From: Prototheca cutis | Taxonomy: Eukaryota; Chlorophyta; Trebouxiophyceae; Chlorellales; Chlorellaceae | Direction of reading: 5' to 3' | Length of the DNA stretch: 59,519 nucleotides | Assembly (NCBI GenBank): GCA_002897115.2 | Contig: BCIH01000002.1 | Span: 1,567,482 to 1,627,000, forward strand | Shown here: piece by piece, positions 1 to 59,519 of the stretch | How the letters are laid out: every line of letters begins with the position of its first letter | Position numbering within the stretch: position 1 is the stretch's first letter | Notes under the pieces: generated by a model | The model's database searches: none | What the model was told of the DNA's origin: nothing | The model's input: only the letters and a program-made list of their open reading frames with translations | Made by a program: the position numbers and the translations under genes

Positions 1-133
1 CCATCATGGGGATGGTCCACCTTCCTATTGCCCTGCAGAGTGAAAATGTTCATCAGTGATGCCCAGCAACCCCCGGGGTGATGTGACGCTGTTGCTGGCT
101 GAGCTGGTTGCATTATTTTTGCCCTGCATGGTA
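1..133 (+). repeat. Right end of a dispersed repeat (copy A, cut by window edge)
   Basis: This stretch matches about 125 bases found at 11627-11752, 35865-35990 and, on the other strand, 33666-33790. The shared core runs from a 'GTCCACCTTCCTATTGCCCTG' type block, through a region containing 'GATGCCCAGCAACCCCCGGG', to an end at 'TTTTTGCCCTGCATGGTA'. Homology stops at about 133, so this is the right terminus of an element whose body lies left of the window. Nothing in it looks protein coding. It belongs to the family that carries the zinc-ribbon ORFs described below. Confidence 0.75.
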
Positions 134-326
134 CGGGGTGTCCGCCGAGCCTGCACCACCACAACCTAAGCGGTGATCGGCGGCCCCAGGATCATCCGCG
201 CTCGTCCCTTTGAATGACATCATAATGTATTTGTGAGTTGTGTTCTAAGGGGGCCGCATAAATGGACTGATTGCCCGGGCACGGCGGCAGCAAACCCCGA
301 CTCGCGGACGGTGATTTGGGGAGACA
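134..326. other. Intergenic, presumed ALG9 promoter/5' leader
   Basis: Unique sequence between the repeat end and the ALG9 start codon. I see no gene and no clear TATA box. It is the only sequence available for an ALG9 promoter, so the repeat ends within 200 bases of the gene. Confidence 0.4.
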
Positions 327-1018
327 ATGCTGCGCCAGCGCAAGGTGGCACAGGGCGATCAGGCTTCCAACACGCCTAGACGCCCAGAGTATGGGATTGA
401 GGAGGGAAAGAGGGGGACACCTGGGCTGCGGGTTTCCTCGCTCCTCATCCTGGGATTGGCCAGACTGGCAAGCGCTCTGGTCAATCTGATCCACGATTGC
501 GACGAGGTGTACAACTACTGGGAGCCCCTGCACTACCTCCTCTACGGCTGGGGATACCAGACATGGGAGTACAGCGCCGAGTTTGCGCTGCGCTCCTACT
601 GGTACCTGGGACTCCACTATGCCTGGCTCAAGCCCTGGACGTCCCTGCTGGGCAGGGGCAGAGGTGAGCTGGGGGCCTGGCACAAGAGCATGCAACAGGC
701 AGGGCGAGGGCCTGATCTCGATGTTGATGCTGTTTGCTGTCAGTGTTCCTCCCATGCTTTGTGCATGGGGAGGCAGTGGCTAAAACGCTCGCTACCCACA
801 GCCCTCGGTCTCCTCCTGCATCCGTAGGCAAGATCGTCACATTCCTCCTCCTGCGTGTGGCCTTTGCGGCTGCTTCCTTTGCAGCCGAGGCCTCACTCCT
901 GAGGTGAGGCTTGGGGGTTGCGTCTGTCTGGGGCGCTCAGCATGCTGACCAAAAGAGTTGCATCGTTGTTTAGAATGTGGGCATGGATGGTTGCCTGCTG
1001 TTAGGTTACACACCTCAT

Positions 1019-1074
<56 letters not shown>

Positions 1075-3212
1075 ACACACACCCACCCCCCCACACAAGA
1101 CACACCCCACGCGCCCTTGTACCACAGGGCGGTGGCCCGGCGCGGCGCCAGCGGGGTGGCCAACACGGCAGCGCTGATGCTGGCGTTGAGCAGCGGCTGC
1201 TTCATTGCCAGCACGGGGTTCCTCCCATCGTCTTTTACGGCCATGGCATTGACTGCCGCCACCGCCGCCGCCCTGAACGGTAGCTTGTCCGGCACCATCC
1301 TCCTCTCCGTCATTGGTACGGCAGTCATTTGAAGAGAGGGGAGAGATCCACACATTCTTTGATGATGCCGCTGGCCGGGGGGGAGAGAGTGCATGGGCAA
1401 ACTGACAAGAACCACACGAGCAGCGCAATCCATCGTTCTTCTCTGCGCCATCTTCCGCAGGCGTCATCTGGGGCTGGTGCGTTGCTGGCGCCGCTTTCCT
1501 GCCGCTGATTGGGTTTGTCCTGTGGCGCTGGTCGCTGACGCGATCAATCCCGTGCCTGACGCTGAGCCTTTTAGCGACGATAGGGCCGCTGGTTCTGGCC
1601 GACCGCTGGGCCTATGGCGCCTGGACAGCTTCGCTCTGGAATTTTGTAAAGTACAACGTTGTGGGCGGTGGAGACAGCGCGCTGTACGGCGTCGAGGGCC
1701 CGCTGTTTTACCTCAGAAATGCCGCACTCAATTTCCAAGCCATGCTGCCCCTGGTCCTGCTGGCGCCTCTGGCATGCCTTGGCTGGATGGTCAGGGGTGG
1801 GGTTGGGCATAAGACTGGAACAACGCCGGCTGCAGCTATGCTGGGTCTGGTCGTCGTGCCCGTCTTCCTCTGGGCCGGGGCCATCTCTGCCCTCCCGCAC
1901 AAGGAGGAACGCTTCCTTTTTGTTGTCTACCCACTGGTACATGTGCAATGCACTGGGCTGGGTGGACTTGATGGTTCTTGTTCTAACCTGGGAGAAGTGT
2001 GCATGTGGCGACCTGGGCCCAACCCAAAATGCTTACATTGACACCCATGACAGATGTGTGTGGCGGCGGGAGTGTCGTTGGAGCAGGGCATAGTACCGGC
2101 GATCGTGCGCCTGCTGCCCAAGAAGACGTCGCCACGCAGGACGAGACTCGTGCTGCGTGGAGTCAGGGCGCTGGTGCTCGGCATTATCGCCATGGGATCC
2201 CTTGCACGCCTGACAGCACTTGGCTCGGGCTACGGCGCGCCGGCCGCGGTGCTGCTGGCGCTGCCAGAGACTGCCGTGCCCAAGACGGTGTGCGTGGGGT
2301 CCGAGTGGTACCGCTTTCCCAGCTCCTTTTGGCTGCCAGGCGACAGTTATAGGCCGCAGTTTATCAAGTCAGGGTTCTCGGGGCTCTTGCCCAGACTGTT
2401 TAATGACTCAGAGGTGCGCAGGCATGTGTGTGTGCGTGTGTGGGGTGTGTGTTGGTCAGAACCACAGCATCAGTTGTGACGGTGCCACCATGCATGTTTA
2501 TGACCACGGATTGGAAGGCGGTCCTGTACACAGTGGATGTGCGTTTAATCCTCGTGCGGCTGTCATTGTCCTGGGAAAGTCCATGCCTGTACCTGTCTCA
2601 CAACCATTAAAGCTCCCCTGCCCACAATAACAAGCAAATGCTCGAGCAGGGAGGAACACGTGCGTCGCCGAGACAGTTCAACGACAGAAATGAAGAGGAG
2701 CCCGAGAATGCTTGGCCCAGCGTGGAGCGCTGCGATTACCTCGCCACGCAGCGCTGGATGGGCGACGACGGGGCATACGTGTACCAGGACAGCCTCCGCC
2801 CTCGGGGTATGTCGTGGACGGGCTGGTGGTGTGGTGTTTGAGTGAGAGGATGGCCCATGCGAGGTATGACATGTGCGAATCTACCCGGCGACCCTGCACA
2901 GACGTGTGGGTGTGCCTTGGCAGGCCGGGGGGCCTGTTGCATCAGGATAGTTCCACCCTCCTTATCATTTAACGGTGGCAACGCACCCAAATGTCGCCTG
3001 TGGGCCCCAACAATCCATCCACAGGAAGCACAGACGACTGGGAGGTGCTGGCTTCACTGCCGTTCCTGGATGCGGCGGCATCTCCTGTTCTAACAAGGGC
3101 ATTCTACATCCCGGGGCTGTCCCCAATCCGCAACAGCTACAAGCAGTTTGTACTTCTGGCCCACAAGAAGCAGCCGTACCATTCAGCGGCAGATGGAGTT
3201 TTGCAGCCCTAG
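327..3212 (+). CDS. ALG9: ALG9-type dolichyl-phosphate-mannose alpha-1,2-mannosyltransferase
   Basis: ER multi-pass enzyme that adds alpha-1,2-linked mannose from dolichol-P-mannose to the lipid-linked oligosaccharide during N-glycan precursor assembly (GT22 family). Exon 1 carries the diagnostic luminal motif 'HDCDEVYNYWEPLHYLLYG' followed by 'QTWEYS' and 'ALRSYWYLGLH'. Later exons give 'GFLPSSFTAMALTA', the loop 'PHKEERFLFVVYPL' (about 1897-1936), 'VGSEWYRFPSSFWLP' and 'PQFIKSGFSGLLP' (about 2300-2390), 'RNEEEPENAWPSVERCDYL', and the C-terminal 'LTRAFYIPG'. Exons lie roughly at 327-665, 830-904, 1126-1316, 1461-1935, 2052-2413, 2672-2804 and 3041-3212, with GT-AG borders. The first intron donor is GTGAGC. 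The second intron holds a 54-base C run. The start is the first ATG of the frame, and the N-terminus before the first membrane segment is short and basic. All conserved blocks are in order, so the gene looks intact. Confidence 0.93.
1021..1074 (+). repeat. 54-base poly-C tract followed by CA-rich sequence
   Basis: An uninterrupted run of C inside the second ALG9 intron, followed by 'ACACACACCCACCCCCCC'. It ends about 50 bases before the 3' splice site at about 1125, where a polypyrimidine tract is expected. Its true length is uncertain because such runs are hard to sequence. Confidence 0.9.
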
Positions 3213-3912
3213 CTAGAGCACACACCACCCTGCTGCCGTGGTTTAGAATGTCGATGCGCCAAGCATTAAAGAAATCTATACACTGCTGAAAGAATTCGAC
3301 CAGGCAGTTGTGGAGCCCGTGGCGGAGACTTGGGGGAGTCCAGAAAATTCTCCTCCAGCCAATGCAACAGACACAGCTCCTGGCGGGACAAGCATACATG
3401 GGACATAGTGGGAGACATGGCAGTACGGGGAATGGAGCAATCGTGGTGCACCGGCAAGCAGAGCAATCTGTCTTTGTCTCTCCCGAGAAACAACCGCACC
3501 CACCTAGTTGGTCGGGACCACGGCTGCTTCAATATTAGCTCCTGCATCCGTATGCTGCGCAACACAACTGTACAGACCTCCAATACTCGACATCCCGTGC
3601 CGCATACCGGCCAAGAAATGGACGCCGGAAGCTACGGGAGGTGCTCGGCAGGCTGGTTGCTGGGCTGCCGGGCGGCTGCCACCAGGTCTTGCCAGTTCAG
3701 CACATGTGATCTCCACAGCGGTGGCACCAGAGCCCCAGTCCGGGCATCCCTGGCCAGAACCTTGCCCGTGCTCGTAGCCGGCCTTTGAAAGAGGTCCTGC
3801 ATGTGTTTGCGGATCTTATGCAGATGGAGAAGGGCTCCAAGGAGAAGCGTTCTGCAGCGTGTCTGCTACCCCCCGTCTTTGGTGCGCAGCAAAGACACCC
3901 TCGAAAAGGGAA
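3213..3912. other. Intergenic between the convergent ALG9 and MED27 genes
   Basis: This holds the ALG9 3' end and possibly more 3' sequence of MED27. A plus-strand open stretch at about 3253-3405 encodes a protein-like segment ('IKEIYTLLKEFDQAVVEP') but has no start codon and no recognised partner exon. A minus-strand open stretch at 3504-3716 is also unrecognised. I call no gene here with confidence. Confidence 0.4.
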
Positions 3913-4922
3913 TCACCAGCCCCTCGCCAAGCTCAACCCCCCACGCACCGAGTACGTCGAGAGCCAGAACAACAGGCGTTCCAAGGACGAGGCGGCATCG
4001 CCAGCCTCCCTGCCTGGTTGAAGAAAGTGCGGCAACGCCACCCGATTGGCATGCTCGGTCAGCCGGCGAAACACGGCGTGGCGTGATGATTTCCAGGGTA
4101 GTGCTGTTGCAGATTCCTCGCCTGGAGCCAGCACGTTGATGGATGTTGGCACTGGTGGGCCGTCACTGCCCGTAACAGAGACAATCGCAGTGCAAACACC
4201 CTGGAGCTCCAGGCGAATGCTTGCGCCCGGCGCCGGGCCCCCGTCCAGGCCGCAGGCGGTGCACGACACGCCTCGGGAACTCAGGCTCCGCAGGTTCTCT
4301 AGAATGCCTTTCAAAGAACGTGCTGGAGTTAATGGCATCAATGGCTCCAGCTCTGGCATGGCTCCGTCTGCCAGTGGTGAGCTTGGCCTCTCGGCTGGTT
4401 CTGCCTCGTCCTCCTCAGCCCATGCTCGTCCTGCAGCATGCTCGACGGCGGCACATCAATAAAAGCAACAACAACACACAAGCTACGTCGTTGCTTGAGT
4501 ATCCAGAGAAAGGGGTTGCCCGCACAAGCCATCCTTTCCAACACCCACCCGCCCTCACCGAGGAGTGTGGCGTCCCAGGCAAGCGTGCTGATCCCATGAT
4601 CTGGGCCCAGGGATTTCTGAAGCTGGCCGGAAGCCGCGCGAATGGAGGACACAAGTTCGCCGGAGCGCTTGAGGATTTGCCTCACAGCTGCCTGCTGATC
4701 AGGGCTCGTCTCGGCCAGGCGCTCTAACAGATCATCCGCGGCTGCCCGGAGCTCCCCCAACTGTACGCCAATGGAGTCATTTCGCCATGCAGTTGGAAAT
4801 TTCTTCTTTAATATTGACTGGGAATGGTTCGACAATCTCACCTCATGGATCCTCACCTGTGATCGGGCTTGATCGATGGTTTGCTGGGCCTCCAAGCTGG
4901 TTTGGTCGGAACTCTGCACCAT
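3913..4922 (-). CDS. MED27: Mediator complex subunit 27 (plant-type MED27)
   Basis: Nuclear subunit of the Mediator coactivator, which bridges transcription factors and RNA polymerase II. The N-terminal exon begins 'MVQSSDQTSLEAQQTIDQAR'; the next exon has the predicted helix 'LGELRAAADDLLERLAE' and 'ELVSSIRAASGQLQKSL', resembling the coiled-coil start of plant MED27. The last exon has 'LQGVCTAIVSV', 'VNVLAPGEE'-like sequence (here 'INVLAPGEES') and 'HAVFRRLTEHANRVALPHFL', matching in order the plant segments that end in an 'ITEHA..ALQYFL' block. The start at 4922 is chosen because family similarity begins there; the frame is open further upstream to 5045. The C-terminal zinc-binding segment of plant MED27 is not seen: the frame stops at 3913 soon after 'SSLERLLFWLSTYS'. 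A donor at that point (GTGCGT) could lead to another exon near 3800-3860, so the 3' end is uncertain. Protein-level similarity is modest, but the order of blocks is convincing. Confidence 0.7.
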
Positions 4923-5264
4923 CCGAGCAGACCCAGGCCTTTCGGCTCCCCAGCGCCCCAAGCTCTTGCGAGGTGGCTCAAATACAACATGTGATATGTT
5001 TGCAGGCTCATGACACCTATCACGTGAACATTGCCATCCGGGCATGCCTGCAAGACAACCCCTGTTGAGGTCGGAATTTTTGACCGTCCCCGTTCAGGGC
5101 GCGGGTGGCTCTGCCCCGGTGCTGATGCCGAGTCACGCAGCCCCGGTTTTGACTTTCAGCTGGCCAATTTCGGACCAAATGAATAGCCACGGCACATGTC
5201 ATAACCATTGGGTGTGCTGTGAATATTTTCTGGGACGTTTGAGTGTCTTGCAAAGGCTGTGATC

Positions 5265-6067
5265 ATGGCTGGTGAGAACGGAGCGGCCGCTGGCCCCAAG
5301 ACGTACGACCTCGGGGAGGTTTCCCAGCACACGACTGAGAAGGACTGCTGGATGGTCATTCACGACAAGGTCTACGACTTGACAAATTTTTTGGATGAGC
5401 ACCCCGGCGGCTATGACATCGTGGTGTCCAACTCGGGTGCGTGGAGGTTCGTATCTGTCCTGCCGGTGCCCCAACTCGGGGCCCCACCGCGTTGGCTCTC
5501 GTGATCTGGCCCCGCCACCTGGCCGAATGGGCGATGCGCCCGTGCACCCATGCGGTAACATGTGCAGGCAAGGACGCCACGGAGGACTTTGAGGAGATTG
5601 GGCACAGCAAGACCGCCCAGGACATGCTGAAAGAATACTATATCGGCGACTTCACGGTGCGTGGGGCATGTAGAGTGTTGCAGTTGTCTTGGCGGCTTAG
5701 TTGTCAGGCATCTCCATTGCGAATATGGGGATCATGGTACTCGACTGCTCCCGGGGAGGCAGCCTGTTGGGTGGGAGGTGGGCTGGACCCTGGAGCCCTG
5801 GGCCATGTATTCTGCCAGCCACACGTGTTCCCTTGCCAAATTGCTGTTCGACGATGTTTTCGTCGTGCAAATCCCATCAATTTCAACATGCGCTATCCCA
5901 CCGCATGCATGCAGGGCGGCAACCTCCCGAAGAAGGGGACGGCGCCAAAGCGTACCGGTGCTGTGGGGGCCTCGGCGCCTTCTACCAGCCTTCCCCTTGC
6001 CATCTTCCGGGCCGTGCTGCTGCCCCTCATCATCCTGGCAATTGCCCTGCTCTACACGCTGCGATAG
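5265..6067 (+). CDS. CYB5: Cytochrome b5, tail-anchored
   Basis: Small haem protein of the ER or outer mitochondrial membrane that passes electrons to desaturases, hydroxylases and P450s. Three exons join cleanly: 5265-5436, 5568-5656 and 5915-6067, giving 137 residues. The haem pocket has 'FLDEHPGGYDIV' with the first axial His in HPGG, and 'DFEEIGHSKTAQDML' with the second axial His. The C-terminal exon carries a Lys/Pro linker and one membrane anchor 'AVLLPLIILAIALLYTL' ending in Arg, as in tail-anchored b5 proteins. The ATG at 5265 is used because a nearby in-frame GTG two codons earlier is not a likely eukaryotic start. Exon 2 encodes the second haem ligand and exon 3 the anchor. MED27 lies divergently upstream (starts 343 bases apart). 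Confidence 0.95.
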
Positions 6068-6380
6068 GTGCCCGATGCCGCAGGCGACATGTAGATTTTC
6101 CTTCTTGTCAAAGGGCCCAGCCCACCGCACGTGCCCCGCCCCTGGTATTCCCTAGGACCTGAATTCTTGCCATTTGTGTGAAGAATATGGTAGTATCGTT
6201 TCAGGCACCAGTGGCACAGCACGCACGCGGGCAGGCATGCATGTATGCATGGGGTGGAGTGGAAAGGGCGGCACAGGCTCGCAGCGGAGTGCTTTGCCGT
6301 GGCCCGTTCCGCCCTGGCGGGCTCAGTGGGTTTGTCACTGGCGCCGCAATGAGGGCCGGCATGCGTTCCCTGCAAGACTG

Positions 6381-8073
6381 TTACCGAGTGGGTGCCTGGT
6401 TGTAGCGCGAAACATCCTTCTTCTTCTTCTCCTTGGGCTTGCCCTTTGCTGCGCTGGCGGCCGCCGCTGCAATGTTTGGTTGGGCAGAATGGGTGGCAGG
6501 CGGGGCAAGTGGAGCTCTCATCGTTCAGCAGCATCTGCATTGGGTCCCCAACGGAAAACCCACGAAACCCTCGTCACACCTGCGATGGCCTTCTTGGCGG
6601 CATTGCCGCCGCTCTTCTTCTTGGCAGCCGCTGCGGCCATGCGCTTGCGGGCCTCCTCGGGGTCCAGCACCTCGATCGACTCGTCGGCACTCTGTGGGTT
6701 GCGGTTTGGGGTTTTTAGGGGTCTGATGGACCAATAACAATGGCACACCTGCCTGGATGACCAGCCCCTCTGCCCCCCTCCCACCCCCACCCACCCCCAC
6801 GAATCCCCCCCCACAAAAAACCCCCTCAAAACACGTACGGTGGCATCGGAGGACTCGGCCTTGGCCTCGGCGGCCGCCTCAGACTGACCGTTTTGCTGCG
6901 CGCGCTCCTTCCTGTTCCGGCGCTTGGCGGCCTTGGAGGAGGGCGCCGCCTCGTCGCCCTGTGGCGAGTCCTTGGCCTCGGAGTCGTCCACACCGAGCTC
7001 CGCCAGCATCGCATCCAGCTCAGCAAGCTCCTGCTTCTTTTGCTCCTACAGGAGATTTTGGTTTTGTTCATGTTCTTTGTCAAGGGAATGCTCGCTGTCG
7101 GGGTATTTTGATGGTTGTTCAAGTTGGCGGCCCGCCAGTGATGCCGTTCGTTGCTTCCATCCCCGGGACTGAGCACTGGCGGCACCACCACCAATGCACA
7201 CAAAGTGCTGAGTGGCTACAGCAGCAGCAACCGCACCTTCTTGGAGATCATGACCTGTGCGGCCCGAGTGGTGGCCGCCGCGCCCTGACTGGCCGTTGTG
7301 CTGGGGCTCTCCTCCTTGTCGGCCGGCTCGGGCTCGGCTTCCGCTTCCTCCTCTTCCTCCTCGTCTGTATGGGAAACTTCGAGCCCAAGCTCCGCCTCGA
7401 TGTCGCCGTGATCAAGCTGCAGGCAGGATACATTGTGGGACGTGCATGCAAGGTCAGCAGTGTGCAAAACGTTCCAGGGTGGCTTCTGGAGGCATGCCAG
7501 CTGCAGGCATGGCGGCTGTGACCTGTCTCCTCCTGGGGCTGCTGTCTGTCGGTGGACACGAAGAACAAGCACCCTGGCTGGGCAGCGCACAAGTACCTCC
7601 GCACCTGCTCGTACTCTTCCTCCTCCTCGCTGCTTGCCTCCTCATCCTCGTTTTGGGTCTCCATGTAGGGGGAATACCTCTGGGCCTGGATGCCGCCCCG
7701 GGGAGCCTGCAGGGCATCATGGAGCGTCGGCAGGCGTCAGGGCCCTCAGGGCCAACCCCAAGAACTGGACGGCACGCCCAGAGTCAATAGCATGAGAGCG
7801 CATGAGGATATGCACCCTTTCAACACCACGCACCTCGTTCCACTCGCCGCTGCCCATGCCGCTGGTGACCGGGAGCTCCAGCTCTTCCTCGGAGTCGTCG
7901 TCCGCCCAGTTGGTCATGGGTGCGGCGGGGGCGGAGAAGATGGCCTGCTCCAGCTCTGCATGCTTGTTCTCGGGCTCCCTCTCCTTCTTGGGCTTGGGCT
8001 TGGAGCTGGACTTTGCCTTGCGAGACTTGGACAGCGCCGAGAAGACGTTGTGAGATACCACCGGCTGCGACAT
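6381..8073 (-). CDS. Unrecognised highly charged protein, conserved-looking C-terminus
   Basis: I do not recognise this protein. It starts 'MSQPVVSHNVFSALSKSRK' at 8073 and runs through about five exons: about 7830-8073, 7600-7680, 7245-7430, 6838-7050 and 6590-6700, ending in a short exon to 6381. The first part is Lys/Ser/Pro-rich, then acidic ('NWADDDSEEELELPV'), then strongly acidic runs of Glu. A later segment 'LAELDAMLAELGVDDSEAK' looks helical, and 'KAAKRRNRKERAQ' is a candidate nuclear localisation signal. The C-terminus is Ala/Lys-rich ('DPEEARKRMAAAAAKKK', 'GKPKEKKKKDV') and closes with 'SRYNQAPTR'. Charge, low complexity and NLS-like stretches suggest a nuclear or RNA-associated protein; that is inference only. 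Confidence 0.6.
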
Positions 8074-8705
8074 GATACCGATAAACAGGGCTCGACCTCG
8101 GCGTTCACGGTATACGACAGCGTTTCAGGAATCAGTAACCGGCACGTAATGACGCGCGAATGCGCTGTGCAGATGAATGGGACCGGGTACGCCGCGCAAT
8201 GCGAAGGACGGAGTGGCAGGCGATTGGTGGCGCTCGGGTGGCCCTCGTTTCAGCACCTGCAATCGACACTCGAAATGCCAATAACAAAAATGGGGGTCAA
8301 GGCATGCAGAGTCCAAATTCCTCAACGGATCGGGCATGGTGCGATTGCCTCATGCGCGGGGTTCCAGTGTCTGCACCCCAGGGCTTCGGTGCCCGGAAGC
8401 GCACGTGCGTCCCGAAAACTCGCGCGCCCGGGTTGGTGGGCCTTTGTGACGAGCGGTCCCCACACAGGGAGGTTGGACCGCCACCAATTTCCAGGAACAC
8501 AATGCCGCCTTCAATTTCAACGGAGCAGCAATCAGTCCAAGCATGAGCATAATATCAGGAGGACAAGATGAGGTAAGGTTCCGTGCAGGCAGGCCGCTCA
8601 ACTGGCTAAACATGCTTTCATTTCTCTTGTCAAGGCACGTTTCTCTTGGACACCGCAGCGCGGCGGGGATTGGAAGCAGACGGCGTGTGGTGCCCTGCGC
8701 TGCGC
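8074..8705. other. Intergenic between two minus-strand genes
   Basis: This holds the promoter of the gene starting at 8073 and the 3' region of the translocator gene ending at 8706. Open frames here on both strands show no family similarity and no consistent splice pattern. I see no gene. Confidence 0.45.
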
Positions 8706-10818
8706 TCAAGCAGCCTTCTTCTTGCCGGTCAACCTCTTGACCTGGGAGTAGCCAAACACACCAGCAAGAGCGATGGCCGTACCTGTGTGGGAGTGAGGTG
8801 GAGTCGGCTTGAGTTGCCTTTTCGATGCCATGGAATGGATGCCCCGCCCAAAGACAGATCTCTTGCCATGTAACCAAAACAAACCCTGATGCTGTGCAGT
8901 TGACGCACCGGAATCCATGCAAATGAACATCATCAGCCAAGTGCCCCTCACCCCCCTCCCCCCTTTCCAAACTCTACCACCACCGCCACTGACCGAGGGC
9001 GTTCTGCGTGGTGACCGGGTTTTGGAAGACAAACACAGAGGCAACGATCACGACTACGCGCTTCACGCAGTTGCCGATGGAGTGCGTCACGGGGGACACG
9101 CGCTGCAGGATCATGTATGACACCTGCATTGAATTTTGGGAGGGGGAGGGTGGGTTGGAAAGAGGGTGGACGGGGGGAGCTGGACCTGACAACAATGATA
9201 AACAAGGGTTGACAGCAGCCCCGTGACGTTACGCCAAATCTTCTGTGCCCTTCATTCCCTACCTGCTGGTAGGCATGGAAGCAGAGGGCAGCCAGGACTG
9301 CACGTTTGAGCAGGAGGGTGTGGTTGACGATGCCGGCGGCATTGAGTGCCGCGGGCGTAAAGGGTGTGCCCTCCACCAGCAGCGCAATCGGCGCCAGGAC
9401 GAAGAAGGACAGAATGGTGATGATGGAGAACAGGTTGATGTTGTCCAGGCCACCCTTGCCTGTGCCAGGTTATTGGGCATGACGTGGGGGTTGAAAGGCA
9501 AGCGGGTGGGACGTAGTTGGAAGCTCTCGTGCTGCTGTGTCCCACTGCCGAGGGTTGGCATTTCCTTGACAGGCTCCCCACCACCCAAAATAATAACAAA
9601 AATAATGACAACAACAAGTAAACATGAAAATAAAAGCCGTACCCTTGCCCATGAACTTCTTGGACAGCACGTTGCGGGATTGGAAGGTGAGATTGGATCC
9701 CATGGCGGCCAGGAAGCCCTTCCAAGTGAAGGACAGCTCCGAGGTGGAGGCCAGGGCCACACCGCCGATGATGGGGAACAGACTGAGCATGACGGGGGCC
9801 GACGGCGGCTCGCCCAGGAACATGGCCGACAGCAGCACCGAGAAGAAGGGCTCCAGGGCCTTGATGGTGTGCGTGAACGACACCGCCACCGCACCCAGGC
9901 TAATGTTGGTCAGGGCGTTACCCAGGGTGTGCACCACCGCCAGCGGCGAGACACCAACCACCTGTGTTTCATAGAGATGAGTGGGAAGAGGGTGTCTGCT
10001 GAGTTGGAGGTGCACGGGGGAGGGGCCCTGCCGTCGCAGGGGAGCACACCAGCCGGAAAAGTGTGCCGCACAACCATCCATTGACATTCTGCACAGACAC
10101 ACACATCAGCCCTCCACGGACCGTTTCGGTGGTGGCTTCGGGCTTCTTGTGCAGGCCCAGGGCCCACATGGTGCCAGCAACCAGGCCGCCAATCAGGAAC
10201 TGGAACGTCGTGATGGTCAGCGGGTGCGGGAAGGCCTTGAGCACCTGCTTGTTGTAGATGTTGAACCAGATGTTGAACAGATACCACAAGCCAAACAGGC
10301 CGCCCAGGAACAGAGTCTGCACCAGGCCGTCAGACTTGGAGTCCTCCTCGGGAGCAGGCACTGCGGGGTTGTCGAGAAAAAGGAAAAGCAGGACGTGAGA
10401 CATGGCTGCAGCAGCAGCCATTCTGAGCAGCGCAAAGGCTGATGAACAGGGCCTGATCGAAAGGAACGAGGCCTGGGTCGTCCCAAGGGAATCTCCAGGA
10501 GGAGTGGTCTGCGAGTCTCCCCACGCGACGGCCACGCCGTCTGAACCCCCGCCCAAACCCCACATAGCTGGATTCCTCACCTGGTGCACTGGGAGAGGCC
10601 GCCTGGCACCTGCTGATCGACAGGCGAGGAGCGGTAATCACTGATGGAGTCGGCTTGGATTGCAGCTTGAGCACCGCGCTGCCCAGCAGCCCGGCTCCTA
10701 GCCGGGCCCTGGAGCCACCCAGGCAGGCTGACGACGCCAGGGCCAGGGCCATGGCCGGCCGTGGATGACCGACATTCAGGGTCCTGCTGCCCGCGATATT
10801 CATCGTGAGGAGCGTCAT
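8706..10818 (-). CDS. PPT: Plastid phosphoenolpyruvate/phosphate translocator
   Basis: Inner plastid envelope antiporter exchanging PEP for phosphate, which feeds the shikimate and fatty acid pathways. The first exon encodes an Ala/Ser/Arg-rich N-terminus ('[14 protein letters not shown]', then '[12 protein letters not shown]') typical of a plastid transit peptide. The mature part has '[19 protein letters not shown]', '[19 protein letters not shown]', 'SAMFLGEPP', '[17 protein letters not shown]', '[17 protein letters not shown]', '[13 protein letters not shown]', '[10 protein letters not shown]' joined to '[15 protein letters not shown]', '[17 protein letters not shown]', and a basic tail '[10 protein letters not shown]'. 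Within the plastid transporter family, the '[11 protein letters not shown]' and '[13 protein letters not shown]' signatures fit PPT better than triose-phosphate (TPT) or glucose-6-phosphate (GPT) carriers. At least six exons. Either ATG, at 10818 or five codons downstream, could be the start. Confidence 0.93.
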
Positions 10819-11138
10819 GGCAGAAAATCAGTGCCGAACCACGCTTTGAAGATGACTTGGCCATGCATTCCTGCGGTTTTCGTCGCCAGTCCCCCGATGC
10901 AAACAGCGGGGCCAGAATCGAGCAGCCCTCCTTGCATCACGTGTTCTGGCCTGATCCGCCTGCTGGCCGTTAACCTGACTAAACACCCTTTGTTTTGCAC
11001 GCTGACTCTGGCGCCATGCAGCACTGTCGTCCAGTTTTTTCCATGGCATGCAGTGCGTTGATATGTATAATCAACTTTTTGTCACGGCCTCAATGCAATG
11101 TGCTATCCCCCAGGGCCACCCAGGGCCGGCAGACCCTC
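10819..11138. other. Intergenic, PPT promoter region
   Basis: Sequence between the PPT start and repeat copy B. I see no coding similarity. It includes AT-richer patches around 11050-11080 that could hold promoter elements for the minus-strand PPT gene. Confidence 0.35.
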
Positions 11139-11752
11139 CTGTACATTAAAGACAGAAAATGATGAAGCCTTCTCGAGAATCGTCTGCTCCCACCTGCACA
11201 GCAAGGGCATGTCTCCCAAACAAAATGCCTGTTTGCCCACATTCCCTAGCCGAGTCGCTCAGGTGATTGGGTTGGGTTGCTTCTCGGCAGCAGGTCAGGT
11301 CGTGCAGGGAGCAGATACCCACGGTGGTGTGTCATCAGCTGGTGCTGCACCAACAAGGAGTGCCACCCTCCGAAAGGCGAGCATCGTCTCTGGAACAGAG
11401 ACTTGATGGCGTGTCTGAACATGAGGCACATCGTGGAACACCTGCGGGAGACCAGCCAGCGGCCTCTGCGCTTCCAGCGCCCAGCGCTGCAGTGCTGATG
11501 AACATACATACATCCATCTGTCATGGGGGATAATAGCCTTCCCAACTGGGGATCGGAACCCTGGGGCTTTTCCCCTGCCCCCGAAAGGGAAAGCAACCCC
11601 GGAGGTGGTCCACCATTGAGGTACTCGTCCACCTTCCTATTGCCCTGTGGGGGGTGACAATTCACAGCCATCAGTGATGCCCAGCAACCCCCGGGGTGAG
11701 GTGACGCTGTTGCTGGCTGAGCTGATTGCATTATTTTTGCCCTGCATGGTAC
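11139..11752 (+). mobile_element. Repeat copy B: degenerate Fanzor/TnpB-like element
   Basis: This copy has three parts. Part 1, 11139-11265, matches the right arm of the palindrome at 35516-35747 (shared 'CTTCTCGAGAATCGTC' and 'AGCAAGGGCATGTCTCCCAA'). Part 2, about 11300-11498, encodes 'CTNKECHPPKGEHRLWNRD' and 'LMACLNMRHIVEHLRET', almost the same as the segment on the minus strand at 33975-34169. Part 3, 11499-11752, is non-coding and matches the other copies, including a G/C-rich hairpin around 11565-11605 and the shared right end. The Cys positions followed by 'WNRDLMACLNM' resemble the last zinc-ribbon cysteines and RuvC-III Asp ('NRDVNAA.NI') of TnpB/Fanzor nucleases. The reading frame of the first part of the ribbon is shifted relative to the rest, so the copy is broken. 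Confidence 0.55.
11277..11498 (+). pseudogene. Fragment: Fanzor/TnpB-like zinc ribbon and RuvC-III motif
   Basis: Open frame ending at the TGA at 11496-11498. The downstream part ('GEHRLWNRDLMACLNMRHI') is conserved at the protein level with the minus-strand copy at 33975-34169. The segment before it in the other copy reads 'PEVVCHGLLRCTNEKC'; here the equivalent 'PTVVCHQL' lies in a different frame (from about 11303), so a small indel separates the two. No start codon or nuclease body is present. Assignment to Fanzor/TnpB rests on the Cys spacing plus the Asn-Arg-Asp motif near the C-terminus and is inference. Confidence 0.45.
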
Positions 11753-12168
11753 ACTCGGGTCTCTCCATGCAATGCAGAGAGTTACGCTGTTGCGGCTTCG
11801 CAACCCGGTTACTCCAATTCCCACATTCCCACCCAGTTTCCAAGCCATTCAAGACCCCCTTTCGGCCTCTCAAGCTTCCTACACCTAATTCTGTGCATCA
11901 ACCGGAGCAACCCTACGCACCAACCTGTTCACCCCTGCTTGCACCCAAGACCCCCTATATAATCCATACCCCCAGCAGTATACGGGGGGACCATTCTATG
12001 ATACATTCTGTGTGTAACAAGCTACTAGCGTAGTGAGTGCACAACATACGCAGTCCAACTGCCTGGTCAAGAACGCAAGGGAGGACAAATGCATGCGTGG
12101 CCAGACATATTCTACAAGGCATCACGACAGCAGAACGATGTACATAGTTGAGGGCGTCCGTTCCCTGC
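11753..12168. other. Intergenic, downstream of repeat B and of NMD3
   Basis: AT-richer unique sequence holding the NMD3 3' UTR on the minus strand. Open frames are short and unrecognised. No gene seen. Confidence 0.4.
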
Positions 12169-12847
12169 TCACGCTTCCATCATGTCACTATCGTCCTGGT
12201 CAGGGGCATGCCCTGCGCCACCGTGCACCACTCCGCTACTGCCATCTTCCAGCTGCATGGCTGCCATGTCGTCGAGCAGTTCCTCCAGCGGGATGGTTGG
12301 CAGGCCACCTTCGCCGTCCTCATCATCCAAGGCCGGCGCTGCTGCCCGGGTGGCAGCGACGGCTTCGCCCTCTGGATCGCGGTAGATGGCGATGCGTGAG
12401 CGCAGCTCCGCGTCCTCCTCCAGCTCCTGCATGAACCGCTCGACGTCCTCGGCGCGAGCCTCGGCGTCGGCCGCGGCACGGCGTGCCCCCGCTCCCCTCG
12501 AGACCAGCCCCGCTTCGGCGCCTTCTTCGCCTGCCTCCATGTCCAGCCGCCGCAGCTTCCACGTGCGCCGCGCAGCGCCGCCCTGCCTCGCGGCGCGCGC
12601 GCGCCGCCGCTCCTCGTACGATTTCTTAAACAGAATTGCATCTGGAAGTGTCAGGCCCGAAGTCAGCGCGGCGTCCAGGGCGCCGTCGGCCACGTTGGCC
12701 GCGGCCAGGTCGTAGCCCCGCGCCGAGTCGCCGGCATGCAGCAGGTGGCCCAGGTGCGTGCGCGTGCTAATCACGCGGTCGTTGGCGCCTAAGTCCGCCG
12801 CCTTGGCCACCGTCGCGTCCGCCAGCAACCACTTCGTGTGGTTGTTA

Positions 12848-12883
<36 letters not shown>

Positions 12884-14884
12884 GTCATGGCCCCGGGGCC
12901 GCCATAGATGGGCTCGCAGTCCAAAACGATGTATTCACTCGACTGCTTGGCAGACATCATCGCCTTGAAGGGCGCGCGCCAGTATTGCGAGGCCTCCAGG
13001 CTCGCGCTCCGCAGCGTGGTGGGGTCTGTCAGTGTCAACGCATTGGTCACGCGCGTGACCAGGACCAGCGGGCCCAGATTGCCCAGCGCATGAGACAGCT
13101 TGGCCGGAAGGCACACCAGGTCGTCCTGTGTTATTTGTGGGGTTTTTTTGTGGGATTTTTGGTGATTCAGGGGTTTTTCGAAGGGGTGAACTGTGAACAT
13201 TGGATATATCCAGCTGGGGTCAGGCTTGGTACCCCCTGGCTTGCCCCCCCCCCCCCCCCCCCCCCCCCCCAAAAAAAAAGCAAAAAGGGCCTAGTCAAAT
13301 ACAGGGCAGACCTTGCAGATGGGGGCAATCTCCACAGAAAAGGTGTACTTGTAGTTGTAAGTAGAGGTGTGGATGTTGTGGCTGACCAGCTGCTTGTCGT
13401 GCCGGTACCGGAGGGGCACCACGCTCTGAAGGAAATCGATAAACTTGACTGCATGCGCACGGTTGTTGAAGAAAAAGTCCAGTCCCTGTTTTTAGAAAGG
13501 GGGAAAAAGGGGGCGGGTGTTTTGTGGGGCGTAGGGCGGTCCTGCGGTGGGACCCTTCAGGATGTGGTGGGAACTCTTTTCAAAGCGCGAGCATAGCAGG
13601 GCATTGAACCTGCCCCCCCCCCACACCACACCACGACCACCACACACACATTGTGGATGTCCTTGATGTTGATGCAGTTCTCGTCAGCCGAGTGCTTCAA
13701 GATGAGCTGCTCCAGAAACAGGAACGTTCGCTTGTGATGCACATGTTGCCGCAGCTGCAAGGCGAGAGGGGGATATTGTCAGAGGGGTGGGTTGAGAATC
13801 AGCCCGAGCGAGGTGGATTCCTTTTGATAAATTTCCTTCAAAGTGTAGTGCAAACCCCCCTTGCTGCTGGAAAACCACCGTTACATAATCCCTCACCTGC
13901 ACGCAGGCAACCCAGGAGTTTGGATTGGCGTTTTGCTTGTTGCACGCCGGGCACATGTGTCGCTCCACAATATAGTCCACCACAAATGCCTACAGAATGT
14001 GAGTGTGTGTGGCAATGGTAGGCTGTCACTACGGGCACTCGAACGCTCGACCGCCCATCAGGAGGGCAGCGTCTCAATTGCAGGCAGCACCGTTCAGGAC
14101 AGTTCAGCCCCCCCCAGCCCCCCCCCCCCCCCCCCACACACACACACAAATAAAACTTGCCTGCTGCAGGATGGCGCCGTTTAGGACCTCTGCCTGGATT
14201 GTGAGCTTGGTCTTGAGCCTCATGGAGTGTGGCTCTGTCCAAATAAAGCTCGCATCCACCAGCTTGACCTGCATGCATGTGGAGGCGATGGATTTTATCA
14301 GTTACCTGTGACTGCAAGCCAGCAAGCTCAAATAAGGAGAGCATTCTGGGTCAGCCTCAATTGACCAAGGAAGCGTACTCCCCACTCTCGCCCCCTCCCT
14401 CAGTCCGCTGCCCACCCTACCTTGTTCAGTCCCCTGACTCTCTTGATGCAGTAGGTGAGCAGCTCCTTGCTTTCCGGCTCAGCGTGCATCCAGTGCTTTG
14501 GAGGCTGGAGGTAGCGGCCGCAGCCCTTGCACCACAGAATGTTGACCTGCTTCTGGATGCCTTCAGTAATATCGACTTGGCCCTTGATGCAGTTGACGCA
14601 CATATTAGCTGGGTTGGGCAGGATACTCACCCCGCACATGCAGCAGGATCTGTAGTTAGTGGGTGGGCGTGCTGGTGATGACGGGGAGACGTTTTCAATG
14701 TGTGCGCTTGGCACCACATTCGTTCTTCCTACTGAACATGGGAGGTCCCATCACAGAAAGAACACGGCAGTCAGCTCGGCACAGAATTTCACAATGGATA
14801 TGCAAGGTTCACGTACACATAGCCCTGTGTCGAGGGATTGTGGAAGGTGGCTGTGGGCCCTGATTGGCCCCACATGCCGTCCAT
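12169..14884 (-). CDS. NMD3: 60S ribosomal subunit export adaptor NMD3
   Basis: Adaptor that binds pre-60S subunits and recruits the CRM1 exportin for nuclear exit. The N-terminal zinc-binding part has 'SCCMCGVSILPNPANMCVNC', then 'VDITEGIQKQVNILWCKGCG' and 'RYLQPPKHW'. Next come 'DASFIWTEPHSMRLKTKLT', 'HMCPACNKQNANPNSWVAC', 'KRTFLFLEQLILKH', 'LVCLPAKLSHALGNLGPLV', 'RTHLGHLLHAGDSARGYDL', 'LPDAILFKKSYEERRRARAA' and 'RTWKLRRLDME'. The acidic C-terminus with 'PLEELLDDMAAMQL' is where the nuclear export signal lies in the family. I place the start at 14884: the exon 'MDGMWGQSGPTATFHNPSTQ' followed by a donor at GTACGT joins in frame to the zinc exon, giving '..QGYVSCCMCG' like plant NMD3. Odd features are a run of 11 Gln (CAG repeat) near 12850-12883 before 'NNNHTKW' and very long C/G runs in two introns. 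Confidence 0.95.
12850..12883 (-). repeat. CAG trinucleotide repeat encoding poly-Gln in NMD3
   Basis: Eleven consecutive CTG units on the plus strand (CAG on the coding strand) give an 11-residue Gln run, followed by Asn-Asn-Asn. It sits in the variable loop of NMD3 between 'GGPGAMT' and 'HTKWLLAD', where other NMD3 proteins vary in length, so it is probably tolerated and length-polymorphic. Confidence 0.9.
13244..13279 (-). repeat. C27-A9 homopolymer pair in an NMD3 intron
   Basis: Twenty-seven C then nine A on the plus strand, so T9-G27 on the transcribed sense strand, inside an NMD3 intron. A second C run lies in another NMD3 intron near 14108-14136, followed by CA repeats. Both could be shorter or longer in the real genome. 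Confidence 0.85.
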
Positions 14885-15237
14885 GACGCCCCCCTCAAGC
14901 AGCAGTCCTGACGAGTCTCGAGCCCCGGAACGCAAGCCGACGGCCGAGGCGGCCGACCAGCTACTCCTACAATATGAATATGGCCTTAAATTGATATGCC
15001 CAACTTTGATACAATGATAAACGTGCATGGGAAGGCTGACGTGAAGGCTCTACAACAATCCTGTGATGTCCATGCAAAAACAAAGGCCAGCCCTCACCCC
15101 CGCGCCTTGGTCGTTGGGCCCGGGATGCCAGAGCGCGGGAAAGGACCCCCACCCCGACCAATAACACCAAGGCGGCCTGTTGGGCTCGTCCTCTTTCCCG
15201 GTCTGGAGAGCCGCTAGCCCGCTAGGCCGTTTTCAAG
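14885..15237. promoter_or_regulatory. 353-bp divergent promoter region, NMD3 / RPL17
   Basis: The only sequence between the start codons of two head-to-head genes that both act on the 60S subunit. It contains TGGGCC/TGGGCT-like boxes ('TTGGGCC' at 15114-15120 and 'TTGGGCT' at about 15179-15185), which resemble the site II motifs of plant ribosomal protein promoters. Shared control is an inference from geometry. Confidence 0.45.
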
Positions 15238-16385
15238 ATGGTGAAGTACGCGTACGTGCCCAGCAACCCCCTCAAGACGGCCAAGGTGAGAGCCGGCGCG
15301 GCGTCGCCGGGTGTCGGTGGGGAGTCTGGGCAGCAGAAGGGCCGGTGCTGGAGCAAAGGCGCTGCGATGCGGCTTCTGATTCACTGGAGATGGCTGCTGA
15401 GCCTGCGAATTGGCTGCGCGGGCGGCTCGTGGAGCATGCGGCAATTGGAGAGCTTGCCGGTCGACCATGGCCCCCACATGCTCCCAGGCCGCCCGAGCGT
15501 GCCGTTCGCACGGCGGGCCATTCCCGCAAGTGGGCGGAACGCCATGTCAGCCTGTCTGGATGCATGCTGAGAACGCCGCGCACGTCGCGAGCGGGCAGAT
15601 GCTTTGCGGATGGCCACTGGCCAGCCGGCCAGGGTCGTTGATGGGCCATGTTTGGATGGTGGAGGCACCTGGTCAGAATTGGGGCTCACCGTGTGTCTGG
15701 CCCCCATTCCGGCCGACCACTTTGAGCTCTTGATTCGCCATGTGGCAGACTGTTCCAGGCCTTGACATGGGCTCATTGGGCTGTGGCTGACCGATTTTAC
15801 TGTCCCATGGTACTACCCCTACCACTCAACTGCCCCACCCGTACCCCAACCCAACAGGCCAAGGGATCCGACCTCCGTGTTCACTTCAAGAACACGCGTG
15901 AGACCGTTGCTGCCATCCGCGGCAAGTCGGTGATCAAGGCCGAGGAGTACCTCCAGGCGGTTCTTGACCACAAGCGCGCGGTTCCCTTCCTGCGCTTCAA
16001 CGGGGGCGTTGGCCGCACCGCGCAGGCCAAGAACGAGGGCAACTCGATTGGCCAAGCCCGGTGGCCCAAGAAGTCTTGCGAGTTCCTGCTGGGTCTGCTG
16101 AAGAATGCCGAGGCCAACGCCCTGGCCAAGGGCCTGGCCGTGGAGAGCCTGTTCGTCAAGAGCGTGCAGGTGAACCAGGCGCCACGGGGCCGCCGCAGGA
16201 CCTACCGCGCCCACGGCCGCATCAACCCCTACATGTCCTGCCCCTCCCATATCGAGCTCATCGTCGAGGAGAAGGCCAGCGCCGTCGAGTCGGCTGAGGA
16301 GCCCGTCAAGGCACGCAAGCTCACCAAGCGCGCCGCCGCCAAGGCCCTCCGCAGTGGCACCTCCTCCCGTGCCATGACCGCCTGA
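15238..16385 (+). CDS. RPL17: 60S ribosomal protein L17 (uL22)
   Basis: Cytosolic large-subunit protein lining the peptide exit tunnel. Two exons, 15238-15285 and 15858-16385, join at 'KTAK|AKG' and give 191 residues, close to the usual length of the family. Conserved blocks are '[16 protein letters not shown]', '[19 protein letters not shown]', '[19 protein letters not shown]', '[18 protein letters not shown]', '[20 protein letters not shown]' and 'IELIVEEK', with the usual basic tail. The start codon is the first ATG and begins the conserved N-terminus. The single 572-base intron after 16 codons is typical of ribosomal protein genes with an early intron. NMD3 is the divergent neighbour. Confidence 0.98.
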
Positions 16386-16894
16386 GCTCGAAAGGGGTCT
16401 CTCCACCTCCACGAGCCCGGGCATGCGGCCGCGATGTGTACGTGCAGGGCCAGGGAAAGACGAAGCCGAACATGGCGTGCGCTTGCTTGCAGCCTGCCTG
16501 CCCCGCCCGTGCGTCGTGGCCGCGAGCGGTGTTGATGTAACCAGCAGACGATCAAAAGCTTGATGATTGTGGAAGTTAGGAACTGAAGTTTGGGAGTGTT
16601 TTTCCCCCAGCATATGCATCGAAATAGAGATTTCTTTGCGTTCCGGGTTCTGTTGTCCTCTCTGGAAAAGAAATTTCTCAGTCCAGTGGTGCAGAGGCTG
16701 TTCGCATGGCATTGTTTCCTCATATCCTCGCTACTCTCGTAACGGTTACAGTATGCACAAACAGGAGCAGCAGGGTTTTCGTAGCGAGCGGCACGGTTGC
16801 CGCCACAGTCTCTTGAAAGCAAGGCAGCCTTTGTGCAAGGGACAGATCAGGGCCTCAATCAACGTTTGGCGCTGCATGCATCCAGAGACAACCA
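16386..16894. other. 3' regions of two convergent genes
   Basis: Holds the 3' UTRs of RPL17 (+) and the UTP16-like gene (-). A minus-strand open frame of 297 codons covers much of RPL17 and this region, but it is a shadow of the ribosomal gene. No further gene seen. Confidence 0.5.
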
Positions 16895-17975
16895 TCAGCG
16901 GCGAATCATGGCAGCGGCATTGGCCGGATGCAGCATGGTCTCCGACCTCCGGACGGTGCTGCCGTACAGCCGCTGCTTCAGGAAGTCACGTGCCGAGGCC
17001 GAGACATTGGACGGGTTGACCGAAGACAGCACCTGCACTTTGATCCCGGCCACGTGCCGGCTGTGCGCGGGGGCCTTGCGCTTCGGCACTGCTGCGGCTC
17101 CTTCCCGCAGATGCTGCGATACCACCGCCTTTTCGTAGGCCTGCCGTGGGTTGAGCGCACTGCATGATTGGATGTTGAATGTTAGAAGTTGGCAAATCCC
17201 ATGCGGTTGAGATAGCCGGAGGATGGCCTCAGAACATATCCCAGCCCTCCTTTTCCCAGGAAAAACCTGATGCCAGTACCGAGACATCGATCAGTCCTGC
17301 GACCCCCACGCCTCCTGTTCTTGGCTGCTTCATAGAGAAACAGACACCGACACCCAGCGAACACCATCCTACCCACCTGGCGTCTTCCACCTCGCGCAGC
17401 ACGTCTTCAGGCAGGAAATCATAGTCCCCCTCGCCCTCCGAGTCGCTGGAAGCATGCCCATCATCTGGTTCCCGGGACTCGAGTGCCCCGCTGGCATCAG
17501 TTGTCTTGTCCCCGCTGGTTGCCGCGAGTTCAGGCTCGCGGGAAAGACGGCTCGTGCGCGCCTTTCGCAGCTCCTTCTTGTGAGATGCCGCCGCCTCACG
17601 TGCCTTGTGCTCCTCCTTGCGCTGCTCTGCCGCCGTCTGCAATGGCGTGCAGGGGCGACAAGGTTCAAATGATGGCGTGCTTTGGGCAAGGGAGTTTGAT
17701 TGGGCCGTTCTGGGACTCAGGGCAGCCACCAGGAGCAGCAAACACAACACACAGGTGCCTGTGGGCTTGCACCACCTCACATCCCTTTTCAAGGGCTTCC
17801 ACCAGCCAATTCCATCATTCGCTCTAGTCACCTTTTTTGATGTTGAAAAGTTCTGCTCCTCTGGGGCCTCATCATCGCTGCTGGTGGCTGCCTCGTCAGC
17901 AGGGACCTCCTCCTCCCGTACTGGAACGGGAGGAGTGCCCGTCTTTCCGAACCGCTGCCCACTTCTGGTCCTCAT
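16895..17975 (-). CDS. UTP16/Bud21-like U3 snoRNP-associated nucleolar protein (tentative)
   Basis: Starts 'MRTRSGQRFGKTG' (17975; an upstream in-frame ATG is at 17996). The first exon is acidic ('ATSSDDEAPEEQNFSTSKK'). The second is a Lys/Arg/Glu-rich predicted helix 'AAEQRKEEHKAREAAASHKK' followed by acidic 'DSEGEGDYDFLPEDVLREVE'. The last exons carry basic 'AVPKRKAPAHSRHVAGIKVQ' and the C-terminal 'SASARDFLKQRLYGSTVRR'. A C-terminal 'ARDFL...LYG...R' block after an acidic/basic body is what I recall of UTP16/Bud21, a component of the 90S pre-ribosome that makes 18S rRNA. Its place next to RPL17 and NMD3 fits ribosome production. The family assignment is from short motifs only. Confidence 0.5.
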
Positions 17976-18232
17976 TTTGGCGTGTTGGAAGTTCAAAGCA
18001 ATATTGAAACGATCATGAATGTCGATTTGGCAACCTATAGAGCGGAGTGCATGGCAGTAGCCCGCGGTGAGCTCGCAAAGCCGACGGCGCGCCCGCGAAT
18101 TCAGCGTCGGATGGTGACCCTGACTAACCGGTCCTCACACCGGCACGTCGACTACATCACTCCCCCGCCCAGCGGGCAGCCCAGTTTCAATGATTTGCGC
18201 AATTTCTGGGCTTTTCCACACATATTTTTAGC
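17976..18232. promoter_or_regulatory. Short divergent promoter region
   Basis: About 250 bases separate the UTP16-like start codon (-) from the start of the next gene (+). No obvious TATA box or named motif is visible. Confidence 0.35.
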
Positions 18233-19516
18233 ATGACACTGCAAGCCCAGTTGCCAGGGGCCATGGACTTGCCAGGGCTGCGCCTGGTCCGGGATGAGGG
18301 CAGCGTGACAGGCGGGAGCCCCCAGAGACCCAGCCGAGAGCGGACTCCCCAGGGGCCAAGCTCCCGCCTGCACAAGGGTTTCCCATCAGCCGTATCACTG
18401 GCTTCATCAAGTGTGGATGACTACTGGGACGCGCAGTCGGTCGGCATGCCAGGTGGGATCTTTTCGTGTCGCTCGGTCGCGCTAGCTGTGCCAAGGTTGG
18501 GGACCCCATCCTTGGGTAAACATGCGGCGCTCCCGCCGCCGGCTTTGCATGTGTGGCATCGTAGTATGTTTATTCGCGATGGACATCTGTGCGTGGCCAG
18601 ACATCCGTTCCTCCGTCTCTGCCCTCCCTCTGCTGCAGGGGAGCCCAGCCTGTCTGGCAGCCACGCGCACCCAGACAGCGGCAAGCTGGCAGAGCTGCGC
18701 GCCTGCCTGGCCCACGTGCCCTGGACGCAGGCCATGAACGGCACCGACCCGGTGCGTGAGCCCAGTGCCACGCCCCAGGGCCCAGACCATGATTTGTGGC
18801 CGGCGACCTGCAGTGATGATGTTGACTCACGGCAAGGTGATATCGCAACGCTGGCCGGGCATTGTCTCGGCCAGCACGATGAAGCCACTGCACGACCCGC
18901 GGACCTGGACTCGACCGCGGAGCGCCTGGCTGGGATGGCTTCCTCGGCCTCGCCCCGAGCAGCAGTGGCGGCGGGGGGCACGGGCGCGGAAGACGACGGC
19001 GCCGCCGTGCGGACGCCTCGCCAGGAGGGTTTCCCGGGCTCGGCGCCACGACTGCCCGACCCCAACAGCTACTCCGACCTGGCCGGCGGCTGCTGGGAAG
19101 CTGGCAACGGCGGCCCAGCGGCAGCAACCCCAGCGCCCCCACTGCGAGCGGGCAGCACTTCGCCCCCTCCCTCCTCCCGCTCCAGTTCCGGTTCCGCATC
19201 GGGCTCGATGGCCGACGAGGTCTACGTCGCGCGCATGGTCGCAGAGATTTGTTCGCGCTGCGCGACGCGCGCCGACCTGGAGAGCGACTGGCGCGGCCGC
19301 GTGGGTCTGCTGGAGCGGCAGCTGGGGCTGGCCCGAGCGATGACTCGCGCCGCGCTGCGTCAGCACCGCGCTGCCCTCGAGGCCGTCGAGCCCTGGGCGC
19401 AGTCGGTGGGCCAGGGCATGCTCATAGTGGGCGCCACGCTGGCCGGCGGCGCGGCCGCGCTGCTCGCACTGCGCTTTCTTTCCAGCCGTGCAGGCGCCAC
19501 TGCGGCCACGCACTGA
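18233..19516 (+). CDS. Unrecognised Pro/Ser/Ala-rich protein with one C-terminal membrane segment
   Basis: Unrecognised. The frame is open for 427 codons from the ATG at 18233 to a TGA at 19514-19516, but donor/acceptor pairs inside (GTGGGA at about 18452 with CAG at about 18639) suggest a spliced, shorter product. The N-terminus reads 'MTLQAQLPGAMDLPGLRLV' and 'SVDDYWDAQSVGMPG'. The middle is low-complexity. Near the C-terminus 'ADEVYVARMVAEICSRCATR' and 'GRVGLLERQLGLARAMTRAA' look helical and could form a coiled coil. They are followed by one hydrophobic stretch, 'MLIVGATLAGGAAALLALRF', and a short tail 'LSSRAGATAATH'. The pattern is that of a tail-anchored membrane protein. No signal peptide is evident. 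Confidence 0.6.
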   Translation: MTLQAQLPGAMDLPGLRLVRDEGSVTGGSPQRPSRERTPQGPSSRLHKGFPSAVSLASSSVDDYWDAQSVGMPGGIFSCRSVALAVPRLGTPSLGKHAALPPPALHVWHRSMFIRDGHLCVARHPFLRLCPPSAAGEPSLSGSHAHPDSGKLAELRACLAHVPWTQAMNGTDPVREPSATPQGPDHDLWPATCSDDVDSRQGDIATLAGHCLGQHDEATARPADLDSTAERLAGMASSASPRAAVAAGGTGAEDDGAAVRTPRQEGFPGSAPRLPDPNSYSDLAGGCWEAGNGGPAAATPAPPLRAGSTSPPPSSRSSSGSASGSMADEVYVARMVAEICSRCATRADLESDWRGRVGLLERQLGLARAMTRAALRQHRAALEAVEPWAQSVGQGMLIVGATLAGGAAALLALRFLSSRAGATAATH

Positions 19517-20381
19517 TCACGTTGGCTTTCTCTTTCCTCTCTTGGTCAAGTTGCTTACTCAAAGCGACTGCTCGAAGGCCTGTGCCGGCCGAGCTTTGTC
19601 GTGCCGGCTTAGCTCTGTTGTGGCAGCCGACCGTGCTTGCCACCTTGTCACAATCTTTGGTTCCCTTGCGCACCTATACCGGCGTGCGCAGTCGCCGCCG
19701 CCTTGGTTTTGGTGCCCGCACTGTTGTGTAGACCCTTGGCTTGTCACTGATTACGATCAACGCAGGGACAAGCCCCTTTAATGCATCGCAAGCAACCAGC
19801 TGGTGTTGCAATCTCTTTGCTTCTTTTCCTTCTGCGGTGTCCGCCTGGTGCAGTAANNNNNNNNNNNNNNNNNNNNNNNNNNNNNNNNNNNNNNNNNNNN
19901 NNNNNNNNNNNNNNNNNNNNNNNNNNNNNNNNNNCCCCCCCCCCCCCCCCCCCCGACAAAGATGGCTGCTGCCACTCCCTGTGCTTGCTCATCCCAAACG
20001 AGAAGAATTGACGCTTTCTGGGAATGTAACTCACTACACGATATGTGCCCAATGCAGCGGTTTGTGTGAGCGTAGGGGTGCAGCGAGGGACCATGCCCTT
20101 GAGATATCAATGGAATGACGTTTTTGGCAATCAAACGAGCATCAATCAAGAGGACCCGTGTGCAAGCTATCGTACGCACGACATTGTTTCCTTGTCTGGA
20201 GTGTGCTCCCTGCTGCTGGAAAGAAGGAAAGCCTGGACAGCAGAAACAGCCCACTCCTGACTCGGCCATGACATTGCCAGTACACATTAAGAACACAAAA
20301 GCGGGGACCAGACTTTGAAGCACGGCATGGACGGGAGGATATCTGGGTAGAAATTGCCTCATATGGTCTGTCGCCAGCATT
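19517..20381. other. Intergenic with assembly gap
   Basis: No recognised gene. It includes the 78-base N gap and a 20-base C run on its right edge. Open frames spanning the Ns are artefacts. Confidence 0.6.
19857..19934. other. Assembly gap (78 N) ending in a poly-C run
   Basis: Ns directly followed by 20 C (19935-19954). The gap was probably caused by the homopolymer. Confidence 0.98.
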
Positions 20382-22881
20382 CTACTTGGGCATCCAGCCC
20401 TCTTCATTGACATCTTGGTCTGAGGGGTGGGGCTTGGAGTGCAGGGTTCCCTGCAGCTCGGCCTGCATTGCCGCAGCCATCTGGGCAGTCCAGTCCTCCG
20501 AGGGCCCCGCCCGGTCGAGCCGCGCCCGACTCCGGATTTCTGCCAGCCGGCTGGCAATGTCCTCCTCCCGCAGCGTGGCCCCGGCGCCCCGAGTCTCGCC
20601 GTCAGAGGGTACCGGTGGGACAGGTGTGGGGGGCAGGTGCGGTGCCGAAACCGAGTGTGGCAGGTGGGGAGTGGACGCCGAGGGAGGCAGCGGCGATGGC
20701 GACCGCGCGCGGCGGGCAGGTGCTGGCGATCCCGACCGCGAAGAGTACTCTGATCCGTAGTTGTCGGGGCCCGCGGGGGAGGGTGCCCGGGAACTCGCCA
20801 TACTCGCCCGGCTTGCAGACCGCCTCATGGCGCCGGGTACTGTGGAGTTTAGGGAAGAGTAGTTTAAGGGGCCACGGGTATGTTGCTGTTGATGTCATAT
20901 TTTGGGGGCCAGGGGCTGAGCACCTAGACACCCAAACGACAGCAGTTACGGTTTCATCTCACCGTTGTCGGTCTTGACCAGCAGGCAGATGCTGGCCCGG
21001 CCGATGATTTCTTCGGGACCCTGGTAGCCCAGTTGCTCCAGGAACTTTTTGCTCGACAGGCCCTGCAGTGCGCATATTTTTATTTGTTTATTTGTTTATT
21101 TTTTTTTTTGGGGGGGGGGGGGTCTATTCACAAGCAGGCGATGCGATGCGCCATAGCACGGCGCAGTGATACGGGTCAGGAACCATGGCAACTTCCCCCC
21201 GGCTTTCACGCACTGACCCAACCCACTGCCCCACCCGCTTATCCCAACCACCGCCAAAGGAACCAACCTTGGCCGCCTCCACTTCTTCGTTGTTGTAATT
21301 GACCAGGCCCTGGGCCAGTTCGCGGCCGTGGGAATCGCAGACCTTGACAGCATCCTGCTGCTGGAAGCTGCCCATCACCTTGACCACGCCCACGGCAAAC
21401 AGACTGGCGTGTTTCTTGATGGCCCGGGCAGCACCCTCGTCCACCCAGATCTCGCCCTTGGCCGGCACGCTCAGAATCCAACGTTTCCGACCCCTGGGTG
21501 TATTTTTGGGGAGGGAGCGGTTGAGTTTGGGGCTTTGGGGGAGTCATGAGAGTGTGTCACAAAACTCCTGCCCACACTCCCCCACCCACACAAACCAAAA
21601 AGAACTGTAAAAAAATTACCCACTTGAGGGCATCGGCAATGGGGTGAAACACGGTGCCAATGTCCTCGCGGCCAGCCAGGATTTCCACGATGGCGCCCGG
21701 GTCTCTGAAGTGGCAGATGACCATGCGGCACCCAGCGGCCGTAGCAATGCCCGCGGCAGTGAGCTTGGTGGCCATCCCCCCTGTGCCCCAGGCCGTGCCG
21801 GCCTCCTTGGTGTCCACCTCCAGGTCGTGCACGTCCTCCACCTCGGGTACGCGGGTGGCCGAGGGATCCGTCGACGGGTTGCCCGTGTACAGCGCATCCA
21901 CGTCCGTCAGCAGGAACAGCCAGTCTGCCTCCACCAGTGACGCCACCTGGGCGGAGAGCGTGTCGTTGTCCCCAAAGCGCAGCTGCGCGACGGCCACGGT
22001 GTCGTTCTCGTTGATGATGGGCACCGTGCCATACTTGAGCAGCTCGTGGAAAGTGTTGCGGGCATTGATGTACTGCGACCGCGTGGCCAGGTTGTCCAGG
22101 GTCAAAAGCACCTGGGAGCACGTCTGCATATATTTGCGCACGAGTCATGGTGGTAGGGTGAGCGAGGGTTTGTGGGTGTGAGTTGGTGGGTGTGGAAGAG
22201 AGAGAGGGGATGTGGATGACGGGGGTCGCCTGGAACGATCGGCACCGTGTCCCGTAACCCAGTCCTGCATACCCAAGCCCGCCCAACATCCAGTACCCAC
22301 CAACCCCAGGGCAGTGAAGAGGTCGTCGTAGTAGCGCATGAGATGGATCTGGCCGATAGCGGCCAGGGCCTGCTTTTTGGCCAGTTCGGACGGCTTGGAG
22401 GCGAGGCGCAGGCGCTGGCAGCCAACACCCACCGCGCCGGACGACACGATGATCACATTGAAGCCCAGTTCCCGCAGGTCCCGCACCGTCTCCACCAGCG
22501 CGGCCAGGCTGCTCAAGTTCAGGGTCTTGGTCCGAGAGGAAACCAAGCTGGATGTTCCCACCTTGATGACCTGGCGTAGTATGGGGGGAGGGAGACCAGC
22601 GCCAAAGGCTTTGGGTGCATGCCGACTGGGGACCATGCTCTCCGCAAAAAAGGCTCAAAAGACCCGTGATATCGGCAGGTAGTCGCTGTAAACAATGTGT
22701 AAATGGCAACGGACGCCACATAATCGTCAATTCCGTCCGTGCTGGTTGGATTCCCGGTACTCCAACGCTGGCATTTCCGCACCTCCAAGCCATCCCGACA
22801 CCCAATACTCACAATGGTCTGCTGGCCCCTGGGGTTGTGCAACGCCCCAGAGCTGTCAATGTTGGGCAGTGGGCGACTCAT
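20382..22881 (-). CDS. G5K: Stand-alone glutamate 5-kinase with PUA domain and Ser/Pro-rich tail
   Basis: Phosphorylates L-glutamate with ATP, the first step of proline synthesis. Exon 1 'MSRPLPNIDSSGALHNP..' joins to 'VIKVGTSSLVSSRTKTL'. The amino acid kinase core has 'FNVIIVSSGAVGVGCQRLRL', 'AIGQIHLMRYYDDLFTALGL', 'TVPIINENDTVAV', 'RFGDNDTLSAQVASLVEADW', 'LFLLTDVDALYTGNP' and 'WGTGGMATKLTAAGIATAAG'. The PUA part is 'GEIWVDEGAARAIKKHASLF' through 'ELAQGLVNYNNEEVEAAK' and 'LEQLGYQGPEEIIGR'. The last exon adds about 150 residues with no PUA similarity, rich in Ser, Pro and Arg ('SPSPLPPSASTPHLPHS'), joined in frame at 'KTDN|VPGAMRRSASRAS'. There is no gamma-glutamyl phosphate reductase domain, so this is not the fused P5CS of land plants and animals. 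The kinase and PUA motifs are all present. Confidence 0.93.
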
Positions 22882-23403
22882 GGCAACTGTGCGCCAGCAA
22901 GGACACTGTTCAGGTGGGCGCCGTTGCGTGACGGCACTGAGCTAGCGCCGACCGGGAGCTCCTGGCTTGCAGAAGACCCGACGAGCTCAAAAACCTAAGA
23001 TCCGGCGAGGAAATGGTCGACGAAGGAATCCAATACGTCTATAAGAATATGTGACGAGCTGCATGCACGATTGGCACGCCATATAATGTTTGGGAGCTCG
23101 GAGGAACGTGGTGCTCCACCCACGCATTCGTGGATCTGAATGTCCGCGGTCGGGCCGTCAGACTGGGGGGCCCTACCGCAGCATTTCTGCTGCATGTGCT
23201 GCTCGCATGACGGGCTCGCAGCGGATTCGAAACTTTTGAAGTATACAAAGGGAGCGTCACATTTCAGGGGTGGAGCTGTCCTCCCGGCGGGGAGCAATGT
23301 CCACAGATGACAAGTGAGCCGGTTTCACTAGCAGTGATGGAGGGGGGTTGCGTGGATCTGGTACATGTGCGGGCATGCAATTCACATGTCGAGCCCGTTT
23401 TAG
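22882..23403. promoter_or_regulatory. Divergent promoter region, G5K / RBM39-like
   Basis: About 520 bases between the start codons of two divergent genes. No gene-like open frame. No firm promoter motif identified. Confidence 0.4.
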
Positions 23404-23865
23404 ATGTCCCTCCCGAACCTACCTGGCAGGTCGCGCTCGCGGTCCCCCGAGCCTGCCTCCCGGAAGGATGGAGCGGAGGACAGGGACAAGCGGGTGAAGG
23501 AGCGGGCGCGCAGCTCCTCCCAGGATCGCAGGGATCGCAGGGAGCGTCGCAGGGACGACAGTAAGGACAGCCGGCGCCGGGAGCGCCGCAGGGACACGAG
23601 CAAGGACAGGGAGCGCCGCAGAGACAGGGACGATGACAGCAGCAGGAGGCGGCGATCGTCCAGCCGTGACAAGCGCCGTAGCAGCTCCAGGTTGGATTTT
23701 GCGCGTGTATTTGGGGGTGTTGAAGGCGTGGAGGTGTGTTTGGATGGATGATGATAAACAGTGTGGTTGTTGTTGGTGCGCTAGAGGGGTGTCTCTTTGG
23801 CACACGGAACTCAAGTCCCAAACTCCTGGTACCCACCCAGCCCATAGAATTTCCACCTGCTGTCT

Positions 23866-23955
<90 letters not shown>

Positions 23956-25697
23956 AGAACCCACCAATAAAGCAAAAAACAAACACTGCAGAGAGCGGCG
24001 GCGGCGGCGGTCACCTGATTCGCAGTCGCGGCGGTACAGGGATGACGGCCGGCGATCTCGGTCACCCCCCCCCCGCCGCCGGCGGGAGNCGNCGCCTCCC
24101 GAGGAGCGCGCGGCACGCGTGCGTGAAGCTGAGATTGAGAAGATGGACCGCGACATGCGCACGGTGTTCGCCTACAACCTCCCCCTGCGGGCGGAGGAGG
24201 CCGATCTGTTTGGCTTTTTCGTGCGGGCGGGGGCGCTGAGCGACATTCGCATCATCCGGGATCGGGGGTCAGGCCGTTCCAAGGGCGTGGCGTACGTGGA
24301 ATTTCAGCGGAAAGAGGATGCGCTGGGGTCGCTGGCGCTGGCGGGGCAACCCCTGCTGGGCCAGGCCGTCATGGTGAAGGCTTCGGAAGCCGAGAAGAAC
24401 CTGGCGTGGGAAGCGGCCGAAGCGCAAAAGGCCCAGGCCCGCGAAATGGAAGCCATGGGCTTGACCGCCCAGTTGCCTGCGGGAGCTGGCGGGAGTGCGC
24501 CAGGTGTTTCGAGCGGTCTGCTGGGCCTGGCGGTGGCCGGCGCGCCAGCTGCGGGCGACGCGGGCCCCTCAGCTGTGGCTGCGGGATCTGCAGCCGCACC
24601 CTCCACAGGAGGAGCCCTGGCAGCGATGCCGCTGGTGGACTTGAGCGACCCCGCGGCGGCAGCCGCAGCGGTGGCGGCGGCGGCAGGATTTGCGCCCGGC
24701 ACCGCCGTGGGACCCTGCCGACTCACCGTCTCGGGTCTGCACCCGGCCATCACCGAGGCCGATCTGCGGCCCATTTTTGAGCCGTTTGGTCTGCTGGATT
24801 CGGTGGCTCTCGCGCGGGATACCGCAGGTGCCAGTGCCGGGGTCGCGCATGTCCAGTTCAAGCTGATTGCCGATGCCACCAAGGCCATGCAGAGTCTCGA
24901 CCGCTTTGTCCTGGTGGACAGGCCCATCCGCGTGACGCTGGATGCCGCAGGGCTCAATCCGGGGGCCGAGCCCCCCGCCCCGGTTGTGCCCTCAAAACAG
25001 CCTGCTCTGGGCCCGGGGGACCAGCTGGATACGGGCGGGGCCGACGACGGCGGCGGTCTGCGCCTCACGGGTGCGGGCCGCGCCGCCCTCATGTCTGCCC
25101 TCGCCCAGGGCACCGACCTCCAGGTGCCCACCATGCAGCAGCTTGGTGGTGGGAGTAATGGTGGTCCTGCTGGTAGCACCGCTCCAGCTCGTGACCCGCT
25201 GGCCGCAGTACCGGAAGCTGTGCGCGTGGAGCAGGGTCTCCTAGGCCCGGCATCGCCCATTCCCACGCAGTGCGTGCTGATCAAGAACATGTTTGACCCA
25301 GCACAGGAGACCGAGCCGGACTGGGCCGAAGATATCGCTGCAGATGTCCGCGATGAATGCAGTCGTTTTGGGGAGGTTCTGCACACCTTTGTCGACCGCA
25401 ACAGCAAGGTCATTGGTGTTTTTTTTGTTTTTTGTTTTTTTTTTGTGTGTGTGTGTGGGGGGGGGGGTGGGTGGGTGGGTGTGCGTGTGTGTGTGTGGCT
25501 TGGTCCACCACCCTTGGAATACCGAGAACAACTGAACAACCCGCCCAATCTTGCAGGGCTTTGTGTACATCAAGTTTGGGGGCGTGCCGGCGGCCAGCGC
25601 GGCGCAGACGGCGCTGCACGGCCGCTGGTTTGCGGGCCGCCAGATCGCCGCCGTGTTTCAGTTTGCAGCAATGTACAACTCGCACTTTGGGCTCTGA
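23404..25697 (+). CDS. RBM39: RBM39/CAPER-like SR splicing factor
   Basis: Nuclear RNA-binding protein of the U2AF65-related group, acting in splice-site choice and transcription coactivation. Exon 1 is an Arg/Ser-rich domain ('PGRSRSRSPEP', 'RRDRRERRRDDSKDSRRRER'). After an intron holding a long CA repeat come more RS sequence ('RRRRSPDSQSRRYRDDGRRS') and RRM1 with RNP2 'RTVFAYNLP' and RNP1-like 'SKGVAYVEF'. RRM2 starts 'CRLTVSGLHPAITEADLRPI' with RNP1-like 'AGVAHVQF'. A linker leads to the C-terminal UHM-like RRM: 'TQCVLIKNMFDPAQETEPDW', 'DVRDECSRFGEVLHTFVD', then after an intron 'GFVYIKF' and 'ALHGRWFAGRQIAAVFQFA', ending 'MYNSHFGL' at 25697. Two ambiguous bases (24089, 24092) fall in the RS region. 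The order RS-RRM-RRM-UHM is diagnostic. Confidence 0.92.
23868..23950 (+). repeat. (CA)n microsatellite in RBM39 intron
   Basis: About 41 CA units without interruption, inside the first intron of the RBM39-like gene and just upstream of its 3' splice site. Confidence 0.95.
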
Positions 25698-27023
25698 GAA
25701 GGAGCATGTGGCAGGTGCCCAGGCGGCGAGAGGTCCGTGGGGGAAGGCTTCTGGAAAGCCATACCCCTGTATGCCACAACTACATCGGCTGCCCCCAATA
25801 CACAAAAGCGGTGGGCAGGTACCTCGGCGGGGACGACGACGCTGCGGTTTCCAATGTTTCTTTCTTTCCTTCAGAGGCTGTGGAGCAAGGCGTGGACGAC
25901 GTGGCCTGTGAGCGGATCAAGCACGAGACAGGCGCCTGTCTGGAAGCCTCTGCCCTTTCCCTGTTCTCATGCAGGCCCCTCTCTGTCTCTTGCGACCGGC
26001 CGGCGCGGCAAGGATGTCTCTCCTGGCACGGTTTGGTAATGCCTTGCGCCCGTGTGTCCCCGAGGTCCCAGCGCCGGCACTCCTCTTCCTGCGCAGGGCC
26101 ACACCTGTCATGAGCCACCCTGGCGCGGCCACCAGCACAGCCCTGGCTTGCAAAATCCTGACAGCAATACGGAGTCGATGTGGCGGCCTTTCGATACTGT
26201 GAGAAACAGGGTCCCTGGAATGGGAATGGGACTGGTTGCGTGGTGCCCATGGCCTTGGGGTGCACACCGAGGATGAGAGACCGGCCCCAGATCTCTGGCA
26301 GGTGCATGGTTGAGAGAAAATTAGCAAAGGACTCTGTCCCTTGTTATACACGCCCACCCACCTGGTATGAGACTCAGGCACCGGACTTGATCCACGCAGG
26401 CTAAAAGGTTCTCCTGAGAAGAACAGAGCCATGCCTGCTTGGCCACCATCGCAAGGGTGTTTCGACTGTCTTGATTTGAGCGAGTGTTGATTGATAACTG
26501 GCATGGGCATGGAATCCATCCTGGGCGGCGCTTCTTGTATGGAGAAGATGGGACTGGAATGATGGGCACACCGGTGGCCAAAGCGTGTGTTGCGGTCTGC
26601 AGCGAGTGGGCCCAGGGCTTGGTTGGGCCGAGGAAACCGACCCACCACACAGTTGGGGTATGCCTTGTTCGCATGGACACATGCACTTGCACAGCAACCT
26701 CACGAGAGAACGCTTCGTTGATGTGCAGGGAGCATCGCGAGGTACTGCATGGAGGGATGCAGTGCATGCAGATTGACAGTACGTCAGCAGGAGCGCTCTA
26801 CCAGACTTTTGCTGCTTGATTCGTGCATGTAACGAATGAACACACTTCATTCCAAGATGTCTAGGCAGTCCTGATGTCAGCTAGAATGGTGTACGAGGTG
26901 GTTCTTACAGGTCACCCTCTTCAAGACCTTTCTTGTGCCCTTCATGCTCCAACCAGTGTGCATGCATCATTCCCACAGAGATGGACACCACTCCTAGTGA
27001 GCATCGCCGACCCACATGTCGCA
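25698..27023. other. 1.3-kb stretch with no recognised gene
   Basis: Lies between the 3' ends of RBM39 (+) and uL4m (-). A plus-strand frame at 26014-26202 starts 'MSLLARFGNALRPCVPEVPA' and looks like a short basic, possibly organelle-targeted, peptide. No conserved domain or clear splice partner was found, so I do not call a gene. The rest is open-frame noise. Confidence 0.4.
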
Positions 27024-28528
27024 TCAGAGCGCCTTGTAAAACTGTGGCCGGATGGGTGTTTGCAGCCGCGTCTGGACGGCCTTGACGGATGCCTGGGTCA
27101 GCACCAGGTAGTCGCGGCGGAGGATGGAGTAGACGTTGAGGCCCAGGCTGGGAACCACGTCCACCCAGCCCAGGTTGCCAGAGGCGCGACGCAGCACGGC
27201 ACCGCCATCAGCGCCCTCCTTGGCAAGATCGCTCATCAGCACACTCCGCCGGCTGCCCTCTGGCAGCAGCACATCCAGCACACCAGACAGCTCCGCCTGC
27301 AAATAGTAGTGTTGGTTCCGGTTGAGTTTGCCTTCGCATGTGTGCATGCGTGCTTCCGTGCGTGTGGTGGTGAGACAAGGGCCCAGCAGAACCCAGCGAT
27401 ACACACACGCAAGCACACGCACTGTCTTTGGCTGGGCGAGGCGCAGGGAGTCCACGATGATGAGCCGGCCCTCACGTGCCTTGGCCTATGGTTGATGTTA
27501 AAAAGGCACCGTCGAGCATTAATATGTGCGTGACATCAGTAGCGGGTGTATCAGATCAAGCAAACACCGACGAGTGTGGCAGACCATGCGCTCTCCTTGC
27601 CCCACACACACCGCAACTCCTGGTGTCGATGACACTGGACACCCAATCCCCACGTCCCCTGAGAAAAAGGTTCTCTCACCGAGAGGGCAGAGCGGAGACC
27701 GAGCCGCCGGATACGCTTGAGCAGTTTGTGCGCGTGTGACCGGGGCACGGGACCGTGGGTGGTGCCACCGCCGCGCCATTGCGGGGCACGGATGGAACCT
27801 TGGCGAGACACACCGCCTCCTTTTTGAGGCCGTGGCTTGCGGCCGCCACCCCGCACCTCCGACCGTGTCTTGGTCTTGTGCGTGCCCTGCAGGTTTGAGT
27901 GTCGGGTCCAAGGAGTTGCTATGTGAGTTCAGCGTGGCTGCCAAGCTTGTCGCCACTGGTTGGCCATGAGAGAGATGTGGGGATCGATCGCCTGTGGATG
28001 GTCTCGACACGCACCACCCCTCCACCCCACCCCCTGCCCTCCTTAACACGAGCACGCATACCTGCTGCCGCATGGCCAGTTGCCACCGCACGACGCGGTG
28101 CAGGATGTCCCTCCGCACTGCAGTGTTGAACACAGCACCGCTCAGGGTCATCTCGCCCTTTTGCTCGCCCTTGAAGTTGAGCACCGGCCACTTCAGGTCC
28201 GTCTCGGTGCCAAATCCAGGGAACAGGGGGTCAACGGCGGCAGGCTGTTGCTGCTTCTGCTGCTGGAGCAGGGTGCTGGCCCACCTGTGGGCCGCCAGAG
28301 GAGCCGCCCGCACCGCCTGCACCGCTGCTGGGCCATTGATCACCTGGACAACCAAGGGGCAGGCCGGGGAGCCAGAGCGTGAGCGCGGGCTGTGCAGTAG
28401 TGACAAATCTTTCTCTCTCGCATTGTATCGCATTAACCGTTATGAATCCATAAAACTCTCACCTGCTGTTCCACCACACCCAGAATCCGCCGTGCCAGGA
28501 CCAGTCGGGTGAGGCTCCGAAGGGCCAT
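27024..28528 (-). CDS. Mitochondrial large-subunit ribosomal protein L4 (uL4m)
   Basis: Structural protein of the mitochondrial (bacterial-type) large ribosomal subunit. The N-terminus '[20 protein letters not shown]' is Arg-rich and free of acidic residues at first, as in mitochondrial presequences. After an exon with '[20 protein letters not shown]', the core reads '[20 protein letters not shown]', '[20 protein letters not shown]', '[20 protein letters not shown]' and '[20 protein letters not shown]', the classic uL4 loop. The last exons give '[12 protein letters not shown]' and '[20 protein letters not shown]', ending 'RPQFYKAL'. Five exons. The GT-AG junction at '[15 protein letters not shown]' restores the conserved sequence. 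The bacterial-like motif and presequence exclude the cytosolic uL4. The eS30 gene lies divergently upstream. Confidence 0.92.
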
Positions 28529-28896
28529 CCTTCGTAAGCCTCCCGCTCAGCTCCCACGAGACTCAGCAATCCACGCCAACAACGAGTTAGAATACCGCTG
28601 GATGTGTTCTTAAAATTATTCGAGTGCCAGGACGGGGCTGTGGCGTGCTTGAGGCAATGGCAATGGGCTGCCCTTCATCCAGCGATGCATGCTGGTCGGT
28701 GGGGGAGACGGGCCCGGGCTCTAGCTGGTCGTCGCTGTTGTCGGGGGTTTCTCCCGCCACCCCTTTGGTACCATGCAGTACATCCAGTGCGGCATTTGCC
28801 CAGCCAGGCTCTGGGACGGGCAACATGGATCGACAGGACCCACACCAGCCTCTTTCCTTCAACGTTTGATCAAAAGGAAGCAGCCAAGCCAGCAGC
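28529..28896. promoter_or_regulatory. 368-bp divergent promoter region, uL4m / eS30
   Basis: Sequence between the start codons of a mitochondrial and a cytosolic ribosomal protein gene on opposite strands. It must hold both promoters and 5' leaders. No specific motif is proposed. Confidence 0.45.
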
Positions 28897-29435
28897 ATGG
28901 GTGAGCGGCAGGCAGTCGCGAGGGCCATGCCGTGCGCGCCGGGGATGGCCAGAGCTCTGGGCCCATCTCTCGCTGGGAGAAGGTTGTCGAGTATGAGGAT
29001 GTTCATGTTGTTCTGTTGCTCATTTGGCTTGCAGGTAAGGTGCACGGCTCCCTGGCCCGTGCCGGTAAGGTGCGTGGCCAGACCCCCAAGGTCGCCAAGC
29101 AGGATAAGAAGAAGCTGCCCAAGGGCCGCGCCATGAAGCGGTTGAAGTACATCCGTCGCTTCGTGAACGTTGGTACGTTTTAGATCTTGTCGCGGGGTCG
29201 TGGAGGCGCCCTGTGAGCTGAACGGCCAGCTGCCGCTCGTCTCCCATTCCGGAGGAGAGGATGTGCCCGGCAGCAGCCGGAGAAAGGGCTTGCCTGACGG
29301 CAATGCCTCTACGGTGGCAGGCTGATGACAATGTCTGCTGCGTCCGTGGGCGATGGCTCATCCCCCTCCCCTGCCCCATCATGTGCAGTTGTTGGCTTTG
29401 GCAAGGCCCGCGGTCCCAACTCCAACCAGCAGTAG
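28897..29435 (+). CDS. RPS30: 40S ribosomal protein S30 (eS30), with a 4-base first coding exon
   Basis: Small basic protein of the 40S subunit. Coding exons are 28897-28900 (ATGG only), 29035-29172 and 29389-29435, which join exactly to 62 residues: '[20 protein letters not shown]' then '[20 protein letters not shown]', '[17 protein letters not shown]', 'NSNQQ'. All introns are GT-AG. There is no N-terminal ubiquitin-like domain, so it is the plant-type single-domain form rather than an animal FAU fusion. The first coding exon carries only the Met codon and one base of the Gly codon, so gene finders easily miss the start. Confidence 0.96.
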
Positions 29436-30047
29436 GCTGCCGGATCGGCTGCCGCAAAGAGGTACGGAGTAATCGCTCTCTCTCCGGGGGATTCGACAGC
29501 TCTGTTTCAAGGCGATGATATCTATTGTTCCACTGGACCATGCAGTCATGCGTTTCTCGACCGCTCTGCAGGTCGTCCATGGACTGAGTGCGCCGTGGCC
29601 CTACGGGATCACCGCCCCAGGCACGCCCGCCTTGCTGTAATCGGTTAACGCTCAGACATATGCTGCTCCGAAGAAGAATATTAAGGCAGGGTATGGCATG
29701 CGGCAGTGGTGCTTTGGTCACGGGCAAGCACACAGGAAGGATTGGGACAGGAACTGGTTAAAGGCAGATCAGTCAGTGAGAGTCATTTGGGGACGTTGAA
29801 CGTCCTAGGCTGCTGCGTACAACAGTGCGGACGTCAGTCTGTCGGCAGGGAAACCTGCCAGTCAGTGTCCAAATGCGAAGCCAATGGTGGTGGTTTCCGG
29901 GTACGATGTGCAACGTTGCAAATACATGCTTTGTGGGGGAATACCCACCCACTCATCGTGTGCGGGGTGCTGCATCGAGTGTTGTCCAAGCTCAGAAGAC
30001 CATGGACGGGCGGCCCTTCCCAATGAGGAGAGGATGGGAGGCTGCGC
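29436..30047. other. Intergenic, no gene seen
   Basis: 3' regions of eS30 (+) and of the F-box/LRR gene (-). Open frames on either strand have no recognisable similarity. Confidence 0.45.
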
Positions 30048-33000
30048 TCAAGCTCTCGTCAGCGCTCCACTCATCCAGGACTGGACGCAGGTGTTGGCCG
30101 TGCAGGTTGGACACCCTAGGAGCATGGGGACTTCCCTGTGCCTCGGCTTGCCCTGGGCTGTGGCGAGAGCAGCCACCACATGATCGGCAAGGGGGAGGGT
30201 TAGCTGCCCTGGAGGCCCTGCCGCCTGGAAGCAGCTTCCGGCGCACTGGCACACCTCCAGCCGGCGCAGCGCCGGCAAGCGGCCCAGGTCGCGCAGTGTC
30301 ACCTCATCCAGCAGCGGCCTGTCACGGTTGTTCGTTTGTTGGGGGTCTGGTGAGACATCTTCATGGGAGGAGGGACTGAGTACACACATGTCGGGTGGAA
30401 CTTGCCGGCGGCACTTTTCTTTTGGCTGCAAGCAATCCCTCCCTCCGCCCCTGTCCTGAGCACTCGCTGCCACGAAGCCCAACTCGCTGCAGCAGCCCAC
30501 GCACCAAATGAGCTTGAGCTCGACCAGTTTGTTCAGTCGCCGCAGCTCTTCCAGGGGACACGCCGCGAATGTGACCGAGTGCAGGATGAGGTGTTGGAGG
30601 CCTGGGAAATTGCGGACCAGGTGTTGTAACATTTCCATTGAACTCTCTTCTTCCAGTTGTCCCTGGGGCGGCGGCGGCTGCTCAAGCACCAGGCGCTCCA
30701 CGCCAACACCTGCACCTGCCTCGAGCTCGCCAAGCAGCCAACTCCTGAGGTCCAGTTCCCTGAGGGTGCCCGGCAGCTGTCGCCAGCCGAGCGGGGCTGG
30801 TGTGACGTCACTCCCCGCTTCCAAACAGAGCTCTTGCAGACAAGGCAACGTCTCCAGGGCGGCGACATGCTTCGCAGCCAGGCCCCTACACTGCCGCAGC
30901 GAGCACCGTTCCAGGCAGGTCATCTGCTCAAACGCGGCAGTCAGCGCCGGCGCAGCAACTTCACGACAGTCGACCTCCAGGTGCAGTGACCACAGGCGCG
31001 GGCCCAGCTTGCACAGGACAGGCAGCAGGCCCTCAGCAGCCGATGTTCGCACTGCTAAATGCAGCATGTGAAGCCCCTGCAATGCACAGAGTCCTTCCAC
31101 CAGGCGGCGCGCAGCCAGGGCCCCTACGGGTCCCACCGGTGCCTGCGCCGGGGTCAAGGTGTTTCCCAGCCGCAGCTCGGCCAGGCTTTGAGAGGGCAGA
31201 GCACGACACAGCGTGCCCAGCGCAGTGGCGCCCAAGCCCACCGCGTCGCCCAGGTCCAGCGCGGTCAGTGAGGACAGCTGTCCCACTGCGGAGGCCATGG
31301 CATCCAGGTCGGCACCACTGCTCACGAGCGTGCACCCGCGCAGGGACAGCCGGCGCAGGCTGGAAAATGCCGCCAGCAGTGGCCACAGGCCGGGCACATA
31401 CGTGCTCCCACTGTTATGTTTGGGTGGGCGGGGTGTTCCAAGAAAGAAATGAGTTGGTGACTCGACGAGGACCGAAAAGGTCTCTGCCACTGCCCTCAAG
31501 GAGTCTCTTCAACTGGCGCCAGGTCCGGCGACACCTGTGCCACACCCAGCCACCCAAGCGCAGACAGCAACCCACCCGCACCACATCACGCAGATGAACA
31601 AGCAAACCTTGTGGCAAGCATGCTGACAGCTGTCCCGCTGAGGTCCAGCTCCTCCAGTCCCGCTGCCAGGGGCAAGGCGCCCAGAATCAAGAGACCCGCG
31701 TTGCACATCCACACATTGTTTGCCAGGACGAGACACCTGTCAGAGACGAAAGGGAGGGGATTGCACTTGCGATCATCAAGCAGTTGCACGCGCGGAACAA
31801 GGGTGCGACTCTTCATGCACGCGCGCACGCACCGGAGATCATGTAACGGGCGCAGCATCGCCTCGAAATCGCCGGGGTCTAGCAGGACGACTTTGGAAAG
31901 GTTCAGGTGCTGCAGGCGCGTGAGCCCGCTGACTGTCTGCACGCCCTCTGGAAACAGCATCATGTCACACCGCACAACCTCCAGCCGTGTTAGAGAGCCG
32001 GCGTATGCCTCCAGACTCGGCAGGAAGTTTCCAAGAAGATAGGGGCAGTCATGCAGTGCCAGCGTGTGCAAGTGCGGCAACCGGACCCTGCATGAATGAC
32101 GTGTATGTATGCATGGGATTTGGTGGTGGTGGTGGGGGGGGGGTAATGAATGTTTGTCTGACTGGTGCCTGGGGTGCATGCGGAAACACGGTGAGGAATC
32201 CCTGTCCCTTGTGCCCATTTGGCCATACGACGAGTGTGCTACCATGAAGAAGAGAAATCAAGGCCCCCCCCCGCGCGCACGTTGACAGCAGTTGGGTGAG
32301 TTCCATGTCCTCTAGCCGGGATCCCTTGATGTGCAGGGCATGGATCCATGTGCAGTGAGACAGTGCGGAAATGGGCAGCCGCCGTGCTGCTTTGCCCAGG
32401 TACACCGAAGTCACCAGACCCTCCGAGCCTGCTTGGGGCATTACGGGAGAAGGGCTTTGTCAATGGAGCTCCAGGGCATATTGGAGACATCTGCAGCTTT
32501 CAACCTCGGTTATGAGCCAATCAAGGCACGACCTTTTCCCTGCGCATACCTTCCAGGGCTTCTCTCACATCCCCTTCGTCGCCCCAGGCCTCGTAGTCAT
32601 GTGAGGGGTATGGGAGCCGGAGGAGCGTGCCGGACCGCACCCGCCAATGGGCCTCATTCTGAAGTGTCGTCAATGTGTTGAGGAACTTCGTTTTCAGTGG
32701 CCGGCATGCTGCTGTCTGGCATGTTCATCACCCAGCCACTCGTTGCGGACCCGTAAGGTGCTTTGGCTGCGCCAAACAAGCCACCCAGGTAAATGCCACC
32801 AGGCTCACCCACGGAAGCTGTGCATTAGTGTCCTGGTTGAGGATGCCTGCCCATCGTTTGCAGGTCTTTCCAATGCTGGAACGCGCAGTGGGGCAATCCT
32901 GGAGCAAGGATATCACCTGCTCAATCGGGTTGAACGGGTGGCGGATCCGCAAGTGCCGAGTTCGGGACCGAGGGTTCCGTCAGGCAATGGATAGCATGTC

Positions 33001-33134
33001 CGATGCCTCGAGGATCCAGTCAACAAAACCCAGTTCCATAATGCAAGCATAACATACAAAAGCATGCACACTACCTGTCGCAGGACGTCATGCGGGAGCT
33101 GCTCCCACGAAGGTCGTCGGGAGATGCGGGACAT
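30048..33134 (-). CDS. F-box / leucine-rich-repeat protein (probable SCF substrate receptor)
   Basis: The first exon 'MSRISRRPSWEQLPHDVLRQ' is the beginning of an F-box ('W..LP.DVL..'), continued by 'VISLLQDCPTARSSIGKTCK' and 'RWAGILNQD', which fits the F-box second half. F-boxes bind SKP1 in SCF ubiquitin ligases. The rest is leucine-rich repeats: 'LPHLHTLALHDCPYL', 'AYAGSLTRLEVVRC', 'VSGLTRLQHLNLSKV', 'LAAGLEELDLSGTAVSML', 'AFSSLRRLSLRGCTLV', 'LSSLTALDLGDAVGLG', 'LPCLQELCLEAGSDVTPAP', 'PGTLRELDLRSWLL', 'FPGLQHLILHSVTF', 'LPALRRLEVCQCAGSCF'. The product ends 'CVQSWMSGALTRA' at 30048. About seven exons. The repeats are the irregular type found in F-box/LRR and related algal proteins. The substrate cannot be told from sequence. 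An in-frame ATG five codons earlier (33149) is an alternative start. Confidence 0.78.
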
Positions 33135-33149
33135 CCCACTGCTCGTCAA

Positions 33150-33665
33150 TAATGCCCTGACCGCAGACCCATCATTTTCTTATTCATAATTAATTTACAA
33201 TGGCCCATAACAGAAAGATTGAACTGGTTGCAGGATCCATCGTCATCACCGTCGGATCTGCAATGGCTTGCATCTCGGGATGCAGAACTGAGCCTCCCGG
33301 AGCGCTTTTTCTCCGAAGATCGACTGCCACTTTCCTTCTAAAGACGTGCCCTGCAGGCACACTCAAAAGCCACCCTGTTTCCACCTCCGACATAATTATT
33401 AAATTGAAGCAGCTTCCATGCTGCAAGCCATGTTCGAGCGTATCCGGTTTCATTCTGCCCGTGCGCTTCCTTCCATGACACGAGACGCGAAGAGCATGGC
33501 ATTGCCGCGAAGAGAGGAGAGTCATACTGGCTGCTCATAGCATTGTATCATCTGCAATGGACAGCACATCGCTAAATCGAAGAGCAGCAAGCGAGATCAT
33601 CCTGATGGCCGCGGCCAACGTTCGGCTGGGGCCCTGAGAATCTTCTCCGGGCAACCTGCGGGTGC
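33150..33665. other. Intergenic, F-box/LRR promoter side
   Basis: Upstream of the F-box/LRR gene and left of the repeat cluster. It is AT-richer around 33180-33200. No gene seen. Confidence 0.4.
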
Positions 33666-33974
33666 GATGCAGGGCAAAAATAATGCAACCAGCTCAGCCA
33701 GCAACAGCGTCACATCACCCCGGGGGTTGCTGGGCATCACGGATGGCCCGAAAATTTCCACACTCTGCAGGGCAATAGGAAGGTGGACCACCTCAGTGAT
33801 GGACCACCTCCGGGACTGTTTTCCCTTCCCGGGGCAAGGAGCCCAGTGCTCGTTGCCCCAGGAAGGGAGGCCCCAGGGTTTCCGCTCCCGGGGCTGCTTT
33901 CCCTTTCCGGGGAAGGGAAGGAGCCCCGGGAGTTCCCACCCCCATTGGAAGGCTATAACCTCCCAGGATGGATT

Positions 33975-34169
33975 TTACTGCGGCGCTGGGCGCTGGAAGC
34001 GGTCCGGCCGCTTGCCAGTCTTCCGCAGGCTCTGCACAATGTGCCTCATGTTCAGACACGCCATCAAGTCTCTGTTCCAGAGACGATGCTCGCCGTTGGG
34101 GGGGCGGCACTTCTCGTTGGTGCAGCGCAGCAGCCCGTGGCACACCACCTCGGGCGTCTGCTCCCTGCG
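33975..34169 (-). pseudogene. Fanzor/TnpB-like C-terminal zinc ribbon and RuvC-III segment, upstream part missing in gap
   Basis: From the gap edge the frame reads 'RREQTPEVVCHGLLRCTNEK', then 'CRPPNGEHRLWNRDLMACLN' and 'MRHIVQSLRKTGKRPDRFQR', ending in a TAA at 33975. Cysteines after 'VV', before 'TNEK' and after it, followed within 15 residues by Asn-Arg-Asp and a helical tail, match the layout of the TnpB/Fanzor target-nucleic-acid-binding zinc ribbon with its final RuvC Asp ('NRDVNAARNI'-type). The canonical first CxxC would lie upstream, in the gap. The same protein segment is preserved in copy B despite nucleotide changes, suggesting past selection on the protein. It may be partial only because of the gap. 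Alternative: another transposase with a zinc-binding C-terminus. Confidence 0.45.
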
Positions 34170-34449
34170 NNNNNNNNNNNNNNNNNNNNNNNNNNNNNNN
34201 NNNNNNNNNNNNNNNNNNNNNNNNNNNNNNNNNNNNNNNNNNNNNNNNNNNNNNNNNNNNNNNNNNNNNNNNNNNNNNNNNNNNNNNNNNNNNNNNNNNN
34301 NNNNNNNNNNNNNNNNNNNNNNNNNNNNNNNNNNNNNNNNNNNNNNNNNNNNNNNNNNNNNNNNNNNNNNNNNNNNNNNNNNNNNNNNNNNNNNNNNNNN
34401 NNNNNNNNNNNNNNNNNNNNNNNNNNNNNNNNNNNNNNNNNNNNNNNNN
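34170..34449. other. Assembly gap (280 N)
   Basis: Run of Ns inside repeat copy C. It removes the sequence just N-terminal to the zinc ribbon, where RuvC-I and RuvC-II would be expected. Confidence 0.98.
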
Positions 34450-34452
34450 ACG

Positions 34453-35187
34453 TGCTCGCCAAAGTGCTTGCGAACGTTGGCCTCCACCGCCGCGCACTGG
34501 GCTTCTCCCCAGTACTTGGCATCCTGCACGTCAAGGAGCACCCAGCTCGTCTACCACGTGGTCTGGGCCATTGCGTGCCAACCCACCATAGACACTAGAC
34601 GATCCTGCATTCAGCCCGCGATGCAAGCAGCACATGCAACCACAACTCAAATCAGTCACCTGGTTCGGTGCGTGGTAGAACTGCCGCCGCTCGTACGCAG
34701 TCGCCTGCTGGAACATGGGCCAGGACCTCTCGGAACGGGCACGGAAGTACGTCGTTTCGTCGCTGCGTGTTTTCCTCCTAGGGTAGCTGACCATGTACAG
34801 GAAGGCCTCGGAAAAGAACCTGGGACAGACCAACCGCGTTGCAAAGTCCGCACTGCCCGCCTCGTCCTCCTCCAGCAACACGAGTGCGGCGAAGAACGAG
34901 GCATGCTGCTTCACGGGATGCATCTTTTGGACATACTGCTCCTGAGGACGATGGAACATGAGCTTCCAGGTCGCCAGCACCGACGCCTTGGCGGCCGTAA
35001 AGACGCCCTTGAGCGCCTCCCGCCCGCGGCCCCAAAAGTCGCGGTCCATCGACCTCGCAATCCTGCCTGCTGTAACAATGGGCGGATGGATTGGGCAGGG
35101 CGGCGTAAAGTCTCCCACCTTCAGTTGGGGGGCCGTTAGAATGCCAACGCGCACGGGACAGCACCGCCTTCCAGAACTGGAACTCAC
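34453..35187 (-). pseudogene. Unrecognised coding-like segment in repeat copy C
   Basis: Minus-strand open frames give 'MDRDFWGRGREALKGVFTAA', 'ASVLATWKLMFHRPQEQYVQ', 'QHASFFAALVLLEEDEAGSA', 'FATRLVCPRFFSEAFLYMVS' and 'AYERRQFYHAPNQ'. After a likely intron comes 'LLDVQDAKYWGEAQCAAVEA'. Amino acid composition looks real, and part of it recurs at 35225-35330, so it is probably a piece of the element's protein. I cannot match it to a known domain. Confidence 0.4.
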
Positions 35188-35224
35188 GAGTTGATGTCGA
35201 CCTGGCTCTCCTAGTCGTCCAGAA

Positions 35225-35330
35225 GACCGTGGAACCTGCGCTGCCAGGTCGCACGCACTGACGCCTTGGCGGTCGTCATGGCGCCCCTGGGCGCCTCCCG
35301 CCCGCTACCCCAAAAGTTGCGGGCCATTCG
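35225..35330 (-). pseudogene. Second fragment of the repeat-encoded protein
   Basis: Encodes 'ARNFWGSGREAPRGAMTTAK' and 'ASVRATWQRRFHGLLDD', aligned with the 'DRDFWGRGREALKGVFTAAK' block of copy C. It stops soon after, so it is a remnant. Confidence 0.45.
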
Positions 35331-35515
35331 CTTTGCACCAGTTATTGTAATGGGTGCATGAAATAGATAGGTTCGCGGGGAATCCCCGTATGTTGTACCG
35401 AGTTCCCACTGGCCGACCGCCTCGGGAGACGCAGGGCCCTTGGCCTGGGTCAATGGCCAGGACCTTGTAAAACCTCCTTGCACGACCTGTCCCATGAAGG
35501 AACTAAGCCCATTTT

Positions 35516-35747
35516 CTGAGCGACGCGGCAAGGGAATGTGGTGAAACAGACATTTTGGGAGACATGCCCTTGCTGCGCAGGTGGGAGTCGATGGATCTCG
35601 AGAAGGTTTCATCATTTTCTGCCGTCACTGTACATTCACGGCAGAAAACGATGAAACCTTCTCGAGAATCGTCCACTCCCACCTGCGCAGCAAGGGCATG
35701 TCTCCCAAAATGTCTGTTTCACCACATTCCCTTGCCGCGTCGCTCAG
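35516..35747. repeat. About 232-bp near-perfect palindrome
   Basis: Two arms of roughly 110 bases are inverted copies of each other around a centre near 35631 ('CACTGTACATTC'). The left arm reads from 'CTGAGCGACGCGGCAAGGGA' at 35516; the right arm ends with the complement, 'CCTTGCCGCGTCGCTCAG', at 35747. Arms differ at a few positions (for example, 'GAGTCGATGGATCTCGAGAA' against 'TTCTCGAGAATCGTCCACTC'). The right arm matches the left part of repeat copy B (11139-11265), so the palindrome is a fused inverted pair of element ends. A transcript would fold into a long hairpin. Confidence 0.85.
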
Positions 35748-35990
35748 AGGATGGGTTGGGTTCCTTCTTGGCAGCAGGACAGGTCTTGCAAGGAGGCTTT
35801 AGAAGGTCCTGGACATTGACCCTGGCACGACGCTTGTTGCAACTCGGTGGTTCATCGTTGAGGCGGTCCACCTTCCTATTGCCCTGTGGGGGTTGACAAT
35901 TCACAGCCATCAGTGATGCCCAGCAACCCCCGGGGTGATGTGATGCTGTTGCTGGCTGAGCTGGTTGCATTGTTTTTGCCCTGCACGGTA
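35631..35990 (+). mobile_element. Repeat copy D: short internally deleted derivative
   Basis: From the palindrome centre the sequence follows copy B ('GTTGGGTT..TTCT.GGCAGCAGG'), then jumps near 35800 past the zinc-ribbon region and resumes at 'GTCCACCTTCCTATTGCCCTG' (about 35866) to the common right end at 35990. It keeps both ends but lacks coding sequence, as expected for a non-autonomous derivative. Confidence 0.6.
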
Positions 35991-36334
35991 TGGCTACCTT
36001 GGCTTGTTGACCGACGCAGCGGCAGCGGGGCCCAAATGGCAGTCCAAAAGCAGGCATGTTACATGTGGATAGGTGTGGTTTTGCTTGGTCGGACATGATA
36101 TCGGGAATGCAAGCTCTTTGGACGGGGACAGGAACCAAAGAATCACAGACTGAAACAAAGACCTTCTTTCGGGGGTCGTCAAGACAGGGGAGGGCAAAGC
36201 ACCAGTTGGTCACGAAAAAGGTGGTGCGGATCACGAATGGGCATAAGGCAGCTTCGAGAAATCATATCCAATGATCCCTATCAGGTCTGTGGCCTGCCCT
36301 AGGGGGCCAGATCAGGTGTGGCCCTGACCACACT
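35991..36334. other. Intergenic, no gene seen
   Basis: Between repeat copy D and the 3' end of the coiled-coil gene. No coding similarity. Confidence 0.4.
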
Positions 36335-39300
36335 CTACAGAATCTCAGTTTCTTCGGCCTGTGACGCCAGCATCAGTTCATGCAGCTTGGCAGCCAGATC
36401 CTCCTCCCAGGCTGCATATCGCATAGCCAGCGTAGGCACGCCACCGTCGTCCTCGCATGCTTCGGCCTCGGCGGCCAGGCTGGCCAGGCGTCCCCGCAGG
36501 TGCCGCAGCTCCTCACCGGCTTCGCCCCTCAGCGCCTGCGCAATGCCCTCGACGCGAGCCAGCTGCGAGGTTCCACGCTGGAGGTGGAGCAGAAAAGCGC
36601 TGTCCTGAGCCTTCGGGGCCAGTCGTCTTTCAGTCCCAGAGGTGGTGACTGTCGAGGGAAGGGCCAGCGCCTGACTGGCCACTCGACCAGAAGCCCGCGG
36701 GCCCACGTTCGCGGGAAGACTGGTATGACGAGGAACCCCAGTGATCTTGCTCGGGAGCACTTTGGGTTGTTGGGCCAGCTGCTCCTCCAGCTGTCTGGTC
36801 AGCATGGCCACACGAGCTTCCGCGGCTTCTAGCTCGACTTCCCTTGCTGCAAGGCCCTTGTCTCGTTTCTCGAGATCGGCCTCCAGTTTCCCAAAGGCCG
36901 CGCGCTGCTCGGCACACGCACGCTGCGCCTGCTCCGCGCGGACCTTTTCCGACCGCGCCGTGTCCAGCTCCGCCTGTGCCCGGCGAGTCGTGTCCTCAGC
37001 CTTGGCCTCTAGACTGGCACACGAGCGCTGCGTGGCATCGATCAGACTCTCCGCCTCCCGCGCCGCGCTTTCCACCTGTGTTTCGAGTTGGGCGCTGTCG
37101 TTGCGGCATAGCATGAGCTTCAAAACGCATCACATGCCAGAAGACTGGCGACCTCATACATATGTACCCCTGGACAACACGAAAATCCCCTACTGCACAC
37201 CGTTTGCTTGGCCGTTTGACGTGCATCTTCCATCGCCTGCGCGGCTGTTTCACCTTCCCGTGCCAGTTCCGCAGCCATGGCGTCCAGTTGGGCTTCGCGC
37301 TCTGCGAGCCGGGCCTCGCGTCGAGCCAGGTCCTCGGCCGCACCTGCAACCCCAACCAGCTCCTCTCGCTCGCGGGACAGCTGTTCGCGGTCGCGGGACA
37401 GCTGTTCGCGCTCCTGGGCCGCCAGACGCGAAGCCAGAGCTGCCGCACGCTGCTCGCCTGCCAATGCAGCACGGGCCGTGTCCAAGTGGGAAGCCGTCTC
37501 CCGCAGCTCCGCCTCCCGCATGTCAAGGTCAGAGCACAGCCCCTGCGAGAAGGATGTGCGGTGGGCCAGCTGCCATTTCCATCACAAGCTCTCGTAATTG
37601 CAATCTGGATGAATCAAAACCAACAAAAATCCTCAGTCAAACCTGGAGCTTGGAGAGCCCCGCTTCGGCCGCACGAGCCCGATGGGCGGCGGCATCGGCC
37701 TCTGCCGCCGCACGGATGCTCAGCTGCTCGGCAGCCTCCGCGGCGCGCCGGCGCTCTTCCAGCTGCTCCAGCCTCGCCGTGCAGTCCCGCTGCTCCGCTA
37801 CGCGCTGCTCTGCCAGAGCAGCCTGGGCGGCCGCTGCGGCTTCAGCTTCGCGTGCCGCACGACGCACCGCGTCTTCCGTGTCGCGCTGTGCCGCACGCTG
37901 AGCAGCAGTCTGCTCGGCCAGTCGGCTCTCCTCCTCGGCCAGCCGCGCTGAGAGCAGCGCCAGCCGCCGCTCTTCCGCCGCCGCCAGCTCCTCGCGAGAC
38001 GACAGGTGCTTGGACTCGAGCTTTGGGATACAAGAGGTGGTCGGATGAGGAGGGGATGGCATGTCAGGGGGGGTTCATGGGTTGATCATTGCACACGTTG
38101 CAGGGTCTTTACCCTTCCCCAAACAGAGCCAGAACACCTCCCCCTTCTTCCCAAAGCTCTGTGCAGACCTCACCTCCACAGCGCGAAGTTCTGACTCGCG
38201 GAGGATGACAGCCCGCAGACGAGCCTCCAAGTCCGCCTGGCAGGAAAGCAAGGGGTATGTGTTACGGAGCACGCCCTCTGCAGCAACAACTATCAATGCC
38301 ACTCACCCCTCCCGCGCCCACACACCTGCTGGGACTGGAGTCGCTCTCTCGTGGCTGCCAGCTCTGCCGCTTGCCCGCAGGCGTCCTGCAGCATGTTCTC
38401 GGCCTGCAGTGGAATATGGGCGGGGATGTGAGCGACGTCATGTGCGGACAGCTTCCTGACAGTCAGCAAGCTCTCTCGAGACTTGATGCGCCAATCAGCG
38501 CATCCTGCATAGAACGAGGAAATTCCAGCAACAACAAACATCCCCCCCTTCCCAACCAAAAAACGGAGCATACCTTGTCACGAGCCAGGGCGGCCTCCCG
38601 GCTGTCGGTCCGTGCCTTGGTCAAAAGTTCTTCGGCCTTGGCAGCATCAGTCCTGGCCCGCTCCTCACGTGCAGCGAGCCGCCGGCACTGCTCCTCCGCC
38701 TCACCCTGCTGCTCCAGCAACGTCCGTTCCCGCCTCTGGGTCATTGGTTGGGAGGGCATGCATGCTCATGGCGGTGCTGCGGCTCTTTTGGGGTCTTGCT
38801 GTGCGTGTCATCTTCCTCTGCGTCCCCCCCCCCCCCTCCCCCTCCTCACAAAGCACTACCACCAACCTCCAGGTCGTTGATGCTGTCCTCGAGCTCCTCT
38901 TTAAGTTTTGAGCATCGCTGTCGCTCGGCTTCGCCGCGGCGCCACGCCTCGCGCTCTTCGGCCAGCGCTCCCCGCTTCGCCTCGAGCCCTGCCAAGTCAG
39001 TCTTGACCCTTTGCAGCTGCTCCTCCGCTTCGGCAATCTCCTTGGCTGTCTGCTCCATGCGCTGAGCCTGAGCTTTGAAAGCGGTGGCCTGACGCTCGGC
39101 CTCGGCCATCCAGCCTTCTTGCTCAGCTCGAAGTCCAGCAACAGCGGAAGCCAGGGAATCAAGCTCAGCCCTCCTGGCCTGGAGCTTGACATCCTCCGCC
39201 TGGGCAGACGCTTGGCGGGCATCCAATTCCGAAGCACGCTCGGCGTACCTCGAGGCCCGTGCTTCAGCTTCGGCCTCGCGAGCATCCAGGCGGAGCAAAC

Positions 39301-40973
39301 GATCATCGAGCTCGCGCCGTGCCGCGTCCAGTGCCCTCGAGTCGTGTTCCAGCGCCGTGCGCGCCGCATCAAGCTCCCGGACCGCAGCCAGCTTCCGGTC
39401 AGCTTCCTCGGCCGCAGCAACAGCCGCCAACCTTCGGCGCTCCAGCTCCTGCTCCTCCCGGGACTGCCCCAGTGGGAAGACGTGGTTGCTTGTCATGACT
39501 CAAGGCATTGGTTTGGGTGCACCGTTGAGAAGGGCAATTCATTCCGCCACCCAAGAATCCACCAATCCGCCCTACGCTCTCACCAGACGCTCCTGCTGGG
39601 CCAGTAACGCAGCAGCCAAGCCATCCAGCTCGGTCGCCCGGGCTTCGGCGGCGGTGTCCCGGCGCTCGCAGGCGGCCTGCTGTTGTCTCGCCGCGTTTCG
39701 CGTGGCTTCGCACTCTTTCACGCGCTGCTGCGCATCGGCTTTCGCGCTCGCAGCCTCCTGCTCTACCAGTCGAGCCCGGTCTTCAGCCATTCTCAGGTTC
39801 TCGACCCGTTCCTCAAGCGCCTCACGCATCGACGCCAGCAGCGTCTCCTCCTCACGCAGCGCGGTCGCTCGGCGGTCGTTGCCGAGCTGTTCCGCCTTTA
39901 GAGCCGCCTCTGCCTCGCCGAGCGCTGCCGCCCGTTCGGCAGCCTGGCCCAGCTGCGCGTCAGCTTCCCTGCCCCGTGCCTGAGCTTCTTGCAGCTGGGC
40001 ATCGACCTCCTCAGCCCGGGATTCGAGGGCACGCTCACGGCGGGCCAGATCAGCCGCCGCCTGCTCGAGCGCACGGGACCGCACGCCAACTTCCTCGTGC
40101 TCTGATTCTGCGGCCGCCAGCTGCAGGCGCGCCGCCGATTCTAGCTCTGCCACCTCGGCGGCCTGGGCCTCCAGGGTCTGGAGCTCCTCCAGCGATGCAT
40201 GAAGTCGGGCCTCGGCCTCGGCCGCACTATCTTCCCGCAGCGTCAATGCCTCAGCCCGCTCTGTGACTGCTCGTTCCAGCTCGGTCACGCGAGCAAGTTC
40301 GTGCACGCTTTCTTCCTTCAAACGCTTTGCACGATGCTGGAGCTCTTCGGCGGCGGCGAGGGCCTCAGCGGCTGCCACCTCCCGCCGTTCAAGCTCAGCT
40401 GCCCTGGCCACCAATGCTTCGACCTCGGCATCGAGATCCCGCTTCCTGTAAAGAAGTGGATTTGAGTAGTGTTCTTATCCTGTCTCCTCACGAGCCATTG
40501 AGTGGGCACGTGTGGGAAGGTGGTACGACAACTTGGGACCAAACCCTGGCAATCCACGTGCCTCACTTCACCTGTGACACCACCACCGCCCGCTGCGTTG
40601 CAGCCTGTCCACTATACACCCACACAAAGATACATACCTGGATTCCAGGGTCTCGGCTTCGGCATCGAGAGCCTCACGCCGGGTCCGAAACCTGGTTCCT
40701 TGTTGCTCCGCATCTGCAACCTGCCCCTGCAGCGCCGCGCGCTCACGCTTGCACTCGGCGCGCTGGGCTTCGATGTCGCCGCGCAGCTGCTCGGCAGCCG
40801 CCCGGTCGGCGATGAGCCGTGCTCGGTCGTCGTCCAGCTCGCGCCGCTGCGCCTGCAGCACACGTTGACGCTCCTGCAGGTGCTTGTTGCTTTCTTCCAC
40901 CGCCTGTGCCACCGTCTGCAGCAGGAGTTGCATCAGCGAGTCGGTCGACTCGTTATCTGCGCAAATCGTTCTG

Positions 40974-41015
<42 letters not shown>

Positions 41016-44000
41016 AAAAAACCCCCCCCCCCCCCCCCCCCCCCCCCCAACACACCCCCCCCCCCCCCACAACACACACACACACAAATAAAACCGCTGT
41101 CACAGTGCCCTGGCAGTAGCAATCACAACCTCCCACCTCGAGCGATGCCTGCTGTGATTTGATCTGCTCAGCCTCTGCCTCTGCTGCAGCCCTGGCGGTT
41201 TCTGCTTGAGCCAGTGCCACCTGAGCCTCTTCAAGTCGCGATACGAGGGGCTGCCTGATGCGGGTGAGATTTTCCGCCCAGCCTCGCAGTGCCTGCTCCC
41301 ACTCCAGCAGCACCAGCCGCCGCTGTTGCGGCGGGATGGCAGCAAGGAGAGTGGTGGGGTCGGACGGCCGGACTTTGGCGTGAACAGGTGCGTACGGTTC
41401 TCAGGGCTGCCCACTAACAAACACTCCGCAATGACATCCACACAGAAAGCACTTGCCGGGTTCAGCAACCGAGAAACTCCCAAAATTACCTCGCAAATGG
41501 CCCGCAGCAGTTCGGACATGTCGGCTTGGCAGCCGGCAGGAAGCTGCGGCAACGACGGCTGTGTGGGAGGCGGTGGGATGGCGATGCGGTCGGCACTGTC
41601 GCACGAGGGTGCAGGCCCTCCCAACCCATTTCCCTGCACGGCTTGGAGCTTGGCGTCCAGCTCGAGCAGGGCCTTCAGCGCGGCCTGCGTGGCGGCGTTG
41701 TCACGCTCGGCACGCTGTGCGGCGGCCTCGGCCTCGGCCCTTGTTCTGGCCGCAGACTCTGCAGTGCCCTGGACCCGAGCCGCCTCTTGAGCGTGCTGTG
41801 CTTCCCGGGTCTGGAGCTGAACGAGGGACCCGGCCAGGTCGGCTTCACGGCGATCCAGGCCCTGCTCGCGGGCATGCAGTTGTGCCAGCGTGGCCTCCGC
41901 TGCCGCCGCCTGTTGCCGGGCACGCTCCGCGTCGGCAGCCGCAGCGCTTTCCAACTCGGCGGCGTGGGCCTCCCGTGCCTCTGCCCGGCGCGCCACCTCC
42001 TCCACCTCCTCCACCGACTGCCGCAGCTCTTTCGTCGCTTCGTCAAGGCGCCGTTGCTCTTCTTTAACAGCCCGTTCCGCGCTTTCCAGCTCGACACGCC
42101 GCGTCTCCAGTTGCGAAGACTGGCGGTCCAGCTCGCTCGTGCGCTGCGCGATACGGGCCTCGCCGCTCTTCACGCGGGCCGCTCTTTCCTCGAGTGCCTG
42201 AAGGGGTTTTTATATGGTCGTTGGTGGGTTTCAGGTGACAAAGGTCCCGGAGCATGGGCTTGGCCTTTCGACCCAAATCCCACAAGGCACCCCTCAAAAC
42301 ACCCCTCAAAACAGACCTGGCGTTGCTCGGCTTCGCGTGATTCCACTTCACGGGCGTGCTCTTCTAGTTCTCGTGCGTGCGCCAGGGAGGCTTGTTCACG
42401 CTGCAGCGCGGCCGACTCTCGACTGGCCAGGGCCGCTCGTGCTGCGGCATCGCGCTCCTGGACCTCCCGCTCACGTTTCTCCAAACGCTCCTGCCAGTCG
42501 CGGAGAAGGGCCTCGCGATCCTGCACCTCGCGGCGGGCCTCGGCCTCGAATGCTTCACGATCACGCTCGAGCTCTGCCCGGGCTTGCTGCAGTTCGTGCT
42601 GCGCAGCCTGTGTTGGGGAGGTGAAGAGAAATTGCTGGGGTTTGGGGTTGGTGGTGCGCCGCTTCTCGAGCACCTGACAACAAGAGCAAGGTTATTGCCC
42701 GCGACAACCTCCATGCACGGAGCTCTCAACCCAACCCAATCGAGAAATCAACGAGGCGCACACCTCAAGGGCTCGCTGACGGCCGGCGAGATCTTCCAGT
42801 TCTCCGCGTAAATTTGCAGCATCAATCTCGAGACGCTGCCGCGCCTCGGCGGCACGTGCCTGAGCCTCATCCGCAGCCTCACCAATGGCCTGCGCCTTTT
42901 CCTGCGTCTCGCGTGCATGTTCACGTGCGGCCCGCGCTGCGGCCAGCTCCTCGTTACGAAGGTGCTCGAGCTCGGTCACCGACGCCTCGCGGGACGCCAC
43001 CTCAGCGGCACGGGCTTCCAGCTCAGCAGCCTCGCGGGACAGCTGTTCCTCCAGCGCGTCCCGTTCCGAGGAAAGCGCGGCGTGCGCCGCGCGCACACGC
43101 TCCAAGTCCTCCTTGGCCTCTTGCAGAGCCGCCTCCAGTGCCTCCCCCTGCTCCATGCTCGCCTGTAGTACAAAGTGTTGCAAGGGTAGTTTTTCCTTCC
43201 CATAGTGAGAGTGCATAGAATGCAGAGCGCATAGGGTTTCCTTGAAAATCAATCGCCTGCCTCTCATCGATGCAACCACCACCACCACCACGAGCATCAT
43301 ACCCGGCGTGCCTCCGCGGCTGCGGCCAGCGTGGCGGCCCGGTCTTCCACGGCAAGCTCCAGCTCTCGTCTCGTCGCGGCCAAGGAAGAGGCGGCTTCAG
43401 CTTCGGCTTCCGTGGCCTCCTGCAGTCGCCGCGTGGCTTCCGCCGCTGCAGCTTCCAAGTGAGCCAGTTCCTGCCGCAGTCGCCCGTGAGAGGCCTCGTC
43501 AGCTGCCGCACGTGTGGCCCGGGCTTCATCAGCTCGACGGGCTGCGGCTTTGTCGGCTTCAAGCGACATCCTCGCTTCGCGCTCCCGTGCATCCCAGCGC
43601 GAGCGCTCGGCATTCAGCGACGATTGCACCGCATCGAGTTCTGCGCTGCGCGCGGCGACCGCGGATTCTGCATCTGCTACTGCGGCCTCACGGTCGCGCA
43701 CGCGCCCTGCGAGTCCCTCGAGCTCCGCGGCACGACGGGCGAGCTCGGTCTCGCGGCTCTGGATCGCCTCCATGGCAGTCTCAGCGGCAGCAACGCGGGC
43801 TTCGCGCCGCCTCAAGCCTTCCCCAGCCTGCACCGCGCCTTCTCGGCAGGCGCGTTCCCAGCGCTGCAGCTCCTCGCCACGCCGTGCCAGGGCCGCCGCC
43901 GCGGTTTCCACCGCCGCCGCACGTTCGTCCAGCTCTCGTGCACGACGGGCGGCAGACTCGCGCGCATGGCGTGCCGCGGCACCAGCTTCGGCGCGCGCAC

Positions 44001-44789
44001 GGGCCGCCTCTGCCTCTGCCTCGGTCCGCTCGGCGGTCGCCTGGCGGGCCGCCGCACGAGCCTCGTCGCACTCCCGCTGCAGCCGATCCCGCTCGGCCTG
44101 TGGAGGGAATGGCCTTGGTGTTTGAGCTCGGCAGGCGCCCTCATTCTTGCTGCAGGATCGCAGAAGTGAGTCCCTCCCGGCCGTAGGAGCGGTGCCCTTC
44201 CCAATTGCAGCCCCCCGTCCCCCGATCAGGAGGAAGCCAAAGCACAAAAACCCCATTCGTAACCTGCAGGCGCTGTAGGTCGGATGCATGAGAGGGAGAC
44301 CCGACCGTCAAGTGCGCCGAGCTGCCGTCCAGGTAACGACGGCGGCCATCAGGCGTGCGCTTCACAGGGCTGCGCCCATTCAGGCCGGAGCCGTCCGGCA
44401 GGGGCCGGAGCTTTGGTGGCGATGCCAGCCAACCCCCATGGTAGGCTGGAATGCTGCCCGTCGGTGAGTACGCACCTGCTACACGGTCCTGTCCAGGTGA
44501 CAGGGCCGGCTCATCATGCCGGGCAAGGCCTGCCTTGGGCAGCAGAGCATCACGCTGGGACGCCCGCTGCTGCACGCGCTGCTCCTGCACATCCCACTGC
44601 ACACAAGGGCGGCGTCCATGGACGCAGGTTTGAAAACCAAGCAAGAGAGCCTGCAGCTTGTGCTGTGGGATTGCATGGCAGCTCGTCATTCCCCGGGGAG
44701 CGTCCATCATGCCCACCACAGACCCCCCGGTCTACCTGTGCTGCCAGCTCCCGAAACCTGCTCAGAGGGTCCTGCGCCTGTGGAGACAT
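36335..44789 (-). CDS. Very long Ala/Glu/Arg-rich coiled-coil protein
   Basis: One gene of about 16 exons and, by my estimate, about 2,000 residues. It begins 'MSPQAQDPLSRFRELAAQ' (start 44789), followed by a non-helical Pro/Ser/Gly region ('SPTGSIPAYHGGWLASPPKL', 'GRSPVKRTPDGRRRYLDGSS'). From about 44100 to 36850 almost every exon is heptad-rich: for example, 'ERDRLQRECDEARAAARQAT', 'RETELARRAAELEGLAGRVR', 'ERDALEEQLSREAAELEARA', 'EQLSRDREQLSREREELVGV', 'RADLEKRDKGLAAREVELEA'-like sequence. Exon ends are in heptad register with no long break, so the product should be a rod. The C-terminus is less regular ('LLHLQRGTSQLARVEGIAQA', 'MRYAAWEEDLAAKLHELMLA') and ends 'EETEIL'. No motor, kinase or membrane domain is seen. 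A structural role (cytoskeleton, centrosome-like, nuclear periphery or Golgi tether) is possible, but sequence cannot decide. Confidence 0.75.
37372..37413 (-). repeat. Tandem duplication of a 21-base heptad unit in the coiled-coil gene
   Basis: Adjacent near-identical units 'CGGGACAGCTGTTCGCG' (plus strand) encode the repeated heptads in 'EQLSRDREQLSREREEL'. It shows in miniature how the rod may have grown. Confidence 0.7.
40976..41068 (-). repeat. Compound C/A homopolymer tract in a coiled-coil gene intron
   Basis: About 38 C, 8 A, 27 C, then mixed CA and 14 more C on the plus strand, so G-rich on the sense strand of the gene. It sits in an intron between exons ending near 40960 and starting near 41135. 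Confidence 0.85.
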
Positions 44790-45130
44790 GTCAAACGCCG
44801 CTCAATATGCACATGTCTAAAGCCCGCGAGTCGTCATCTGGCATGGCCGGGGTGGGCCATGCTCGACGCGGGGGGGTGGCAGGCCTGCAGCAGGTTCGGA
44901 GAGACCGCTCGCGCCCTCCACCTGGGCCCCGCTCCCCGCAGTATTCCAGGAACGTCGAAATGCAATGCCGCGTATTGGATGCCTACGAGAAGGCCTGCAA
45001 GACTGGCGATGGGAGAACCGACAGGCTGCCAGAAGAACAAAATTCAAACGGCGCTCCGGTCGTCGCGGCGAGAGGTGAATTTGGATTTATATAAACCACG
45101 AATGGTGGCCTCCCATCGAACCATCTGATC
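44790..45130. other. Coiled-coil gene promoter side and tRNA leader
   Basis: No protein gene seen. The right part holds the upstream elements of the tRNA gene, listed separately. Confidence 0.4.
45086..45095 (+). promoter_or_regulatory. TATA-like element upstream of the permuted tRNA gene
   Basis: 'TTTATATAAA' in an otherwise GC-rich region, 36-45 bases upstream of the first tRNA base (45131). TATA-like elements near -30 assist RNA polymerase III on many plant and algal tRNA genes. This could matter more when the internal A and B boxes are in reversed order. Confidence 0.5.
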
Positions 45131-45217
45131 TGCAGGAGGTCCCAGGTTCAATTCCTGGATGGTCCACTGTCCGAATCCCGGGCTATTAGCTCAGTTGGTA
45201 GAGCGCCTGCTTAGCAT
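45131..45217 (+). tRNA. Circularly permuted tRNA-Ala(AGC) gene
   Basis: The 3' half comes first: 45131-45166 gives base 38 (T), anticodon 3' strand GCAGG, variable AGGTC, T arm CCAGG-TTCAATT-CCTGG, acceptor 3' strand ATGGTCC and discriminator A. A 13-base spacer (45167-45179) follows. The 5' half is 45180-45217: acceptor GGGCTAT, TA, D arm GCTC-AGTTGGTA-GAGC, G26, anticodon 5' strand CCTGC and loop TTAGCA with anticodon AGC; T45217 is an alternative base 38. Reordered, all four stems pair fully: acceptor 7 bp with G3:U70, D 4 bp, anticodon 5 bp, T 5 bp. G15-C48, G18G19, T54T55C56 and A58 are all in place. G3:U70 is the alanine identity pair. The B box 'GGTTCAATTCC' lies upstream of the A box 'TAGCTCAGTTGG'. 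Flanks 5'-TTAG (45217-45220) and 5'-CTGA (45125-45128) can pair to form a splicing-endonuclease-type helix with a 3-base bulge TCT. No CCA is encoded. Confidence 0.92.
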
Positions 45218-45480
45218 TAGTTTTGTTCCTTTTTGCTTTTTTCGCTGTTATTTATTTGGGCAGCCGCCCTCGTCAAGAGAGCTGACCTCTTCATTTTGCA
45301 CCTGGCCTGGGCACTGCGTTCTCGGGCCAGCAGGTTCTCCAGGCTGTCGGACACATGGAAAGGCAGCGGGAAAGAATTGACGCGTTCATGCTGGGTTTCG
45401 GCATCCCCGTGGATGATGTACATTGTCCATGCCTGCCAGCCTTTCGGTATGATGCGTGCGTGGCAGTCTCGTGATTGCAG
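45218..45480 (-). other. Protein-like open segment, unassigned
   Basis: The minus-strand frame ends next to the tRNA and contains 'RIIPKGWQAWTMYIIHGDAE' and 'RVNSFPLPFHVSDSLENLLA' followed by basic residues. Composition is protein-like and a splice acceptor is possible near 45470, but no upstream exon could be linked and no family was recognised. It may be the 3' exon of an unknown minus-strand gene or chance. Confidence 0.25.
45221..45242 (+). terminator. RNA polymerase III terminator (T runs)
   Basis: A T4 run begins at 45221, four bases after the tRNA 5' half, and T5 to T6 runs follow within 20 bases. This is the expected position for Pol III termination of the permuted precursor. Confidence 0.7.
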
Positions 45481-45946
45481 AGGCAGTGTTGGTCGTGTGA
45501 GTGTGCATTTAACAGATGGTCCAGTCCACATTCCTGTCCGTGTCGGCATATGATCATATTGTTGTCACGGAGCAGAGTACAGTAGGATGTACGCCTCACC
45601 AAGGGGTTGCTCGCGCGGCCAGTTTGGGGTGGGTGGCTTCGGGGGAGAGGATGCTCGATCCCCCACGCCAGCCGGACTCCGACGTGCTCCAACGAGGCCC
45701 GCGATCAGAAACGGGACCCAGAGATTGCCAACGACGCAACGCTGCCAATTGTACTCTGCTCAATCCGTTTGAGGAAATAAAACTGAATCGAATCTTTGAT
45801 TGGCGCACGACCAGGGGCGGCGTCCAGCCACTGAACGCGTCGACCCGGAGCGTGTTCGATTTTTCGACGGGCGCCAGCACACGGTCAAAGAGGCCGGCAT
45901 TGGTTGACGCTCGTTGGTCTGAACTCCTGCGTTTATACGGCCCGGA
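45481..45946. other. No confident gene; upstream of the 163-residue gene
   Basis: Open on both strands over long distances (plus-strand frame 45516-45950 ending 'DARWSELLRLYGPE'), but without a recognised family. Treated as promoter and leader of the following gene. Confidence 0.35.
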
Positions 45947-46545
45947 ATGACGACACGAACGCGGCTTGGGAGGGAAGACTCGCGGGCGGTGCTGGTTGAG
46001 CGGGTGCACCTGTGGAACCTGGAGGCAAAGAACGTTGCCAAGACCCCAGGCGCCCAGATCGTGGTGTCCACGTGGACGCAGACAGGCAAGGCAGCGTGGC
46101 AACGTATCCGATTGGATTGACCATGCTGCAAGCATGCGTGGGGGCCGAGGGTGCTGGGCACAGCGCCGCCCGCTGAGTATCGTCCCTGGGACCCTGCCCC
46201 CCCCCCACAGATGCCGTGAGAGATGTGGTTGGTCCGAGGTATCCCTACTACACTGTGCCTGATCAGGACTGGGTTGCAAAGGCACGTGCTTGGTGGGAAG
46301 CAGGCGGCCTGGCTTCTCCCCGGGGTGCCCACGTGCGTGTGCGTGTCTGCCCTGGAGGGGTCGTTTGTGCAGCAACTGCTGGGTCTGCTGCGCCGGTTCC
46401 AACGACTCCATGCACACCCTGCTCCCGGCAGACAGCGGCAGAGGAGGAGGAGAGTGCAAAAGCCCAAGCGACGACAGCAGTGCCACTGTCGAAGTTCCGA
46501 TTCAAAGTCGTCAACCAGTCGGCCTTGCCGCCTGCAGAACCCTGA
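45947..46545 (+). CDS. Unrecognised 163-residue protein, two exons
   Basis: Exons 45947-46103 and 46211-46545 join in phase to 163 residues. The first encodes 'MTTRTRLGREDSRAVLVERV', 'HLWNLEAKNVAKTPGAQIVV', 'STWTQTGKAAWQ'. The second continues 'HAVRDVVGPRYPYYTVPDQD', 'WVAKARAWWEAGGLASPRGA', then a Cys/Pro/Thr-rich variable stretch, and ends 'LSKFRFKVVNQSALPPAEP'. The conserved-looking aromatic and tryptophan positions in both exons and the in-frame junction across GT-AG borders support a real gene. The acceptor follows a 10-base C run. No signal peptide or membrane segment. Function unknown. Confidence 0.6.
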
Positions 46546-47862
46546 GGTCATGGGGCCAGCTGAAGGGAGGACCACACTGCGCTTCGCGGCTTTGCATGTG
46601 CTGACAACATGCTCCAAAGCCCTCGCGTTCCAGGTTGGTCTGTGACGACGTGACGGGATTGGAGCTCGATCCGGTGCAACCCGGGGTGCTGCGCGAGGTG
46701 TGTCCGATCCCAACCCGCGCTTCCCTTCCCGTGGCCGTCCGCCACGTAGGAGCCTGTGTGCCTCAGCAAGATGCTTGCTGCAACTTCCGACGAGGAGTCG
46801 ACGAGGTGGACGAGACTGCAGCCGTGTCATGGTCGTCGATCCATTGATCGCTTGTCCATGACCGACCCCGTCGAAGCCGACTCACTCATGCTGATAGACA
46901 AACTCAACTCTTTGGAACAGCCTTCCTGACCATCAAGCCCATTTTGCCCAAGCCGTGATGCCCCGTTGGGGCGTCATGGCAGACCTTCACACCCATCTCT
47001 CGTGCGCACGATTTTGTTGTTCCTTCCGATGCTGGCGACCCCCCGTCAACAGCCAGAGTGCAAAGAGCGAGGCCGACCCCCCTGGTCGCGAGTCGTAGTT
47101 CTCGCTCGCGATCTCGATGCGCTGGACCAAACCATCATGACCCTGTATCTGTCGCATCGATACATTATGAGAGCGTGGGGCTTGCCGGAAGCCATCCTGC
47201 CCGCATCAAGCAGTACAAGTTGCGCCACATGGTTTTCAGCGCACATGCTTCCGGATTCATACAGAGCTGACGGACCACCTTCCAGCAATTCCTGTCCAGG
47301 GCAAGGCCACACATAACAGACTCAATTCAACATGGTCAAACAAAATGAAGCTCAACTCTTATAATTGATCGTCGAAGGTCCATGAACACCTGCCCAAGCC
47401 ACGTTTAGGCCCTACGATACCCATCTACGTGGCCTCCATGCATCTTATATACCAGAGGGGAAAAACTGCAAGAACCCCAAAGCGCTCGCGACTCTGGCAG
47501 GGCGTGTTGAACCTCTAGCTGACATCCAGTCAACCGTCGGTCCTTGCCGTTTTGCATGCCCATATTGTCCCTTGATCCGTGTCCAGCAACGGGGCAACGG
47601 ACCGCACCAGTCGTACGACGCCTCATGCGGTTCGGGGAATCCAACGTTTTCGTCGAGGAAGCCTCCAAAGGGGATGGTGGGGACAAGCGTATGACTGCAC
47701 TACCATGTGTACAGTTTCTTCAAAAGGATCGGATAGAATTATAGGGAGGTCTGTGTCGCGGCAGTCCCAGCGAGCGTGTTTCAAAAGGTGTTTCCTCGAG
47801 GGCGCCCGCACCGGCACCACATCTGCAGCCTCGGCGCCAAACATTCGCCGATGTGCAGCGGG
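46546..47862. other. 1.3-kb stretch with one candidate small ORF
   Basis: Contains the 53-codon frame at 46771-46929 and otherwise no recognised coding sequence. The region 46930-47860 holds only unsupported open frames on both strands. Confidence 0.4.
46771..46929 (+). CDS. Candidate small ORF or terminal exon
   Basis: ATG to TGA, 52 residues: 'MLAATSDEESTRWTRLQPCH', 'GRRSIDRLSMTDPVEADSLM', 'LIDKLNSLEQPS'. The C-terminal half is acidic and looks helical. It could instead be the last exon of a spliced gene, because a 3' splice site (ACGTAG) occurs at 46742-46747 in open frame. A possible partner exon is the plus-strand stretch ending at about 46635 ('EGRTTLRFAALHVLTTCSKA'). Low confidence. 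Confidence 0.25.
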   Translation: MLAATSDEESTRWTRLQPCHGRRSIDRLSMTDPVEADSLMLIDKLNSLEQPS

Positions 47863-49450
47863 ATGTCTCGTCACATCGTCCTACTCCTCCTGGCAGTGTC
47901 TTTGCACTGCTCTGCTGCAAGCGGCGTGCACAGGCGCGGGTGCTTTTGACACGGGTTGCGTTGCGGTGTGAGGACTGGGATGTGCTGGGCAGGTTGGCCG
48001 GGCAAGGTGCTGAGCCTAACCCATTCAGGTTTGCATCAGCACTGCGTCACCGATACCGAAGTGGGCTTTCATTATGCTCTTGGTCAACCCCTTGTCCCGG
48101 CAGTCGACGTCTGCTGGCCACCACCGGTGCCGCCACGGCCACTGGCCCGGACAGCCGTGCCATAGCGGCCGGGATCTCGGCCACCGACCCGTTCACAGGT
48201 TTGCGCGGTTGGGCGAGCTTGTAATGATATTGGGGAAACGTTCCATCTGCTGGGTCGCGATTTGGCTGGCATGCGCATGACCTGTGGCATACCCTCTCGG
48301 CACTCGTCATCCCCCTGGACACACGCGCGACCGTGGCTCCCAACATCGATCAGACATCTCCTGTCCGCCCCTTGCGACTCTCGCCCCCACCTCCCCTCCC
48401 CTGCCGTCACACACAGGCGCCCAGATTAATGCTCAGGTCGCAGGAGGCGTTTCCACCGTCGGCACCGTGTCGACAACCGGTCAGGCGGACTCTGCCACCG
48501 GTGACAACTCTGCCACCGGAACCGGCACGGTCACCAGCTCTGGACTGGGCGCATCCGCGGGCGTGGGTGTGCTGACCGCCAGCACACCAAGCACGGCCGT
48601 GGGCACCGTCCTGGGTAGTGGCACCGTGAGTCGGCCTGGTAGTTACTGTCTGTGTATGTGCATGGGGTGGGTGCCCGGTGCCGCAGGCATTTCCATTGGC
48701 AGTTGCAGCAAATCCATGCCCGTGCCTTATCCCCTCTCCTGCGATCCCCCCACCCCCCTCACCAAAACACACACACTCTCTTCAGGCCGCCGGCGCGGCC
48801 GGCACGCCAGCCACTGTAGCCAGCGAGCTGAACACAGTGGTGACCACGCCGGCCGGGACGGCAAACGCGACCACGGCTGCCAGCGCCAACGCGACAAACG
48901 GTGTTGCGACCGTCAGCTCGGTTGCTGCAGCATCCGGGACCGCCACTGGCGCTGCGGTGAGTTGGTCAGGCCTGTGCTCCCGGCGGCTGTGGCTGGCAGG
49001 TTGCGGCCATGCTGATATCCTTGTTCTCTTTGCATGGCTGTCGACCCTTCCCCAGCCCCAACTTCAACGAACCACCCACCACCCGATGCACTGCAGGCCT
49101 TTGCCAACAGTAGTGCGACGACGACTCCGTTTGGGGTGGACCCAAATGCCACGACAACGACCAACAGCTCAGCGACGGTTACCACGGGCCCACCTGCCTG
49201 CGACACGCTGACAACCGCCGACCTTCTGTTTGGGGCACTCTGCCCTGCTGGTTACTACCCAGAGGAGTGCACCGAGGGTGGTTCGCCCAGGTTTGTCTGC
49301 AGCACAACGGGAATCACAGATCTCCCTGTTTGCCCGAGCAATCCTGACTTTGTTCTTTTGGTCGACGGCAGGTGCGACCCTGAGTCTGCCCACCCCACCC
49401 TTGTCTATTGCGATGGTGCGGGATTTGCCCAACTTTTCTGCACCCCATGA
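47863..49450 (+). CDS. Secreted Ala/Thr/Ser-rich glycoprotein with Cys-rich C-terminal domain
   Basis: The first exon encodes a signal peptide, 'MSRHIVLLLLAVSLHCSAAS', followed by 'GVHRRG' and, across an intron (donor at about 47940, acceptor at about 48103), 'RRLLATTGAATATG'. Basic 'RRLL' after the signal is common in green algal secreted and cell-wall proteins. The next exons are low complexity: 'GAQINAQVAGGVSTVGTVST', 'TGTGTVTSSGLGASAGVGVL', 'ATVASELNTVVTTPAGTANA', 'TTAASANATNGVATVSSVAA', with N-glycosylation sequons NAT and NSS and dense Thr/Ser for O-glycans. The last exon is a Cys-rich module of about 85 residues: 'CDTLTTADLLFGALCPAGYY', 'PEECTEGGSPRFVCSTTGIT', 'LVYCDGAGFAQLFC', with about nine Cys. 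Five exons in order give an extracellular, probably wall-associated, protein. The product name is inferred from architecture; the Cys module is not one I recognise. Confidence 0.7.
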
Positions 49451-50095
49451 AATGCCCAAACTGAACTCCATACACCATTATCCATCCCATGGGCCCGCCT
49501 TTGACACCGCGCAGCCAGTCCACTTGAGTCCAACCCGTGAAACGCGGGGCACCAACACCATGCGTTTGTCTGTTCCTCCACCGCAACCCCCCCCCCTCCA
49601 GCACAGCGCAGCACTGCCCGACCTCATTTGACCAGCCAGAGTAGTTCATCTGTCATTTTCCATCAACGTGTCCGTGCAAGCGCAGACCCATCGAGCTGCA
49701 ACCCACAAAGACCTGTAACACTGACCTGCCAAACAATGTCCAGTGTCCTGGGGATGCAGTCTGCTGATGGCAATACAGACGCAACACGTGATCTGGTCAG
49801 AACGAGGCCCACTGCGCGTGGGTCTCCTCACACCCCTGGAGACCCCAGAACCGCTCACCTCGCGCCCACGTTCAAATTTCGGGCAATCTGCAAACCGCGA
49901 TCGACACGGCAGGAGGTTCCCTCCATTGCGATCGATGCCAACCTCAGGACATTATCCACAAGTGCAGAAGAAAGCAACAATGACCCCCGCGACGTGGTGA
50001 CGGGTCGTGCGGATCGTGGGCGAGACGCAGAGCGCACCCCTCCATGCTAGGGGTCGCCAAGCTCCGGCCGACTGACGTTGCTCGAGGGCGAGGCC
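49451..50095. other. Intergenic, POLE promoter side
   Basis: Between the secreted protein stop and the POLE start. No coding similarity found. Confidence 0.4.

Positions 50096-59519
<9,424 letters not shown>

Follow-up and report, generated by a model that had tools for sequence, protein, structure and literature searches.

Permuted tRNA genes and the mechanism that matures them are already known, and the gene described here comes from a lineage whose related genus, Auxenochlorella, has them. A review from 2014 lists 34 such genes from seven species and gives 37/38 as the usual green-algal junction, describing an hBH motif at 37/38 in green-algal permuted tRNAs (PMC3978253). The permuted genes of Auxenochlorella UTEX 250-A, reported in 2025 (Plant Cell, PMC12636532; preprint PMC12633428) and found, by that account, because the tRNAscan-SE set was incomplete, share with those here the order of the halves and their place in a trebouxiophyte nuclear genome, whereas the genome here is without detected light-harvesting proteins. 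Our search for chlorophyll a/b-binding proteins gave no candidate in this genome and matched only a cyanobacterium among 14 control genomes, so the absence of light-harvesting proteins is not proven by it. For Ostreococcus and Micromonas, whose permuted genes are likewise green algal and nuclear, the review (citing Maruyama 2010) places the junction at 37/38 in 18 of 19 genes and describes the hBH motif, and its Table 1 has Cys(GCA) and Asn(GTT) in common with our genome but, unlike our genome, not Ala(AGC), Ile(AAT), Trp(CCA) or Arg(CCG) (PMC3978253). Cyanidioschyzon merolae, as presented in the same review, resembles our genome in having 11 permuted genes, an upstream TATA-like element, a downstream T-stretch, duplication (one gene there, Gly CCC, in two copies) and a permuted Thr(CGT), and the circular intermediate that we infer here has been demonstrated there; it differs in junctions at 20/21, 37/38, 50/51 and 59/60 where all 11 here lie at 37/38, and in a permuted Ala that is TGC with junction 59/60 rather than AGC with 37/38 (PMC3978253). 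The permuted tRNA-Ser genes of chlorarachniophyte nucleomorphs share a green-algal origin and the 37/38 junction, but these sources give only two per genome where present and record their loss in two species (PMC4494063, PMC3978253). For Prototheca, we found no published report of permuted tRNA genes in a search that left most subscription papers outside; the P. cutis genome paper names tRNAscan-SE for plastid genomes (PMC5772498).

Against this background, we evaluated a locus in the window (the whole stretch of P. cutis DNA analysed, 59,519 bases long), for which the original prediction had proposed a tRNA-Ala gene with its halves in swapped order. We confirmed that 45131-45216 is a real tRNA-Ala(AGC) with swapped halves, and we hold it highly probable that the gene is nuclear, circularly permuted in the type II (37/38) manner, and functional. 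Two further permuted copies are near-identical to it, and the three together appear to be the genome's only source of this tRNA. The features of the window gene, with the evidence for each in brackets, are the following.

45088..45095, plus strand: TATA-like TATATAAA, a possible upstream polymerase III element, 44 bases before base 39 (sequence)
45125..45128, plus strand: leader CTGA, pairing with loop bases 32-35, the central helix of the hBH motif (register test, 11 genes)
45129..45131, plus strand: three-base bulge TCT with predicted cut 45130/45131 (follows from the register)
45131..45166, plus strand: 3' half of tRNA-Ala(AGC), T38 to discriminator A73, with a B-box-like T arm (sequence, ARAGORN, covariance model)
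45167..45179, plus strand: intervening spacer, 13 nt, removal by RNase P and RNase Z expected (sequence)
45180..45216, plus strand: 5' half of tRNA-Ala(AGC), G1 to A37 (sequence, ARAGORN, covariance model)
45211-45214, plus strand: partner TTAG, bases 32-35 of the anticodon loop (register test)
45213-45215, plus strand: anticodon AGC (within the 5' half)
45215..45217, plus strand: three-base bulge CAT (C36, A37 and the first trailer base) with predicted cut 45216/45217 (follows from the register)
45221..45242, plus strand: T-runs TTTT, TTTTT and TTTTTT, resembling a polymerase III terminator (sequence)

As in type II (37/38) permuted genes, the 3' half lies upstream of the 5' half, with the intervening sequence between the acceptor ends. 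Rejoined, the halves make a 73-nt tRNA-Ala(AGC) with a complete cloverleaf, the stems of which (acceptor 7 bp, D 4 bp, anticodon 5 bp, T 5 bp) contain no mismatched pair and two acceptor wobbles (G3:U70 and U5:G68), and the conserved tRNA bases are in place (U8, A14, G15-C48, G18G19, U33, T54T55C56, A73); CCA is not encoded in the gene. G3:U70 is the alanine identity pair. Given the reordered 73-mer, ARAGORN calls tRNA-Ala(AGC), and with the anticodon and G3:U70 this bears out the predicted alanine identity, as the sequence, ARAGORN and the covariance score below bear out the swapped halves, the 13-base spacer and the mismatch-free stems. ARAGORN finds no tRNA in the native-order window, just as an ordinary scanner had been expected to miss the gene. 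The predicted end at 45217 had to be corrected, as it counts base 38 twice and the 5' half ends at 45216; because T stands at both 45131 and 45217, only one of which fits the tRNA, the join is ambiguous by one base, and BLAST of the joined tRNA returns the matching segments 1-38 and 38-73.

Scoring the window with a covariance model (R2) built from six permuted genes of the same genome, with no Ala among them, we found 45132-45216 at 65.7 bits (E 1.3e-20) and the runner-up site at 8.6 bits (E 1.5), these E-values being rough because the model calibration was short. A low covariance score had been named as evidence against the original prediction, and a model without Ala genes gave the reverse. 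Doubling 160-base segments of the window (n = 1450, segments with N excluded), we obtained an ARAGORN tRNA across the join in only two, both covering the tRNA-Ala locus, and in 0 of 1450 doubled segments from the reversed window.

Searching the genome (19,886,974 bases, 23 contigs), we found at least 11 permuted genes belonging to 7 isoacceptors, three of them multi-copy (Ala AGC with three genes, Ile AAT and Asn GTT with two each) and the others single (Cys, anticodon GCA; Thr CGT; Arg CCG; Trp, anticodon CCA), and by our reading of the sequence the junction is at 37/38 in all 11. The Rfam YrlA model contributed nine matches (L018-L026), all below its cut-off, and ARAGORN on doubled segments read every one of them as a permuted tRNA (Ile(AAT) twice, Cys(GCA), Ala(AGC) three times, Thr(CGT), Arg and Trp(CCA)), to which R2 added a permuted Asn(GTT) in the flank of the Thr locus L024 and BLAST a second Asn copy on contig C3. 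This total is a minimum, since the YrlA genome search scored only 46 of its 1045 first-look candidates. Another model, R1, trained on eight of the 11 genes (the Ala copy L022 and both Asn genes excluded) and run over 32 sources (the window and 31 loci), scored the 11 at 61 to 86 bits and its ten remaining matches (E up to 0.01), which lie in or beside ordinary tRNA loci, at 17 to 26 bits. In native order, ARAGORN detected none of the 11 and made one doubtful low-complexity call in their ten loci. Two of its calls were set aside: anticodon CCT at the Arg locus L025, rejected as shifted with the stem CCACC/GGTGG giving CCG, and the doubtful native-order call itself, an ordinary Arg(TCG) at 1132-1212 of L024, in a low-complexity GC-rich stretch. 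The three permuted Ala copies are on three contigs (C2, C6, C7) with different flanks and differ by one base in the tRNA; the 13-nt spacer of the window gene recurs unchanged in L022, and that of L023 has the same length and other letters. Separately, we observed that the permuted Thr(CGT) and one permuted Asn(GTT) are same-strand neighbours in L024 (contig C18, about 44.2-45.7 kb), separated by about 1.3 kb. We also observed that the YrlA model acts as an accidental finder of 37/38-permuted tRNAs in this genome (nine of nine sub-threshold matches), and that 13 of the 14 control genomes, all prokaryotic, also have matches to it below the cut-off.

Looking for a normal tRNA-Ala(AGC), a check that the original prediction had proposed, we found none at BLAST sensitivity (E up to 10), the six matches being the halves of the three permuted genes, nor any ordinary copy of the other six isoacceptors, for which 16 BLAST matches were the halves at eight permuted loci. 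The RF00005 search, with 63 of 246 candidates scored, returned 17 ordinary tRNAs, none from the seven permuted isoacceptors: Lys(CTT) twice, Arg(ACG) twice, Arg(CCT), Phe, Met, Leu(CAG) three times, Leu(CAA), Asp three times, Pro(AGG) twice and Pro(CGG). Because that search scored only a part of its candidates, a diverged ordinary tRNA-Ala could escape detection. With a set of plant-like tRNA probes we recovered ordinary Leu and Arg genes and nothing else, a sensitivity too low for extending the inventory. Anticodon-loop introns of 30 to 48 nt interrupt seven of the 17 ordinary tRNAs (L011-L017; three Asp, three Pro and Leu CAA).

These introns provide a reference for the flanks of the permuted genes. 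The last bases of a eukaryotic pre-tRNA intron pair with the anticodon loop, starting at base 32, with three-base bulges at the cuts, and the position of the cut inside the bulge is established. Placing the leaders of all 11 permuted genes in this intron-like register (offset 4), we found a summed longest pair run of 35 versus 17.8 for random leaders and 22.0 for leaders shuffled among genes, with 0 of 20,000 as good in either comparison. No run enrichment appeared over the 11 genes at offsets 2, 3, 6 and 7 (p 0.34 or more), offset 5 carried little signal (p 0.044 versus random leaders), and in a grid of 132 registers the intron-like one came top (z +6.0). With each isoacceptor represented by one gene, p ran from 0 of 20,000 to 0.0068 over all 12 possible choices; without the Ala genes, the remaining eight gave p 0.0012 and the window gene by itself, with its four hBH-type pairs, p 0.037. 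Counting against this register, the helix is missing in Ile1 and Cys among the 11 genes tested, and in both Asn genes 4 to 5 pairs form one base out of register. As a positive control we used six of the seven ordinary intron genes (L013 excluded; three exon ends were tried in each gene and the one placing the anticodon at 34-36 was kept), among which two Asp, Pro(CGG) and Leu(CAA) form four pairs at 32-35 and the two Pro(AGG) genes form two pairs in the same register. Whole-flank folding of cognate versus swapped leaders and trailers, which the register test supersedes, gave moderate signals only (p 0.011, 0.0037 and 0.0175 for three lengths, nine genes).

The flank helix of the original prediction therefore survives in part: leader CTGA (45125-45128) and the TCT bulge stand, whereas its chosen partner, the TTAG at 45217-45220 (4, 4 and 3 pairs in the Ala genes; z +3.1 across the set), gives way to the better TTAG at 45211-45214. 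The cuts that it had placed beside base 38 hold as far as a sequence can test them, with 45130/45131 and 45216/45217 as the predicted sites. Because the leader pairs in the three-base-bulge register of ordinary-tRNA introns in the same genome, 37/38 is the most likely cutting site of the splicing endonuclease, circularisation and end processing then following as in other algae.

Evaluating transcription signals, we found the window gene to resemble type II genes in having its TATA-like element upstream and its T-stretch downstream, neither of them in the spacer. TATA-like strings, as a bare count, lie upstream of only four of the 11 permuted genes, the window gene included; a run of at least four T within 25 nt past the junction follows all 11, versus 4.9% of plus-strand window positions, and no T4 run occurs inside the 11 permuted cores. 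Among processing enzymes, the tRNA-splicing endonuclease family PF01974 has two matches in the genome, RtcB ligase has one, split over four exon pieces, and protein-only RNase P (PRORP) is matched in part; ligase family PF09511 had no genome match, and the same search matched in no control genome either. Polymerase III would make a single RNA running from the leader through 3' half, spacer and 5' half to the trailer, in which the anticodon stem would close the precursor structure and the leader, taking the place of the intron 3' end, would pair with loop bases 32-35 to present a helix-bulge target like that of an ordinary tRNA intron. Cutting at 37/38, the tRNA splicing endonuclease would then free the RNA of leader and trailer, 37 would be joined to 38 by a ligase (probably RtcB) to close a circle, and RNase P and RNase Z would excise the spacer before CCA addition; A34 would probably be edited to inosine, and the product would presumably be charged.

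Other readings of the locus have to be weighed against a functional permuted gene. Duplication and loss is one published model for the origin of permuted genes (PMC3978253), and the locus might on that model be a relic: an ordinary tRNA gene would have been duplicated in tandem and the outer halves lost, so that only the inner ones survive, neither expressed nor needed any more; yet the stems are intact, three Ala copies on three contigs differ by a single tRNA base, BLAST finds no ordinary tRNA-Ala(AGC) copy, and the leader/loop pairing is kept over different isoacceptors, all of which makes this quite improbable.

Less credible still is an artefact of assembly, by which two halves of an ordinary gene were put in reversed order, as the original prediction had itself considered: the window does hold 365 N in runs and so comes from a scaffolded draft, but the same swapped order recurs at 11 loci with different flanks, the three Ala loci and six other isoacceptors among them, and the spacers differ between two Ala copies, leaving misassembly a negligible probability. 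We regard as hardly plausible, too, that the site encodes a Y-RNA-like (YrlA) non-coding RNA instead of a tRNA. The YrlA model (Rfam RF02553) does score the site at 29.2 bits (E 0.0013), where a T-arm-like hairpin precedes a D-arm-like one, but neither this nor any of the nine genome matches (best 37 bits) reaches the gathering cut-off of 69 bits, and a full anticodon arm with AGC, the pair G3:U70 and an architecture shared by seven different anticodons are on the side of the tRNA.

Returning to the permuted tRNA-Ala gene and its relatives, at least ten more swapped tRNA genes are present in the same genome, which probably belongs to a colourless green alga, and for this reason the cell appears to rely on transcript rearrangement to read the genetic code. 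The case is more than an isolated curiosity because permuted genes are numerous, ordinary substitutes are apparently lacking, the genes have spread in permuted form, and the leader goes with its anticodon loop. A broader proposal, to which we give an even chance, is that permutation is a main form of tRNA gene in this non-photosynthetic alga, that at least seven isoacceptors, tRNA-Ala(AGC) among them, come from permuted genes only, that the genes multiply as permuted cassettes, that leaders co-evolve with anticodon loops and that decoding depends on circular RNA intermediates; if so, a full inventory may show permuted isoacceptors equalling or outnumbering ordinary ones. It is now testable whether permuted genes persist as the only source of a tRNA, and how a leader keeps the splice target when the anticodon loop differs. 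These results also suggest that ordinary-scanner tRNA counts may be incomplete in related algae, although the P. wickerhamii genome, for which 64 tRNA genes by tRNAscan are given, covering all tRNAs except selenocysteine and with no hint in that account of missing isoacceptors, argues against a simple undercount (PMC7941945).

Around the gene, the window has a G+C content mostly near 60% (2-kb steps). Long open frames occupy both strands at 36335-44289, those of the minus strand Ala/Glu/Arg-rich, with a negative GC skew at about 36-44 kb, and the two frames tested there (36335-37114 and 43297-44289) had no Pfam match. An open frame at 23633-26113 (plus strand) carries two RRM domains and an RBM39 linker, the make-up of a splicing-factor-like protein; the long run of HT repeats at its amino end may be non-coding. 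The last part of an NMD3 gene (60S ribosome export) lies at 12169-13200 on the minus strand, with its best relative in Auxenochlorella protothecoides at 56% identity.
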